Below are positions 1 through 44,852 of a stretch of 44,852 nt of DNA, piece after piece. How positions within the stretch are numbered: position 1 is the first letter of the stretch; every line of letters starts with the position of its first letter. The notes under the pieces are model-generated. The model did no database searches and was not told where the DNA came from. It saw nothing but the letters and a program-made list of their open reading frames with translations. The DNA is from a virus: positions 1-44,852 of IMG/VR virus record IMGVR_UViG_3300048586_000879; one strand, written 5' to 3'. The position numbers and the translations under genes are program-made.

Positions 1-89
1 CCGACGCTGGCGATATTTCTGCCCCACCGGCCACCCGCGCGCTTGACCGCAGGAACACGCGCGTCTAAGGCGCCGCTTCACCGACTGAC

Positions 90-165
90 GGCCCCTTCGT
101 CTAGCGGTCTAGGACGTCGCCCTTTCACGGCGAAAACACGGGTTCGAGTCCCGTAGGGGTCACCA
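90..165 (+). tRNA. tRNA-Glu (TTC anticodon), integration target
   Basis: The sequence folds as a standard cloverleaf. The acceptor strand GGCCCCT pairs with AGGGGTC (one G-U), the anticodon stem TCGCC/GGCGA encloses the loop CTTTCAC with anticodon TTC, and the T arm is CGGGTTCGAGTCCCG. The discriminator is A162 and CCA is encoded at 163-165. It sits beside a leftward integrase gene, so it is most likely the host gene whose 3' end serves as the bacterial attachment site. I did not see a second copy of its 3' end in the window. Confidence 0.95.
141..165 (+). other. Probable attL core in the tRNA-Glu 3' end
   Basis: Temperate phages with tyrosine integrases commonly use the T-arm and acceptor end of a tRNA gene as the crossover core. 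Here the integrase lies just inside, with its 3' end towards the tRNA. The core limits are inferred. The matching attR would contain a copy of this segment and must lie beyond position 44852. Confidence 0.5.
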
Positions 166-172
166 TCGGCAG

Positions 173-496
173 TTATCTGCCGTTCTTCCCGGAGCCGGGA
201 AATACCGAATCGGTCGGTTCCCCCAGCAGTTCCCCCACGGGTTCCCCCAGCGCCTGATTTGCGCGCTCCAAAATGTCGGCCGGCCAAGGGCCGTAGATGA
301 CGCCCGAACCGGGCGCAGGTTCACCGGGATCAAGGATCTTCGTGTCGAATCGATAACGAAATCCGCGCACGTCGTTCTCGGGCTCGGGATTGGAAATGAA
401 GACGCGATAGCCCTCGCCCTTCGATGCGGCCCGTCGACATAACTGCTCGGTGAGGGCCGCCAACTGCTCGGCGGTGTGGTGTTCGAAAAAGCTCAT
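173..496 (-). CDS. Small hypothetical protein between integrase and attL
   Basis: The gene encodes 107 residues starting MSFFEHHTAEQ. The start at 496 lies just downstream of the integrase stop (498-500), so the two are probably co-transcribed. I do not recognise the family. The middle contains a VRGFRYRFDTKILDPG segment, and the C-terminus carries a short repeat (LGEPVGELLGEPT) encoded by tandem 12-bp DNA repeats. The stop is only a few bases from the tRNA, so the reading frame is entirely prophage DNA. A longer reading from 529 would overlap the integrase and is less likely. Confidence 0.6.
   Translation of the reverse strand: MSFFEHHTAEQLAALTEQLCRRAASKGEGYRVFISNPEPENDVRGFRYRFDTKILDPGEPAPGSGVIYGPWPADILERANQALGEPVGELLGEPTDSVFPGSGKNGR
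216..251 (+). repeat. Three tandem 12-bp repeats near attL
   Basis: Three abutting units share the core GTTCCCCCA: GGTTCCCCCAGC at 216-227, AGTTCCCCCACG at 228-239 and GGTTCCCCCAGC at 240-251. They lie about 50-85 bp from the tRNA end. They also encode the LGEP-VGEL-LGEP run in the overlapping minus-strand protein. Direct repeats this close to an att core may be integrase arm-type binding sites, or simply a coding repeat. Confidence 0.45.
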
Positions 497-497
497 C

Positions 498-1655
498 TCA
501 GCGCCCCATCTTCGAGAACGGCACCGCATTCATCTTCGCCGCGGCGCCCTGTGCGATCGTCAGCGCGCGGGCGCGCTTGCCATAGTGTCGCACCGTCTCG
601 GGCGTCATGCCGAGAATCGCGCCGACGTCGGTGTCGCTGAGCCCGGTTTCGAGCAGGTAGCAGCAGGCGTTCTTACGCAGGCCGTGGAAGGTGTAGAGCG
701 CCTTGCCGTTCGAATCGACGTGCCCGAGCTTCTTCATCATCGCGCGGATCCGCGACTGGATCGCCTCCTCGCTGCCGAACGGCCGGCCGGTGCGGTCATA
801 GAGCACGGTAACCGCCTTCTTCGGCAGCTTGTCGATCTCCTCGCGCCACCACGGGTGGACGGGCACCGCGGCGTCGACGTCGGTCTTGAACTGCGAGAGC
901 TCCATGATGCCAGACTTCAGCCAGGTGTGATGGATGCGAATCACGTCGCTGATGCGCTGGCCGCTGCATAGGCCGGAGACGATCGCGAGCCAGAGCATCG
1001 GTGACGCTTCAATGTGCGCCTCTTTGAGCACGTCGGCCGGCCACGGTTCATGCTCGCCAAGCGGCAGCGGCGCGATATCGCTGGCGGGATTGTCGGGGCG
1101 CCAGTCGCGCTCCGTGGCATAGGTCAGCATCAGCTTCAGGACGTTCAGCCAGTTGTTGGCCTTGCCCGGCGTTTCGGCGAGGCCGTCGCGGAGCTCATGG
1201 ATATGGACCGGCCGGATGCCCTTCACATCGAGGTCGCGCACCGCGGTGCGTTTGTGCGTCTTCTGATTTTCGTAGATGAAGTCCGGATCCTCAAACATCG
1301 CGACATAGCGCAGATAATTCTCGATCGTGTTCGGCGAGTAGGGCTTGATGCCCTTCTCCGGCTCGCCCTCGCGCTTCTTCCGCTTGCGCTGCTTCTTCGT
1401 CCAGCCCTTCGCGAGCGCAGCACGAAACGACTGCGCCAGCGCCCAGAAGCTGCCCGGCTCTGGCGCGTTGCGTGTCTCGGGCGCGGCGGTATATTCGGCA
1501 TTGACCCGCGCGAGCTCGACCGCGAAGCGCGGGTCGGTCGGGGCAGGGAGTTTGACGTAGATGTCCTTCCGCTTCCCCGCCTCATCATAGTAGCGGAAGC
1601 GGCGATAGGTGCTGCCCTTCTTCTGGCACACTCCGGGGATGTTCAAGCGTCCCAT
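498..1655 (-). CDS. int: Tyrosine site-specific integrase
   Basis: This 385-residue protein should catalyse prophage integration and, with an excision factor, excision. An N-terminal Arg/Lys-rich DNA-binding region (about 1-105) and a SAM-like core-binding domain (about 105-190) precede the catalytic domain. The visible catalytic residues are R234 (GQRISD), probably K257 in a beta-hairpin, H324 and R327 (FHGLRKNA), and the nucleophile Y358 (VRHYGKRA). The usual LGH of box III reads LGM here (M350), so the conserved third-box His/Trp seems to be absent. The gene lies beside tRNA-Glu and overlaps the excisionase-like gene by 13 nt. Confidence 0.95.
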   Translation of the reverse strand: MGRLNIPGVCQKKGSTYRRFRYYDEAGKRKDIYVKLPAPTDPRFAVELARVNAEYTAAPETRNAPEPGSFWALAQSFRAALAKGWTKKQRKRKKREGEPEKGIKPYSPNTIENYLRYVAMFEDPDFIYENQKTHKRTAVRDLDVKGIRPVHIHELRDGLAETPGKANNWLNVLKLMLTYATERDWRPDNPASDIAPLPLGEHEPWPADVLKEAHIEASPMLWLAIVSGLCSGQRISDVIRIHHTWLKSGIMELSQFKTDVDAAVPVHPWWREEIDKLPKKAVTVLYDRTGRPFGSEEAIQSRIRAMMKKLGHVDSNGKALYTFHGLRKNACCYLLETGLSDTDVGAILGMTPETVRHYGKRARALTIAQGAAAKMNAVPFSKMGR

Positions 1656-1876
1656 CCCGTCGAGGTGTCACCGAAACCGCTGCGGCCGTCAATATAGGCG
1701 TCGAGCAGCCGGATATCCCAGAGCTTCACATTACCGTTCGTGTCGCTGTGGGGGGGCAGGAGGCGCTGCTCGACGGCTTCGCGGAATTTGGTGCGGCCAC
1801 GGCCGACATAGGCCGCAGCCGTCTCTTCGTCGACCAGGCGGGGCGTTATTGCAGCGATGGTGGAGTGCTTACCCAT
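1643..1876 (-). CDS. Excisionase-like HTH protein
   Basis: This is a 77-residue basic protein. Residues about 14-60 (LVDEETAAAYVGRGRTKFRE) look like the MerR/AlpA-type winged HTH used by phage excisionases and helix-turn-helix adaptor proteins. It lies immediately upstream of the integrase and overlaps it by 13 nt, and it overlaps the upstream DUF1643 gene by 8 nt. Its position suggests a directionality factor controlled by the leftward early promoter. That role is inferred from family and place. Confidence 0.7.
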   Translation of the reverse strand: MGKHSTIAAITPRLVDEETAAAYVGRGRTKFREAVEQRLLPPHSDTNGNVKLWDIRLLDAYIDGRSGFGDTSTGWDA

Positions 1877-2459
1877 CGCGACCCCTCCAAAGGATCGGTG
1901 GCGCCAACGGGTCTATGCGATGCTTGCCACGCGCCATGGGATGCGTCGGCGCGCCGCTCTTCGTCTTGCCCCAGCACCAAAGATCAGGATACGGCGCGGC
2001 GCCGGTCTGAATTTCCTCGATGACGCTTTCGTTCCATTCCCAGTCGATGTCGTTTGCGATGTTGCCGAAACAGACGAAGACTTGATCGGCCGCCTTTGCG
2101 ATACGGGCGACGTGATCGCGATTGGCGAATAACTCATCGCGGTCACCCCATTCCCCGGCGAAGGCGCGCTGCACGCGTTCGCGACACACGGCCGGGTCGC
2201 TCGCGACAAAGCTGTAGAAGTTCACGGCGTCGTAGCCGCCGAATCCATAATGCTGGCACCATCGGATCCACCAAAGCGAGGTCGGGTCATCACGATCCTC
2301 GCCAGCATCCGACGGGTTGCAACCGATCATGCAAGCTATCGGCCCCGGTCCCCATCGGCGACCGAGCGTGCGCCGGATCCCCGGCGAAGGGAAGAAAGCG
2401 GAGCGGCGCAGAATCGGCTCGCCCAAAAGGTCGACGTCGAGGGTGACAGCTTTTGTCAT
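1869..2459 (-). CDS. DUF1643 family protein
   Basis: The protein has 196 residues and starts at MTKAVTLDVDLL. The start at 2459 overlaps the preceding stop in an ATGA. The body has the pattern of DUF1643 proteins: IACMIGCNPSDAGEDRDDPT near residue 40, then NFYSFVASDP, and FVCFGNIAND after residue 120. The molecular function of DUF1643 is not established. A longer reading from 2507 would run into the upstream gene. The first six residues and the DNA around the start are identical to those of the preceding gene. Confidence 0.8.
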   Translation of the reverse strand: MTKAVTLDVDLLGEPILRRSAFFPSPGIRRTLGRRWGPGPIACMIGCNPSDAGEDRDDPTSLWWIRWCQHYGFGGYDAVNFYSFVASDPAVCRERVQRAFAGEWGDRDELFANRDHVARIAKAADQVFVCFGNIANDIDWEWNESVIEEIQTGAAPYPDLWCWGKTKSGAPTHPMARGKHRIDPLAPPILWRGRDG

Positions 2460-2463
2460 GCCG
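2441..2463. repeat. 23-bp direct repeat over a start codon, copy 1
   Basis: The 23 bases here are identical to 3013-3035. Each copy contains a start codon, read on the minus strand, and the codons for MTKAVT. The transcript would have TGACA and TGTCA facing each other across five bases, beginning one base after the A of the start codon. Confidence 0.85.
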
Positions 2464-3031
2464 GCGCTCCATCTAGTAGGCGCCGCGCCTGGTTCGTCCA
2501 ATGGCAAGGAAGTGTTGCTTTTCCTTGGTGACAGTCATGCTCGTAGATTGCTGTCGCGAGCATCTCCCGGAGGGCGGTGATCTCACGACGCTGCCGCGAA
2601 ACCTCCGGCAAGTTGGGCAGCGACATATCCGAGGCAATGCCGCGCGCATCCGCCTGCTTGATGGCGCAGGGTCCACACCGGACACGATCGCCATATTCGA
2701 AGCACATATCTGGCGTCGGGCAGATGCCCTCGACATCATCGCGCCAGATCAGGCGCTGCGCGTCGGTCATCGTGCGCCTGTCGCGCTCCCTTAGCGAAGA
2801 GAGTTCGCCGGAGGCTTCGGTTTGCGGCGGCGCAGCCGGCGCCAACTCATAGGTGATGCCGTCCCGCGGCCCGTTGGGCCCGTTTGGGTGCGAATGCTGA
2901 ATTGCCTCGGCGAGCGTGTAGCGGCCGGCATCGGCCACGTTGCTGGTATAGCCCTGCGCATTCGGGCGATAATACATGCCGTACTTGCAGATCAGGTACT
3001 CGGCAGCGTCGGGGGTGACAGCTTTTGTCAT
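2456..3031 (-). CDS. Hypothetical protein with Cys-rich centre
   Basis: This is a 191-residue protein of unknown function. Residues 12-60 (YLICKYGMYYRPNAQGYTSN) form a compact conserved-looking module. A Cys cluster follows at about 102-122, ending in CGPCAIKQA, which could bind metal. The C-terminal part is helical. The gene overlaps both neighbours by 4 nt (ATGA), so it is translated as part of the leftward early operon. It shares the MTKAVT N-terminus with the next gene. Confidence 0.65.
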   Translation of the reverse strand: MTKAVTPDAAEYLICKYGMYYRPNAQGYTSNVADAGRYTLAEAIQHSHPNGPNGPRDGITYELAPAAPPQTEASGELSSLRERDRRTMTDAQRLIWRDDVEGICPTPDMCFEYGDRVRCGPCAIKQADARGIASDMSLPNLPEVSRQRREITALREMLATAIYEHDCHQGKATLPCHWTNQARRLLDGAPA

Positions 3032-3035
3032 GCCG
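3013..3035. repeat. 23-bp direct repeat over a start codon, copy 2
   Basis: This is an exact copy of 2441-2463, spanning the start of the gene at 2456-3031. The two genes diverge after the sixth codon, so the shared part is the initiation region and not a gene duplication that can still be recognised. Confidence 0.85.
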
Positions 3036-3801
3036 CCTCCTCACTGTCGGAGATTGCCGACATGAAGGTGTCGATCGAATCGGCGAGCGGCCGGACCTTC
3101 TTCGCCAGCTCGGCGAGCCCGCCATAGGTCTGCGCGACGCCGAGCCTGTGGACCATGCCGACGGCGCGCGCGAAGTTGTCGCCGCCGAACATGCGGCTGA
3201 CCTCGTGCGGTTCGAGGCCGCAGGCGTCATAGATCGCTTGCAGCTTCTCCTGCGCGTCCTTCGCTTTGTCCTCGGCGCGCCTGACGCGAAACTCGACCTC
3301 ATTCTCGATCCGCTGTTTCGTCGTTTCCTCGTCGCGGGCGACGGCTTTCTCGATCGCCTCGCGCTCGATGCGCCGGTCGAGCTCGCTGGCGCGGCGGAGC
3401 AGCGCGGCGAGAAACTCGCGCGAGATCGGCTCGGCTTCGGTTATCGGCGCCGGCTTGATGACGCGCAGCCCGTTCGGGTGCAGTTCGAAATGACCCCATA
3501 GTTCGGGCAGTTCGCCTTCCTTGATCAGGCCGGGGGCGGTGACCATCCACCATTGCGAGCAATAGCGCGCGATCGCCTCGGCTTTCGCAGGCTGGCGCAT
3601 TTCCTTGACCCAATCCTGACGGCTGACCTTGATCTCGAAACCGGACAGGGAGAGCCCGCGGGAAGGCCACAGGCCCATCGCGACGGCGTCGGCCCAGCGG
3701 CGCGCGCGGCCACCAGTGGCGTCGCCGACCTCGAAGAACAGGGCATATTCGGGGGCGCAGAACTTCCTCGACAGCGCGGCGCGGATGTCTTCGGACCTCA
3801 T
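3028..3801 (-). CDS. PD-(D/E)XK nuclease-like protein with long helical tail
   Basis: The protein has 257 residues. The N-terminal half (about 1-115) reads as a nuclease-like fold: an ADAVAMGLWPSRG strand-helix, then GFEIKVSRQDWVKEM with the E-x-K pair, then KAEAIARYCSQWWMVTAPG and a Trp-Gly pair. This is the pattern of small PD-(D/E)XK and MmcB-like phage proteins. Residues about 125-200 are a highly charged helix, probably a coiled coil. The substrate is not evident. The gene overlaps both neighbours by ATGA. Confidence 0.6.
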   Translation of the reverse strand: MRSEDIRAALSRKFCAPEYALFFEVGDATGGRARRWADAVAMGLWPSRGLSLSGFEIKVSRQDWVKEMRQPAKAEAIARYCSQWWMVTAPGLIKEGELPELWGHFELHPNGLRVIKPAPITEAEPISREFLAALLRRASELDRRIEREAIEKAVARDEETTKQRIENEVEFRVRRAEDKAKDAQEKLQAIYDACGLEPHEVSRMFGGDNFARAVGMVHRLGVAQTYGGLAELAKKVRPLADSIDTFMSAISDSEEAA

Positions 3802-4388
3802 GCCGCCTCTCCAGTCGCGAGCGCGGCGCTAACGGCCGCGTAAGCGAGATCCGACAGCCAGGCGCGGCGCATGCCATCGTCCATGTCGTCGTTGACCAGA
3901 GGCGTCATCGCCTCGACGGCGCGCGCTATCGCGGTAGGCGACAGGGCATAGCCCCGCGCGCACGCTGCCTGCACTCGGGCGCGGCGCCTGGCGCTTTCCC
4001 ATTCGTTCCATTTCTCATCGACGACGGCAGAATCCTCGGTCGCGTGAAAGCCCGCGCTGAATATGGCGCGCGGCAGACCTCCGCCCGCGTGCGCTACGGC
4101 GGGAGGCCAAGGGCCGCGGTCCCACACCTTGCCGTAATCGACGACAACGCTCCTGACGACGCTCTCCGAGCCGACGAAGGCGGGATAGAAATGGAGGCCG
4201 CTCATCACCGACAGGAAGACGCAGCCGGTGCGCGCGACCTCGTCGAGCTCGTCGGGGCGCAGCTGCCAGCAGCTGACGTTGCACGGGCCCTCCGGCTGGC
4301 GGAAGGTATGCAGATCCCGCACGTCGTCCCGGTCGGGCGGCGCCGTGAAAGTGAAGTTGCTGCCGGGGAAGTTGATTGCGTCAGCCAT
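3798..4388 (-). CDS. Hypothetical phage protein
   Basis: The protein has 196 residues and starts MADAINFPGSNF. The start at 4388 was chosen because longer readings run out of frame through the upstream HTH gene. The N-terminal half contains a PEGPCNVSCWQLRPDE segment and a VFLSVMSGLHFYP strand-rich stretch. The C-terminal half (about 130-196) is a separate helical region rich in Arg and Ala, so two fused modules are possible. I do not recognise either. The gene overlaps the next by 4 nt. Confidence 0.55.
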   Translation of the reverse strand: MADAINFPGSNFTFTAPPDRDDVRDLHTFRQPEGPCNVSCWQLRPDELDEVARTGCVFLSVMSGLHFYPAFVGSESVVRSVVVDYGKVWDRGPWPPAVAHAGGGLPRAIFSAGFHATEDSAVVDEKWNEWESARRRARVQAACARGYALSPTAIARAVEAMTPLVNDDMDDGMRRAWLSDLAYAAVSAALATGEAA

Positions 4389-4605
4389 GGGCCGCGTCCT
4401 CAACATCGAGCAGCACATATGCCTTCGCGCTGACATCGTAGCGCACGTGCGGGGGCTTCGCCGCCATGAACGCAGCGATGTCGGCGGAGGCCTGCGGCAC
4501 CGACACATCGAATTCCCGGATGAGGTCGGCGCGGCGGATCTGTCCGAACTGCTTCAGGCTAGCCGCGATGAACTCCTGTCGCCGGTCTTTGAACCAGCTG
4601 CTCAT
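4381..4605 (-). CDS. Small winged-HTH protein
   Basis: The gene encodes 74 residues (MSSWFKDRRQEF). Residues about 18-50 (FGQIRRADLIREFDVSVPQASADI) match a DeoR/WYL-type helix-turn-helix that recognises DNA, followed by a short wing (VRYDVSAKAYVL). There is no effector domain, so it may be an accessory transcription factor or antirepressor-like regulator of the early operon. It overlaps the upstream gene by ATGA and the downstream gene by 8 nt. Confidence 0.65.
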   Translation of the reverse strand: MSSWFKDRRQEFIAASLKQFGQIRRADLIREFDVSVPQASADIAAFMAAKPPHVRYDVSAKAYVLLDVEDAAHG

Positions 4606-4862
4606 TCGCCAGTTGCCGCTTCGCCATCGTCGGCCGGGACGCGTTCGGCCTCGCGCTCGGCGTGCAATTCTTCGACCGCCTTCGCGAGACGCCAGGCGAG
4701 ATCGACGCCATAACCCTGCTCGGGTGCCGGCTTCATGCGGGTCACCGCCGCGATGGTGTCGTAGGCGTGCGCCTTCGGGGCAAGCTCGGCGATCTCGCGG
4801 CGAAGGCTCACGATTTCGTTATGAGACTGCTGAAGAAGGCTGATCATTTCGGGGCGGTCCAT
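4602..4862 (-). CDS. Small hypothetical protein, coiled coil
   Basis: This 86-residue protein starts MDRPEMISLLQQ. The start at 4862 is preceded by an AGGAG ribosome-binding site nine bases upstream, and the alternative from 4964 would overlap the upstream gene. Residues about 5-30 (LLQQSHNEIVSLRREIAELAPK) form a heptad-like helix. No enzymatic motif is visible. The C-terminus is acidic and rich in Glu and Ala. Confidence 0.6.
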   Translation of the reverse strand: MDRPEMISLLQQSHNEIVSLRREIAELAPKAHAYDTIAAVTRMKPAPEQGYGVDLAWRLAKAVEELHAEREAERVPADDGEAATGE

Positions 4863-4872
4863 TGAAAATCTC

Positions 4873-5310
4873 CTATCGTTGGTCGGCTTGGGGGTGCGTG
4901 ATGCTGCGGACCCACTCGGCGAACTCGCCGGTTTCCCGGCAGGCGCGCTCGTAGATCTCGTCAAAATTCTGGTGATGGATGGCGATCGTCGACGACTGCC
5001 GCTCGCCTTGGGCCTTCAGGTCGGCGTTTTCCTTGCGGAGCGCGGCGAGCTCGTCGCTGCCATCGTCGTCATCCCAATGCCTGTTGAGCAGCGCCGCGAC
5101 CTTTTCGGCCACGTCCTGCCGTTCGGCGAGGTAGAGCGTCGTGATCAGCACCGGCATGATCAGGCTGATCGACGTGCTGCCATCCTCGTTGGTCACCGGC
5201 GCCTTCTGATAATGCACCGCGATGTGCTCGCCGCGCAGATCCTCGCGATCGAGATTTGCCAGATAACGGGTGGCGCCGACGGTGAAGGCGATGTGGGGGG
5301 CGTCGGTCAT
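4873..5310 (-). CDS. Hypothetical protein, DUF-type early protein
   Basis: The protein has 145 residues. The first 85 (IAFTVGATRYLANLDREDL, then VLITTLYLAERQDVAEKVAALLNRHW) form an alpha/beta module, followed by an acidic linker DDDDGSDE. A coiled-coil helix (ELAALRKENADLKAQG) and a C-terminal helix complete it. I do not recognise the family. Translation is coupled to the Gp37/Gp68-like gene by an ATGA overlap. Confidence 0.6.
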   Translation of the reverse strand: MTDAPHIAFTVGATRYLANLDREDLRGEHIAVHYQKAPVTNEDGSTSISLIMPVLITTLYLAERQDVAEKVAALLNRHWDDDDGSDELAALRKENADLKAQGERQSSTIAIHHQNFDEIYERACRETGEFAEWVRSITHPQADQR

Positions 5311-6392
5311 GCTGGCATCTCCCGATGCTCGCGGCCATCAAGCAGATGCCCCGCCTTCCGAACGCCGACGCGGTCGACGTAGACGACGCGATCGCCGTGA
5401 AAGCCGGTACCGCCTGCGAGATTGTGCCATTGCCCCTTGGGGCGCTCATGTTGCCAGCGGCCGCAATCGCGCCAGTCCGGATCGTCGACGTCGCGATCGA
5501 AGACCGGCAGGTACTCGCCCCACTGCTTGAAATGAAAGGTGACGCCGTTCTGCGCGCAAGCATCGCGGATCTGGCGCACCCAGTCAGGATGGAGCGGCCG
5601 GGCGCCCTTGCCGCTCTCTCCGCCGACAATGATCAGATCGATCGCGCGCTCGTCGCTGACGCCTGAATAATCGCATTTCGAGCAGCATTCGTACTGCCCG
5701 GTCGACGGGTCCATGGCGGGTGCGTAACCGTCATCATCCCGCCAGTTCTCGCACTCGTGATAAAAGTCAGACCCGATCTCCGGCGGCAGGGCGCCTAGCA
5801 TCGGCTCGACGGAAACGAAGGCGACGGGAATTTCATGGATGAGCTTGACGGCGCGGAGCTTGGGAATGTCACGGCGCCACTCGGCGGCATTGCAGACCGT
5901 GATACCGATCCAGACATTCGACGGCACGCCCTCGGGAAACATCTTGGTCAGCATGTCGTGGGCGTTGCCGATCCGCTTCGTCAGCAGCATCCAGTCGAGC
6001 CAAGGCGTAGCGCGGATCATGTCGGCGATCTCGGTGCGCCATTCATCGGGCACATGCTTGTCGGCCCAATCGGACAGCGAGCTACAGAACACGCGCAGGC
6101 GCACCCCCGCCTCGGCTGCTATGCGATTCCAGCGGAGTGGCTTCTTCCGGTTCGCCGGCGAGGTCTGCTCGCGCGCGCCGCCCGGGCCCCAGACGATCGG
6201 CGGCTTGCCGGTTTTCTCGCGCATCGCGTTGACGCGGGCGTTCGTGAATTCCCTGGCATAGCAATGGTCGCACGCCGGGCTGACCTCTTGGCATCCGATC
6301 CAGAAGTTCATGGTCAGATCGGCCCAGCTGATGCCTGTGCCTTCGCGTTCGAGCAGCTTGACGGCAGCTTGGGGGAGCGTGCGGACCGTCAT
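5307..6392 (-). CDS. Phage Gp37/Gp68 family (DUF5131) protein
   Basis: The 361-residue protein resembles the Gp37/Gp68 phage family. The N-terminus has MNFWIGCQEVSPACDHCYA, with Cys34, Cys41 and Cys44 arranged as C-x6-C-x2-C, which suggests an iron-sulfur or zinc site of radical-SAM type. The family motifs LLTKR near 136, SNVWIGITV near 158, SVEPMLG near 194 and IIVGGESG near 254 follow. A second Cys group (C214, C236, C237, C240) sits in an insertion before IIVGGESG. The reaction is not known. Start and stop are ATGA-coupled to both neighbours. Confidence 0.85.
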   Translation of the reverse strand: MTVRTLPQAAVKLLEREGTGISWADLTMNFWIGCQEVSPACDHCYAREFTNARVNAMREKTGKPPIVWGPGGAREQTSPANRKKPLRWNRIAAEAGVRLRVFCSSLSDWADKHVPDEWRTEIADMIRATPWLDWMLLTKRIGNAHDMLTKMFPEGVPSNVWIGITVCNAAEWRRDIPKLRAVKLIHEIPVAFVSVEPMLGALPPEIGSDFYHECENWRDDDGYAPAMDPSTGQYECCSKCDYSGVSDERAIDLIIVGGESGKGARPLHPDWVRQIRDACAQNGVTFHFKQWGEYLPVFDRDVDDPDWRDCGRWQHERPKGQWHNLAGGTGFHGDRVVYVDRVGVRKAGHLLDGREHREMPA

Positions 6393-6607
6393 AGCGGCGT
6401 CACCCGGTCGAGCAGATAGCAGCCCGCGACGCCCTTCACCCAGATCACGGCGGAATGGCCGGACAGGATTGCGGCACGCGCGCGCGTGTGGGTTTCGAAA
6501 TCGGTGCCGTCATCCTTACGCAGCACGACGCGCTGGCCGATGCTATAGGCGGCGTTGAAGGTGTCGACCTGGTGCTGCAGGTCGTCGCGGTTCGGGCGGT
6601 CGGCCAT
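6389..6607 (-). CDS. Small hypothetical protein
   Basis: The gene encodes 72 residues. The sequence (YSIGQRVVLRKDDGTDFETHTRARAAILSGHSAVIWVKGVAGCYLLDRVTPL) looks like a small beta-barrel, with an SH3-like run of strands starting at residue 22. Such folds are common in small phage regulators, but no function can be assigned. The start at 6607 overlaps the stop of the upstream gene by one base. Confidence 0.6.
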   Translation of the reverse strand: MADRPNRDDLQHQVDTFNAAYSIGQRVVLRKDDGTDFETHTRARAAILSGHSAVIWVKGVAGCYLLDRVTPL

Positions 6608-6927
6608 CAGTTCGGCCTCACCGGCTCGAGCAGATCCGCCTTCTCCAGCAACGAAGCGGCGACCTCCCGCATCGCGGTCGCGTTCAACTGGACAACGATA
6701 CCGCGGCCTTTCTGCCCATCCTCTCCGTCGAGATAGACCATGATGGCGCCGGTGGTCGGCGAAGTTCCTTCGTCGCCCGTCTCAAGCAACGACGTGAACA
6801 GGCCGTTTCCCTCGCAGAAATGGACAAGGCCGTGCGGCGTGGCGACGTCATGGCAGCCGAGCGGCGTGGTGTTGACTACGCTTCGGGTGAGGCCAGTGAC
6901 GTCCATCTCGATCGGTTCGTCGCTCAA
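6607..6927 (-). CDS. Hypothetical protein, TTG start
   Basis: The protein has 106 residues. The start is TTG at 6927, supported by a GAGGAGA ribosome-binding site eight bases upstream and by overlap with the preceding stop. The central part (GAIMVYLDGEDGQKGRGIVVQLNATAMREVAASLLE) is strand-strand-helix. Members of this type often sit in early operons of alphaproteobacterial phages, but I cannot name a function. Confidence 0.6.
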   Translation of the reverse strand: MSDEPIEMDVTGLTRSVVNTTPLGCHDVATPHGLVHFCEGNGLFTSLLETGDEGTSPTTGAIMVYLDGEDGQKGRGIVVQLNATAMREVAASLLEKADLLEPVRPN

Positions 6928-7256
6928 TTCTCGTCTCCTCGGTTAACTTGGATGTCGACGTCCATGCCAATCGCCTGGCGCACGGCCTCGGCAACCGTCT
7001 CGGCATCGATCGAAACAGCTTGGCTGGGGGCGTCGACCTTGATCGTCGCCGAGAGGCTGGGCGCTTCGAACAGGGCGATGGGCAGTTCCATCTTCAGATT
7101 GATGGCGCGTTCGTTGCGCGCGAGGTTGGGATAACCCGCGGTCGCCTTCACGCTCGGCCGATCGCTGCCGCCTTGCCCGCGGCCGATGGTTAGCCAGAAG
7201 TCGAGCAGCATGACGTTCTTGCCGTTCGCTCTGCTCTCATAGCCCCAGGTCTTCAC
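6924..7256 (-). CDS. Hypothetical protein, GTG start
   Basis: The protein has 110 residues, with a GTG start at 7256 overlapping the upstream stop as GTGA. The first 75 residues are strand-rich (VMLLDFWLTIGRGQGG, RAINLKMELPIALFEAPSLSATIKV). A helical segment (SIDAETVAEAVRQAIGMDVDIQV) follows. No catalytic pattern is visible. It may be a DNA-binding accessory protein, but nothing proves that. Confidence 0.6.
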   Translation of the reverse strand: MKTWGYESRANGKNVMLLDFWLTIGRGQGGSDRPSVKATAGYPNLARNERAINLKMELPIALFEAPSLSATIKVDAPSQAVSIDAETVAEAVRQAIGMDVDIQVNRGDEN

Positions 7257-7696
7257 GCCGCCCTCGTCTGGAAAGGAAAGATCACGCCGTCGAGCAGCGG
7301 TCCGAGCGGGGCTTCGGGGTCATATTGGCGCAGATATTTCGCGCGCTCCTGGAGCCATGCCTGGTACGGCCAGAAACGACGCTCGCCGAAGGGATAGCCG
7401 CGCTTCAGCGCGCTCACGCGCATGCTGTAGGTTGCGTCGGCCGGGAGCGCCGCATGGATCTCGGCGATCTTCGCGCGGGCGCGCGCCGGATAGTCCATGT
7501 CGATTGTGCCGCCATCGGGCTTGCCTTCCTTCAGCGCCTGGTTGTCGGCGTGGAGCAGCGCGTTCGCCTGGCGGCTGGCGCGATAGGTGGCGGCGAGACT
7601 GCGGATGATCTCCGCATCGCGGTGCCGCCCCTCGCTGATGAGGCGCGCGCGCAGGTCTTCGGCCTCGCGCAGCTTGAGATCGGCGCGGGCGGTCAT
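7253..7696 (-). CDS. Hypothetical helical protein
   Basis: The protein has 147 residues. A long N-terminal helix (LKLREAEDLRARLISEGRHRDAEIIRSLAATYRASRQANALL) resembles a coiled coil. The remainder contains YPFGERRFWPYQAWLQERAKYL, a Trp/Arg-rich motif seen in uncharacterised phage early proteins that may bind nucleic acid. It is ATGA-coupled to the DHH phosphoesterase upstream, which may suggest a joint role in nucleotide metabolism. Confidence 0.6.
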   Translation of the reverse strand: MTARADLKLREAEDLRARLISEGRHRDAEIIRSLAATYRASRQANALLHADNQALKEGKPDGGTIDMDYPARARAKIAEIHAALPADATYSMRVSALKRGYPFGERRFWPYQAWLQERAKYLRQYDPEAPLGPLLDGVIFPFQTRAA

Positions 7697-8583
7697 AGCG
7701 GCACGCGATAGCCCGCCGCGTTGCGGTGTCCGCCGCCGCCGTATTTCTTGGCGAAATCCGACACGTCTTTACGGTCGTCGAGCGAGCGCAGCGAGACGTG
7801 GCGATAGCCGTTGCCATCCGACCAGGTCATTGCTGCCGTTCCGGGATTGCGCTCGAGCAGCAAGTGCCCGACGTCGCTGGCGAACATGTAGGGGACATTC
7901 GCGCGCACGAAGTCGACCCCGTCAATCGTCACAAGCTCGGCCTTTTCAGCCAGCGCCTCGACGAGACTGTCGTGGTACACCTGCATAGGGTGCGCCTCGG
8001 CGACAAGCTGCTCGAACGGGGTCATCAGCAGGGCGTGCCAGTGCATCACGTCATCAGGGACCGTGCGCAAGAGCGTCGCGAGCGCTTTGCTGTGCGGCAG
8101 ATTGAACCGCCAAAGGTCGCGATCCTGAATCGCCTCGATCAGCGCGGGCGCCGGTTCGTCGGGGTGCGCGAAGTTCCACGCGAGCATCGCACCAGACCGC
8201 TCCATGTCGAACAGCGCGACGAGCGGCAACGGCTCTTCACTGTCGGCGGCGCCGATCAGTTCCAGCGGCGCGGTCAAATAATTGAATTCACCGCTCTCCG
8301 TCCCGGCAACCTGATAGCGAAACAGATCTTCCTTGGCAGTCTTATGATGATCGAGCACCACGATGCTTGACGCGACGCGCGCCATGTCGCGCAGCACGCC
8401 TTCCTTATAGCTGAAATCAACGATCAACACGTTGAGCCCCGCGACGTCGGGCGGCGGATTGCCGTAGTTAGCGGGCACGTAAACCGCATTGGGCCAGCGC
8501 AGATAGCAGGCGAGGCGCGCGCCCCAGCCGTCCTGGCAGGGGCTGTGATATATAACCATGTCGGGGGTCCATATGCGGGTCAT
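7693..8583 (-). CDS. DHH family phosphoesterase
   Basis: This 296-residue protein belongs to the DHH/DHHA1 superfamily of metal-dependent phosphoesterases, whose members degrade nanoRNA, cyclic dinucleotides or polyphosphates. The visible motifs are HSPCQDGWGARLA (about 14-26), the VDFSY strand near residue 55, the signature LDHHKTA near residue 77, and a FDMERSGAMLAW segment. The C-terminal substrate-binding GGGGHRNAAGY belongs to DHHA1. A host-signal (for example c-di-AMP or pApA) or oligoribonuclease role is possible, but the substrate cannot be read from sequence. It starts at 8583, one base into the previous stop. Confidence 0.85.
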   Translation of the reverse strand: MTRIWTPDMVIYHSPCQDGWGARLACYLRWPNAVYVPANYGNPPPDVAGLNVLIVDFSYKEGVLRDMARVASSIVVLDHHKTAKEDLFRYQVAGTESGEFNYLTAPLELIGAADSEEPLPLVALFDMERSGAMLAWNFAHPDEPAPALIEAIQDRDLWRFNLPHSKALATLLRTVPDDVMHWHALLMTPFEQLVAEAHPMQVYHDSLVEALAEKAELVTIDGVDFVRANVPYMFASDVGHLLLERNPGTAAMTWSDGNGYRHVSLRSLDDRKDVSDFAKKYGGGGHRNAAGYRVPL

Positions 8584-8918
8584 CAGTTCATCTCCCCTTC
8601 GAGCGCGGCGATCTGACGGGCGGCGTGCAGCTTCCCGAAGTGGATGCCGAGCGGGAAATTGTGCTCGAGCATCTGCGACAGCTGCGCATTGAGCTCGGGC
8701 GATTCGACATAGTCGCCCATCGCGATCAGGTGGCCCGCCTGCATCCCGGCGAACATGACGCCCGCGGACATGCCGATAGCGATCAGATCGCTTGGATCCT
8801 TTGCTTCGCCGATCCGGGCAAAGATCGCCTTGCGGAATTCGTCGCAGAGTTCGAACGACAGCTGCATCTGCGCGTCGTCGACACGCACCATGTTTTCACC
8901 TTCGGGCGCATCGGCCAC
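8583..8918 (-). CDS. Hypothetical protein, GTG start
   Basis: The protein has 111 residues and starts GTG at 8918, with a good AGGAGA site upstream. It is a helical protein (QMQLSFELCDEFRKAIFARIGEAKDP, then LIAIGMSAGVMFAGMQAGHLIAMG). The central hydrophobic stretch is too Gly/Met-rich and interrupted to be a confident membrane segment. I do not recognise the family. Confidence 0.6.
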   Translation of the reverse strand: MADAPEGENMVRVDDAQMQLSFELCDEFRKAIFARIGEAKDPSDLIAIGMSAGVMFAGMQAGHLIAMGDYVESPELNAQLSQMLEHNFPLGIHFGKLHAARQIAALEGEMN

Positions 8919-8920
8919 GG

Positions 8921-9139
8921 CTATTCTCCTGAAAGGCCGCCGCCCACCGCGTGGACGGTTGCGGGGGCGGCGGCAGGTTGTCCCGGCGTGCAGGGAGGAG
9001 CCGGGGGTCTCGAAAAGATTGCGGCGCTGGCGCTCGGCACACCGCGCGCGCGGTCGACCGCGCCGAGGCTGGCGCCAAGTGCGGCCGCCGCCACGATCAG
9101 CACCAGGAAGGCGCGCGCAGAGGGAAGGGCGATCGTCAC
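8921..9139 (-). CDS. Small membrane or secreted protein
   Basis: The protein has 72 residues. The start at 9139 overlaps the upstream stop as ATGA. Residues about 9-29 (AFLVLIVAAAALGASLGAV) form one hydrophobic segment, either an inner-membrane anchor or a signal peptide. The rest is Pro/Ala/Gly-rich and probably disordered. The function is unknown. It could be a small exclusion or host-takeover membrane protein, by analogy only. Confidence 0.55.
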   Translation of the reverse strand: MTIALPSARAFLVLIVAAAALGASLGAVDRARGVPSASAAIFSRPPAPPCTPGQPAAAPATVHAVGGGLSGE

Positions 9140-9333
9140 GGCTCGATCACCGCCGCGCCGGCGGCGTCGATCGCGACGCGCGAGGGAAAGGCGAGGGAGC
9201 GGCCGGACCCGAAACGGATGCGCACGCCATAGCTGCAGCGCTCGACCGCGTTCACTTCTTCACCGACAAGGTCGGCGAGGTCGAGCGGCCGCTCGCGCAG
9301 TTCGCGCTCAGCGCTTTCGAGGCAAGCCGCCAT
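9136..9333 (-). CDS. Small hypothetical protein
   Basis: The protein has 65 residues from the ATG at 9333 (MAACLESAERELRERP). A GTG at 9351, overlapping the preceding stop as GTGA, would add six residues and is an equally coupled start. The protein is strand-rich at the end (AVERCSYGVRIRFGSGRSLAFPSRVAIDAAGAAVIEP). No domain is recognised. Confidence 0.55.
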   Translation of the reverse strand: MAACLESAERELRERPLDLADLVGEEVNAVERCSYGVRIRFGSGRSLAFPSRVAIDAAGAAVIEP

Positions 9334-9347
9334 GGTCCGAACCCCGC

Positions 9348-9473
9348 TCACGACAGCGCCCACCCGAGCAGCGGCAGGCCGAACGCGAGCCCTGCGAACG
9401 CGATCGCCAGGCGAGCGAGCACGACGTCGAACACGACGTCGGCGGTTTCAGGGTGTTCGTGTGCCGGGGGCAT
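9348..9473 (-). CDS. 41-residue membrane protein, first gene of leftward operon
   Basis: A short frame begins with ATG at 9473, preceded by GGAG seven bases upstream, and encodes MPPAHEHPETADVVFDVVLA and so on, ending LPLLGWALS. Residues about 17-40 form one hydrophobic helix. It is the first gene after the operator-controlled leftward promoter and overlaps the next possible start as GTGA. Those features support it as a real gene despite its size. The function is unknown; a small host-takeover or superinfection-exclusion protein is conceivable. Confidence 0.55.
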   Translation of the reverse strand: MPPAHEHPETADVVFDVVLARLAIAFAGLAFGLPLLGWALS

Positions 9474-9517
9474 CGACAGTCTCCGCGCCGGGCAGACCAT
9501 CTGCCCAAGACGCGTAA

Positions 9518-9546
9518 CTAATGTGCCCTATATGGGCATCTGTCAA
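9518..9546 (-). promoter_or_regulatory. Leftward early promoter with operator in the spacer
   Basis: On the minus strand a perfect TTGACA (9546-9541) is followed by a 17-bp spacer and CATTAG (9523-9518), a weak -10. The spacer contains the whole palindrome at 9524-9538, so a repressor bound there would block polymerase. This would be the phage PL equivalent, driving 9473 down to the integrase. Confidence 0.6.
9524..9538. promoter_or_regulatory. Operator TGCCC-TATAT-GGGCA (left 1)
   Basis: A perfect 5+5 bp inverted repeat, with the same arms as three other sites around the repressor gene. It lies between the -35 and -10 of the leftward promoter. Confidence 0.75.
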
Positions 9547-9555
9547 TGTATTAAA

Positions 9556-9570
9556 TGCCCATAGTGGGCA
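9556..9570. promoter_or_regulatory. Operator TGCCC-ATAGT-GGGCA (left 2)
   Basis: The second left operator. Its centre is 32 bp, about three helical turns, from left 1, so cooperative binding on one face is plausible. It sits just upstream of the -35 of the leftward promoter. Confidence 0.75.
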
Positions 9571-9587
9571 TGTTGCCCCGACCGCCG

Positions 9588-9977
9588 CTAATCGTCGGGG
9601 TAGATCTCGTCGGGCCACCAATCCTCGGCGGCCGGCTCTTCTTGGCGCGCGGGCGGCAGAACAGGCGCCTCTCCGTCGAAGCCGATACGCACATAGCCGC
9701 CGCGCTCGGTCGTGCCCTGGAATATCGCAGTCACTTCGCCGCGGTTCATCTGCATGCCCACATAGGGCGCCCGGTCGGCCGGGACATAGCCGATCTGAAG
9801 TCCGTCGGCCGTGTCGACCGCAATCGCGTGCGGGTCTACCGGGTTTTCCGGCTCGCGCCTGAGGGTAACGGGATCGCCTGGCTTGCAGAGCTCGAGCGCG
9901 AAGCGGCGCGTAGGCGCGCGGCGCTTCTTGTTCGGGAACTGCGTCCCGACGATCGGCAGGGTGAACTGGGTGGGCAC
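9588..9977 (-). CDS. HIRAN domain protein
   Basis: The protein has 129 residues from a GTG at 9977, six bases after the stop of the membrane protein. Residues about 5-95 are a stand-alone HIRAN domain: LPIVGTQFPNKKRRAP, then VTLRREPENPVDPHAIAV, then QIGYVPADRAPYVGMQMN. HIRAN domains bind DNA 3' ends in HLTF-type remodellers and occur in some defence-associated proteins. The C-terminus is acidic. It is the last gene of the repressor transcript, so it is probably made in the lysogen. Function in the phage is unknown. Confidence 0.8.
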   Translation of the reverse strand: MPTQFTLPIVGTQFPNKKRRAPTRRFALELCKPGDPVTLRREPENPVDPHAIAVDTADGLQIGYVPADRAPYVGMQMNRGEVTAIFQGTTERGGYVRIGFDGEAPVLPPARQEEPAAEDWWPDEIYPDD

Positions 9978-9982
9978 CTGCC

Positions 9983-10195
9983 CTAGGTAGCGGACGCGAT
10001 CAGCAATGCAACGAGGCCGACGATCCAGACCAGCGCCGCGATCTTCCCGCGCTTCTCGCGCGCTTCCCATGTCGCGACGCGCCCCGAACCGGGAAGGCCA
10101 TCGGGTTTCTGCCCCGTGCCGTTGCCCATACCCATGACAACGATGCCGACCAAGATATAGGCGATCAGGATGCCGCCCCAAATCTCCTGCGTCAT
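9983..10195 (-). CDS. Small two-helix membrane protein of the repressor operon
   Basis: The protein has 70 residues starting MTQEIWGGILIAYILVG. The start at 10195 is just downstream of the repressor stop. Two hydrophobic segments, at about 6-24 and 51-69, flank a polar loop. A small membrane protein co-expressed with the repressor is a frequent arrangement for superinfection exclusion, but this is inference from position. The family is not recognised. Confidence 0.6.
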   Translation of the reverse strand: MTQEIWGGILIAYILVGIVVMGMGNGTGQKPDGLPGSGRVATWEAREKRGKIAALVWIVGLVALLIASAT

Positions 10196-10196
10196 G

Positions 10197-10901
10197 TCAA
10201 TGCCTCCTGCCTGACCATAGCACACGGCCGATGATCCGCACCGCTTCGCGCGGATAGGTGCGCACCCGATTCGGATGCTGGGGATTGTCGGACAGCACCT
10301 CGACCATGCCGCCACCCGCCGGCATAAGCCGCTTGATCGCGCCGGCGCCGTCGATCGTGATTGCCCAGATGCGGTCGAGCTTGTTGAGCTCGGTTTCGTT
10401 GAGATCGATCAGCACGTCGTCATGATCCCCGATCGTCGGCGCCATGCTGTCGCCAACGCCGCGGCCGATGATGAGGCGGTCGGCCGGGGTGGCGGTGATC
10501 GCGGCGAGCCAGTTGGCGTCGAAGCTGACGTCCGATTCCTCGATCCAGTCTTCAAGATCGGTGCCGTCGCCCATTGCGAGCTCGAGGTTGAGGCTGCGCA
10601 GCTGGACCGCGCCGACGTCGTCGCGCGTGCCGCGCGTCGGCATGTGATCGGGTGCGCGCTTGATATCGAGCGGACGCTCGGCGCGCTCGCCTGAGGGCGG
10701 CGTGAAGCCGCGCTTGCCGATCAGTTCCGACGGGTCGCAGTCGAGCGCCTCCGAAATCCGGTTCAGCCAATCCTGATTGAGGCGCCGCGCGCCGCGCTCG
10801 AGCTTGCCCAGATTGTTGACGGTCGTGTTCGCGAGCTCGGCGAGCTCTTCCTGCGTCATGTTCTTCGCCTTGCGAAGCTCTGCAATGCGGTTGTTCGCCA
10901 T
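10197..10901 (-). CDS. CI-like repressor, XRE HTH plus S24 peptidase
   Basis: This 234-residue repressor should maintain lysogeny. The start is MANNRIAELRK at 10901; a longer frame from 11414 would run through the operators and the tRNA. Residues 4-60 form an XRE-type HTH (MTQEELAELANTTVNNLGKLERG). After a linker, a LexA/S24 fold carries Ser152 (GDSMAPTI) and Lys190 (GAIKRLM), 38 residues apart as in the Ser-Lys dyad of LexA-like proteins. No clear Ala-Gly cleavage site is visible in the linker, so RecA-triggered self-cleavage is uncertain. Four matching operators flank its transcript. Confidence 0.9.
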   Translation of the reverse strand: MANNRIAELRKAKNMTQEELAELANTTVNNLGKLERGARRLNQDWLNRISEALDCDPSELIGKRGFTPPSGERAERPLDIKRAPDHMPTRGTRDDVGAVQLRSLNLELAMGDGTDLEDWIEESDVSFDANWLAAITATPADRLIIGRGVGDSMAPTIGDHDDVLIDLNETELNKLDRIWAITIDGAGAIKRLMPAGGGMVEVLSDNPQHPNRVRTYPREAVRIIGRVLWSGRRH

Positions 10902-10911
10902 GCGTGTCTTG

Positions 10912-10926
10912 TGCCCTCCTTGGGCA
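10912..10926. promoter_or_regulatory. Operator TGCCC-TCCTT-GGGCA (right 1)
   Basis: This palindrome lies 11 bp before the repressor start codon. On the minus strand its centre reads AAGGAGG, so the likely ribosome-binding site of the repressor mRNA is embedded in the operator. Spacing from that site to the start codon is long (about 13 nt). Confidence 0.75.
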
Positions 10927-10972
10927 TATTCCGTATAGAGGACAGGTTGGGCACTTTGTGTGTTGCATGGGG

Positions 10973-10987
10973 TGCCCATATTGGGCA
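10973..10987. promoter_or_regulatory. Operator TGCCC-ATATT-GGGCA (right 2)
   Basis: A perfect inverted repeat 11 bp before the Cro-like start codon. Half-sites GGGCA at 10949-10953 and 10994-10998 lie on either side and could be weaker sites. A possible rightward promoter, TTGTGT (10956-10961), 17 bp, TATTGG (10979-10984), overlaps this site and would give an almost leaderless message. Confidence 0.7.
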
Positions 10988-10997
10988 TGTTATGGGC

Positions 10998-11213
10998 ATG
11001 AAGCTGCTCGACCACATCAAGGCCCTCGGGCTCACCATGCCAGAAGCTGCGGCGGAGCTCGACGAGGCCGAGAGCACGATTCGCAAGATTGCCTATGGAC
11101 AGCGCCAGCCCAGCCTCCCGCTCGCGGTCAAGATCGCGGCATGGTCGGACGGCGCCGTCACCGAAGCCGAGCTCCTCCTGCCCGACACTATCGTCCGGGA
11201 GGATGCGGCCTGA
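10998..11213 (+). CDS. Cro-like small HTH protein
   Basis: The protein has 71 residues from the ATG at 10998 (MKLLDHIKALGLTMPEAAAELD); an ATG six bases earlier would add MG. Residues about 9-48 are a helix-turn-helix (LTMPEAAAELDEAESTIRKIAYGQRQPS) of the Cro/YdaS type. It diverges from the repressor and starts next to an operator. Its probable role is to repress the repressor transcript on the lytic side. It lacks any ligand or peptidase domain. Confidence 0.75.
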   Translation: MKLLDHIKALGLTMPEAAAELDEAESTIRKIAYGQRQPSLPLAVKIAAWSDGAVTEAELLLPDTIVREDAA

Positions 11214-11231
11214 TGCTGGTTCAACTGTTTT

Positions 11232-11306
11232 CGCAGGGTAGGGAAGTCCGGTCATCCCGTTTGGCTCATAACCAAGAGGTCGCGGGTTCGAATCCCGCCC
11301 CTGCAA
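11232..11306 (+). tRNA. Phage tRNA-Met(CAT), initiator-like
   Basis: A full cloverleaf: acceptor CGCAGGG/CCCTGCA with a C1-A72 mismatch, D stem GGGA/TCCC, anticodon stem TTTGG/CCAAG around CTCATAA (anticodon CAT), T stem GCGGG/CCCGC with TTCGAAT, discriminator A. The next bases are CCC, so CCA is not fully encoded. A mismatched 1-72 pair and purine11-pyrimidine24 (G-C) are hallmarks of bacterial initiator tRNA. The three G-C pairs normally at 29-31/39-41 are reduced to T-A, G-C, G-C. The gene lies in the rightward early transcript. Confidence 0.9.
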
Positions 11307-11346
11307 CCCATCCCCGGAGTGTGTCGCCCCCCCGGCACTTCGGGCA

Positions 11347-11392
11347 GGCACGGCGGGGCTCACTCCCCCCAACCCCTCGGCCCCGCCGTGCC
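11347..11392 (+). other. Long GC-rich hairpin after the tRNA
   Basis: A perfect 13-bp inverted repeat (GGCACGGCGGGGC at 11347-11359 and its complement at 11380-11392) encloses a 20-nt C-rich loop. No T-run follows, so it is not a canonical intrinsic terminator. It may stabilise or help process the tRNA-containing transcript, or attenuate it. The rest of the 236-bp gap (11214-11449) shows nothing else I recognise. Confidence 0.6.
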
Positions 11393-11449
11393 GCTTATCG
11401 TCTTCCTGTTCCATGGACGATCAGATGCCGCGCGGCGGCTCCCTATCCA

Positions 11450-11920
11450 ATGGAAATGGCGCCCGAGTTTTCCAGCGAGGCTGTAAGAGCCCTTGTCCGC
11501 GACACGCTGCGGCACTTCGTCGGTCATGGCCGCACGATCAGCTGGGCCGCGCTGGCCGCCGCCACGTTCGACGGTGAGGGGAGCATCGACACCTGGGAGC
11601 GCCGACTGCGCTCCTATGTCGAGGTCGACGGACCGATGATGCCGCTCAACACGGCGATGCGGATTTTCTCGGCCCTGCCGCCCGCTGCCTTCCAGCGCCT
11701 TGCCAACCGCATGGGCTTCGTCACCGCGCCGTTGCACTTCGAAGCAACTGCCACGGTGCGCACCGCCGTCGCGGCCTGCGCGCGCTTCGCGGCCAACGGT
11801 GCCGAGGCGCTCGAGGACGGAAGCCTGTCGCACGTCAAGCTGGCCCGCCTTGCCCACGACGCCATCGCGCTCGGCCCCATCATCAATTCCATCGCGGGGA
11901 GCGGTTCGGCCCTGCGCTGA
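11450..11920 (+). CDS. Putative early regulator, hypothetical
   Basis: The protein has 156 residues starting [12 protein letters not shown]; a second ATG at 11456 is possible. The N-terminal half ([45 protein letters not shown]) looks like a helix-turn-helix with a long recognition region. The position downstream of the Cro-like gene is where lambdoid phages carry a CII-type activator. That role is inferred; the sequence does not prove DNA binding. The ribosome-binding site is weak. Confidence 0.55.
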
Positions 11921-11988
11921 CAGGCCCATTTCCCCGCGATGGTCCACGCAACGCTCCCGTCGAGGGGGGCACCAAAGGAGCGAAAGCT

Positions 11989-12252
11989 ATGAGCGAAGCG
12001 AAAGTTTCGGACGAACAGTTGCGCCTGTTCATCGAGCGCATTGAGCGCCTGGTCGAGGAGCAGAAGGGCATCGCCGACGATATCCGCGACGTCTACCTCG
12101 AGGCGAAGTCGCAGGGTTACGACCCGAAGATCATGCGCAAGATCGTGCGCCTGCGCAAAATCCCGGTCCACGACCGAAAGGAAATGGAAGCGCTGCTCGA
12201 CGTCTATGCGTCGGCGCTCGGGATGCAGCTGAGCCTGCCGTTGGCGGCCTGA
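11989..12252 (+). CDS. GapR-like (DUF2312) DNA-binding protein
   Basis: The protein has 87 residues. It matches DUF2312/GapR, small nucleoid-associated proteins of alphaproteobacteria that bind overtwisted AT-rich DNA. The characteristic run is [47 protein letters not shown], followed by a helical tail. The start has an AAAGGAG site nine bases upstream. In a phage it could organise DNA ahead of replication forks or modulate host GapR. It is two bases from the helicase-methyltransferase gene, so they are co-transcribed. Confidence 0.88.
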
Positions 12253-12254
12253 TC

Positions 12255-14858
12255 ATGACGGCCGAGAATTACCGCAGCTTCCTCGAAGCCAAGATGCCTG
12301 CCGCGCCTCTCGCGGGCCTGCCCTGCACGCTGGACGAGATCCCGACGCACCTGCGCGACGGCCGGCCACTGAAGGAACATCAGCGTCACATCGTCCGCTG
12401 GGCGGTCGAGGGCGGGCGCCGCGCGCTGTTCGAGGCGTTCGGCCTGGGCAAGTCGATCCAGCAGCTGCTGATCTGCGACACCATCCTGCGCAAGCTGGAA
12501 GAGGTCGAAGGCTTCATGCCGGACGCGCTGATCGTCGCACCGCTCGGCGTCCGCATGGAATTCATGAAAGACGCGGCGCTGCTCGGCCTCACGGTCCACT
12601 TTGTAAAATCCGATTCTGATATCGAAGCCTGTGGCGATGCGGGCGGCATCTTCCTCACCAATTACGAAAGCGTCCGCGAAGGCAAGATCGATGTCAGCAA
12701 GTTCCGCGTCGCCAGCCTCGATGAAGCATCGGTGCTGCGCAGCTATGGCAGCAAGACATTTCAGGAGTTCCTCCCTCTGTTCGAGGCGGTGCCGTACCGC
12801 TTCGTCGCGACCGCAACGCCCTCGCCGAACCGCTACAAGGAGCTGATCCACTACGCCGGGTTCCTTGGCGTCATGGACACGGGACAGGCGCTGACGCGCT
12901 TCTTCCAGCGCAACAGCGAAAAGGCAAACGACCTCAACCTCTACCCCCACAAGGAAGATGAATTCTGGCTCTGGCTCAACAGCTGGGCGGTCTTCCTGCA
13001 GCGACCGTCAGACCTCGGGTTCAGCGACGAAGGCTATGACCTGCCGCCGATCGAGGTGCGCTGGCACTGCGTCGAGGCCGATATCAGCGACGCTGGCGCC
13101 GACAGCAACGGCCAGCGCCGCCTGATCCGCGACAATGCCGTCGGCGTGGTGCAGGCCAGTCGCGAGAAGCGCCGCACGATGGATGCTCGCATCGCCAAGG
13201 TTGCCGAGATCATGGCGGCCGACCCCGACGATCATTTCCTCATCTGGCACGACCTCGAGGACGAGCGCCGCGCGATCGAAGCGCTCGACGTGCCCGGCCG
13301 GGACCGCATCGCCGCTGTGTACGGAACGCAGGATCTGGACGCGCGCGAGGCGATCGTCGGTGATTTCAGCGACGGCCGGATCAAGGACCTCGCCGCAAAG
13401 CCGGTGATGCTCGGCTCCGGTACCAACCTGCAGCGGCATTGCCACCGCGAGATTTTCGCGGGCATCGGCCACAAGTTCAACGATTTCATCCAGGCGATCT
13501 TCCGCGTCCAGCGCTTCGGCCAGACGAAGCCGGTCATCGTCGATGCGATCTATGCCGAAACCGAGGAAGAGGTCCGGCGCATCCTGCTCGATAAATGGGC
13601 CCTGCACGAAGAGCTCACGGCCAAGATGAGCGCCATCATCCGCAAATATGGCCTCAACCACGAGGCGGCGGCCGACGTCGCGAGCCGCAGCATCGGCGTC
13701 GAGCGTGCCGAGCAGTCGGGCAACGGCTGGACCCTCGCTCACAACGACTGCGTCGAAGAGGCGCGGCTGCTGACCGACGACAGCCTCGACCTGATCGTCA
13801 CCTCAATCCCCTTCAGCAACCACTATGAATATACGCCGAGCTATAATGACTTCGGCCACACCGACGACGACGCGCATTTCTTCGCGCAGATGGATTATCT
13901 GACGCCGGAGCTTTACCGCGCGCTGCGCCCCGGCCGGCTCGCCTGCATCCATGTAAAAGACCGGATCCTCTTCGGCGCGGTCACCGGCGAGGGTGTGCCG
14001 ACGGTCAACCCATTCCACGCCAAGACGCTGTTCCATTACCAGCGCCACGGCTTCCAGTTCATGGGCATGATCACCGTCGTCACCGACGTCGTGCGCGAGA
14101 ATAATCAGACCTACCGCCTCAGCTATTCTGAGATGCTGAAGGACGGCACCAAGATGGGCGCCGGCAGCCCCGAATATATCCTGCTGATGCGAAAGCCGCA
14201 GAGCGACCGCAGCCGCGGCTATGCCGACAAGCCCGTCGCGAAATCCGCCGCAGACTACAGCCTGGCGCAGTGGCAGATCGACGCGCACGCATTCTGGCGC
14301 TCGTCGGGCGATCGCCCGTTGCACCCGGCCGAGCTCGCCGCCGCGGCGCCGCGCTTCGCCGAGATGGGCGTCGGGCCGCTGGTCAAAGCCTTCACGACCG
14401 AAAGCCGCGACCTGATCTATGACGCGGCGGCGCATGTCGCGATCGGCGAGACCATCGAGGCGCGCGATCCAAACGACGGCCGGGGCCACCTGCCTCGCAC
14501 CTTCATGTCGCTCGCCCCCGGCAGCCATCACCCCGATGTGTGGGACGATGTCGTGCGGATGCGCACCCTCAACGCCGAACAGGTGCAGAAAGGCCGCGAG
14601 AAGCACGTCTGTCCGCTCCAGTTCGATATTGTCGACCGGCTGATCGACCGCTTCAGCATGAAGGGCGAGCTTGTCTATGACCCCTTCTGCGGGCTCGGCA
14701 CGGTGCCGATGCGGGCAATCATGAAGGGCCGCCGCGGCCGGGGCAGCGAGCTCAACCCCGACTATTTCCGGCACAGCTGCCTGTATCTCGCCGAAGCGGA
14801 GCGCGAAGCCGCGGTGCCGTCGCTGTTCGACCTGCTCGAGATGGAGCAGGCGGCATGA
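12255..14858 (+). CDS. SNF2-type helicase fused to DNA methyltransferase
   Basis: This is an 867-residue two-domain protein. Residues about 35-460 are a superfamily 2 helicase core: GLGKS (63-67), the DEAS box (156-159), the TATPSPN motif (186-192) and a motif VI-like IFRVQRFGQ near 415-425. Residues about 490-850 are a Mod-type amino-methyltransferase: catalytic-loop motif TSIPF (516-520) where SPPY or NPPY is usual, then the AdoMet motif DPFCGLGT (809-816) with SELNPDYF. The order (motif IV before I) fits the beta-class. It should methylate phage DNA, perhaps with ATP-driven translocation. No nuclease domain is visible. It ends in an ATGA overlap. Confidence 0.85.
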   Translation: MTAENYRSFLEAKMPAAPLAGLPCTLDEIPTHLRDGRPLKEHQRHIVRWAVEGGRRALFEAFGLGKSIQQLLICDTILRKLEEVEGFMPDALIVAPLGVRMEFMKDAALLGLTVHFVKSDSDIEACGDAGGIFLTNYESVREGKIDVSKFRVASLDEASVLRSYGSKTFQEFLPLFEAVPYRFVATATPSPNRYKELIHYAGFLGVMDTGQALTRFFQRNSEKANDLNLYPHKEDEFWLWLNSWAVFLQRPSDLGFSDEGYDLPPIEVRWHCVEADISDAGADSNGQRRLIRDNAVGVVQASREKRRTMDARIAKVAEIMAADPDDHFLIWHDLEDERRAIEALDVPGRDRIAAVYGTQDLDAREAIVGDFSDGRIKDLAAKPVMLGSGTNLQRHCHREIFAGIGHKFNDFIQAIFRVQRFGQTKPVIVDAIYAETEEEVRRILLDKWALHEELTAKMSAIIRKYGLNHEAAADVASRSIGVERAEQSGNGWTLAHNDCVEEARLLTDDSLDLIVTSIPFSNHYEYTPSYNDFGHTDDDAHFFAQMDYLTPELYRALRPGRLACIHVKDRILFGAVTGEGVPTVNPFHAKTLFHYQRHGFQFMGMITVVTDVVRENNQTYRLSYSEMLKDGTKMGAGSPEYILLMRKPQSDRSRGYADKPVAKSAADYSLAQWQIDAHAFWRSSGDRPLHPAELAAAAPRFAEMGVGPLVKAFTTESRDLIYDAAAHVAIGETIEARDPNDGRGHLPRTFMSLAPGSHHPDVWDDVVRMRTLNAEQVQKGREKHVCPLQFDIVDRLIDRFSMKGELVYDPFCGLGTVPMRAIMKGRRGRGSELNPDYFRHSCLYLAEAEREAAVPSLFDLLEMEQAA

Positions 14859-15022
14859 CGACGCCCTCGACGCCCGACATCATCCGCACCGAGACGCGCC
14901 GCGATTACGTGCGCCGCGAGCTCGGCGAACGCCGCACCCACGTCTTCCGCCTCACCGACGGCCGGGAAATGCCCTGCGCCGGACCGGGGCGCTGCCGCGA
15001 GTGCAACCGGGAGGAATCATGA
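14855..15022 (+). CDS. Small Cys-containing protein between two methyltransferases
   Basis: This is a 55-residue frame (MTTPSTPDIIRTETRRDYVRR) with ATGA overlaps at both ends, which argues that it is translated. The C-terminus has CAGPGRCRECN, giving C-x6-C-x2-C, a possible small zinc site. It is highly charged, and I do not recognise a family. A partner role for one of the adjacent methyltransferases is possible. Confidence 0.6.
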   Translation: MTTPSTPDIIRTETRRDYVRRELGERRTHVFRLTDGREMPCAGPGRCRECNREES

Positions 15023-17010
15023 AGCTGCACCACCTCTTCATCGATGGTTTCGCCGGCGGCGGCGGCGCGAGCACCGGCATCGGCCAGGCGCTGGGCCGCG
15101 ACGTCGACATCGCGATCAACCACAGCCCCACCGCGATTGCGATCCACAAGGCGAACCATCCAGATACGGAGCATCATTGCACCGATATCCGCGCACCCTT
15201 CCTGCCGCGCACCGCGACGCGCGGGCGCCGGGTCGCCGGCGCGTGGTTCTCGCCAGACTGCAAGGAATACAGCAAGGCGAAGGGCGGGCCGGTCAAGGAT
15301 CGCTCGATCCGTGCGCTTTGCTGGGAAGTGATCCACTGGCTCGAAGAGACGCTGCCCGATGTCGGCTACCTCGAGAACGTCGAAGAGTTCGAGTATGCCG
15401 CGCCGCTCGACAGCAACGGCGTGCCGCTGCCGGATCACAAGGGCCGCGAGTTCAAGAAGTTCAAGCGGAGCATCCGGCGCCTCGGCTATCGGGTGCAGCA
15501 CCGCCTGTTGATCGCGTGCAAATATGGCACCCCGACTAGCCGCAAGCGGCTCTACATGATCTTCCGCCGCGACGGAAAGCCGATCGTCTGGCCGAAGCCT
15601 ACGCACGGGCCGGCGAACGATCCCCGCGTCCTTGCGGGCAAGCTGCTGCCCTATCGCACCGCAGCCGAGTGCATCGATTGGAGCATCCCGTGCCCGTCGA
15701 TCTTCGAGCGCAACCGCGAGCTGGCCGAGGCAACGAAGCGCCGCATCGCTCATGGCGTCATGAGGTATGTCGTGAACGCGGCTCAACCTTTCATCGTCTC
15801 CGTTGCGCACGGCTATAGCGGGGGACGGCGAGAATATCCGAGCTCCGATCCGCTTGGCACGGTCAGCGCCGGTGGCAACGCTCACGCCGCGGTAGATTGC
15901 GAGATCGCCCCGCACATTACCAAGTTCCGCGGCGGCGCGGTCGGGTCCGACATGGCCGACCCCGCCCCGACGGTGACGGCGAACGGAACGCCAGCGCGGC
16001 CCGCCGGGGCAACACCGCTGGGAATGGTCTCGGCGCACCTTCACAAGATGTCGCAGAACGGCGTCGGCAAGGATGCGCGTGACCCGCTCGACACCGCGAT
16101 GGCAGGAGCCGCGAAGCACGGCGTCGTTGAAACGGAAATCGCGCCGATCATCACGCACGGGCAGCACGGCGGCCGCAATCACCGCGCCGACGAGCCTCAC
16201 CACACCATTGCCGCGTCGAAGAAGGACACGAACCAGGTCGCTACGGCCGAGCTTACCTATCTCGACCAGCAATATGGCAAATCAGTCGGTGCGGACGTGG
16301 CCCAGCCCGCGCCGTCGGCAACGACGCATGCTAAGACAGGGCAGGTCACCGCGTTCCTGTCGAGCTTCTACGGGAGCGACAAGACGAACGGCAGCGGCAA
16401 TCCTGAGGCTCCGCTCCGCTCAGCGCGTGCGGGGGGGCAGCATCATGCCGTCGTCGCGGCTCACCTCGAACAGGCCAACGGCGGCCCACGCAACAAGAAC
16501 CTGTCGGGTCGCGATGCGCGTCGGCCCTTGTCGACCGCCACGACAACCGGTGCGCAGCAGCGCGTCGTCGAAACGACGCTGATCGAAGAGGGCGCGCTGC
16601 CGCCCGACACGATGGCGCGCGCGGTTCGCACGGCAGCCTTCCTCATCAAATATTATGGCAACGAAGTGGACGGACACGGGCTTTCCGAGCCCATCGGCAC
16701 CGTGACGACGAAAGACCGCTTTGCCGTCGTCACCGTCACCATCGACGCGGTGACCTATGTCATCGTCGACATCGGCCTGCGCATGCTGAAACCGCGCGAG
16801 CTCGCCCGGGCGCAGGGTTTCCCCGACGATTATGTCCTCAACCCAGTCGTGCGGAAGTTCCTGCGCGGCAAGTGGGTCGAGCGCCCCCTGACGATCGCCG
16901 AGCAGATCAGCGCGATCGGCAACAGCGTCTGTCCGCCCGTGGCGCGCGCGCTCGTCGCAGCGAACCAGCCTGACCTCTGCAACTGGCAACCGGAGGCGCT
17001 GGCAGCATGA
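15019..17010 (+). CDS. DNA C5-cytosine methyltransferase with repeat insertion
   Basis: This 663-residue enzyme transfers methyl to cytosine C5. The motifs are: I FAGGGGAS (11-18), IV SPDCKEYS with catalytic Cys81 (SPDC in place of the usual GPCQ), VI ENV (119-121), VIII SRKRLYMIF, IX LKPRELARAQGFPDDY, X GNSVCPPVARAL. Between VIII and IX lies a region of about 310 residues with eight degenerate repeats of a (D/E)P-x2-T-(V/A)-x5-H-x-VV pattern (residues about 260-575). That is where the target-recognition domain should be. The start is ATG 15019; the GGAGG before it supports it. Confidence 0.88.
   Translation: MKLHHLFIDGFAGGGGASTGIGQALGRDVDIAINHSPTAIAIHKANHPDTEHHCTDIRAPFLPRTATRGRRVAGAWFSPDCKEYSKAKGGPVKDRSIRALCWEVIHWLEETLPDVGYLENVEEFEYAAPLDSNGVPLPDHKGREFKKFKRSIRRLGYRVQHRLLIACKYGTPTSRKRLYMIFRRDGKPIVWPKPTHGPANDPRVLAGKLLPYRTAAECIDWSIPCPSIFERNRELAEATKRRIAHGVMRYVVNAAQPFIVSVAHGYSGGRREYPSSDPLGTVSAGGNAHAAVDCEIAPHITKFRGGAVGSDMADPAPTVTANGTPARPAGATPLGMVSAHLHKMSQNGVGKDARDPLDTAMAGAAKHGVVETEIAPIITHGQHGGRNHRADEPHHTIAASKKDTNQVATAELTYLDQQYGKSVGADVAQPAPSATTHAKTGQVTAFLSSFYGSDKTNGSGNPEAPLRSARAGGQHHAVVAAHLEQANGGPRNKNLSGRDARRPLSTATTTGAQQRVVETTLIEEGALPPDTMARAVRTAAFLIKYYGNEVDGHGLSEPIGTVTTKDRFAVVTVTIDAVTYVIVDIGLRMLKPRELARAQGFPDDYVLNPVVRKFLRGKWVERPLTIAEQISAIGNSVCPPVARALVAANQPDLCNWQPEALAA
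15799..16740 (+). repeat. Eight degenerate repeats inside the cytosine methyltransferase
   Basis: Each unit carries a Pro followed by a short strand and an Ala/Gly-rich turn: DPLGTVSAGG, DPAPTVTANG, DPLDTAMAGA, EPHHTIAASK, QPAPSATTHA, APLRSARAGG, RPLSTATTTG, EPIGTVTTKD. Units end in HAAV, HGVV, HAVV or similar. Spacing is irregular (about 25-55 residues). Confidence 0.75.
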
Positions 17011-17231
17011 TCTTCGATCGTATCTTCGGCCGGCGCGAACCATCGACGGCAATGGTGTCCGAAGACGCCGCCCAGCGGCTGATCGCCGTCGCGGTCGCCG
17101 CAGAGCGCTCGGCCGCGAGCCGGGCGGGCTATGTCACGCAGCGCGACCGCGAGCGCGCCAGGGTGCGCGAAACCACCATCAGGATTGCCGAGGGGATCGG
17201 CCGGCCGGACCTTGCGGAGCCGCTGCGGTGA
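17007..17231 (+). CDS. Small hypothetical protein
   Basis: The protein has 74 residues, with ATGA overlap at its start and GTGA at its end. The start reads MIFDRIFGRREPSTAM and the rest is a charged helix (AAQRLIAVAVAAERSAASRAG, then RDRERARVRETTIRIAEG). No function is recognised. Its place directly before the replication initiator suggests an accessory of that gene. Confidence 0.6.
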   Translation: MIFDRIFGRREPSTAMVSEDAAQRLIAVAVAAERSAASRAGYVTQRDRERARVRETTIRIAEGIGRPDLAEPLR

Positions 17232-18343
17232 GCAACCACCTCATCACCGAATGCTACAAGCGGAAGCTCGGCAGCGTCACGCGCCTGGCGATGATGGCCT
17301 ATCTCGCGGACAAGGCGGCCGACTGCGGTGGCGGCATCTACGCGTCGAAGCAGACGATGGCCGACGAGCTCGACCTGACCAAGAAGACTGTCATCACGAC
17401 GATACAGGGCCTGATCGCCGACGGGCTGCTCGTCGCTGTCGGGACCAAGCCCTGCGCCAATGGCCACACGGTCGAATATGCGATCAATGTCGACGCGCTG
17501 GCCGCTCTTCCGCTGGTCGGTTGCTGGGTTCGGAAGGCGCGTTACACCGGTGTAAAATCTTCACCGGTGAAGCGGCCGGACCGGTCACCCTCGGTAGGGG
17601 GGAGGGGTGTAGCAGCTACACCCAAACCCTTATTGAACCCACTTCCCCTATCATCAGCTGACGCTGATGATCCGCCCCACGAGGAAAAGGGCGAACAGGA
17701 CACCAAGAAGAAGCGGCCGGCGCCGAAGCGGAAGGCGCGCGAGCGCAAGCCCGGCCACCGTCTACCTGCTGATTGGCAGGCACCGGCGCCTGACGATCTG
17801 CCGCCTGTTGCGGCGCGCCTCGTCGCGCAATGGCCCGACGGTGCCTATGAGGCGGTGTGCGAGGCGTTCAAGCTGCACTGGCTTAGCGAAACCCGTTCGA
17901 TCGGCTGTAAATCTGACTGGCGCGCGGCGCTCGGGAAGTGGGTCAACAACGACCATCCCCGCGTAATGCATGCAAAAATGCGCGGCGTCAGTTTCGCGCC
18001 GCCGCCCGCCGCCCGTCCCGCGGTGGCTTCCGCCCTGCCTCCTCCCCCGGTTCGCGCGAAGGTCCGCGAGGATGCGCGCAGCGCTGCCGTGCATGCCGCG
18101 CTCGAAAAGGAACTCGGGCCGACAACCTACAGCAGCTGGATCAAGGGTGCTGCGATCCTGTTCGGCGAGGAGGCGGTGACCGTGGTCTGCGTCTCGAAGT
18201 TCGCGGCGGGGTGGGTGGAAAACAATCTCGCGATCCAGATCGGCGCGGCCGTCGCAGCGGCCAGCGGGTCAGTGGTCGGCCGTGTCGTGTTTCAGGCGGA
18301 AGCGCCGGCGGCGGCCCCTCGGCAGGAGGCGGTCGATGGATGA
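17228..18343 (+). CDS. Phage replication initiator, HTH plus DnaA_N-like domain
   Basis: The protein has 371 residues with a GTG start. Residues about 15-85 form a winged HTH (GIYASKQTMADELDLTKKTVITTIQGLIADG) of the sort found at the N-terminus of phage replication proteins. A basic linker (about 155-180) follows. The C-terminal region (about 285-345: HAALEKELGPTTYSSWIKGA, AVTVVCVSKFAAGWVENNLAI) resembles the DnaA N-terminal domain that contacts the replicative helicase. A cluster of inverted repeats inside the gene (17542-17671) is probably the origin it binds. Confidence 0.8.
   Translation: MSNHLITECYKRKLGSVTRLAMMAYLADKAADCGGGIYASKQTMADELDLTKKTVITTIQGLIADGLLVAVGTKPCANGHTVEYAINVDALAALPLVGCWVRKARYTGVKSSPVKRPDRSPSVGGRGVAATPKPLLNPLPLSSADADDPPHEEKGEQDTKKKRPAPKRKARERKPGHRLPADWQAPAPDDLPPVAARLVAQWPDGAYEAVCEAFKLHWLSETRSIGCKSDWRAALGKWVNNDHPRVMHAKMRGVSFAPPPAARPAVASALPPPPVRAKVREDARSAAVHAALEKELGPTTYSSWIKGAAILFGEEAVTVVCVSKFAAGWVENNLAIQIGAAVAAASGSVVGRVVFQAEAPAAAPRQEAVDG
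17542..17671. other. Candidate origin of replication in the initiator gene
   Basis: Four strong inverted repeats lie within 130 bp: TTACACCGGTGTAA (17542-17555), CTTCACCGGTGAAG (17559-17572), a 9+1+9 repeat with arms GGGTGTAGC and GCTACACCC (17605-17623), and a 9+4+9 repeat with arms ATCATCAGC and GCTGATGAT (17650-17671). A short GACCGGTC sits at 17579-17586. Between the last two is a less GC-rich run (about 17624-17649). Iteron-like sites inside the initiator gene resemble the lambda O arrangement. Confidence 0.6.
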
Positions 18344-18590
18344 TTCCCGTATCCCGATCGTCGTCACCTTGCACGCCATCCGGCGATACCGCGAGCGCGT
18401 AGCCAAAATCCCGGCGCGTATCATCGTCGAGCGGCTCAGCGGCCCCGCGTTCGACATTTGCGATCGGATGGGAGGGGGTGCCGTGATCCTGCCGACCGGG
18501 CACCGCGCCGTCTGCGGCGATGGCGCAGTCATCACCATTCTGCCGCACGGGCGCAAGTTTCTGGGTTTTGTCGGGAAGAACCGTCGATGA
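18336..18590 (+). CDS. Small hypothetical protein
   Basis: The protein has 84 residues starting MDDSRIPIVVTLHAIRRYRERV. The start at 18336 overlaps the initiator stop by 8 nt and has a GGAGG site upstream. The HAIRRYRERV stretch followed by strands (GGGAVILPTGHRAVCGDGAVITILPHG) resembles small phage proteins beside replication genes. The function is not known. It ends in ATGA with the next gene. Confidence 0.6.
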   Translation: MDDSRIPIVVTLHAIRRYRERVAKIPARIIVERLSGPAFDICDRMGGGAVILPTGHRAVCGDGAVITILPHGRKFLGFVGKNRR

Positions 18591-19042
18591 AGAAAGCTGA
18601 AGTGGCCGCGCTGATTTGCGACCTGCCGATTAAGGACCGAAAGATTTACGGCGCGCTTGTTGCGGCGGCGCATGCCGGGCGCCCTGCACCGACCTGCGAT
18701 GATCTGCTCGAGGTGTCTGGCTATTCGGCGGTGAGCAGCACCGTCGGCGCGGTGCAGCGCCTGGAGCAGCGCGGGCTGATCGAGGTGCGCCGGTACCAGC
18801 GCAGCCGCCAGATCATGATCGTGGAAACCGGCCTGTGGACCGCGCGCCCGCTCAACACCGCGCCGCATTGGCGCGATCGGCCGCGCGAGGTGCCGACGCC
18901 ATCTCCCGTGTCGGTGAAGGCGCGCGATCCCGATGTCAGCGCCGAGATCCTGAAATGGGCGAGCAGCCGGGGCGTGAGCCTGTCCGAGGCACTCGCGGAC
19001 CTGGTCTATGTCGGCTGGAAGGTGGAGATGGAACGTGGGTGA
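18587..19042 (+). CDS. Winged-HTH protein before terminase
   Basis: The protein has 151 residues. Residues about 15-85 are a LexA/MarR-like winged helix (IYGALVAAAHAGRPAPTCDDLLEVSGYSAVSSTVGAVQRLEQRGLIEVRRY). The last 40 residues are a separate helical region. It has no ligand or peptidase domain. The position between replication and packaging genes would fit a late-gene regulator, but there is no direct proof. Confidence 0.65.
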   Translation: MKKAEVAALICDLPIKDRKIYGALVAAAHAGRPAPTCDDLLEVSGYSAVSSTVGAVQRLEQRGLIEVRRYQRSRQIMIVETGLWTARPLNTAPHWRDRPREVPTPSPVSVKARDPDVSAEILKWASSRGVSLSEALADLVYVGWKVEMERG

Positions 19043-19043
19043 T

Positions 19044-19646
19044 ATGCCTGCATCCTCAAAGAAGTCGGCCGCGCCGAAGAAGGCGCCAGCGAAGAAGCGC
19101 GTCCCGCGCAAGGCGCAGTTCGACCGCGCGCTTTTCATCGCCGAGTATCTGCGCACCCACAACGCGACCAAGGCCGCGATCGCGGCGGGTTACAGCGAAA
19201 AGACAGCCTATTCGCAGGGCTCGCGCCTGTTGAAAAATGTTGAGATCAGGAACGAAATTCAGGCGCAGCGCAAAGAAATGGTGAAGGCGGCCAAAGTCGA
19301 TGCCCAGGATGTGCTCTCGCGCCTGAAAGATGAGGTCGAGGCCGATATTGCCGACCTGTTCGATGATGAGGGCAAATTGCTCCCTGTTTGGGAGTGGCCT
19401 CTCGTCTGGCGCCAAGGGCTGATCAGCGGCATCGAGGTCGAAGAACTGTGGGAAGGCCGCGGCGAGGATCGCGTCCAGGTTGGCATGCTGCGCAAGGTCA
19501 AGATCAGCGACCGGCTGAAGCGCATCGAGCTCATGGGCAAGCATATCGGCGTCCAGGCATTCAAGGAGCGTGTCGAGGTCGATACCACTGAAGATCTCGC
19601 CGCTCTGCTCAGCCGCGCGCGGGAGCGGGCCATTGGCGACAGCTAA
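19044..19646 (+). CDS. Terminase small subunit
   Basis: The protein has 200 residues from the ATG at 19044; GTG at 19035 is an alternative. A Lys/Ala-rich N-terminus precedes a terminase_2-type HTH (FDRALFIAEYLRTHNATKAAIAAGYSEKTAYSQGSRLLKN). This subunit recognises the packaging site and recruits the large subunit. A helical oligomerisation region follows. The 14-nt overlap with the large subunit supports co-translation. Confidence 0.88.
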   Translation: MPASSKKSAAPKKAPAKKRVPRKAQFDRALFIAEYLRTHNATKAAIAAGYSEKTAYSQGSRLLKNVEIRNEIQAQRKEMVKAAKVDAQDVLSRLKDEVEADIADLFDDEGKLLPVWEWPLVWRQGLISGIEVEELWEGRGEDRVQVGMLRKVKISDRLKRIELMGKHIGVQAFKERVEVDTTEDLAALLSRARERAIGDS

Positions 19647-21144
19647 GGCCGCGCTGCTCAAGCAGCTGGCAGACGATATTGGCGGGTTCACGCACGATCC
19701 GCTCGGCTATGCCCTGTACGCGTTCCCCTGGGGCGAGGAAGGGACTGACCTCGCCAAGCACCCGGGCCCGCGCAAATGGCAGCAGGATCGGCTGCGCGAG
19801 ATCGGCGAGCATCTGCAGAATCCGACTTCGCGCTATTCGCCGTGCCGCATCGCGGTCGCCTCGGGCCACGGTATCGGCAAATCCGCGCTGATCGGCATGA
19901 TCATCAAATGGGCGCTCGATACCTGCGTTGACACGCGCATTGTCGTCACGGCCAACACCGAAGGCCAGCTGCTCACCAAGACATCGCCGGAAATCGCTAA
20001 ATGGGCGCGGCTCGCCATTACCCGCGACTGGTTCAAGCCGAACGCGACCAGCCTTGTCAGCATGATGCCCGGCCGGGAAAAGGCGTGGCGCGCCGACCTC
20101 GTCACCTGGTCTGACAATAATACCGAAGCATTTGCGGGCCTGCACAATCAGGGCAAGCGCATTGTCGTGATCTATGACGAAGCCTCGGGCATTTCCGACA
20201 AGGTCTGGGAGGTGACGCTCGGCGCGCTCACTGACGAAGAGACGGAAATCATCTGGATCGCCTTCGGGAACCCGACGCTCAACACCGGCGCGTTCCGAGA
20301 ATGCTTTGGCAAGCAACGCAATTTGTGGATCACGTCGCAGATCGATAGCCGCACGGTTGAGGGCACCAACAAGGCGTACCTCGACGAGCTCGTCGCCACC
20401 TATGGCGAGGACAGCGACATCGTAAAGGTCCGCGTGCGCGGCATGTTCCCGTCGGCTTCGTCGATGCAGTTCATCTCGTCCGACGTCGTCGAAGCGGCGA
20501 AGATCCGCGAGGTGCAGAGCCTCGGCTCCGATCCGGTGATCTTCGGTCTCGACTGTGCCCGTTTCGGTGATGACAAGTCGGTTCTCGCAATCCGTTGCGG
20601 CCGCGACGCGAAGTCCCGGCCGTGGAAGCGGTGGGCGAAGCAGGATGCGATGACGATCGCCTCCGAGGTTGCGTTAGAGGCTATGCGCTGGAAGCCCGAC
20701 GCGATCTTCGTCGATGCCGGAAACATCGGCGCGGCCGTCATCGACCGACTGCGTCAGCTGGGCGTGGAGAATGTCTATGAGGTTTGGTTCGGCGGCGAAG
20801 GCGGGATGGCCTATCTCGACAATGGCGTCACCGTACATACCGGCAACAAGCGCAGTCAGATGTGGACGCGCATGCGGGCATGGCTGCCGGGCGGCGCTAT
20901 TCCCGAAGAGCAGCAGCTGACCGACGATCTTGTCGGGCCGACCTATGGCTTCGGCGCCGACGAGGTCAGCATCGTGCTCGAGCGGAAAAAGGATATGAAG
21001 AAACGCGGCCTTGCCAGCCCAGATGACGGCGACGCGCTGGCTTGCACCTTCGCCGAGCCCGTGCTGCCGCGCGCGGTACCGGGCTATCTCAACCCCGAGA
21101 ATTACGGCCAACGGCCGGATAGGGATCGCTACGATGAAATCTGA
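19633..21144 (+). CDS. Terminase large subunit
   Basis: This 503-residue packaging motor and nuclease starts at TTG 19633, with GGGAG upstream; this choice limits overlap with the small subunit to 14 nt. The ATPase has Walker A GHGIGKS (78-84) and Walker B IYDEAS (180-185, D182, E183). The C-terminal RNase H-like nuclease begins near FGLDCARFGDDKS (D307, with D313/D314) and has later acidic residues (AIFVDAGNIG; DDGDAL). Length and order are normal for the family. Confidence 0.93.
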   Translation: MATAKAALLKQLADDIGGFTHDPLGYALYAFPWGEEGTDLAKHPGPRKWQQDRLREIGEHLQNPTSRYSPCRIAVASGHGIGKSALIGMIIKWALDTCVDTRIVVTANTEGQLLTKTSPEIAKWARLAITRDWFKPNATSLVSMMPGREKAWRADLVTWSDNNTEAFAGLHNQGKRIVVIYDEASGISDKVWEVTLGALTDEETEIIWIAFGNPTLNTGAFRECFGKQRNLWITSQIDSRTVEGTNKAYLDELVATYGEDSDIVKVRVRGMFPSASSMQFISSDVVEAAKIREVQSLGSDPVIFGLDCARFGDDKSVLAIRCGRDAKSRPWKRWAKQDAMTIASEVALEAMRWKPDAIFVDAGNIGAAVIDRLRQLGVENVYEVWFGGEGGMAYLDNGVTVHTGNKRSQMWTRMRAWLPGGAIPEEQQLTDDLVGPTYGFGADEVSIVLERKKDMKKRGLASPDDGDALACTFAEPVLPRAVPGYLNPENYGQRPDRDRYDEI

Positions 21145-21319
21145 CTTTCCCGCGCCCGCCTCGTTCGAGGATTGGTGCAAGCTGTCCGGCCTCGATCGCC
21201 ACTATGTGCGTCGCAATTATGCGACCATCCGGCGCCGATATGACGCTGACCCGCTGACCCCCATGCCTTCGCTCCCCCCGCCGTCGGTGAAACAGCGCGA
21301 TCGATACGACGAGCTATAG
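21134..21319 (+). CDS. Small hypothetical protein after terminase
   Basis: The protein has 61 residues (MKSDFPAPASFEDWCKLSG). It overlaps the terminase stop by 11 nt. It is a short helical segment (LDRHYVRRNYATIRRRYDADP) with a Pro-rich end. No known function. Confidence 0.55.
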   Translation: MKSDFPAPASFEDWCKLSGLDRHYVRRNYATIRRRYDADPLTPMPSLPPPSVKQRDRYDEL

Positions 21320-21348
21320 GCCCGATTCAAAGCCATAGGGGCGCCCCG
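21319..21348 (+). promoter_or_regulatory. Late-region element CCCGATTCAA-N17-GTA, copy 1
   Basis: Found in the short gap before the head genes. CCCGATTCAA (21319-21328) is followed at exactly 17 bp by GTA (21346-21348). The same decamer and spacing occur at 26448 and 39770 (TTA there), in both cases in gaps before late genes. It could be a late promoter or a processing or antitermination site. Confidence 0.45.
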
Positions 21349-21381
21349 TAACGCTCTCCGGGACAAAGGAGAGCCGCGCGA

Positions 21382-21567
21382 ATGTGCACGCCGAAAACCC
21401 CCGATATGCCGACGCAGCCGGAACGGCAGTCGATGAAGCTGCCGGACGAGGGGCTCGATCTCACCAAGGATAGCTCGAAGCGTCGCCGCGCGATCATGGC
21501 GGGCATCATCACGTCGCCACAGGGCGCGCTCGGTAGTCCCAACACCGCGAACCCGACGCTCGGCTGA
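21382..21567 (+). CDS. Small conserved phage protein before portal
   Basis: The protein has 61 residues starting MCTPKTPDMPTQPERQSMK. The start is preceded by AAAGGAGA. It is Pro-rich at the front and ends in GALGSPNTANPTLG. A small protein with an MC-x-P start is common just upstream of the portal in BPP-1-like podovirus genomes. The Cys2 is unlikely to be a lipoprotein site because no signal peptide precedes it. Function unknown. Confidence 0.65.
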   Translation: MCTPKTPDMPTQPERQSMKLPDEGLDLTKDSSKRRRAIMAGIITSPQGALGSPNTANPTLG

Positions 21568-21568
21568 T

Positions 21569-23197
21569 ATGGCGTCGATCCGACAGGACTGCGAAACCCG
21601 CCTGTCGGGGATGAAGAGCATTCGCGCGGACTATGAGAGCGAGGTCCGCGACATCGCGCGCTTCGCACAGCCTGCACGATCGCGGTTCCTCGCGACCGAG
21701 AAGAACAAGGGCGGCCGCCGGCGCCAGGCGAACAACCGCTTGCTCGACCCGCACGGCATCATCGCACAGCGCACACTCACCAATGGCATGACATCGGGGC
21801 TGTCCTCGGCATCGACCCCCTGGTTTACGCTGGCTGTCGCGTCCGAGTTCATGGAGGCCGAGGGCGTTCGAGCGTGGCTGAGCGATGTCGAGGCGCGCAT
21901 GTACGCGTTTCTCGCGTCGACCAATTTCTACAGCGCCGCGAAGACCGGCTATGGCGAATCCGGCCTGTTCGGGACGGAGGCGACCGTCATGGTCGAGCAC
22001 CGGCTCTATGGCGGCGTCTGCCACAGCCTGACCTTCGGCGAATATTGGATCGCGCTGTCCGACGCTATGCGGCCGGACACGCTCTATCGCCTGTGCCCCA
22101 TGACGGTGCGGCAGGCGGTCATGTCGTTCGGCGACAAGGTGCAGCCGTGGATCCGCACCGCGTTCGATCGCAGCGACTATGAAAAGGACGTCGAGATCTA
22201 CCAGGCGATCGAGCCCGATACGGCCGGCCGCTTCAACTATCGCAGCGTATACTGGGACGCGAGCGACGATCGCGACGCGACGCTGCGCGTGTCGGGCTAT
22301 ACCGAACAGCCCTTCTGGGCGCCGCGCTGGGATGTGGCGGGCGGCGATGTTTATGGCACCTCGCCCGGCATGGAGGCGCTTGCCGCGCTCCGCGAGCTCC
22401 AGCTTCAGACGAAGCGCCGCAATGAGGCGATCGATCTCATGGTGCATCCGGAGAAGATCGTGCCGCCGCATGTGCGGCTCACCGGCCAGCCGCGGTCGAT
22501 CGTCACGGGCAACGGTGTCCTCAAAGACAATATCGTCGTGCCCTACCAGATGCCGTACCAGGCACCGGAAGCGATCCGCGCCGAGATCGACAAGTGCAAG
22601 GAGCAGGTCGACACCCTGTTTTACGCGGACCTGTTCAACGCCATCACCAATATGCGCGGCGTCCAGCCCCGAAATATGGAAGAGATCGCCAAGCGCAACG
22701 AGGAAAAGCTGACCCAGCTCGGGCCGGTGATCGAGCGCGTGAGCACCGAAAAGCTGATGATCGTCATCGACCGTGTCTTCAGCCTGATGGAGCGCGGCCG
22801 CATGTTGCCGCCCGCGCCGCCCGCGCTGCGCGATGCGGAGATCAAGGTCGAGTTTGTTTCGATCCTCACGCAGATGCAGCGCCTCGTCGGCATCGGGCAG
22901 ATCGAGCGCAGCGTCAGCTTCGTCGGCAATCTCGCCGGAGCGTTCCCGGAAGCGGCGGACAAGATCGATATCGACCAGACGATCGACGAATATGCGCAGC
23001 GCGCGGGCACACCGTCGAAGATCATCCGGTCGACGGCCGACGCGAACAAGCTCCGCGAGCAGCGCGCGCAGCAGGTGCAGCAGGCGAAGATGATGGAGGC
23101 CGCGCCCGCGTTGCAACAGGGCGCCGATGCCGCCCGCCTGCTCAGTGAAACCGACGTCGGCGGCGCGCCGCTCCTCGATACGCTGCTCGGTGCTTGA
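21569..23197 (+). CDS. Portal (head-to-tail connector) protein
   Basis: The protein has 542 residues. Order and sequence resemble the portal of T7/BPP-1 type podoviruses. The N-terminus (ETRLSGMKSIRADYESEVRDIARFAQP, then RQANNRLLDPHGIIAQRTLTNGMTSGLSS), WFTLAV, TGYGESGLFGTEATVMVEHRL, and the helical barrel region (QTKRRNEAIDLMVHPEKIVPP) are typical. The C-terminal Gln/Ala-rich part is helical. It forms the dodecameric ring used for packaging and tail attachment. Confidence 0.9.
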   Translation: MASIRQDCETRLSGMKSIRADYESEVRDIARFAQPARSRFLATEKNKGGRRRQANNRLLDPHGIIAQRTLTNGMTSGLSSASTPWFTLAVASEFMEAEGVRAWLSDVEARMYAFLASTNFYSAAKTGYGESGLFGTEATVMVEHRLYGGVCHSLTFGEYWIALSDAMRPDTLYRLCPMTVRQAVMSFGDKVQPWIRTAFDRSDYEKDVEIYQAIEPDTAGRFNYRSVYWDASDDRDATLRVSGYTEQPFWAPRWDVAGGDVYGTSPGMEALAALRELQLQTKRRNEAIDLMVHPEKIVPPHVRLTGQPRSIVTGNGVLKDNIVVPYQMPYQAPEAIRAEIDKCKEQVDTLFYADLFNAITNMRGVQPRNMEEIAKRNEEKLTQLGPVIERVSTEKLMIVIDRVFSLMERGRMLPPAPPALRDAEIKVEFVSILTQMQRLVGIGQIERSVSFVGNLAGAFPEAADKIDIDQTIDEYAQRAGTPSKIIRSTADANKLREQRAQQVQQAKMMEAAPALQQGADAARLLSETDVGGAPLLDTLLGA

Positions 23198-23505
23198 TGA
23201 CCGATCGCGAAATTCAGCTTCTGCTCTCCGTCCCCGAGTTCAGACAATTCCTCTTTGAAGCGATTCAACTGGCTGGCATCTGGGAGCCAGCCAATGGGCA
23301 TGACCCGCGTGATCTCGCTCTGTTCGAGGGACGTCGAAGCCTGGGGCTGGAATTGCTGCAGCTAGCCGATCGCGGCCAGCCGAAGGCCCTGCGCACACCC
23401 GAGGCGCTGGCGACCATCAACGCAATCATCCTGACAGCCCTCAACCCCCCTTCGAAACCCGAGGAGAAGAAGCATGCGGACCGCTACGACGATATTCCCG
23501 ACTAA
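23197..23505 (+). CDS. Hypothetical head-region protein
   Basis: The protein has 102 residues (MTDREIQLLLSVPEFRQFLFEAIQLAGIW) from an ATG that shares one base with the portal stop. It is helical and acidic, ending DRYDDIPD. A small gene between portal and scaffold is usual in this phage type. It overlaps the scaffold start by 32 nt. Confidence 0.65.
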   Translation: MTDREIQLLLSVPEFRQFLFEAIQLAGIWEPANGHDPRDLALFEGRRSLGLELLQLADRGQPKALRTPEALATINAIILTALNPPSKPEEKKHADRYDDIPD

Positions 23506-24355
23506 ATCGACCGCGCTGCGCGCCGGTCTGCTGACCTCTGCCGCTTTCATGTCGCCCGTCGAGCGCGCCATGGGCCGCTTCATGCGTGCGCCGGACGATC
23601 ACGGCGACGGCAGCGGCGACGGCGGCTCCGGTGGCAGCGAAGGCGCTGGCGATCAGGGGACTGGCGATGCTGGTACCGGCGACGGCGGCACGGGCGACGG
23701 TGATGCCGGCGCTGGTGATGGCAGCGGTGCTGGCGATGATGACGGCAGCGGCGGCACGGCGCTCGGCGACGGCGGGGATGACGGCGGCGACGCTGGGGAC
23801 GGTGACGGATCCGGCGAGGGCGAAGGCGACGGCGATGGCGCCGAGGGCGCGCCCGAAGCCTACGACCTCTCGGTCGAGGGCGTCGATCTCGATCCCGAGA
23901 TTGTCGGCGAAGCCGAACCGATCCTGCGCGAGCTCAACCTGACCAACGACCAGGCGAAGAAGTTCGTGCCGATCGCGGCGAAGATGATGGACCGCGCCGT
24001 CGACGCGACGGTCAACGACATCGTCGCGAAGGGCAACGCCCAGCGCAAGGAGTGGCTCGATAGCGCCAAGGCGGCCGAGGATATCGGCGGCGCGAAGTGG
24101 GACGCCACCATGCACATGGCCGCCAAGGGGCTCGACGCGCTCGGGTTCGTCAAGGCCGACAAGGACAAGAATGTCGAGGCTCACCCGTTCCGGCTCGCGC
24201 TCGAGCAGACGGGCTTCGGCAACCATCCCGACATGATCCGCATGGCTGCAAAGCTGGGCGAGCTCGTGTCCGAGGACGGTGATTTCGTGCGGGCGGATGC
24301 TTCGGCGCCCGGCGCGAAAGGTGATGTTGCGAAGCGTCTCTATCCCAACGACTAA
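23474..24355 (+). CDS. Scaffolding protein with Gly/Asp low-complexity region
   Basis: The protein has 293 residues. The position just before the major capsid gene, and the folded helical C-terminal half (about 130-293: LDPEIVGEAEPILRELNLTNDQAKKFVPIAAKMMDRA), identify the scaffold, which directs capsid assembly and then leaves. Residues about 41-125 are an extreme Gly/Asp/Ser tract (GDGSGDGGSGG and similar) encoded by near-repetitive GGCGACGGC DNA. The start has GAGGAG upstream. An inner ATG at 23549 is less well placed. Confidence 0.8.
   Translation: MRTATTIFPTKSTALRAGLLTSAAFMSPVERAMGRFMRAPDDHGDGSGDGGSGGSEGAGDQGTGDAGTGDGGTGDGDAGAGDGSGAGDDDGSGGTALGDGGDDGGDAGDGDGSGEGEGDGDGAEGAPEAYDLSVEGVDLDPEIVGEAEPILRELNLTNDQAKKFVPIAAKMMDRAVDATVNDIVAKGNAQRKEWLDSAKAAEDIGGAKWDATMHMAAKGLDALGFVKADKDKNVEAHPFRLALEQTGFGNHPDMIRMAAKLGELVSEDGDFVRADASAPGAKGDVAKRLYPND
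23597..23846 (+). repeat. Low-complexity Gly/Asp coding tract
   Basis: Degenerate tandem repetition of GGC/GAT/GAC/GGT codons codes for about 85 residues, mostly Gly and Asp. Such tracts are slippage-prone. Confidence 0.8.
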
Positions 24356-24370
24356 AGGGGGAATTTCCCA

Positions 24371-25387
24371 ATGGCTATCATCGGCAACACCTATCTCAGC
24401 CTCATCGACGTAATGAAGCAGGAAGGCAACGAGCTCGGCGACATCGTCGAGGCGCTGCACACGCTCAATCCGATCATGAAGGATGCGAACGTCATCACCT
24501 GCAACATGGGGACGAAGCACCGCTCGAACATTCGCACCGGCCTGCCCAGCGTCAGCTGGGGCGCTCTCTATGAGGGTATCAAGCAGTCGAAGTCGACCAC
24601 GACGCAGGTCGACGACGTCACCGGCTTCGTCGAGGGCCTGTCGACCGTCGACAGCCGCCTGCTCAAGATCGCGGGCGAGAATGCCGCAAAGGTTCGCATG
24701 TCCGAATCGACCGCATTCCTCGAAGCGATGGCGCAGGAGTTCGAAAAGACCTTCTGGTACTCGAACATCGGCTCGGCGCCGCGCAAGTTCCATGGCTTTT
24801 TCGCCCGGTACAACACGCTCGCCAACCCGAACGTCGTCAGCGGCGGCGGCTCGGGCTCGGACAATACGTCGATCGCCATGATCACCTGGGGCGACCAGGC
24901 GACCTCGGTCATCACCCCGCAGGGCGTGCCGGCTGGTGTCGACCGCGAAGACAAGGGCGAGCACCGTGTCCTCGATGCGAACGGCGATCCCTACTACGCC
25001 AAGGACGAGATGTTCACCCAGCATGCTGGCGTGACCGTCAAGGACTGGCGCTACAGCGGCCGCGTCGCCAACATCGACGTGTCCGATGTCATCGCCGGCA
25101 CCAAGGCGGTCAATCCGCTGCTCCGCAAGCTTTTCTACAAGCTGCAGGGCCGCCGCAACTACGGCATGGAGAACCAGGGCGGCATTATCGGCGCCACCCG
25201 CACGGTCATCTACATGAACCGCACCCTGCTCGAAGCGCTCGATGCCGAGGGAACGAACGCGGGTTCGTCGGACAACTTCGTCCGCCTGAAACCGCGCGAG
25301 ATCCAGGGCGAAGAGGTGATGACGTGGCGCAGCATCCCGATCCGCGACACCGACAACATCCTCAACACCGAGGCTGCGGTCGCTTAA
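24371..25387 (+). CDS. Major capsid protein
   Basis: The protein has 338 residues. It resembles the major capsid protein of the Bordetella BPP-1 group (an HK97-fold shell protein). The context is scaffold upstream and cement protein downstream. Characteristic stretches are SLIDVMKQEGNELGDIVEALHTLNPIMKD, KHRSNIRTGLPSVSW, FLEAMAQEFEKTFWYSN and GGIIGATRTVIYMNR. A strong AGGGGG ribosome-binding site precedes the start. No cleavable prohead domain is obvious. Confidence 0.9.
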   Translation: MAIIGNTYLSLIDVMKQEGNELGDIVEALHTLNPIMKDANVITCNMGTKHRSNIRTGLPSVSWGALYEGIKQSKSTTTQVDDVTGFVEGLSTVDSRLLKIAGENAAKVRMSESTAFLEAMAQEFEKTFWYSNIGSAPRKFHGFFARYNTLANPNVVSGGGSGSDNTSIAMITWGDQATSVITPQGVPAGVDREDKGEHRVLDANGDPYYAKDEMFTQHAGVTVKDWRYSGRVANIDVSDVIAGTKAVNPLLRKLFYKLQGRRNYGMENQGGIIGATRTVIYMNRTLLEALDAEGTNAGSSDNFVRLKPREIQGEEVMTWRSIPIRDTDNILNTEAAVA

Positions 25388-25394
25388 CGAACCG

Positions 25395-25419
25395 AGGCGG
25401 CGCCCGCTCGGCGTCGCCT
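25395..25419 (+). terminator. Hairpin between capsid and cement genes
   Basis: AGGCGGCGCC (25395-25404) pairs with GGCGTCGCCT (25410-25419) with one G-U across a 5-nt loop. The hairpin sits in the 54-bp gap. No T-run follows, so it may attenuate or protect the capsid mRNA and not fully terminate it. Confidence 0.5.
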
Positions 25420-25441
25420 TCGGTCTTCCAGGAGAAGACAG

Positions 25442-25888
25442 ATGAGCATCATGGACATCACCAACATGTTCGGCGAGGATCAGGCCATCACGGCCGATGC
25501 CGCTTCGACGAACAGCATCGACCTGGGCGCCACTGGCACCCCGTTCGGTGCATCCGCCGCCCTCGTGCGCGATATCGGCAAAGGCTGCAAGGTCCCGCTC
25601 TCGATCAACGTGACCGAGACGTTCAACAACCTGACCAGCCTCGAGGTGCAGCTGCAGGTCGACAGCGATCCCGCCTTCGGCTCGCCCAAGACGGTGGCAA
25701 AAGCGAGCTATCTGCTCGCCGAGCTCACCATCGGCAAGCAGCTGGCTTTCCCGGATTATATCCCGGAGGGCACCAACGAGCGCAACATGCGGCTCTTCTA
25801 CGACGTCACGGGCGCCGCCCCGACGACTGGGAAGATCACCGCGGGCGTCGTCGCCGCCCGCCATACCAACTTCGTGGGAGGCCAGTAA
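25442..25888 (+). CDS. Bbp16-like capsid cement protein
   Basis: The protein has 148 residues resembling the Bbp16 family of capsid-stabilising proteins of Bordetella phage BPP-1. It is strand-rich: SIDLGATGTPFGASAALVRDIGKGCKVPLSINVTETF, then LEVQLQVDSDPAFGSPKTV, and LPFPDYIPEG-like LAFPDYIPEGTNERNMRLFY. Cement proteins trimerise on the capsid surface. A GGAGA site precedes the start. Confidence 0.85.
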   Translation: MSIMDITNMFGEDQAITADAASTNSIDLGATGTPFGASAALVRDIGKGCKVPLSINVTETFNNLTSLEVQLQVDSDPAFGSPKTVAKASYLLAELTIGKQLAFPDYIPEGTNERNMRLFYDVTGAAPTTGKITAGVVAARHTNFVGGQ

Positions 25889-25889
25889 G

Positions 25890-26384
25890 ATGGCGGACGA
25901 ATTCAAAACTTATCGTGCCAATGCCGAGGGCTATGACGGCGACAAGATCCGCGTCGAAGGCGAAGTGTTCACCACGAACATTCCGCAGGGCAGCTGGATG
26001 GACCTGCTCGACAAGGACGGCAACGTCGTCGAGCGGCCCAAGCATACGCCGGCGCCTGCCAAGGGCGAAGTTGTCGGCAAGGGCGACGGGAGCGCAGCCG
26101 ACTTCCGGAAGGCGCTCGACGCCCGTGACGCTGACATCGCTGCGCTGCGCGCAGAAATCGAGCAGCTGAAAGCGGGCGCCGCGGCCGCGGGGAATGCAGG
26201 CCAGGCCGGGCAGCCGGATCCGGGTCCGCTCGACCAGAGCATTCCTGACCTCACGGCCTATCTCGAAACCGTCGGGGATGTCGGCGCTGTCGACGCCCTG
26301 ATCGCAGCCGAGAAGGGCGGGAAATCGCGCAGCGGGGCGCTCGAAGCGCTCGAAGCGCGCAAGGCTGCTCTCCAGGGCAGCTAA
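25890..26384 (+). CDS. Head-associated hypothetical protein
   Basis: The protein has 164 residues (MADEFKTYRANAEGYDG). A short N-terminal beta-module (IRVEGEVFTTNIPQGSWMDLLD) is followed by a coiled coil (about 72-100: DIAALRAEIEQLKAG) and a helical C-terminus. It may be a head completion or minor head protein. The gene ends before a clear terminator. Confidence 0.65.
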   Translation: MADEFKTYRANAEGYDGDKIRVEGEVFTTNIPQGSWMDLLDKDGNVVERPKHTPAPAKGEVVGKGDGSAADFRKALDARDADIAALRAEIEQLKAGAAAAGNAGQAGQPDPGPLDQSIPDLTAYLETVGDVGAVDALIAAEKGGKSRSGALEALEARKAALQGS

Positions 26385-26410
26385 TCGTTACGCCTGCGGG
26401 CGGAAGGGGG

Positions 26411-26443
26411 AAGGGCCGGCCGAGCGATCGTCCGGCCCTTTTT
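26411..26443 (+). terminator. Intrinsic terminator after head genes
   Basis: AAGGGCCGG (26411-26419) pairs with CCGGCCCTT (26432-26440) across a 12-nt loop, followed by a T-run ending at 26443. This closes the head gene block, so the tail genes probably need their own promoter or antitermination. Confidence 0.85.
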
Positions 26444-26447
26444 CGTG

Positions 26448-26477
26448 CCCGATTCAAGCGCACCCGGCCGCGCCGTA
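26448..26477 (+). promoter_or_regulatory. Late-region element CCCGATTCAA-N17-GTA, copy 2
   Basis: CCCGATTCAA at 26448-26457 and GTA at 26475-26477, with the same 17-bp spacing as copy 1. It lies directly after the terminator and 10 nt before the tail adaptor start. No Shine-Dalgarno sequence is visible for that gene, so a transcript from here would be nearly leaderless. Confidence 0.45.
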
Positions 26478-26487
26478 CCCCTGCGTC

Positions 26488-27120
26488 ATGACCACCGTCG
26501 CGCTCTGTAACCAGGCGATGATCGAACTGGCGGCGCCGTCGATCGCCTCGCTCAACGAACCGTCGGCCGAAGCGCGCGCATGCGCGGCGGTCGCCTTTGT
26601 GATCATGGAAGAGCTTGTCGACTGGACCGAGTGGCATTGGACCGATACCTATCAGGTTCTCGCCCTGGTCCCGAACGACCGCCCGGCCGAATGGCTGTTC
26701 GCCTATGCTTTGCCCGCCGACTGCGCGACGCCGCTCGCGGTGCGGAGCGTCGAGGATGCCGCCACGTCTCTGCCCGTCGCCGGTCCCCGCACGTTTCCTG
26801 CGCAGAATGCCATCCCGCTGGCGTTCACCGTGTCGGGCGGCAAGCTCTACACCAACGTCGAAAATGCGACCCTCGTCTATAACCGCACCGCGAATTTCCA
26901 ACTGCCGCCGCTTGTCCGTCGCGCCTATGTGCTCGAGCTCGCCGCGCGCATCTGTTTCGGCATCAAGAAGGATGCCAAGCGCGAGAATACGCTGATGCAA
27001 AAGGCGGCCTTCGCAAAGGCCGAGGCGATCAGCGACGAGCGCAACAAGGTCCCGCGCTCCAGCCCGCGCTACGTCTCCGACGCTGAATATGCCCGCATGG
27101 GCATCATGGAAGAATTCTGA
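26488..27120 (+). CDS. Tail adaptor (gp11/tail tubular A-like)
   Basis: The protein has 210 residues. Helices (MTTVALCNQAMIELAAPSIASLNEPSAEARACAAV) and the pattern WTFAxxx-like WHWTDTYQVLALVPNDRPAEWLFAYALPADC are typical of the T7 gp11-like adaptor that sits between portal and nozzle. The C-terminus is helical with the usual Tyr/Arg-rich motif (RSSPRYVSDAEYARMG). The gene ends in an ATG overlap with the nozzle N-terminal gene. Confidence 0.85.
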   Translation: MTTVALCNQAMIELAAPSIASLNEPSAEARACAAVAFVIMEELVDWTEWHWTDTYQVLALVPNDRPAEWLFAYALPADCATPLAVRSVEDAATSLPVAGPRTFPAQNAIPLAFTVSGGKLYTNVENATLVYNRTANFQLPPLVRRAYVLELAARICFGIKKDAKRENTLMQKAAFAKAEAISDERNKVPRSSPRYVSDAEYARMGIMEEF

Positions 27121-27785
27121 TGTTTCGCGCCGGTCAGCCGAACTTCAGCCGCGGCGTTCTGGCGGAGCATCTGCACGGCCGCTTCGATGTCGATGCCTAT
27201 AATGCCGGTCTCAAAGAGGGGACCAACGTCATTATCCTCAAATATGGCGGACTGACGAAACGGCCCGGCACGCGTCTCGTCGCCGAGGTGATCAACGGCG
27301 AAGAGCCGACGCGCATCATCCCCTTCCAGTTCAGCCTGACACAAACCTATGCCCTGGAAATGGGGCAGGGATATATGTCGCCCTGCGCGCTGGGCGGGCG
27401 CGTGCTTGAGGAAGAGCTCGAAATCACTGGCATCAGCAACGCTGCCAACGCCGAGATCGAGATCGCCTTCCACGACTATTCGGTAGGGCAGCTTATCTAC
27501 CTCGACGGCATCGAGGGCGAACTCGGTTCTAAGCTCAACGGGCGCTTCTGGAAGGTCGTGTCGGTCGTCGATGCCGACAAGTTCACGATTGACGCGGATA
27601 CCACCGGGCTCGACGCGTTCACGGCCGCTGATGGTGGCATTACGCGTGTCGGCGCTCCAGATCCGCCGCCCGCCCCGCCGGTCGTTCCTCCGCCCGTCGA
27701 GCCCGATCCGCCTCCCGGCGTCGGTGGTGGCGGCGGCGGCGGATTCGGGAACGGACCGCGCAGCCCTGGCACGCAGATACCCTGA
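27120..27785 (+). CDS. Tail nozzle, N-terminal part (split gp12-like)
   Basis: The protein has 221 residues. The start MFRAGQPNFSRGVLAEHLHGRFDVDAYNAGLK and GGLTKRPGTRLVAEV match the N-terminal shell of T7 gp12-like nozzle proteins. Residues about 100-180 include an FCCH-like beta-module (VGQLIYLDGIEGE). The gene ends in a Pro-rich (PPPAPPVVPPPVEPDPPP) then Gly-rich tail and a TGA that overlaps the next ATG (TGATG). The protein lacks most of the nozzle, which is encoded by the next gene. Confidence 0.8.
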   Translation: MFRAGQPNFSRGVLAEHLHGRFDVDAYNAGLKEGTNVIILKYGGLTKRPGTRLVAEVINGEEPTRIIPFQFSLTQTYALEMGQGYMSPCALGGRVLEEELEITGISNAANAEIEIAFHDYSVGQLIYLDGIEGELGSKLNGRFWKVVSVVDADKFTIDADTTGLDAFTAADGGITRVGAPDPPPAPPVVPPPVEPDPPPGVGGGGGGGFGNGPRSPGTQIP

Positions 27786-29602
27786 TGGGTGCCTCTCGCG
27801 CATATGTCGTCGGCAGTCCTTTCAATGGCGTCGAGCTCGCCGATCTGGACTTCGAACAGACAGCGGACACGATGTTCCTCGCGCACATCGATCATCCTCC
27901 GCAGGAGCTCTTGCGCGCCGGTCATACCGAGTGGCTGTTTGGGCCGATCGCGTTCGGCCCGACGATCGCGGCACCGACCGGGGTAAACGCAGTTGCTACG
28001 ACCCCGAACACCGACGCGGACAATAGCGGAGCGGCCTATTTCCCGCAGACCGACAGCTATGTCGTCACCGCGGTCAATGACGACACGGGGCAGGAGAGCC
28101 GCGCCAGCGCCGAGGATTCGGCGGTCAACGATCTGGGGCTCAAGAAGAACTATAACACCGTGACCTGGTCGGCGGTGACAGGAGCGACGCGGTACAATGT
28201 CTATAAGGCACATAATAGCCAGTTCTTCGGCTATATCGGCACGACGGAAGAGCTGACCTTTCGCGACGACAATATCGGACCCGCGCTCGACCAGGCGCCG
28301 CCGCAGGGCTTCAATCCCTTCACAGGCGCCGGCGATTATCCCTCCACCGTCACCCTGTTCGAGCAGCGCCTGCTCTTCGCGCGGAGCAAGAATGCACCGA
28401 ATGGGGTATGGGGCAGCCGATCCGGGGGCAGCCAGTTCCGCAATTTCGACCGGTCGCGCCCCTTGCGTGCCGATGACAGCCTGTCCTTCTCCATCGTTGC
28501 GGGCCGGGTCAACAGTGTCGAGCAGATGGCATCAACGACAAGCCTGCTCGCGCTGACCAGCGACGCGATCTTCAACGTCGACGGCGACGGCAGCGGCGGC
28601 GTGATCACGGCTACCAGCCAGGCGCCGCGCCGGCAGATCGGGCGTGGCTCCTCGCGTCTACCACCGCTCGTCGTCGACAATGTCGTATTCTATGCACCGT
28701 CGGTGGGCCGGAGCGTCCGCACGATCAATTTCAGCTTCGAGATCGACGGCCTCAAGAGCGACGATATCAGCATTTTTTGCAGCGACTTCTTTGCGAAGGA
28801 CATGACGATCGTGTCGTGGTGCTATTCGCAGGAGCCGCGCTCGCTGATTTGGGCCGTGCGGTCGGACGGCAAGCTGCTGTGCTTCACCTGGGAGCAGGAG
28901 CAGAATGTCTGGGGCTGGACGATCTGCGAAACCGACGGGGAGGTCCAGTCGGTGTGCTCGATCACGGAGAATGGCGAAGACCGCGTCTATCTGATCGTCA
29001 AGCGCAGGATCGGTGGGGCGGACCGCTTTTTTGTCGAACGCATGGCGTCGCACGACTGGACCGATCTCAAGGAGTGCTGCTTCCTAGATTGCGCCGTCAC
29101 CGGCGATTTCGAGCAGCCGCGCAGCACCTTCAGCGGTCTTTGGCACCTGGAGGGGCGGACCGATGTCACAGCGCTGGTCGATGGCGTTCCGGTCACCGGT
29201 CTCACCGTCGCCAACGGCATGGTTACATTGCCCCCCGATGTGCCGCGTGGCTCCTATGTGACGTTCGGCCTGCCCTATGCGGTCGATATCGAGACGCTGC
29301 CGGTGCGCGCCAACGTTCCGGGACAGGGATGGAACGTCGGGCGCAAGCAACAGGCCGGGGAGATCGTGCTCACGCTGCATCGCAGTTCCGGCGTCAACGC
29401 CGGATCGAGCGTGAGCGATACCGTGTATGTCAAGCAGAGGGTCGCCGAAGCCTACGGCAGCCCCGACAATCTGATGACCGGCGATTATCTCATCAATTCG
29501 GGGAACGTCGAGCAGGGCAAGGTCTGCGTACATGTGAAGCAAACGGCCCCGCTCCCGCTGACGCTGCTCGGCGCCTTCGTCGATCCTGTCATCAATGATT
29601 AG
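27785..29602 (+). CDS. Tail nozzle, C-terminal part (split gp12-like)
   Basis: The protein has 605 residues and begins abruptly with a mid-protein segment (RAYVVGSPFNGVELADLDFEQTADTMFLAHIDHPPQELLR). An inserted fibronectin-like module follows (about 65-150: APTGVNAVATTP, YVVTAVNDDTG). After that comes the nozzle beta-propeller (LFEQRLLFARSKNAPNGVWGSRSG, SLLALTSDAIFNVDGDGSGG, VVFYAPSVGRSVRTINF). Added to the upstream 221 residues the total is about the size of T7 gp12 (roughly 800). It is probably a real two-gene design coupled by TGATG and not decay. Confidence 0.8.
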   Translation: MGASRAYVVGSPFNGVELADLDFEQTADTMFLAHIDHPPQELLRAGHTEWLFGPIAFGPTIAAPTGVNAVATTPNTDADNSGAAYFPQTDSYVVTAVNDDTGQESRASAEDSAVNDLGLKKNYNTVTWSAVTGATRYNVYKAHNSQFFGYIGTTEELTFRDDNIGPALDQAPPQGFNPFTGAGDYPSTVTLFEQRLLFARSKNAPNGVWGSRSGGSQFRNFDRSRPLRADDSLSFSIVAGRVNSVEQMASTTSLLALTSDAIFNVDGDGSGGVITATSQAPRRQIGRGSSRLPPLVVDNVVFYAPSVGRSVRTINFSFEIDGLKSDDISIFCSDFFAKDMTIVSWCYSQEPRSLIWAVRSDGKLLCFTWEQEQNVWGWTICETDGEVQSVCSITENGEDRVYLIVKRRIGGADRFFVERMASHDWTDLKECCFLDCAVTGDFEQPRSTFSGLWHLEGRTDVTALVDGVPVTGLTVANGMVTLPPDVPRGSYVTFGLPYAVDIETLPVRANVPGQGWNVGRKQQAGEIVLTLHRSSGVNAGSSVSDTVYVKQRVAEAYGSPDNLMTGDYLINSGNVEQGKVCVHVKQTAPLPLTLLGAFVDPVIND

Positions 29603-30059
29603 CGGGATTCGGCTGGAGCTCGCCCGCACCAGGCATGTAGGATCGGTTGCGCGCCGGATGCGCGCGGTCGATGTCCGGGAATGCGCGGCATTTGGACACA
29701 CCCCAAAGGCTGCCCTGCGCGAATCGATCCTTAATAGCGACAAGGCCTGGACCGCGTTCGTCGATGAGCGTCCCGAGGCGATCTTCGGCGTCGTCGTCAA
29801 CAGCGCGCTGACCGGCGAGGGTGCGCCGTGGTTTCTTGGTACCGATGTCGTGTGGCAGCATGCGCGCGCGCTGCTCGGCATGGGTCCGGCGCTCATTGCT
29901 CGCCTTCACGATTCAAGCGAGCGCCTGTCCGGATATGTCTCTTGCGAGAATGCCGCGGCGATCCGGATGCTGAAAAAGTGGGGCTTTACGGTGGGCGAGG
30001 ACCGCCGTCGGGTCGGCGGGGTTCCGTTCTTCGGTTTCGAGAAGGTGCGAGATGTGTGA
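29595..30059 (+). CDS. Gp13-family internal virion protein (GNAT-like)
   Basis: The protein has 154 residues. It has the T7 gp13 family layout with an acetyltransferase-like fold: VARRMRAVDVRECAAFG, AWTAFVDERPEAIFGVV, and LSGYVSCENAAAIRMLKKWGFTVGE, the last being the usual GNAT C-terminal motif. It overlaps the nozzle gene by 8 nt. In T7-like phages this protein helps assemble the ejection apparatus; acetyl transfer is not shown. Confidence 0.8.
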   Translation: MISGIRLELARTRHVGSVARRMRAVDVRECAAFGHTPKAALRESILNSDKAWTAFVDERPEAIFGVVVNSALTGEGAPWFLGTDVVWQHARALLGMGPALIARLHDSSERLSGYVSCENAAAIRMLKKWGFTVGEDRRRVGGVPFFGFEKVRDV

Positions 30060-30546
30060 TCCAGCAACACTGGTGATTGCGGCGACGGCGGTGACTGCCG
30101 CTGGACAAGGCTATGCCGCGCTGCAAAGCGCCGCGGCCTCGCGGTACGAGGCGCGCGTTGCCGACCAGAATGCCAAGATGGAGAACGAAGCGGCATTCCG
30201 CGCGGGCGAAAACACGAAGACCGAGGCGCTGGCCCATTACCGCCGCGTCGCCCAGCTGAAGGGCGAGCAGCGCGTCGCCCAAGCGGCGAACGGCGTCAGT
30301 CTCGATTTCGGCTCGGCCGTCGACGTCGCCGGCGATACCGACATGCTGGCGCGTGAGGATGCCCAGCGCATCTATGACCAGGGCGCCGAAAAGGTGCGCG
30401 GGTTCGACATTAGCGCTGCGAACTATCGGTCGAGCGCCAAGGCGTCGCGGTTCGCCGCGAAGGGCGCCCTCGTCAAAGGTGCGTTCGACATGGCCTCGAC
30501 CGCGCTCGGCGGTGCCTCGCAGTATAGCAAGATGAAGGCGGCCTGA
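30052..30546 (+). CDS. Internal virion protein B (gp14-like)
   Basis: The protein has 164 residues with the MCDPATLVIAATAVTAAGQGYAALQSAAASRYEARVA start that marks gp14-like ejection proteins. A hydrophobic N-terminus and long Ala-rich amphipathic helices allow insertion into the outer membrane. The body is helical. It overlaps gp13-like by 8 nt and gp15-like by 1 nt. Confidence 0.85.
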   Translation: MCDPATLVIAATAVTAAGQGYAALQSAAASRYEARVADQNAKMENEAAFRAGENTKTEALAHYRRVAQLKGEQRVAQAANGVSLDFGSAVDVAGDTDMLAREDAQRIYDQGAEKVRGFDISAANYRSSAKASRFAAKGALVKGAFDMASTALGGASQYSKMKAA

Positions 30547-32633
30547 TGCCGCGCGTTCAGGTCTATCAGGCCGACCAGGTCGCTCCCGCCGAAACCACTG
30601 GTGCCCGTCTCCGCGCGGCGGACATGGCAGCGGGCGGTCTCGCGATCGCGCAGGGCGTGGCCAATCTCGGGCGCGCCGGTGCCGAATTTGCGCAGGCACA
30701 GGCAGATATCGACCTCCGGTTCGATGATACCGAAAGCCGCAAGGCAGCGCAGCGGTACCAGACCGGCGCCGCGAAGATCCTTTCGGACTTTCAGCTGGAG
30801 ACCGGTTCGAATGCCTATTCGAAGCGCGCGGCTACCGAGGATGCGCTCAAGAAGCTGCGCGAGGAGGCGCTCGGCGCGACGACAAACGACCGGATGCGCC
30901 GTATGGCCAATGACCGCATCGAGGGTCTTTTCGGTGCCGACAGCGTCAAGATCGGCGAGCATGCCACGCGCCAGCTGCGGACAGAGCAGGAAGGCACCCT
31001 GAAATCACAGGTTGTCTTGTCCGGCGAGGACGCGGCCGCGAACTGGGACCGGCCGGACCTCATGGGCGCACACATGGACACGATGAAGGCGGCTGTCGAC
31101 GAGCTCGGCGCGCTCAATGGTTGGTCGCAAGACCAGGTCCGCCTCGAAAAGTCGAACGCGGTGAGCGCCGTCCATAAGGATGTCGTCAACCGGATGCTTG
31201 CCGATGACGATATCGATGCCGCGCAGATCTATCTCGAGGCCAACGCCGACGAGATGAACGCCAATGACGAGCTCGCGCTGCGCGGAGCAATGAAAGAACC
31301 GCTTCTCACGCGCCAGGCGCAGGGCGATTTCGACCGCGCGATCGGGACGATGCCGGTTGCCGAGGGGGCGAGCACCAAGGAAGCCGCCCCGGCCGGTACG
31401 ACATTCGACGCAATGGTTGCCGTGACGGCGCAAAGCGAATCGGGAAATCGCGAGCGCGACGGCAAGGGTCGCCTGATTACCTCCGCCGCGGGCGCCCAGG
31501 GCAAGATGCAGGTCATGCCGGGGACAAACACGGATCCGGGTTTCGGGGTCCGGCCGGCCAAGGACGGCAGCGACGCAGAGCGCACGCGTGTCGGGCGCGA
31601 TTATCTCGCCGCGATGCTGAAGCGCTATGGCGGAGATCCCGCAAAGGCATGGGCGGCCTATAATGCCGGCCCCGGCGCCGTTGATGACGCGATCGCGGGT
31701 GGTGGCGACTGGCTTTCGCGCCTGCCCGGCGAAACGCAGGCCTATGTCAAAAAGAACGTTGCCGCGATCGGCGGTGGCGGTGCGCAGCAGTCTGCGCGGA
31801 CGTGGGACAAGGCCGCGGTCTATAGCCAGATCGATGCCCTCGCGGACAAGGAAGGATGGTCGCCCGAGCGCCGCGAGCGGTCGAAGCTGTGGGCGGATAA
31901 GGAAATCGCCCGTGACGAGCAGCTGAAGGCGCGCGACGAGAACCAGGCCGAGCGGGAAGCGTCGGAGTGGGTCATTGCCAACCCGAACTTTACCGACATT
32001 TCCCAGATGCCGGCGCGCATCCGCGACCGGCTCAGCCCTGAGGCGCAGCTGCGTTATATCGATGCTGGCAAGCGCAATGCGAAGCCGAAGGATGTCCCCG
32101 CGAACGGTGCGGACGCGCTCGCGCTCAACCTGCTGTCGATCTATGACCCCGAAAGCTTCAAGGCCATGCCGCTCGGCCAATACGCAGGCAAGGTGACCAA
32201 GTCCGAACTCGAGGGCCTCGCGACGAAGCAAGCGAAGATGCGGACCGAAGCACCCAAGGACAAGCATCTGCGCAGCGGCATCACGGGCGCGATCGAATGG
32301 GGCCAGAAATATGGCGGGTTCGGCAAGTTCTCCGACGAGCAGCGGGTCGCCATTTACGGTGTCATGGAGTCCGAGGCCAAGCAGCTGCTCGAAAATGGCG
32401 CGAAGGGCCTGACGGAAGACGACTATCTCAAGCTGTTCAAGCGCGCGACGCGGGATGTTGCGACAACCACCTGGTATGGCGGATCGTCGTCGCGGCCTCT
32501 CTACGACATGGGCGCGTCCAATATCCCCGACGCGACCCGCAAGAAGATCGAAAGCGCCTATAAGCGCACCTATGGCAGAGATCCGAGCGATGAGGAGGTC
32601 GCGGATTACTGGCGCCGCTACTACGCCAAATAA
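30546..32633 (+). CDS. Internal virion protein C (gp15-like) with transglycosylase domain
   Basis: The protein has 695 residues. The position matches the T7 gp15 ejection tube protein. Residues about 285-420 form a lytic transglycosylase domain: catalytic Glu298 (SESGNRERDGKGR), AAGAQGKMQVMP, and AYNAGPG (371-377). This domain is on gp16 in T7, so the muramidase has moved to the gp15-like protein here. The rest is helical. It degrades peptidoglycan locally during DNA ejection. Confidence 0.88.
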   Translation: MPRVQVYQADQVAPAETTGARLRAADMAAGGLAIAQGVANLGRAGAEFAQAQADIDLRFDDTESRKAAQRYQTGAAKILSDFQLETGSNAYSKRAATEDALKKLREEALGATTNDRMRRMANDRIEGLFGADSVKIGEHATRQLRTEQEGTLKSQVVLSGEDAAANWDRPDLMGAHMDTMKAAVDELGALNGWSQDQVRLEKSNAVSAVHKDVVNRMLADDDIDAAQIYLEANADEMNANDELALRGAMKEPLLTRQAQGDFDRAIGTMPVAEGASTKEAAPAGTTFDAMVAVTAQSESGNRERDGKGRLITSAAGAQGKMQVMPGTNTDPGFGVRPAKDGSDAERTRVGRDYLAAMLKRYGGDPAKAWAAYNAGPGAVDDAIAGGGDWLSRLPGETQAYVKKNVAAIGGGGAQQSARTWDKAAVYSQIDALADKEGWSPERRERSKLWADKEIARDEQLKARDENQAEREASEWVIANPNFTDISQMPARIRDRLSPEAQLRYIDAGKRNAKPKDVPANGADALALNLLSIYDPESFKAMPLGQYAGKVTKSELEGLATKQAKMRTEAPKDKHLRSGITGAIEWGQKYGGFGKFSDEQRVAIYGVMESEAKQLLENGAKGLTEDDYLKLFKRATRDVATTTWYGGSSSRPLYDMGASNIPDATRKKIESAYKRTYGRDPSDEEVADYWRRYYAK

Positions 32634-32719
32634 AGACGCGGCCAGTGTGCATGTCCCGAAGACAGAGGCCGGCCGCGTGCGATGTCTATCCCTTAGGCCG
32701 CGCCGCGCTTAGCTGAAAG
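32634..32719. other. Intergenic gap of 86 bp with two facing stops
   Basis: The gp15-like stop and the antisense lipoprotein stop face each other here. A GCGGCC (from 32638) and GGCCGGCCGC pair could form a weak hairpin acting as terminator for either strand. No T-run is visible. Confidence 0.35.
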
Positions 32720-33037
32720 CTATTTCGCGACCGCGTCCTTGAAGGCGGATTCGGCATCCTTGCCCTGGCGCTCGCGTTCAGCGCTCTCGAGTTTCTTGAT
32801 CCGCTCGAATGCGCGGTCGGTGCCGAGGTCGCTTGGAGCCGCAACCGGGCTTTGCAGGCTTACCGCTACCGCCTTGGCGATCGTCTTCTGATTTGTTTCC
32901 ACGGCATCAGCACGGCCTTCGAGATCCGCGACGCGCTGCTCCAGTTCGTCGATCTTCGTTGCCTGGTCGGAATTGTCGATCGGTGCGGCGCAGCCGGCGA
33001 GGAGAAGCGGCAGGAAAACAGCGCGATTCAAGAGCAT
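32720..33037 (-). CDS. Lipoprotein antisense to the tail operon
   Basis: The protein has 105 residues starting MLLNRAVFLPLLLAGC; the ATG nine bases after AGGG is preferred, and one three codons upstream is possible. The lipobox LLAGC has Cys16, after a hydrophobic signal peptide. A coiled coil (about 28-60: TKIDELEQRVADLEGRADAVETNQ) and a charged C-terminus follow. It is encoded against the ejection genes, so it is probably expressed from its own promoter in the lysogen. Lysogenic-conversion or superinfection-exclusion lipoproteins are a plausible parallel. It is not an Rz1: the prophage has its own at the end. Confidence 0.65.
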   Translation of the reverse strand: MLLNRAVFLPLLLAGCAAPIDNSDQATKIDELEQRVADLEGRADAVETNQKTIAKAVAVSLQSPVAAPSDLGTDRAFERIKKLESAERERQGKDAESAFKDAVAK

Positions 33038-33080
33038 TTGCGTCATCCCTAGCGTTCCGGGGCAACAGACGAGGTGCCCC

Positions 33081-36000
33081 TTGCCCCCCACTCTTCCCGG
33101 CCTGGACTATTACGATCAGCGATACCGCCAGCGCAAGCCCGCCAACCAGCCGGTCGCGCGCATCGACCCTGTCGAAGCGCAAATGCGCCGCGAGCGGGAC
33201 GATCAGACGCGCCTAGATCTCCTGCTCTCTGCTTCGCCGGACACGGTCGGACGGGCGACGGCGATCGGAAAAGAGATCGGGGTGCCACCGCTCACCGTCG
33301 AGGACCGTCTCGCCGAAGCGGAGAAGGGCCGCGATGTCCGCCGCTTCATGTCCGTGGCTGAGCGTTACCCCGCGATCGGGAAATGGGCCGTAGCGCAGCC
33401 GCGCGGCGCAGCGGCGGCGTCCGACGACTGGGACAGCCTGTCGCTCCTCGGAAAAGCTTGGCGCAGCACGCGCGAAACGGTGACCGGTCTCGGGCCGTCA
33501 TTGATGTCGGGCATGTATTCGATGGGCCAGAATATGGACAGCGCCATCGGCGCCGTCTCTGACACGCTCGACGCGCTCGATCCGAAGCCTGCAATCGCGG
33601 GCTTCTTCAGCGACCTCATCGCCACCTACACGGGGTATAACCCGCGCTGGGACAAGAGCTTCGAGGAAAGTCAGCGCATTCGCCGCGAAGCCCAGGCGAA
33701 AAGGCAGGCCGCGCTCGCCGCGGCGTCCGAAGACTGGCGACCGAAGTCGACGAGCTGGGTCGCGCGCGAGCTTCTTGCGGGTACCGAATCGATCCCGATG
33801 TCAGCCGCGGCCGTCCTGACGCGCGATCCGAAAACGGCGTCGGGCGTGTTCGGGGTGCTCACCGGCGCCGGGGAGTATCAGAATGCCCGCGATGCCGGCC
33901 TCGATCTTGGAACCTCGCTGGCCTACGGCGCGCGGCAAGGCACGGTTGAAGCGCTGACCGAGCATATTCCCGCGGCCAAGCTGCTCGGCGATATCGCCGC
34001 GCGCTCTCCGCTTGGCAAGCTGCTGCTGAACCAGCTGGTGTCCGAGATTCCGGGCGAACAGGTGGCGACGCTGCTACAGGACTTCGACAGCTGGGTGACG
34101 CTCAATCCCGAAAAGACGATGTCGGAGTTTATCGCCGAGCGGCCGGACGCTGCCCGGCAGACGCTCCTCGGGACAATCGGCGCCGTCGGCACCACGGCAG
34201 CGGTCACGCGGACCGCGCAGAAAGTGACCGAGGGCGCAGCGCGCCTGGCGGCGCAGCGGGGCGAAGCCGAGCGTGCGACGCGCGAAGGCGCCATCCTTGA
34301 GCAGTTCGGCGAGGCTGCCCAGAAGTCCAAGCTGCGCCAGCGCGATCCCGATGCCTATGCGGCGCTGATCCGCGAGATGGCCGAGGAGAGCGGCGCGACC
34401 GAAGTGTACATCCCGGCCGAGGCCATTCAGGAATATATGCAGTCGGGCGACTTCGACGCCGAGGCATGGGCCGATTTCGAGCAGGAATCGCTCGAGGCGA
34501 TGGCGACGGGCGGCGATGTCGTCATGCCGGTGGAGCGCGTCCTTTCGGCATTCCCCGGAACCCCGGCATGGGAGGCGCTGCGCGATCATATGCGTTTGTC
34601 GCCTGGCGGCATGTCGCGCTTCGAGGCCGAAAGCTTCAATGCCGAGATGGCCGATCTCCGTCAAACTATGGAAGAGCAGGCGGCCGCGATCGACGAATTC
34701 GATCGCGAGATGATGGAGGCGCGCGAGCGTCTCGTCACCAATGTCGTCGAGAAGCTCCAGTCGGCCGGGTATACACCGTCGGTAGCGCGAACGCAGGCCG
34801 AGCTCGTCACGGCCCGATACGAGACGCGCGCGATGCGCAAGGGGCAGATGCTCACCGGCCGCGAGTTCGACGACGTCGATGTCGTGCAGATCCTGCCCGA
34901 GCAGCTGGCCCTGCGGCAGAAAGACGACGGGCTTGATCGCGTCATCAACGCGATGCGCAAGGGCGCCCAAGGCGCAAAGCAAGGTCCCTCGCTTCTCGAT
35001 TTCATCGCGCGCCGCGGCGGTATCGACGATGCCGGCGGCGATATCGCCAGCATGGGCGGCGACGCATGGCACCGCGGCGCGCCGTTTCGTAAGCGCCTGA
35101 TCCGTAAGTCCGACAAGGGGCAGGCTAGCTTCGTCGGCAGCGAGCAGCGCGACACCGCGCCCGAGGACGTGCTGCGCGCCGCGATCGAAGCCGGCTATTT
35201 TCCCGAGCTCGCCGGCCGTGAGACCGGGACCTATGACGACGCGCTCGACAACAATGTGCTTCTCGACGCGATCGGCGCCGAGCTTCGCGGCGAGCCGCGC
35301 TACGCTACCGAAACCGACACATCGCTATCGGACGCGGCGCTCGAGCTCGCGACGCTGCTCGCCAACGAGGGCCTCGATCCCGCGACGGCGACCCGCCGCG
35401 AGATCCGTGAAGCGGTCGCGGCATATTCTGCGCGCAATGCTGCCGACGGCCGGAACTATCAGCAGGCGGGTCTCCGCGACGATATACGCGAGGCGTGGGA
35501 GGGAAGGCGCACGCGCGGCTTTATCGACCTTGGTCCGGTACCGCAGGCGCTCGTAGATTATGGCCTGCCGGCCGGAACGCTTCAGATCGGGCGCGGCAAG
35601 ATACGGACGATCGCGGGCAAGCACGATCTCGACATGAGCATCCTGACCCGGCTGGGCGCGCTGCTCGAACAGCCGTGGGCGATCTATCCGTCCAGCCTCG
35701 CCGGTTCCGGTCGTGTCGTCGTCGCGCTGCCTGTTCGGGACAATAACGGCGATCCCGTCGTCGCGGCGATCGGCGGCGACGGCAAGGTGTCGATCGTCAA
35801 CAGCGTGTACGGGAAGAAGCCCAGGGGCAGCGTCGATGGCGATACCCAGATTCTGCAGGCGGTGGCGGCTGCAAAGGCCAAGGGGCAAAAGGTGCTGGAA
35901 GGTGACCCTCCGGCACGTGATCCCGAATTAGTATCGGGCATTAGGCCGGAGAGGCCGAGGCGTCCTATACTCGGTCTGCCCTCGAAAGACAAACCGGCCA

Positions 36001-39000
36001 GCCTTGAACAAAGCGGTGATCCGGCCTCTCCGCGCGGCAGGATCATTTTCCCGAGCGTCGAGTTCACCGGCGCCGCGCTGATCGAGCTCTTCAAGTCGCG
36101 CAACCTGTCGACCTTCCTTCACGAAACCGGGCACCTGTGGCTCGAAGAGCTCCGCTCCGATGCGCTGTCCGAGGATGCGACGAACCGGCTTCGATCGGAC
36201 TGGGAGGCGGTGACAGAGTGGTTCGCTGCCAACGGCCATCCCATCGAGAATGGCGTCATCCCGGTCGAGGCGCATGAGATGTGGGCGCGCGGCGTCGAGC
36301 AGTACTTGATGGAAGGCAAGGCACCGGTACCGGCGCTGCGGAGCATCTTCGAACAATTCCGCGCCTGGCTGGTCAGCATCTATCGCAGCGTCAAGGCGCT
36401 TCGCTCTCCCCTGACGCCCGAGATCAGGGGCGTGATGGACCGGCTCATCGCCACCGACGACGATATCGCGCTCGCCGCGCAGGAGCAGTCGATCGCTCCG
36501 CTCCTTACCGACGCATCGGATATGACGAGCGGCGAGTTCGAAGCCTATCAGCGCCTGACCGCCGACGCGCGCATCGAAGCGCGCGGCCAGCTGCTTGACC
36601 GAACCGTGCGCGACGTCCGCGCGCGCAACACGAAGCGCTATAAAGAGATCGCCGCGGAGCTTCGCGACGAGATCGAGGCCAGCGTTGCCGAGCGGCCCGC
36701 GTTCCGTGCCATCACCGCAATGCGCTCCACCCCGATCGACCGGCGCTGGGTTGTCGATTACATGGGCGACGAGGCGGCGGAGGCCATGCCGCGCGGGGTT
36801 CCGCCCCTGATGCGCAATGGCGGTGTCCATCCCGACACGATCGCGGAGCAGGCTGGGTTCGCGACGGGCCGCGATATGATCGAATCGCTCATCGAGCTCG
36901 AGCTCGCGCACCGCACGGCGCGCGAGGAAGGCGACCAGCGCGGCATGCGCGACCGGATTATCGACGAAGAGCTCGATATGATGATGCGCGAGCGCTACGG
37001 CGAGCCGCTCACCGACGGCAGCATTGAGCGCGAAGCGATCGCCGCGGTGCATAACGACCTGCAGGGCGAGGTCATTGCGGCGGAGGTCCGCGTGCTCGGC
37101 CGCAAGGCGGGGCAGGCGCCGACACCCTACTCGGCCGCGAAGGACTGGGCGCGGCAGAAGATCCGCAGCGGGCGCGTCAGCGTCGAGGCGATGCCGAGCG
37201 CGCTCCAGCGCTATGCCAGGGCGAGCAAGAAGGCAGCGCGCGAAGCAGAGGTCGCCTATCTCGACCGCGATATCGAGGGCGCCTTCCGTGCGAAACAGCA
37301 GCAGATGCTGAACAACGCGCTCTATTCCGAGGCCAAGAAGGCGCATGAGGATGTCGAGGCCGCGCGCGTCCGGCTGAACAACATCGCGAGCAAGGCGGTG
37401 ATGAAGTCGGTCGACCAGGAATATCTCGAACAGGCGCATGCGCTGCTCGAGGCCGTCGACATCAAGCGCCGGTCACAGAAGGGCATCAACCGCCAGGGCA
37501 AGTGGGAGGAATGGTCGGCGAAGCGCCAGGCGGAAGGATATGACATCGTCGTGCCGGCGTCGTTCGAGGCGACGATCGGCAAGAACAACTGGACGCGGCT
37601 GACGGTCGAGCAACTGCTCGGGCTCGACGAGGCTGTGCGCCAGATCATCCACCTCGGCCGTCTGAAGCGCGAATTGCAGGACGGACAGGAGAAGCGCGAA
37701 TTTGAGCTCACCGTGACCGAAGCGGTGCAGGCGGTCGCGAAGCTGCCGCAGCGGGCGCCCAGCGATCTCATGGAGCCCTCGCGATGGGATGCGATCAAAT
37801 CGAAGGTGCTCGCCGCCGACGCGGCGCTGCTGAAGATGGAGACGGTTTTCGACTGGCTCGACAGCGGCGACAGCAACGGCATCTTCAATCGCATCGTATT
37901 CCGGCCGCTCGTCGACGCGCAGGAGAACGAGCGCGCGCGCATGGCCGACATCCTCGGCCAGCTGCGCGCCGCGCTTGAGAAGGTCGACGCGAAGACGCTC
38001 AAGTCCTGGTCGGACAAGATCACCGCGCCGGAGCTCCTCAACCGCGAAACCGGCAATCCCTTCGTCATGACCCGCGAGATGGTGGTCTCGATCGCGCTCA
38101 ACACCGGGAACCAGGGCAATTTCGACAAGCTGCTCGGCGGCTACGGCTGGTCGGAGACGGGCGTCCGCGCGATGCTCGATCGTTTGATGACCGAGCAGGA
38201 ATGGGCCTATGTCCAGGAAGTCTGGGACATCATCAACAGCTTGTGGCCCGACATCGAGGCGATGGAGAAGCGGGTCAATGATATCGCGCCGGAGAAGATC
38301 GAGGCACGGCCGGTGCAGACCAAATGGGGCACGCTGAAGGGAGGCTATTATCCCGTCGTCTACGATCCGCGCCGCAATTACGAATCGGAAAGCTATGCTG
38401 CCAAGGCGGACAGCCTGTTCGAGGGCATTTATACCCGCGCGACGACGCCGAAGGGTTTTACGAAAGAGCGCACGAACGTCGAGCGGCCGATCCATCTGAG
38501 CCTTGGCGTCATTCACCGGCACGTTGGCGAGGTCATCCACGACCTGACGCATCGCGAGGCGATCATGCAGGCCGACAAATTCTTGCAGGCGCGGCCAATC
38601 ATGAAGGCGGTCGACGACAGTCTCGGGCCCGAGGTCCGCAAGCAGTTCCGGCCGTGGCTGCAGCGCATCGCCAACGAATGGGCCTATGACCGTGCCGGGC
38701 AGGCGGGGATTGAGGGGTTCATCAAGAAGGCTCGCCTCAATGCCACGATCGTGGGCATGGGATATCGGCTCTCGACGATCATGATGCAGGCGGCCGGCTA
38801 TTCGAACAGCATCGAGCGAATCGGCGCGCGATGGGTGCTCCCGCGGTTGAAGGATGTCGCCAATCCGGCCGCGTGGGAGCTCGTGTTGGGCAAGTCGAAA
38901 GAGGTCGCGGCGCGCATGGACACGCTCGACCGCGATATCCGGGACAATGTCCGCAAGGCGGCCGGGCAGCGCAGCCTCTCGGCGGTCAAGAAGTTCGCAT

Positions 39001-39764
39001 TCCACGGCATCGGATATCTCGATCGCATCGTTGTCATCCCGACCTGGCTCGGCGCCTATGACAAGGCGATCGCGGAGAAAATGTCGGAAGAGGACGCGAT
39101 CTACGCCGCCGACAAGGCGGTGCGCCAGTCGCAGGGTGCAGGCGCCGCGAAGGATCTCGCTGCCATCCAGTCCGGCCGGGGCACCTTTGGCGAGGCGGCC
39201 AAGTTGCTGACCATGTTCTACAGCTACATGTCGGCGTTCTATCAGCGCCAGCGCACCTTTGCGCGCGACGTTCGAAGCGCGAGCCTTTCCGATGCGCCTG
39301 GCCTGATCGCGCGCGCATGGTGGCTTTTCGTCGTTCCCCCGCTCCTGTCCGAGCTCCTTGCCGGCCGGACCCCTGACGATGATGATGACGAGAGCTGGGC
39401 CGAATGGGCGATCACGAACATCATGTTCCAGATCTTCGGGCCCGTGCCGGTTCTGCGCGACATCGGGCCGACCCTCTGGGCGAAAGCGACTGACCGGCCG
39501 TCGTTCGGCTATCGCTTCACGCCTGCGCAGGGCGGCATCGAGAGCGTCATCAATGTCGGGTCCGATCTCGGGAAAATAGCCAGAGGTAAGGAAACGAAAA
39601 GGGCAACCCGCAATGCAATCGAAACGGTGGGCTATTTCACCGGCTTGACCACGGGTCAGATGGCCGTGGCGGCGCAATTCCTGGTCGATGTTGGCGAGGG
39701 CGACGCTCACCCAGACGGCATCGGCGACTGGTGGCGCGGACTGACAACCGGCAAGGTCGAATAG
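33081..39764 (+). CDS. Giant internal virion protein (gp16-like, polyvalent)
   Basis: The protein has 2,227 residues from TTG 33081 (LPPTLPGLDYYDQRYRQ), with GAGG upstream; earlier ATGs lie in the antisense lipoprotein region. It resembles the very large ejection or polyvalent protein that replaces T7 gp16. Residues about 818-915 (IGRGKIRTIAGKHDLDMSIL, then VALPVRDNNGDPVVAAIG and NSVYGKKP) look like a MuF/BECR-type nuclease fold. Next comes a metallopeptidase-like HETGH (1014-1018). The C-terminal 400 residues contain hydrophobic helices that probably cross the inner membrane. It is loaded in the head and ejected first. Confidence 0.75.
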   Translation: MPPTLPGLDYYDQRYRQRKPANQPVARIDPVEAQMRRERDDQTRLDLLLSASPDTVGRATAIGKEIGVPPLTVEDRLAEAEKGRDVRRFMSVAERYPAIGKWAVAQPRGAAAASDDWDSLSLLGKAWRSTRETVTGLGPSLMSGMYSMGQNMDSAIGAVSDTLDALDPKPAIAGFFSDLIATYTGYNPRWDKSFEESQRIRREAQAKRQAALAAASEDWRPKSTSWVARELLAGTESIPMSAAAVLTRDPKTASGVFGVLTGAGEYQNARDAGLDLGTSLAYGARQGTVEALTEHIPAAKLLGDIAARSPLGKLLLNQLVSEIPGEQVATLLQDFDSWVTLNPEKTMSEFIAERPDAARQTLLGTIGAVGTTAAVTRTAQKVTEGAARLAAQRGEAERATREGAILEQFGEAAQKSKLRQRDPDAYAALIREMAEESGATEVYIPAEAIQEYMQSGDFDAEAWADFEQESLEAMATGGDVVMPVERVLSAFPGTPAWEALRDHMRLSPGGMSRFEAESFNAEMADLRQTMEEQAAAIDEFDREMMEARERLVTNVVEKLQSAGYTPSVARTQAELVTARYETRAMRKGQMLTGREFDDVDVVQILPEQLALRQKDDGLDRVINAMRKGAQGAKQGPSLLDFIARRGGIDDAGGDIASMGGDAWHRGAPFRKRLIRKSDKGQASFVGSEQRDTAPEDVLRAAIEAGYFPELAGRETGTYDDALDNNVLLDAIGAELRGEPRYATETDTSLSDAALELATLLANEGLDPATATRREIREAVAAYSARNAADGRNYQQAGLRDDIREAWEGRRTRGFIDLGPVPQALVDYGLPAGTLQIGRGKIRTIAGKHDLDMSILTRLGALLEQPWAIYPSSLAGSGRVVVALPVRDNNGDPVVAAIGGDGKVSIVNSVYGKKPRGSVDGDTQILQAVAAAKAKGQKVLEGDPPARDPELVSGIRPERPRRPILGLPSKDKPASLEQSGDPASPRGRIIFPSVEFTGAALIELFKSRNLSTFLHETGHLWLEELRSDALSEDATNRLRSDWEAVTEWFAANGHPIENGVIPVEAHEMWARGVEQYLMEGKAPVPALRSIFEQFRAWLVSIYRSVKALRSPLTPEIRGVMDRLIATDDDIALAAQEQSIAPLLTDASDMTSGEFEAYQRLTADARIEARGQLLDRTVRDVRARNTKRYKEIAAELRDEIEASVAERPAFRAITAMRSTPIDRRWVVDYMGDEAAEAMPRGVPPLMRNGGVHPDTIAEQAGFATGRDMIESLIELELAHRTAREEGDQRGMRDRIIDEELDMMMRERYGEPLTDGSIEREAIAAVHNDLQGEVIAAEVRVLGRKAGQAPTPYSAAKDWARQKIRSGRVSVEAMPSALQRYARASKKAAREAEVAYLDRDIEGAFRAKQQQMLNNALYSEAKKAHEDVEAARVRLNNIASKAVMKSVDQEYLEQAHALLEAVDIKRRSQKGINRQGKWEEWSAKRQAEGYDIVVPASFEATIGKNNWTRLTVEQLLGLDEAVRQIIHLGRLKRELQDGQEKREFELTVTEAVQAVAKLPQRAPSDLMEPSRWDAIKSKVLAADAALLKMETVFDWLDSGDSNGIFNRIVFRPLVDAQENERARMADILGQLRAALEKVDAKTLKSWSDKITAPELLNRETGNPFVMTREMVVSIALNTGNQGNFDKLLGGYGWSETGVRAMLDRLMTEQEWAYVQEVWDIINSLWPDIEAMEKRVNDIAPEKIEARPVQTKWGTLKGGYYPVVYDPRRNYESESYAAKADSLFEGIYTRATTPKGFTKERTNVERPIHLSLGVIHRHVGEVIHDLTHREAIMQADKFLQARPIMKAVDDSLGPEVRKQFRPWLQRIANEWAYDRAGQAGIEGFIKKARLNATIVGMGYRLSTIMMQAAGYSNSIERIGARWVLPRLKDVANPAAWELVLGKSKEVAARMDTLDRDIRDNVRKAAGQRSLSAVKKFAFHGIGYLDRIVVIPTWLGAYDKAIAEKMSEEDAIYAADKAVRQSQGAGAAKDLAAIQSGRGTFGEAAKLLTMFYSYMSAFYQRQRTFARDVRSASLSDAPGLIARAWWLFVVPPLLSELLAGRTPDDDDDESWAEWAITNIMFQIFGPVPVLRDIGPTLWAKATDRPSFGYRFTPAQGGIESVINVGSDLGKIARGKETKRATRNAIETVGYFTGLTTGQMAVAAQFLVDVGEGDAHPDGIGDWWRGLTTGKVE

Positions 39765-39769
39765 GCGCC

Positions 39770-39799
39770 CCCGATTCAAGCAGGGTGAGCGCCGCCTTA
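39770..39799 (+). promoter_or_regulatory. Late-region element CCCGATTCAA-N17-TTA, copy 3
   Basis: CCCGATTCAA at 39770-39779 and TTA at 39797-39799, with the same spacing as the other two copies. It lies in the 69-bp gap between the giant ejection protein and the tailspike, 34 nt before its start. Confidence 0.45.
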
Positions 39800-39833
39800 G
39801 TCATTCGGAACCTTCAGGATCCGGGTGCACAAT

Positions 39834-41819
39834 ATGGCAATCGACAACACCGACAGCTTCAGCGGTCCTTTTTTGCCAAATGGGGCGACACTCGCCTTTC
39901 CATTTTCATTCGTCGCCCTGACCGCCGCCGAAGTTGTCGTGATGCTGCGCGCAGCCGATGGCGCTGAAACCTATCCTGTCGGCTATTCCGTGACGATTAA
40001 CCCGGACGGCGGCGGGTCGGTCAATTTCGCAGAAGCACCCGCCGCCGGACCCGAGCTCTTCGTGATGCTCGATCCTGCTTTCACTCAGCCGATCAGCTTC
40101 GAAAACGGCAGCGCCTGGCTGGCGGAGCCGGTGAACGAAGTCGCCGACCGTGCGGCGCAGCGCGATATCTGGCTGCGCGGCCGGGTTTTGCGCACCTTGT
40201 CGCTTCCTTTCGGCGAAGAGGGGATGGTGCTACCCGGCGCTTCGGCTCGCGCCAACAAATATATTTCATTCCTGCCCGATGGCGGGATCCTCTTGTCGCA
40301 CGGCACCGGCGCCGATTCGGGACTTCGCGAAGACATTGCGGAAACGACGGGTTCCGAGATGATCGGCTTTGAGCAAGCCAGCGGCGACGCTTCGGCGCGC
40401 ACGGCGCAAGCGAAACTCCGCGAGCGGCTGTCTATCAACGACTTCGAGGGCGCCGATCCGACCGGCGTGGCGGACAGCACGGCGGCAATCGTCGCGGCGA
40501 TTGCTCGCGGCGCCGCCACCGGACAGCCGGTGAACGTCGACGGCGTCTATCGCTATACGGCGCAGATCGAAGTCCCGACCCATGTTCGCATTGTCGGCTT
40601 CGGCCACACCTCTGATCCGGGCACGCGCGGTAAATCTTGCTTTCTGAAAGACTTCAACAGCGGAACCGAGGCCGCGTTCATTCTCGCTGGCTACGATGCC
40701 ATGGTGACGGACGTCCATTTCGACAGTGTCAATGGCCGGACAGGCGACCTTGTCCAGATGGCGTCGGAGCGTCAGGTCATCGAGAACTGCTCGTTTACGC
40801 ATGCGGGTCGCGACGGCTTGCGCATCGGGAACGATGCAATGGTTGCCAACGCCAACCTCTGGCGGGTCGTGGGCGTCTACTGCCTTGCCAATGGTCGGCA
40901 CGGCATATTCATCGACGATCCGACCGAACCGCCCGACGCCAACGCGGGCTGCATGATCAGCGCCGATTGTCGCGGCAATCTCGGCGACGGCATCCACCAC
41001 GACACCGGCCTATGGAACACGTTCATCAATCCCGTCTGCCAAGGGAACAAAGGAGTGGGATTCCGCCTGACCGCCAATTCTCGCGCCTGCAACATTCTCG
41101 GCGGCGACATCGAGGGCAACACCGACCCGGTCACCAACCCAGACAATATCCAAGGCCTGATCGAGAATGGCGCGCTTGGCAACAAGATCGACGCACCCCT
41201 GTTCGGCACCGGAAAGTGGACCAACGAGGCTCCGCAGGGCACGAATAAAGTCTCCTATTACGACAGCAACTTTTCGCTGATCGTCGACGGCGACATCGTG
41301 AGCGTGGCAAATCCTCGAGCAGGCGGCGCGGCCTTAATCAACCTCTACGCCGATGAGGGGCTCGATCTGTTCGGCCAGTTTCGCGCCAAGAAGATTACCG
41401 GCTCAGGGGGCGGGGTGGAGATATGGACCAAACCCAACGGCAACGTCCCTGCTAAGGCGATCGAATTCACCGATAAGCAGAACTGTGTTTTTGCGGCGGG
41501 TCTGGTCGAGAAGTCGGCCGCTATCGAATATGGCCCGGGACCGTACATCGAGCCGCTCAAATGTAGCTGGGCAACGATGACGGTGACCGATGCCGCCGCC
41601 TACAGCCCCTATATCGAGCCTGCGGGAGCCGTTGCGGGCCAATCGATTCGCATCACGATCAAGAACACGACGGGCGGCGCGATTGCGGCAGGCTCCTATA
41701 CACCCGCAAAGCTGTCTGGCCCAATCCAACCAGGCGCGGGCAAGGCGATTTCCGTCGAGCTGCGCTTTGACGGCGCAAGCTATATTGAGGTCGCACGGTC
41801 CGCAGAGGTCACGCTGTGA
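39834..41819 (+). CDS. Tailspike with beta-helix domain
   Basis: The protein has 661 residues from ATG 39834, with AGGAT upstream; a GTG at 39825 is also in frame. Residues 1-130 are a T7-like tail-fibre N-terminal anchor (DSFSGPFLPNGATLAFPFSFVALTAAEVVV, and AVNxxADR-like VNEVADRAAQRDIWLRGRVLRTLSLP). From about 200 (EGADPTGVADSTAAI) a pectate-lyase-type right-handed beta-helix follows (GIFIDDPTEPPDANAGCM, GDGIHHDTGLW, ACNILGGDIEGN). It recognises or cleaves a surface polysaccharide. The C-terminus is a beta-sandwich-like region. Confidence 0.85.
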   Translation: MAIDNTDSFSGPFLPNGATLAFPFSFVALTAAEVVVMLRAADGAETYPVGYSVTINPDGGGSVNFAEAPAAGPELFVMLDPAFTQPISFENGSAWLAEPVNEVADRAAQRDIWLRGRVLRTLSLPFGEEGMVLPGASARANKYISFLPDGGILLSHGTGADSGLREDIAETTGSEMIGFEQASGDASARTAQAKLRERLSINDFEGADPTGVADSTAAIVAAIARGAATGQPVNVDGVYRYTAQIEVPTHVRIVGFGHTSDPGTRGKSCFLKDFNSGTEAAFILAGYDAMVTDVHFDSVNGRTGDLVQMASERQVIENCSFTHAGRDGLRIGNDAMVANANLWRVVGVYCLANGRHGIFIDDPTEPPDANAGCMISADCRGNLGDGIHHDTGLWNTFINPVCQGNKGVGFRLTANSRACNILGGDIEGNTDPVTNPDNIQGLIENGALGNKIDAPLFGTGKWTNEAPQGTNKVSYYDSNFSLIVDGDIVSVANPRAGGAALINLYADEGLDLFGQFRAKKITGSGGGVEIWTKPNGNVPAKAIEFTDKQNCVFAAGLVEKSAAIEYGPGPYIEPLKCSWATMTVTDAAAYSPYIEPAGAVAGQSIRITIKNTTGGAIAAGSYTPAKLSGPIQPGAGKAISVELRFDGASYIEVARSAEVTL

Positions 41820-41821
41820 TG

Positions 41822-42562
41822 TCAGGCGATTGCGGCACGTTCCGGGACGGGCACCATCTCGCATCGACCATCCCTGTCGTAATAGGGGCCGTCATATCCG
41901 GGATAAATGGTCGCGCGGATCCTGCGCTCGACTTCGTGCCGCGGCATGTCGTCGGTCAGGCGCTTGAGGGCGTTCATCTCGCGGCGGGTGAAGGCGCGGC
42001 GGGTCCAATGAGACTTGGCGACGGGAAGGTCGCTGCCCTGTGCTATGGAGGTTGCGATGTCCTGAAACATGGCCAGCATCGTTACCATCGTGCGCAACTT
42101 CAGCGTCTCGACCGTGTCGGCCGGAAAGATCGGCAACCGGCGCTCCTCGATCACAGGGCCGGTGTCAACCTTCGGCAGCATGTGATGGCAGGTCGCACCG
42201 AACTCACCGGCGTCTTCGTACAGGGCGAAGTTGTAGCAGCCGGTTCCGGGGTAGTCGACGGAGCCGGGATGGAAGTTGATCGCCAGCCCGCAGCGGTCGA
42301 GGATCCGCGCGGGCACAATCCACGGCGACAGGAACGAAATCAGGATCGCAGCGCCGCGCTCTACGGGCGCAGGCAGCGGATCGCCGACCGTGCCAGAGAA
42401 GGTGCGCAGACGCGCTCCCAAAAGCGTTTTGGCGATTTCCGTCGCCATGGCACTGAAGCGCTCTCGCTTGCAAAGCAGGATGACCGAGCGCCCGTCGATT
42501 GCCGGTTCAAGCATGCCGGAAAGATGCTTGAACACTGCGCCAATGTAAAGGTGCGCCAGCAT
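41822..42562 (-). CDS. Formyltransferase, antisense beside the tailspike
   Basis: The protein has 246 residues (start 42562; ATGs at 42571 and 42514 are alternatives). The formyltransferase catalytic set is present: N96-x-H98 (NFHPGSVDYPGTG) and D133 (KVDTGPVIEERR), with the usual spacing. It should use N10-formyl-tetrahydrofolate. It is shorter than Met-tRNA formyltransferase and lacks the C-terminal tRNA-binding domain, so a sugar-amine (LPS/O-antigen) formyltransferase is more likely. It runs against the late operon, stops 2 bp from the tailspike stop, and its start overlaps the divergent lysis gene start. Confidence 0.75.
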   Translation of the reverse strand: MLAHLYIGAVFKHLSGMLEPAIDGRSVILLCKRERFSAMATEIAKTLLGARLRTFSGTVGDPLPAPVERGAAILISFLSPWIVPARILDRCGLAINFHPGSVDYPGTGCYNFALYEDAGEFGATCHHMLPKVDTGPVIEERRLPIFPADTVETLKLRTMVTMLAMFQDIATSIAQGSDLPVAKSHWTRRAFTRREMNALKRLTDDMPRHEVERRIRATIYPGYDGPYYDRDGRCEMVPVPERAAIA

Positions 42563-42917
42563 GGTTGACATGTCCAATGCCGAGACGGTTCGCGCGATCG
42601 TCGAACCCACCGCCAAGGCCGCAGCGAGCGCGGCGATCAGGGATTTTGTGAGCCAGCACCCTCATTTCGGGCCGCCGCCCGTCAAAGCCGAAATCCCCGC
42701 CCCGCTCAAATGGGCCGCCATCATTGTCAGCGCCGTCCTGACGATGGGCGTTTCTGGCGCTGCTGCGTGGGGCGTGAAGACGCTCAACGACCTGCAGCTG
42801 ACCGTGACGCGTATCGACGAGCGACAACAGCAGGACACGACGGGAAAGCAGGTCGACGAGCTAAAGCAGCGCGTCGCTGCCCTCGAATCCTACCACCGCG
42901 AAAGGGCTGGACGATGA
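42561..42917 (+). CDS. Membrane protein of lysis cassette, holin-like
   Basis: The protein has 118 residues starting MVDMSNAETVRAIVE; AAAGGTG lies upstream. One hydrophobic helix (about 49-72: LKWAAIIVSAVLTMGVSGAAAWGV) is followed by a coiled coil (DLQLTVTRIDERQQ, QVDELKQRVAALES). A single-TM protein with a cytoplasmic coiled coil could be a pinholin, an accessory or a holin partner. It is ATGA-coupled to the endolysin. Confidence 0.65.
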   Translation: MVDMSNAETVRAIVEPTAKAAASAAIRDFVSQHPHFGPPPVKAEIPAPLKWAAIIVSAVLTMGVSGAAAWGVKTLNDLQLTVTRIDERQQQDTTGKQVDELKQRVAALESYHRERAGR

Positions 42918-43552
42918 GCAATGCCGACAAGATCGCGGCCGCGCTGCGGGCCATCGCACCGGAACAGCGTCTGCTGCAGGCCGAAGTGCCTTACATCAAT
43001 TCGATTGGGTGGCTGTGGGATGCGCGCGAGGCGGCGGCGGTGAAGCTGCAACAACCCAGCGCCGACCCGGCGTGGATCGCCGCGGGCCGGAAGTATATCG
43101 GGCAGCGAGAGATCAAGGGACCGCGGCACAATAGCTGGATTGCCAAGGGCTGGGCGCTGCTGGGCGCGGGTTGGTTCAACGACGACGAAACGCCCTGGTG
43201 CGGCTATTTCGTCGCGCGCTGCCTCTATGACGCGGGCCTGACCTATCCCAAGGACTTCCCGCGGGCGAAGGCCTATGCGACGTTCGGCACCGCTTGCCGC
43301 GCCCAGCTCGGCGCGATCGGCGTGAAGAACCGCAACGGTGGCGGGCATGTCTTCTTCATCGTCGGCGAGACGCCGGACCGAAAGAACTTCAAGGTGCTCG
43401 AGGGCAACGCGAACGACATGGTCCGGATCGGAGATATTCCGAAGTCAGCCGTGACCGATATCCGCTGGCCGGCCGGCGTTCCGGTTCCCGCGCGCTCGGC
43501 GCTCTATCTCCCGGTGCTCCCGGCCGGGACGATCTCGAAGAGCGAAGCATGA
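42914..43552 (+). CDS. Endolysin (TIGR02594-like Cys peptidase/amidase)
   Basis: The protein has 212 residues starting MSNADKIAAALRAI. Residues about 52-175 form a CHAP-related (TIGR02594 type) domain: WIAAGRKYIGQREIKGPRHN, ETPWCGYFVARCLYDAG with catalytic Cys96, and GGGHVFFIVGETPDR with the His. This should cleave peptidoglycan peptide or amide bonds. No signal peptide is visible, so release depends on a holin. Confidence 0.85.
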   Translation: MSNADKIAAALRAIAPEQRLLQAEVPYINSIGWLWDAREAAAVKLQQPSADPAWIAAGRKYIGQREIKGPRHNSWIAKGWALLGAGWFNDDETPWCGYFVARCLYDAGLTYPKDFPRAKAYATFGTACRAQLGAIGVKNRNGGGHVFFIVGETPDRKNFKVLEGNANDMVRIGDIPKSAVTDIRWPAGVPVPARSALYLPVLPAGTISKSEA

Positions 43553-43968
43553 ACCGGATCGCGGCCTTCTTTCGCTGGCTCGGTACTCCGTTTTGGGCCT
43601 TCGGCAATTTCCTGCGCGCGCTGGTCAACCTGACGCGCCAACAGGTGCGGGCAATCTTCTCGCTCGCGATGCTGCTGGGCATCGTCGCGCTTTCGCTTCA
43701 GAATATGGCGCTGCTCTATTGGGTATCTTCGTTCCTGAAGAATGAGGCGCCCGGTTCGCTGTTCGGGCAAATGGCTCTGTCGCAGCAAGTCTGGAACAAT
43801 GCCATCGCCGCGGGTTTTGCGCTGATCGTGGGTCTCGTTGTGTGGGGCGCCGATTACCTCAATGCAAAATACGGCAACGCCCAGCTTGGCATCGGCAAGG
43901 GCAAGCCATGCGACGGCGATGCGTCGGCGGTGCCTGAACCGGCCGCCGAGGACGAGGGGGCCGTCTGA
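43549..43968 (+). CDS. Two-TM membrane protein, probable holin
   Basis: The protein has 139 residues starting MNRIAAFFRWLGTPFW. Hydrophobic segments at about 39-61 (FSLAMLLGIVALSLQNMALLYWV) and 83-102 (IAAGFALIVGLVVWG) and a short amphipathic N-terminus fit a holin. The C-terminus is acidic and soluble (SAVPEPAAEDEGAV). ATGA-coupled to the endolysin. The alternative is a lysis-region anchor. Confidence 0.7.
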   Translation: MNRIAAFFRWLGTPFWAFGNFLRALVNLTRQQVRAIFSLAMLLGIVALSLQNMALLYWVSSFLKNEAPGSLFGQMALSQQVWNNAIAAGFALIVGLVVWGADYLNAKYGNAQLGIGKGKPCDGDASAVPEPAAEDEGAV

Positions 43969-44300
43969 TGGCAGAATTTCGCGCCCGCATCCGCGCCGTG
44001 CGCCCGAAAATCGGCGGGCACATCACCATCCTGCCTACGCCGATCGACCGAGACGAGGAGAATCTGCGAGGCGTCATGATCCGCCACGCGAAGATGATCG
44101 CGGACAACAAGGGCGAGATGGATGGCTTTCTGGTCATAGGGCTCTGGGCCGATGGAACCCGGTCGCTCGGGTATCGGGTGTCCCAGCGCATCCCGCGCGA
44201 GCTCCTTCCTGCATATGTCGCCGAGATGGTCCGGACCGATTGTGTCACGGAGTGGCAAGCCGAGCGGACGTTCGACGACCGCTTCGAGTGGCGCGAATAA
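43968..44300 (+). CDS. Hypothetical protein in lysis cassette
   Basis: The protein has 110 residues. It is an alpha/beta protein (GHITILPTPIDRDEENLRGVMIRHAKMIADNK, then GFLVIGLWADGTRSLGYRV) with no membrane segment. It overlaps both neighbours by one base. Family not recognised. Confidence 0.65.
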   Translation: MAEFRARIRAVRPKIGGHITILPTPIDRDEENLRGVMIRHAKMIADNKGEMDGFLVIGLWADGTRSLGYRVSQRIPRELLPAYVAEMVRTDCVTEWQAERTFDDRFEWRE

Positions 44301-44674
44301 TGCCGGCCTTCGTTATCAGCGCGATGGCGGGCCTTGTGGGCGAGCGCTGGGCCCGCGCAGCGGCATGGGCCGCGCTCGTCATCCTGATCGTCGTGGCGCT
44401 CGGCGTCGCGAAATGCACCTATGACGGCCGGGTCATCGAGGCCCACGACGCCAAGGTGACCCAGAAGACGCTGCGCACCGATGCCGCGGCCAATGACGCC
44501 GCCGCCGACCAGCGCGCGAAAGACGCGATCTCCAACGACACAGCCGCAAAGGAGCGGAAAGATGCAATCGAACAAGCTGCGCCTGGGCGTCCTAGCGATG
44601 CTGCCGTTCGTCTTGGGTGCGAGCGCCTGCGACAAGCGGGTCAGGATACAAGCGGCATTGCCGCCTGCCGCTGA
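44300..44674 (+). CDS. Rz: Rz-like inner-membrane spanin
   Basis: The protein has 124 residues. A single N-terminal membrane helix (about 17-36: AAAWAALVILIVVALGVAKC) is followed by a charged Ala/Asp-rich helical periplasmic region. The order and the embedded lipoprotein gene identify the i-spanin that helps break the outer membrane. The next gene starts within it, in another frame, at 44562. Confidence 0.75.
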   Translation: MPAFVISAMAGLVGERWARAAAWAALVILIVVALGVAKCTYDGRVIEAHDAKVTQKTLRTDAAANDAAADQRAKDAISNDTAAKERKDAIEQAAPGRPSDAAVRLGCERLRQAGQDTSGIAACR

Positions 44675-44852
44675 TTTGGTGGTCGAACCGAAGCCGGTCC
44701 CGACGGTCGAGATCCTGACCGATGCGGCGGCCGAGGCGAATTACAACAGCGACGTCGAGGCATGGGGCGAGCGCGGCTGGGACGCCGTGGCACGCATCTG
44801 TCGCTGGGCCAAGGCGCACCGAGGGCCGGTGACCTGCCCCAATCCGGACTGA
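44562..44852 (+). CDS. Rz1: Rz1-like outer-membrane spanin lipoprotein
   Basis: The protein has 96 residues starting MQSNKLRLGVLAMLPFVLGASAC, with GGAGCGG upstream. The signal peptide ends in LGASAC, a permissive lipobox with Cys23. The mature part is Pro-rich (PPAADLVVEPKPVPTVE), as in Rz1 proteins, with an unusual Trp/Cys-rich C-terminal extension. It overlaps the Rz-like frame by 113 nt. Its stop codon is the last three bases of the window. Confidence 0.75.
   Translation: MQSNKLRLGVLAMLPFVLGASACDKRVRIQAALPPAADLVVEPKPVPTVEILTDAAAEANYNSDVEAWGERGWDAVARICRWAKAHRGPVTCPNPD

Follow-up and report, generated by a model that had tools for sequence, protein, structure and literature searches.

A tRNA-fMet-like gene directly behind cro in a temperate alphaproteobacterial phage and the recurrence of lone initiator tRNAs beside phage repressors

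A viral DNA of 44,852 nucleotides (IMG/VR record IMGVR_UViG_3300048586_000879; "the window" below means this whole stretch) carries directly behind cro an initiator-type tRNA(CAU) gene, tRNA-fMet-like and without an encoded CCA, at 11232..11306 on the plus strand. We consider it, with a probability of about 0.6, a functional phage-specific gene that stands second in the early lytic (cro) operon, the phage being temperate and alphaproteobacterial. The observations behind this reading are the tRNA itself with its initiator features, its position behind cro, the recurrence of this position and the divergence of the tRNA from host initiators.

The gene was matched over its full length by Rfam RF00005 (63.1 bits), and ARAGORN called the same gene as tRNA-Met(CAU) with ends stretched to 11231-11310. 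Single-strand MFE folding of the window tRNA did not recover the cloverleaf (z -1.9). Such a miss is common for unmodified tRNA; since MFE folding is uninformative here, the evidence for a tRNA is the covariance-model match. Read directly, the acceptor stem (CGCAGGG/CCCTGCA) has the mismatch C1xA72 followed by G2:C71 and C3:G70, the D-arm (TAGGGAAGTCCGGTCATCCCG) has G11:C24, the anticodon arm (TTTGG-CTCATAA-CCAAG) has U29:A41, G30:C40 and G31:C39, and the T-arm (GCGGG-TTCGAAT-CCCGC) has the loop TTCGAAT. A73 is followed by CCCA, with C76 in place of A76, so CCA is not encoded. The tRNA thus shows the unpaired 1:72 position of bacterial tRNA-fMet, the pairs G2:C71 and C3:G70, which have been named as formylation determinants (PMC7949028), and purine11:pyrimidine24 in the form of G11:C24. 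The C1xA72 mismatch and the purine11:pyrimidine24 pair had both been noted in the initial annotation of this DNA, which called the tRNA initiator-type; the Rfam match and the isotype classification bear out this call.

Isotype was assigned by a home-made position-profile classifier (not tRNAscan-SE) trained on alphaproteobacterial tRNAs from public genomes, namely 29 tRNA-fMet, 30 elongator tRNA-Met and 16 tRNA-Ile2(CAU), which in the leave-one-out trial placed 74 of 75 correctly. For the window tRNA the fMet profile gave 38.5 bits, the Ile2 profile 0.4 and the elongator Met profile -13.6, so that fMet leads by 38 and 52 bits, respectively. tRNA-Ile2 (CAU, lysidine), which the initial annotation had offered as an alternative, was rejected by this score and by the unpaired C1xA72. 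Elongator tRNA-Met was rejected as well, having C11:G24 and a paired 1:72 where the window tRNA has G11:C24 and C1xA72. Either assignment had been named beforehand as speaking against an initiator; the classifier returned fMet instead.

Bacterial tRNA-fMet (E. coli metY/metZWV and the genes of alphaproteobacterial hosts) shares with the window tRNA the CAU anticodon, C1xA72, G2:C71, C3:G70, purine11:pyrimidine24, G30:C40, G31:C39 and A73. Three consecutive G-C pairs at 29-31:39-41 are the norm in E. coli, and the window tRNA has two of the three because of U29:A41. This count was given correctly in the initial annotation, but it is no oddity of the phage, since A29:U41 is present in all 29 sampled alphaproteobacterial host tRNA-fMet genes and is paralleled by the phage U29:A41. 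We therefore rejected the anticodon stem with two G-C pairs as a phage-specific trait; it is the norm of the host lineage. What sets the window tRNA apart from host initiators is the D-arm with G11:C24. The hosts have A11:U24 in 29 of 29 genes, and of 385 alphaproteobacterial genomes only one contained the window D-arm motif with G11:C24, that one having been selected for it. The E. coli initiator differs at the same place (A11:U24) and has G29:C41 rather than U29:A41; further differences from bacterial tRNA-fMet are the D-arm, the T-stem and the CCA, which the window gene does not encode. No sampled host tRNA-fMet was more than 78.7% identical to the window tRNA, and the tRNA of the phage contig L027 is 94.7% identical. 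The comparison with the host initiator, proposed in the initial annotation, thus speaks against a fresh host copy.

Among the archaeal initiators returned by our genome scan this D-arm is the usual one. In Nitrosopumilus and others it is near-identical to that of the phage (TGGGGAAGCCAGGTCATCCCG in archaea and TAGGGAAGTCCGGTCATCCCG in the phage), and G11:C24 is common to both. However, archaeal initiators have A1:U72 and three G-C pairs, whereas the phage tRNA has C1xA72 and two. Whole-tRNA identity of the window tRNA is on average 73% to archaeal initiators and 75% to bacterial ones; as the former is no higher than the latter, we treat the D-arm match as similarity, not ancestry, and do not accept an archaeal origin from it. 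Convergence appears as likely as shared ancestry for the archaeal-type D-arm. One contig titled as a Woeseiaceae MAG (L092, 5466-5541) has an initiator tRNA identical to the Nitrosopumilus type and is probably a mis-binned archaeal contig.

The window is a temperate tailed phage; its relatives mark it as alphaproteobacterial, and its host is probably a sphingomonad. At the left end lies a host-type tRNA-Glu(UUC) with encoded CCA (90..165, plus strand; ARAGORN, Rfam 62.7 bits), the probable attL of the prophage, with a tyrosine-type integrase adjacent (498..1655, minus strand; PHROGs phrog_1 integrase, E=2.4e-20); attR was not found within the window. Next come leftward genes and then a divergent immunity region, beyond which the genes for replication, packaging, head and tail form a rightward block. 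The immunity region includes a CI-type repressor with HTH_3 and S24 peptidase domains (10197..10901, minus strand; Pfam HTH_3 3.7e-12, Peptidase_S24 1.2e-12) and a Cro-like HTH protein of 71 aa (10998..11213, plus strand; Pfam HTH_3 4.4e-6), with 12 homologues in viral contigs. Operator-like palindromes of the TGCCCATAGTGGGCA type were located by motif scan at 9522..9570, a candidate leftward operator, and again in the CI-Cro intergenic region (10920..10997), the place of the putative PR and its operators, although a sigma-70 consensus match for PR was not found in this intergenic region. These TGCCCATANTGGGCA-type palindromes, which flank the repressor gene on both sides, likely serve CI and Cro as operators at the leftward and rightward promoters.

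The tRNA begins 18 nt past the cro stop codon and is followed on the same strand by two leader hairpins. One has a 10 bp stem (11313..11344; folded in the window and in L027, with a compensatory change in L027) and the other a 14 bp G-C stem with an 18-nt loop (11347..11392; its exact motif is present in L027 and L334). Both lie between the tRNA and gene X, are kept in L027 and L334 with this one compensatory change, and have no clear U-run after them; the region 11313-11392 is in what we take to be the place of lambda nutR/tR1 and HK022 putR. Gene X (11450..11920, plus strand) stands in place of lambda cII and is conserved in L027 (63% amino acid identity) and L334 (80.6% DNA identity); it has no PHROGs or Pfam match, and a search for relatives with it added only L027. 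A DNA helicase/methyltransferase (12255..14858, plus strand; PHROGs phrog_16 1.3e-114) is preceded by a phage-borne GapR-like DNA-binding protein encoded in the early operon (11989..12252, plus strand; Pfam GapR_DNA-bd 6.1e-33). The order is thus S24 repressor on the minus strand, then Cro on the plus strand, tRNA, two hairpins, gene X, GapR and helicase-methylase, with the tRNA as the putative second gene of the early rightward operon. The initial annotation had placed the tRNA in the first rightward operon, which is supported: it lies directly behind cro, with a divergent S24 repressor upstream. The accompanying premise that many phage messages have GTG or TTG starts is not supported, as an ATG start is possible in most main window genes; the initiator may still bias initiation towards phage messages, but the sequence gives no sign of message selectivity.

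Relatives of the window phage show how this slot changes. L334, found via the hairpin motif and not via the Cro homologue search, has 77-93% DNA identity to the window in pieces and the same Cro-hairpin frame. At the same site (1939-2010, minus strand) it carries an initiator tRNA with the CAU anticodon in the loop UUCAUAC, with G1xA72 + U2xC71, C11:G24, three G-C pairs and an encoded CCA. The T-arm and the 3' acceptor strand are 100% identical to those of the window tRNA, but over the 5' two thirds of the tRNA, where the D-arm and the anticodon arm differ, identity is only 65%; cro is at 78% and the leader at 89%. Close coupling of the tRNA to this Cro family was rejected: among the 12 relatives only L281, which is the same as L027, has an intact tRNA and L282 has a remnant, so that, among the phages found with this Cro, the intact gene comes down to the window, L027 and L334. 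In L282 the stretch CGCGGGGTGGGGAAGT, near 6235-6255, comes after the Cro homologue; it is what is left of the 5' part of the initiator tRNA, fused with the gene behind it. In Agrobacterium phage Rivra (L420, 2536-2611) an annotated tRNA-Leu(CAG) with a broken anticodon stem lies between cro and cII; this is probably a decayed initiator copy, or else an initiator with the anticodon CAG. The few intact copies, the remnant in L282 and the decay in Rivra indicate that the tRNA is dispensable, and the gene appears to be gained, recombined and lost like accessory phage genes.

How well have the initiator features been kept across viral copies? Our first search pattern was based on the D-arm, left the acceptor stem unconstrained and fixed G30:C40 and G31:C39, which are hence uninformative; it yielded 69 viral contigs with 55 distinct tRNAs. 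Among these 55 the 1:72 position is open in 45, 2:71 is G:C in 50 and 3:70 is C:G in 52, while the variation of the other acceptor pairs and of 27-29:41-43 is mostly compensatory. The unconstrained pair 29:41 is A:U in 21, U:A in 18, G:C in 15 and C:G in 1. Such conservation is the trace that selection for a formylatable bacterial initiator would be expected to leave. The second pattern, based on the 3' part with the D-arm unconstrained and A72 demanded, returned further initiator tRNAs of the A11:U24 and G11:C24 types, nearly all of them the sole tRNA of the locus. The third, based on the UUCAUAC loop and also demanding A72, returned 34 contigs, mostly with a lone tRNA. A few phage initiators have two open pairs, G1xA72 + U2xC71. 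Lone phage initiators thus differ from those of hosts by the archaeal-type D-arm, the UUCAUAC loop class and sometimes a double acceptor mismatch.

The order repressor, small regulator, tRNA is also present in Rhizobium phage RR1-A and in Mesorhizobium phage vB_MseS-P1, where an extra small ORF overlaps the tRNA and the repressor scores under the S24 cut-off. Contigs L336, L337, L342, L343, L348, L351 and L359 have the same order with S24 repressors, L041 and L355 have it with YdaS-like regulators, and in a Mesorhizobium phage-like plasmid an unassigned small gene precedes the tRNA in the same way. S24 was identified by Pfam in nine other loci, with L351 and L002 under the cut-off; the small regulators are not always recognised by Pfam, and in some contigs the regulator gene could not be resolved. 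With an S24 repressor profile built from ten of these repressors, a divergent repressor at most 1.5 kb upstream was detected for 20 of the 86 lone initiator tRNAs with enough flank, compared with 442 of 17,022 positions drawn at random from these loci (2.6%) and only one of 41 initiator tRNAs in arrays. After removal of the seed loci (10 of the 20) the proportion is 10/76 (13%), about five-fold over random, for which no p-value is given because phages are not independent samples. The other 66 of the 86 have no detectable adjoining S24 repressor, and lone initiator tRNAs occur elsewhere too (Erythrobacter phages, for instance, have one between the terminase and portal genes), so the place behind cro is frequent but not obligatory.

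Phage-borne CAU tRNAs have been described, often as the sole tRNA, in temperate rhizobial phages (PMC12429752). The phiLM21-like prophages, Caulobacter phage CcrColossus and Pseudomonas phage D3 have tRNA-Met/fMet genes, phage-borne and with CAU like that of the window. In phiLM21, however, the tRNA gene is near the terminase genes on the other strand, and in D3 it lies in the late region beside three other tRNAs, whereas in the window it is directly behind cro. The initiator-like tRNA of D3 (L005, 4001-4076) has the loop CCCATAA, with C33 replacing the nearly universal U33. In the open-access papers searched, we found no description of cro-linked lone initiator tRNAs or of their sequence classes. 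As phage tRNA-fMet genes are already known (PMC12429752), the new part is the tie to the repressor-cro switch together with the distinct classes.

From sequence and setting we infer the expression of the tRNA, its charging, formylation and use in the P site, and its benefit as follows. In the lysogen the CI-type repressor would keep the cro promoter silent, and induction or infection would lead to co-transcription of cro and the tRNA, which would be matured by RNase P, 3' processing and the CCA-adding enzyme. MetRS would charge the tRNA via CAU and A73, Met-tRNA formyltransferase would formylate it because of C1xA72, G2:C71 and C3:G70, and the phage initiator would then supply the P site at the onset of lytic development. 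The benefit would most likely be an initiator pool independent of host tRNA-fMet. In E. coli the abundance and formylation of the initiator set P-site competition (PMC7949028). Host tRNA-fMet can become limiting and is a known target of VapC-type nucleases: BoVapC1 of an alphaproteobacterium cleaves it, and extra metZWV copies partly rescue growth (PMC8522696). Evasion of anticodon nucleases has been proposed for phage tRNAs in a study which also says that phages as a rule refrain from encoding tRNA-fMet where it is a VapC target (PMC10264068). Like the tRNAs of that proposal, copies in related phages differ from the host around the anticodon (UUCAUAC in L334 and others); unlike in that study, initiator tRNAs are common here, and the window copy retains the host loop CUCAUAA including A38, with no visible escape from the VapC 38/39 cleavage site.

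Because the tRNA is an initiator, codon compensation cannot explain its carriage. Pure dosage, close to the idea of the initial annotation, is a possible explanation, though one we would bet against: more total initiator would speed or relax translation initiation without any link to nucleases. The gene is placed for immediate production on induction and its anticodon loop in the window is that of the host, as dosage would have it, but one added gene would give little extra initiator, the phage copies are divergent from host initiators rather than near-identical, and nothing unusual is apparent in the start codons of the main genes of the window. That the D-arm and anticodon arm are exchanged while the slot stays the same agrees better with a replacement benefit than with dosage, but the retention of the host loop in the window copy leaves nuclease replacement only modestly ahead. 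The tRNA fold might instead act in processing or regulation at the junction of cro with the genes behind it, its decoding identity being irrelevant; RNase P/RNase Z cleavage, or protection of an untranslated leader together with the two hairpins, would then act at the place of lambda nutR/tR1. In keeping with such an element, the tRNA has cro on one side and on the other a leader whose two strong hairpins are conserved, one of them with a compensatory change. We nevertheless regard it as improbable, since selection retains the 1:72 mismatch, G2:C71 and C3:G70, which an RNA spacer would not need, since the slot in L334 again holds a CAU initiator, and since lone initiator tRNAs also lie far from cro, as in the Erythrobacter phages.

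An att remnant or a picked-up host copy, another alternative of the initial annotation, was rejected, and an att remnant appears unlikely: the integrase adjoins tRNA-Glu at the left end, no second copy of at least 13 nt of the tRNA-fMet sequence is present elsewhere in the window, and identity to the sampled host tRNA-fMet genes is at most 79%. Could the gene nonetheless be a neutral passenger, a piece of host tRNA-fMet left by imprecise excision or by an old attachment site? Its patchy presence among relatives, the 5' remnant in L282 and the damaged copy in Rivra are what such a passenger would leave. The integrase site and the low host identity oppose this, as do the compensatory changes and initiator features preserved across viral copies and the recurrent placement behind cro, and we give a passenger very little credence. 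Beyond the functional phage-specific initiator itself, a broader proposal is tentative, and the odds are against it: lone cro-linked initiators would form a widespread early-lytic module, in which a structurally distinct phage initiator (archaeal-type D-arm, altered loop and, in some, a double acceptor mismatch), made once repression ends, lets initiation escape host defences that target tRNA-fMet, and phages would swap D-arm and anticodon arm at this one site in the manner of an arms race.

It has long been asked why phages carry tRNAs, and the usual answer, codon usage, is inapplicable to an initiator tRNA. A lone initiator recurring at the lytic switch of many unrelated viruses offers a clean test between control of initiation and replacement of nuclease-destroyed tRNAs. 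The natural variants (the G11:C24 D-arm, the UUCAUAC loop, G1xA72 + U2xC71, any pair at 29:41) offer tests of which initiator features bacteria need. The cro-linked arrangement suggests that phages may have a little-noticed means of safeguarding protein synthesis on waking.
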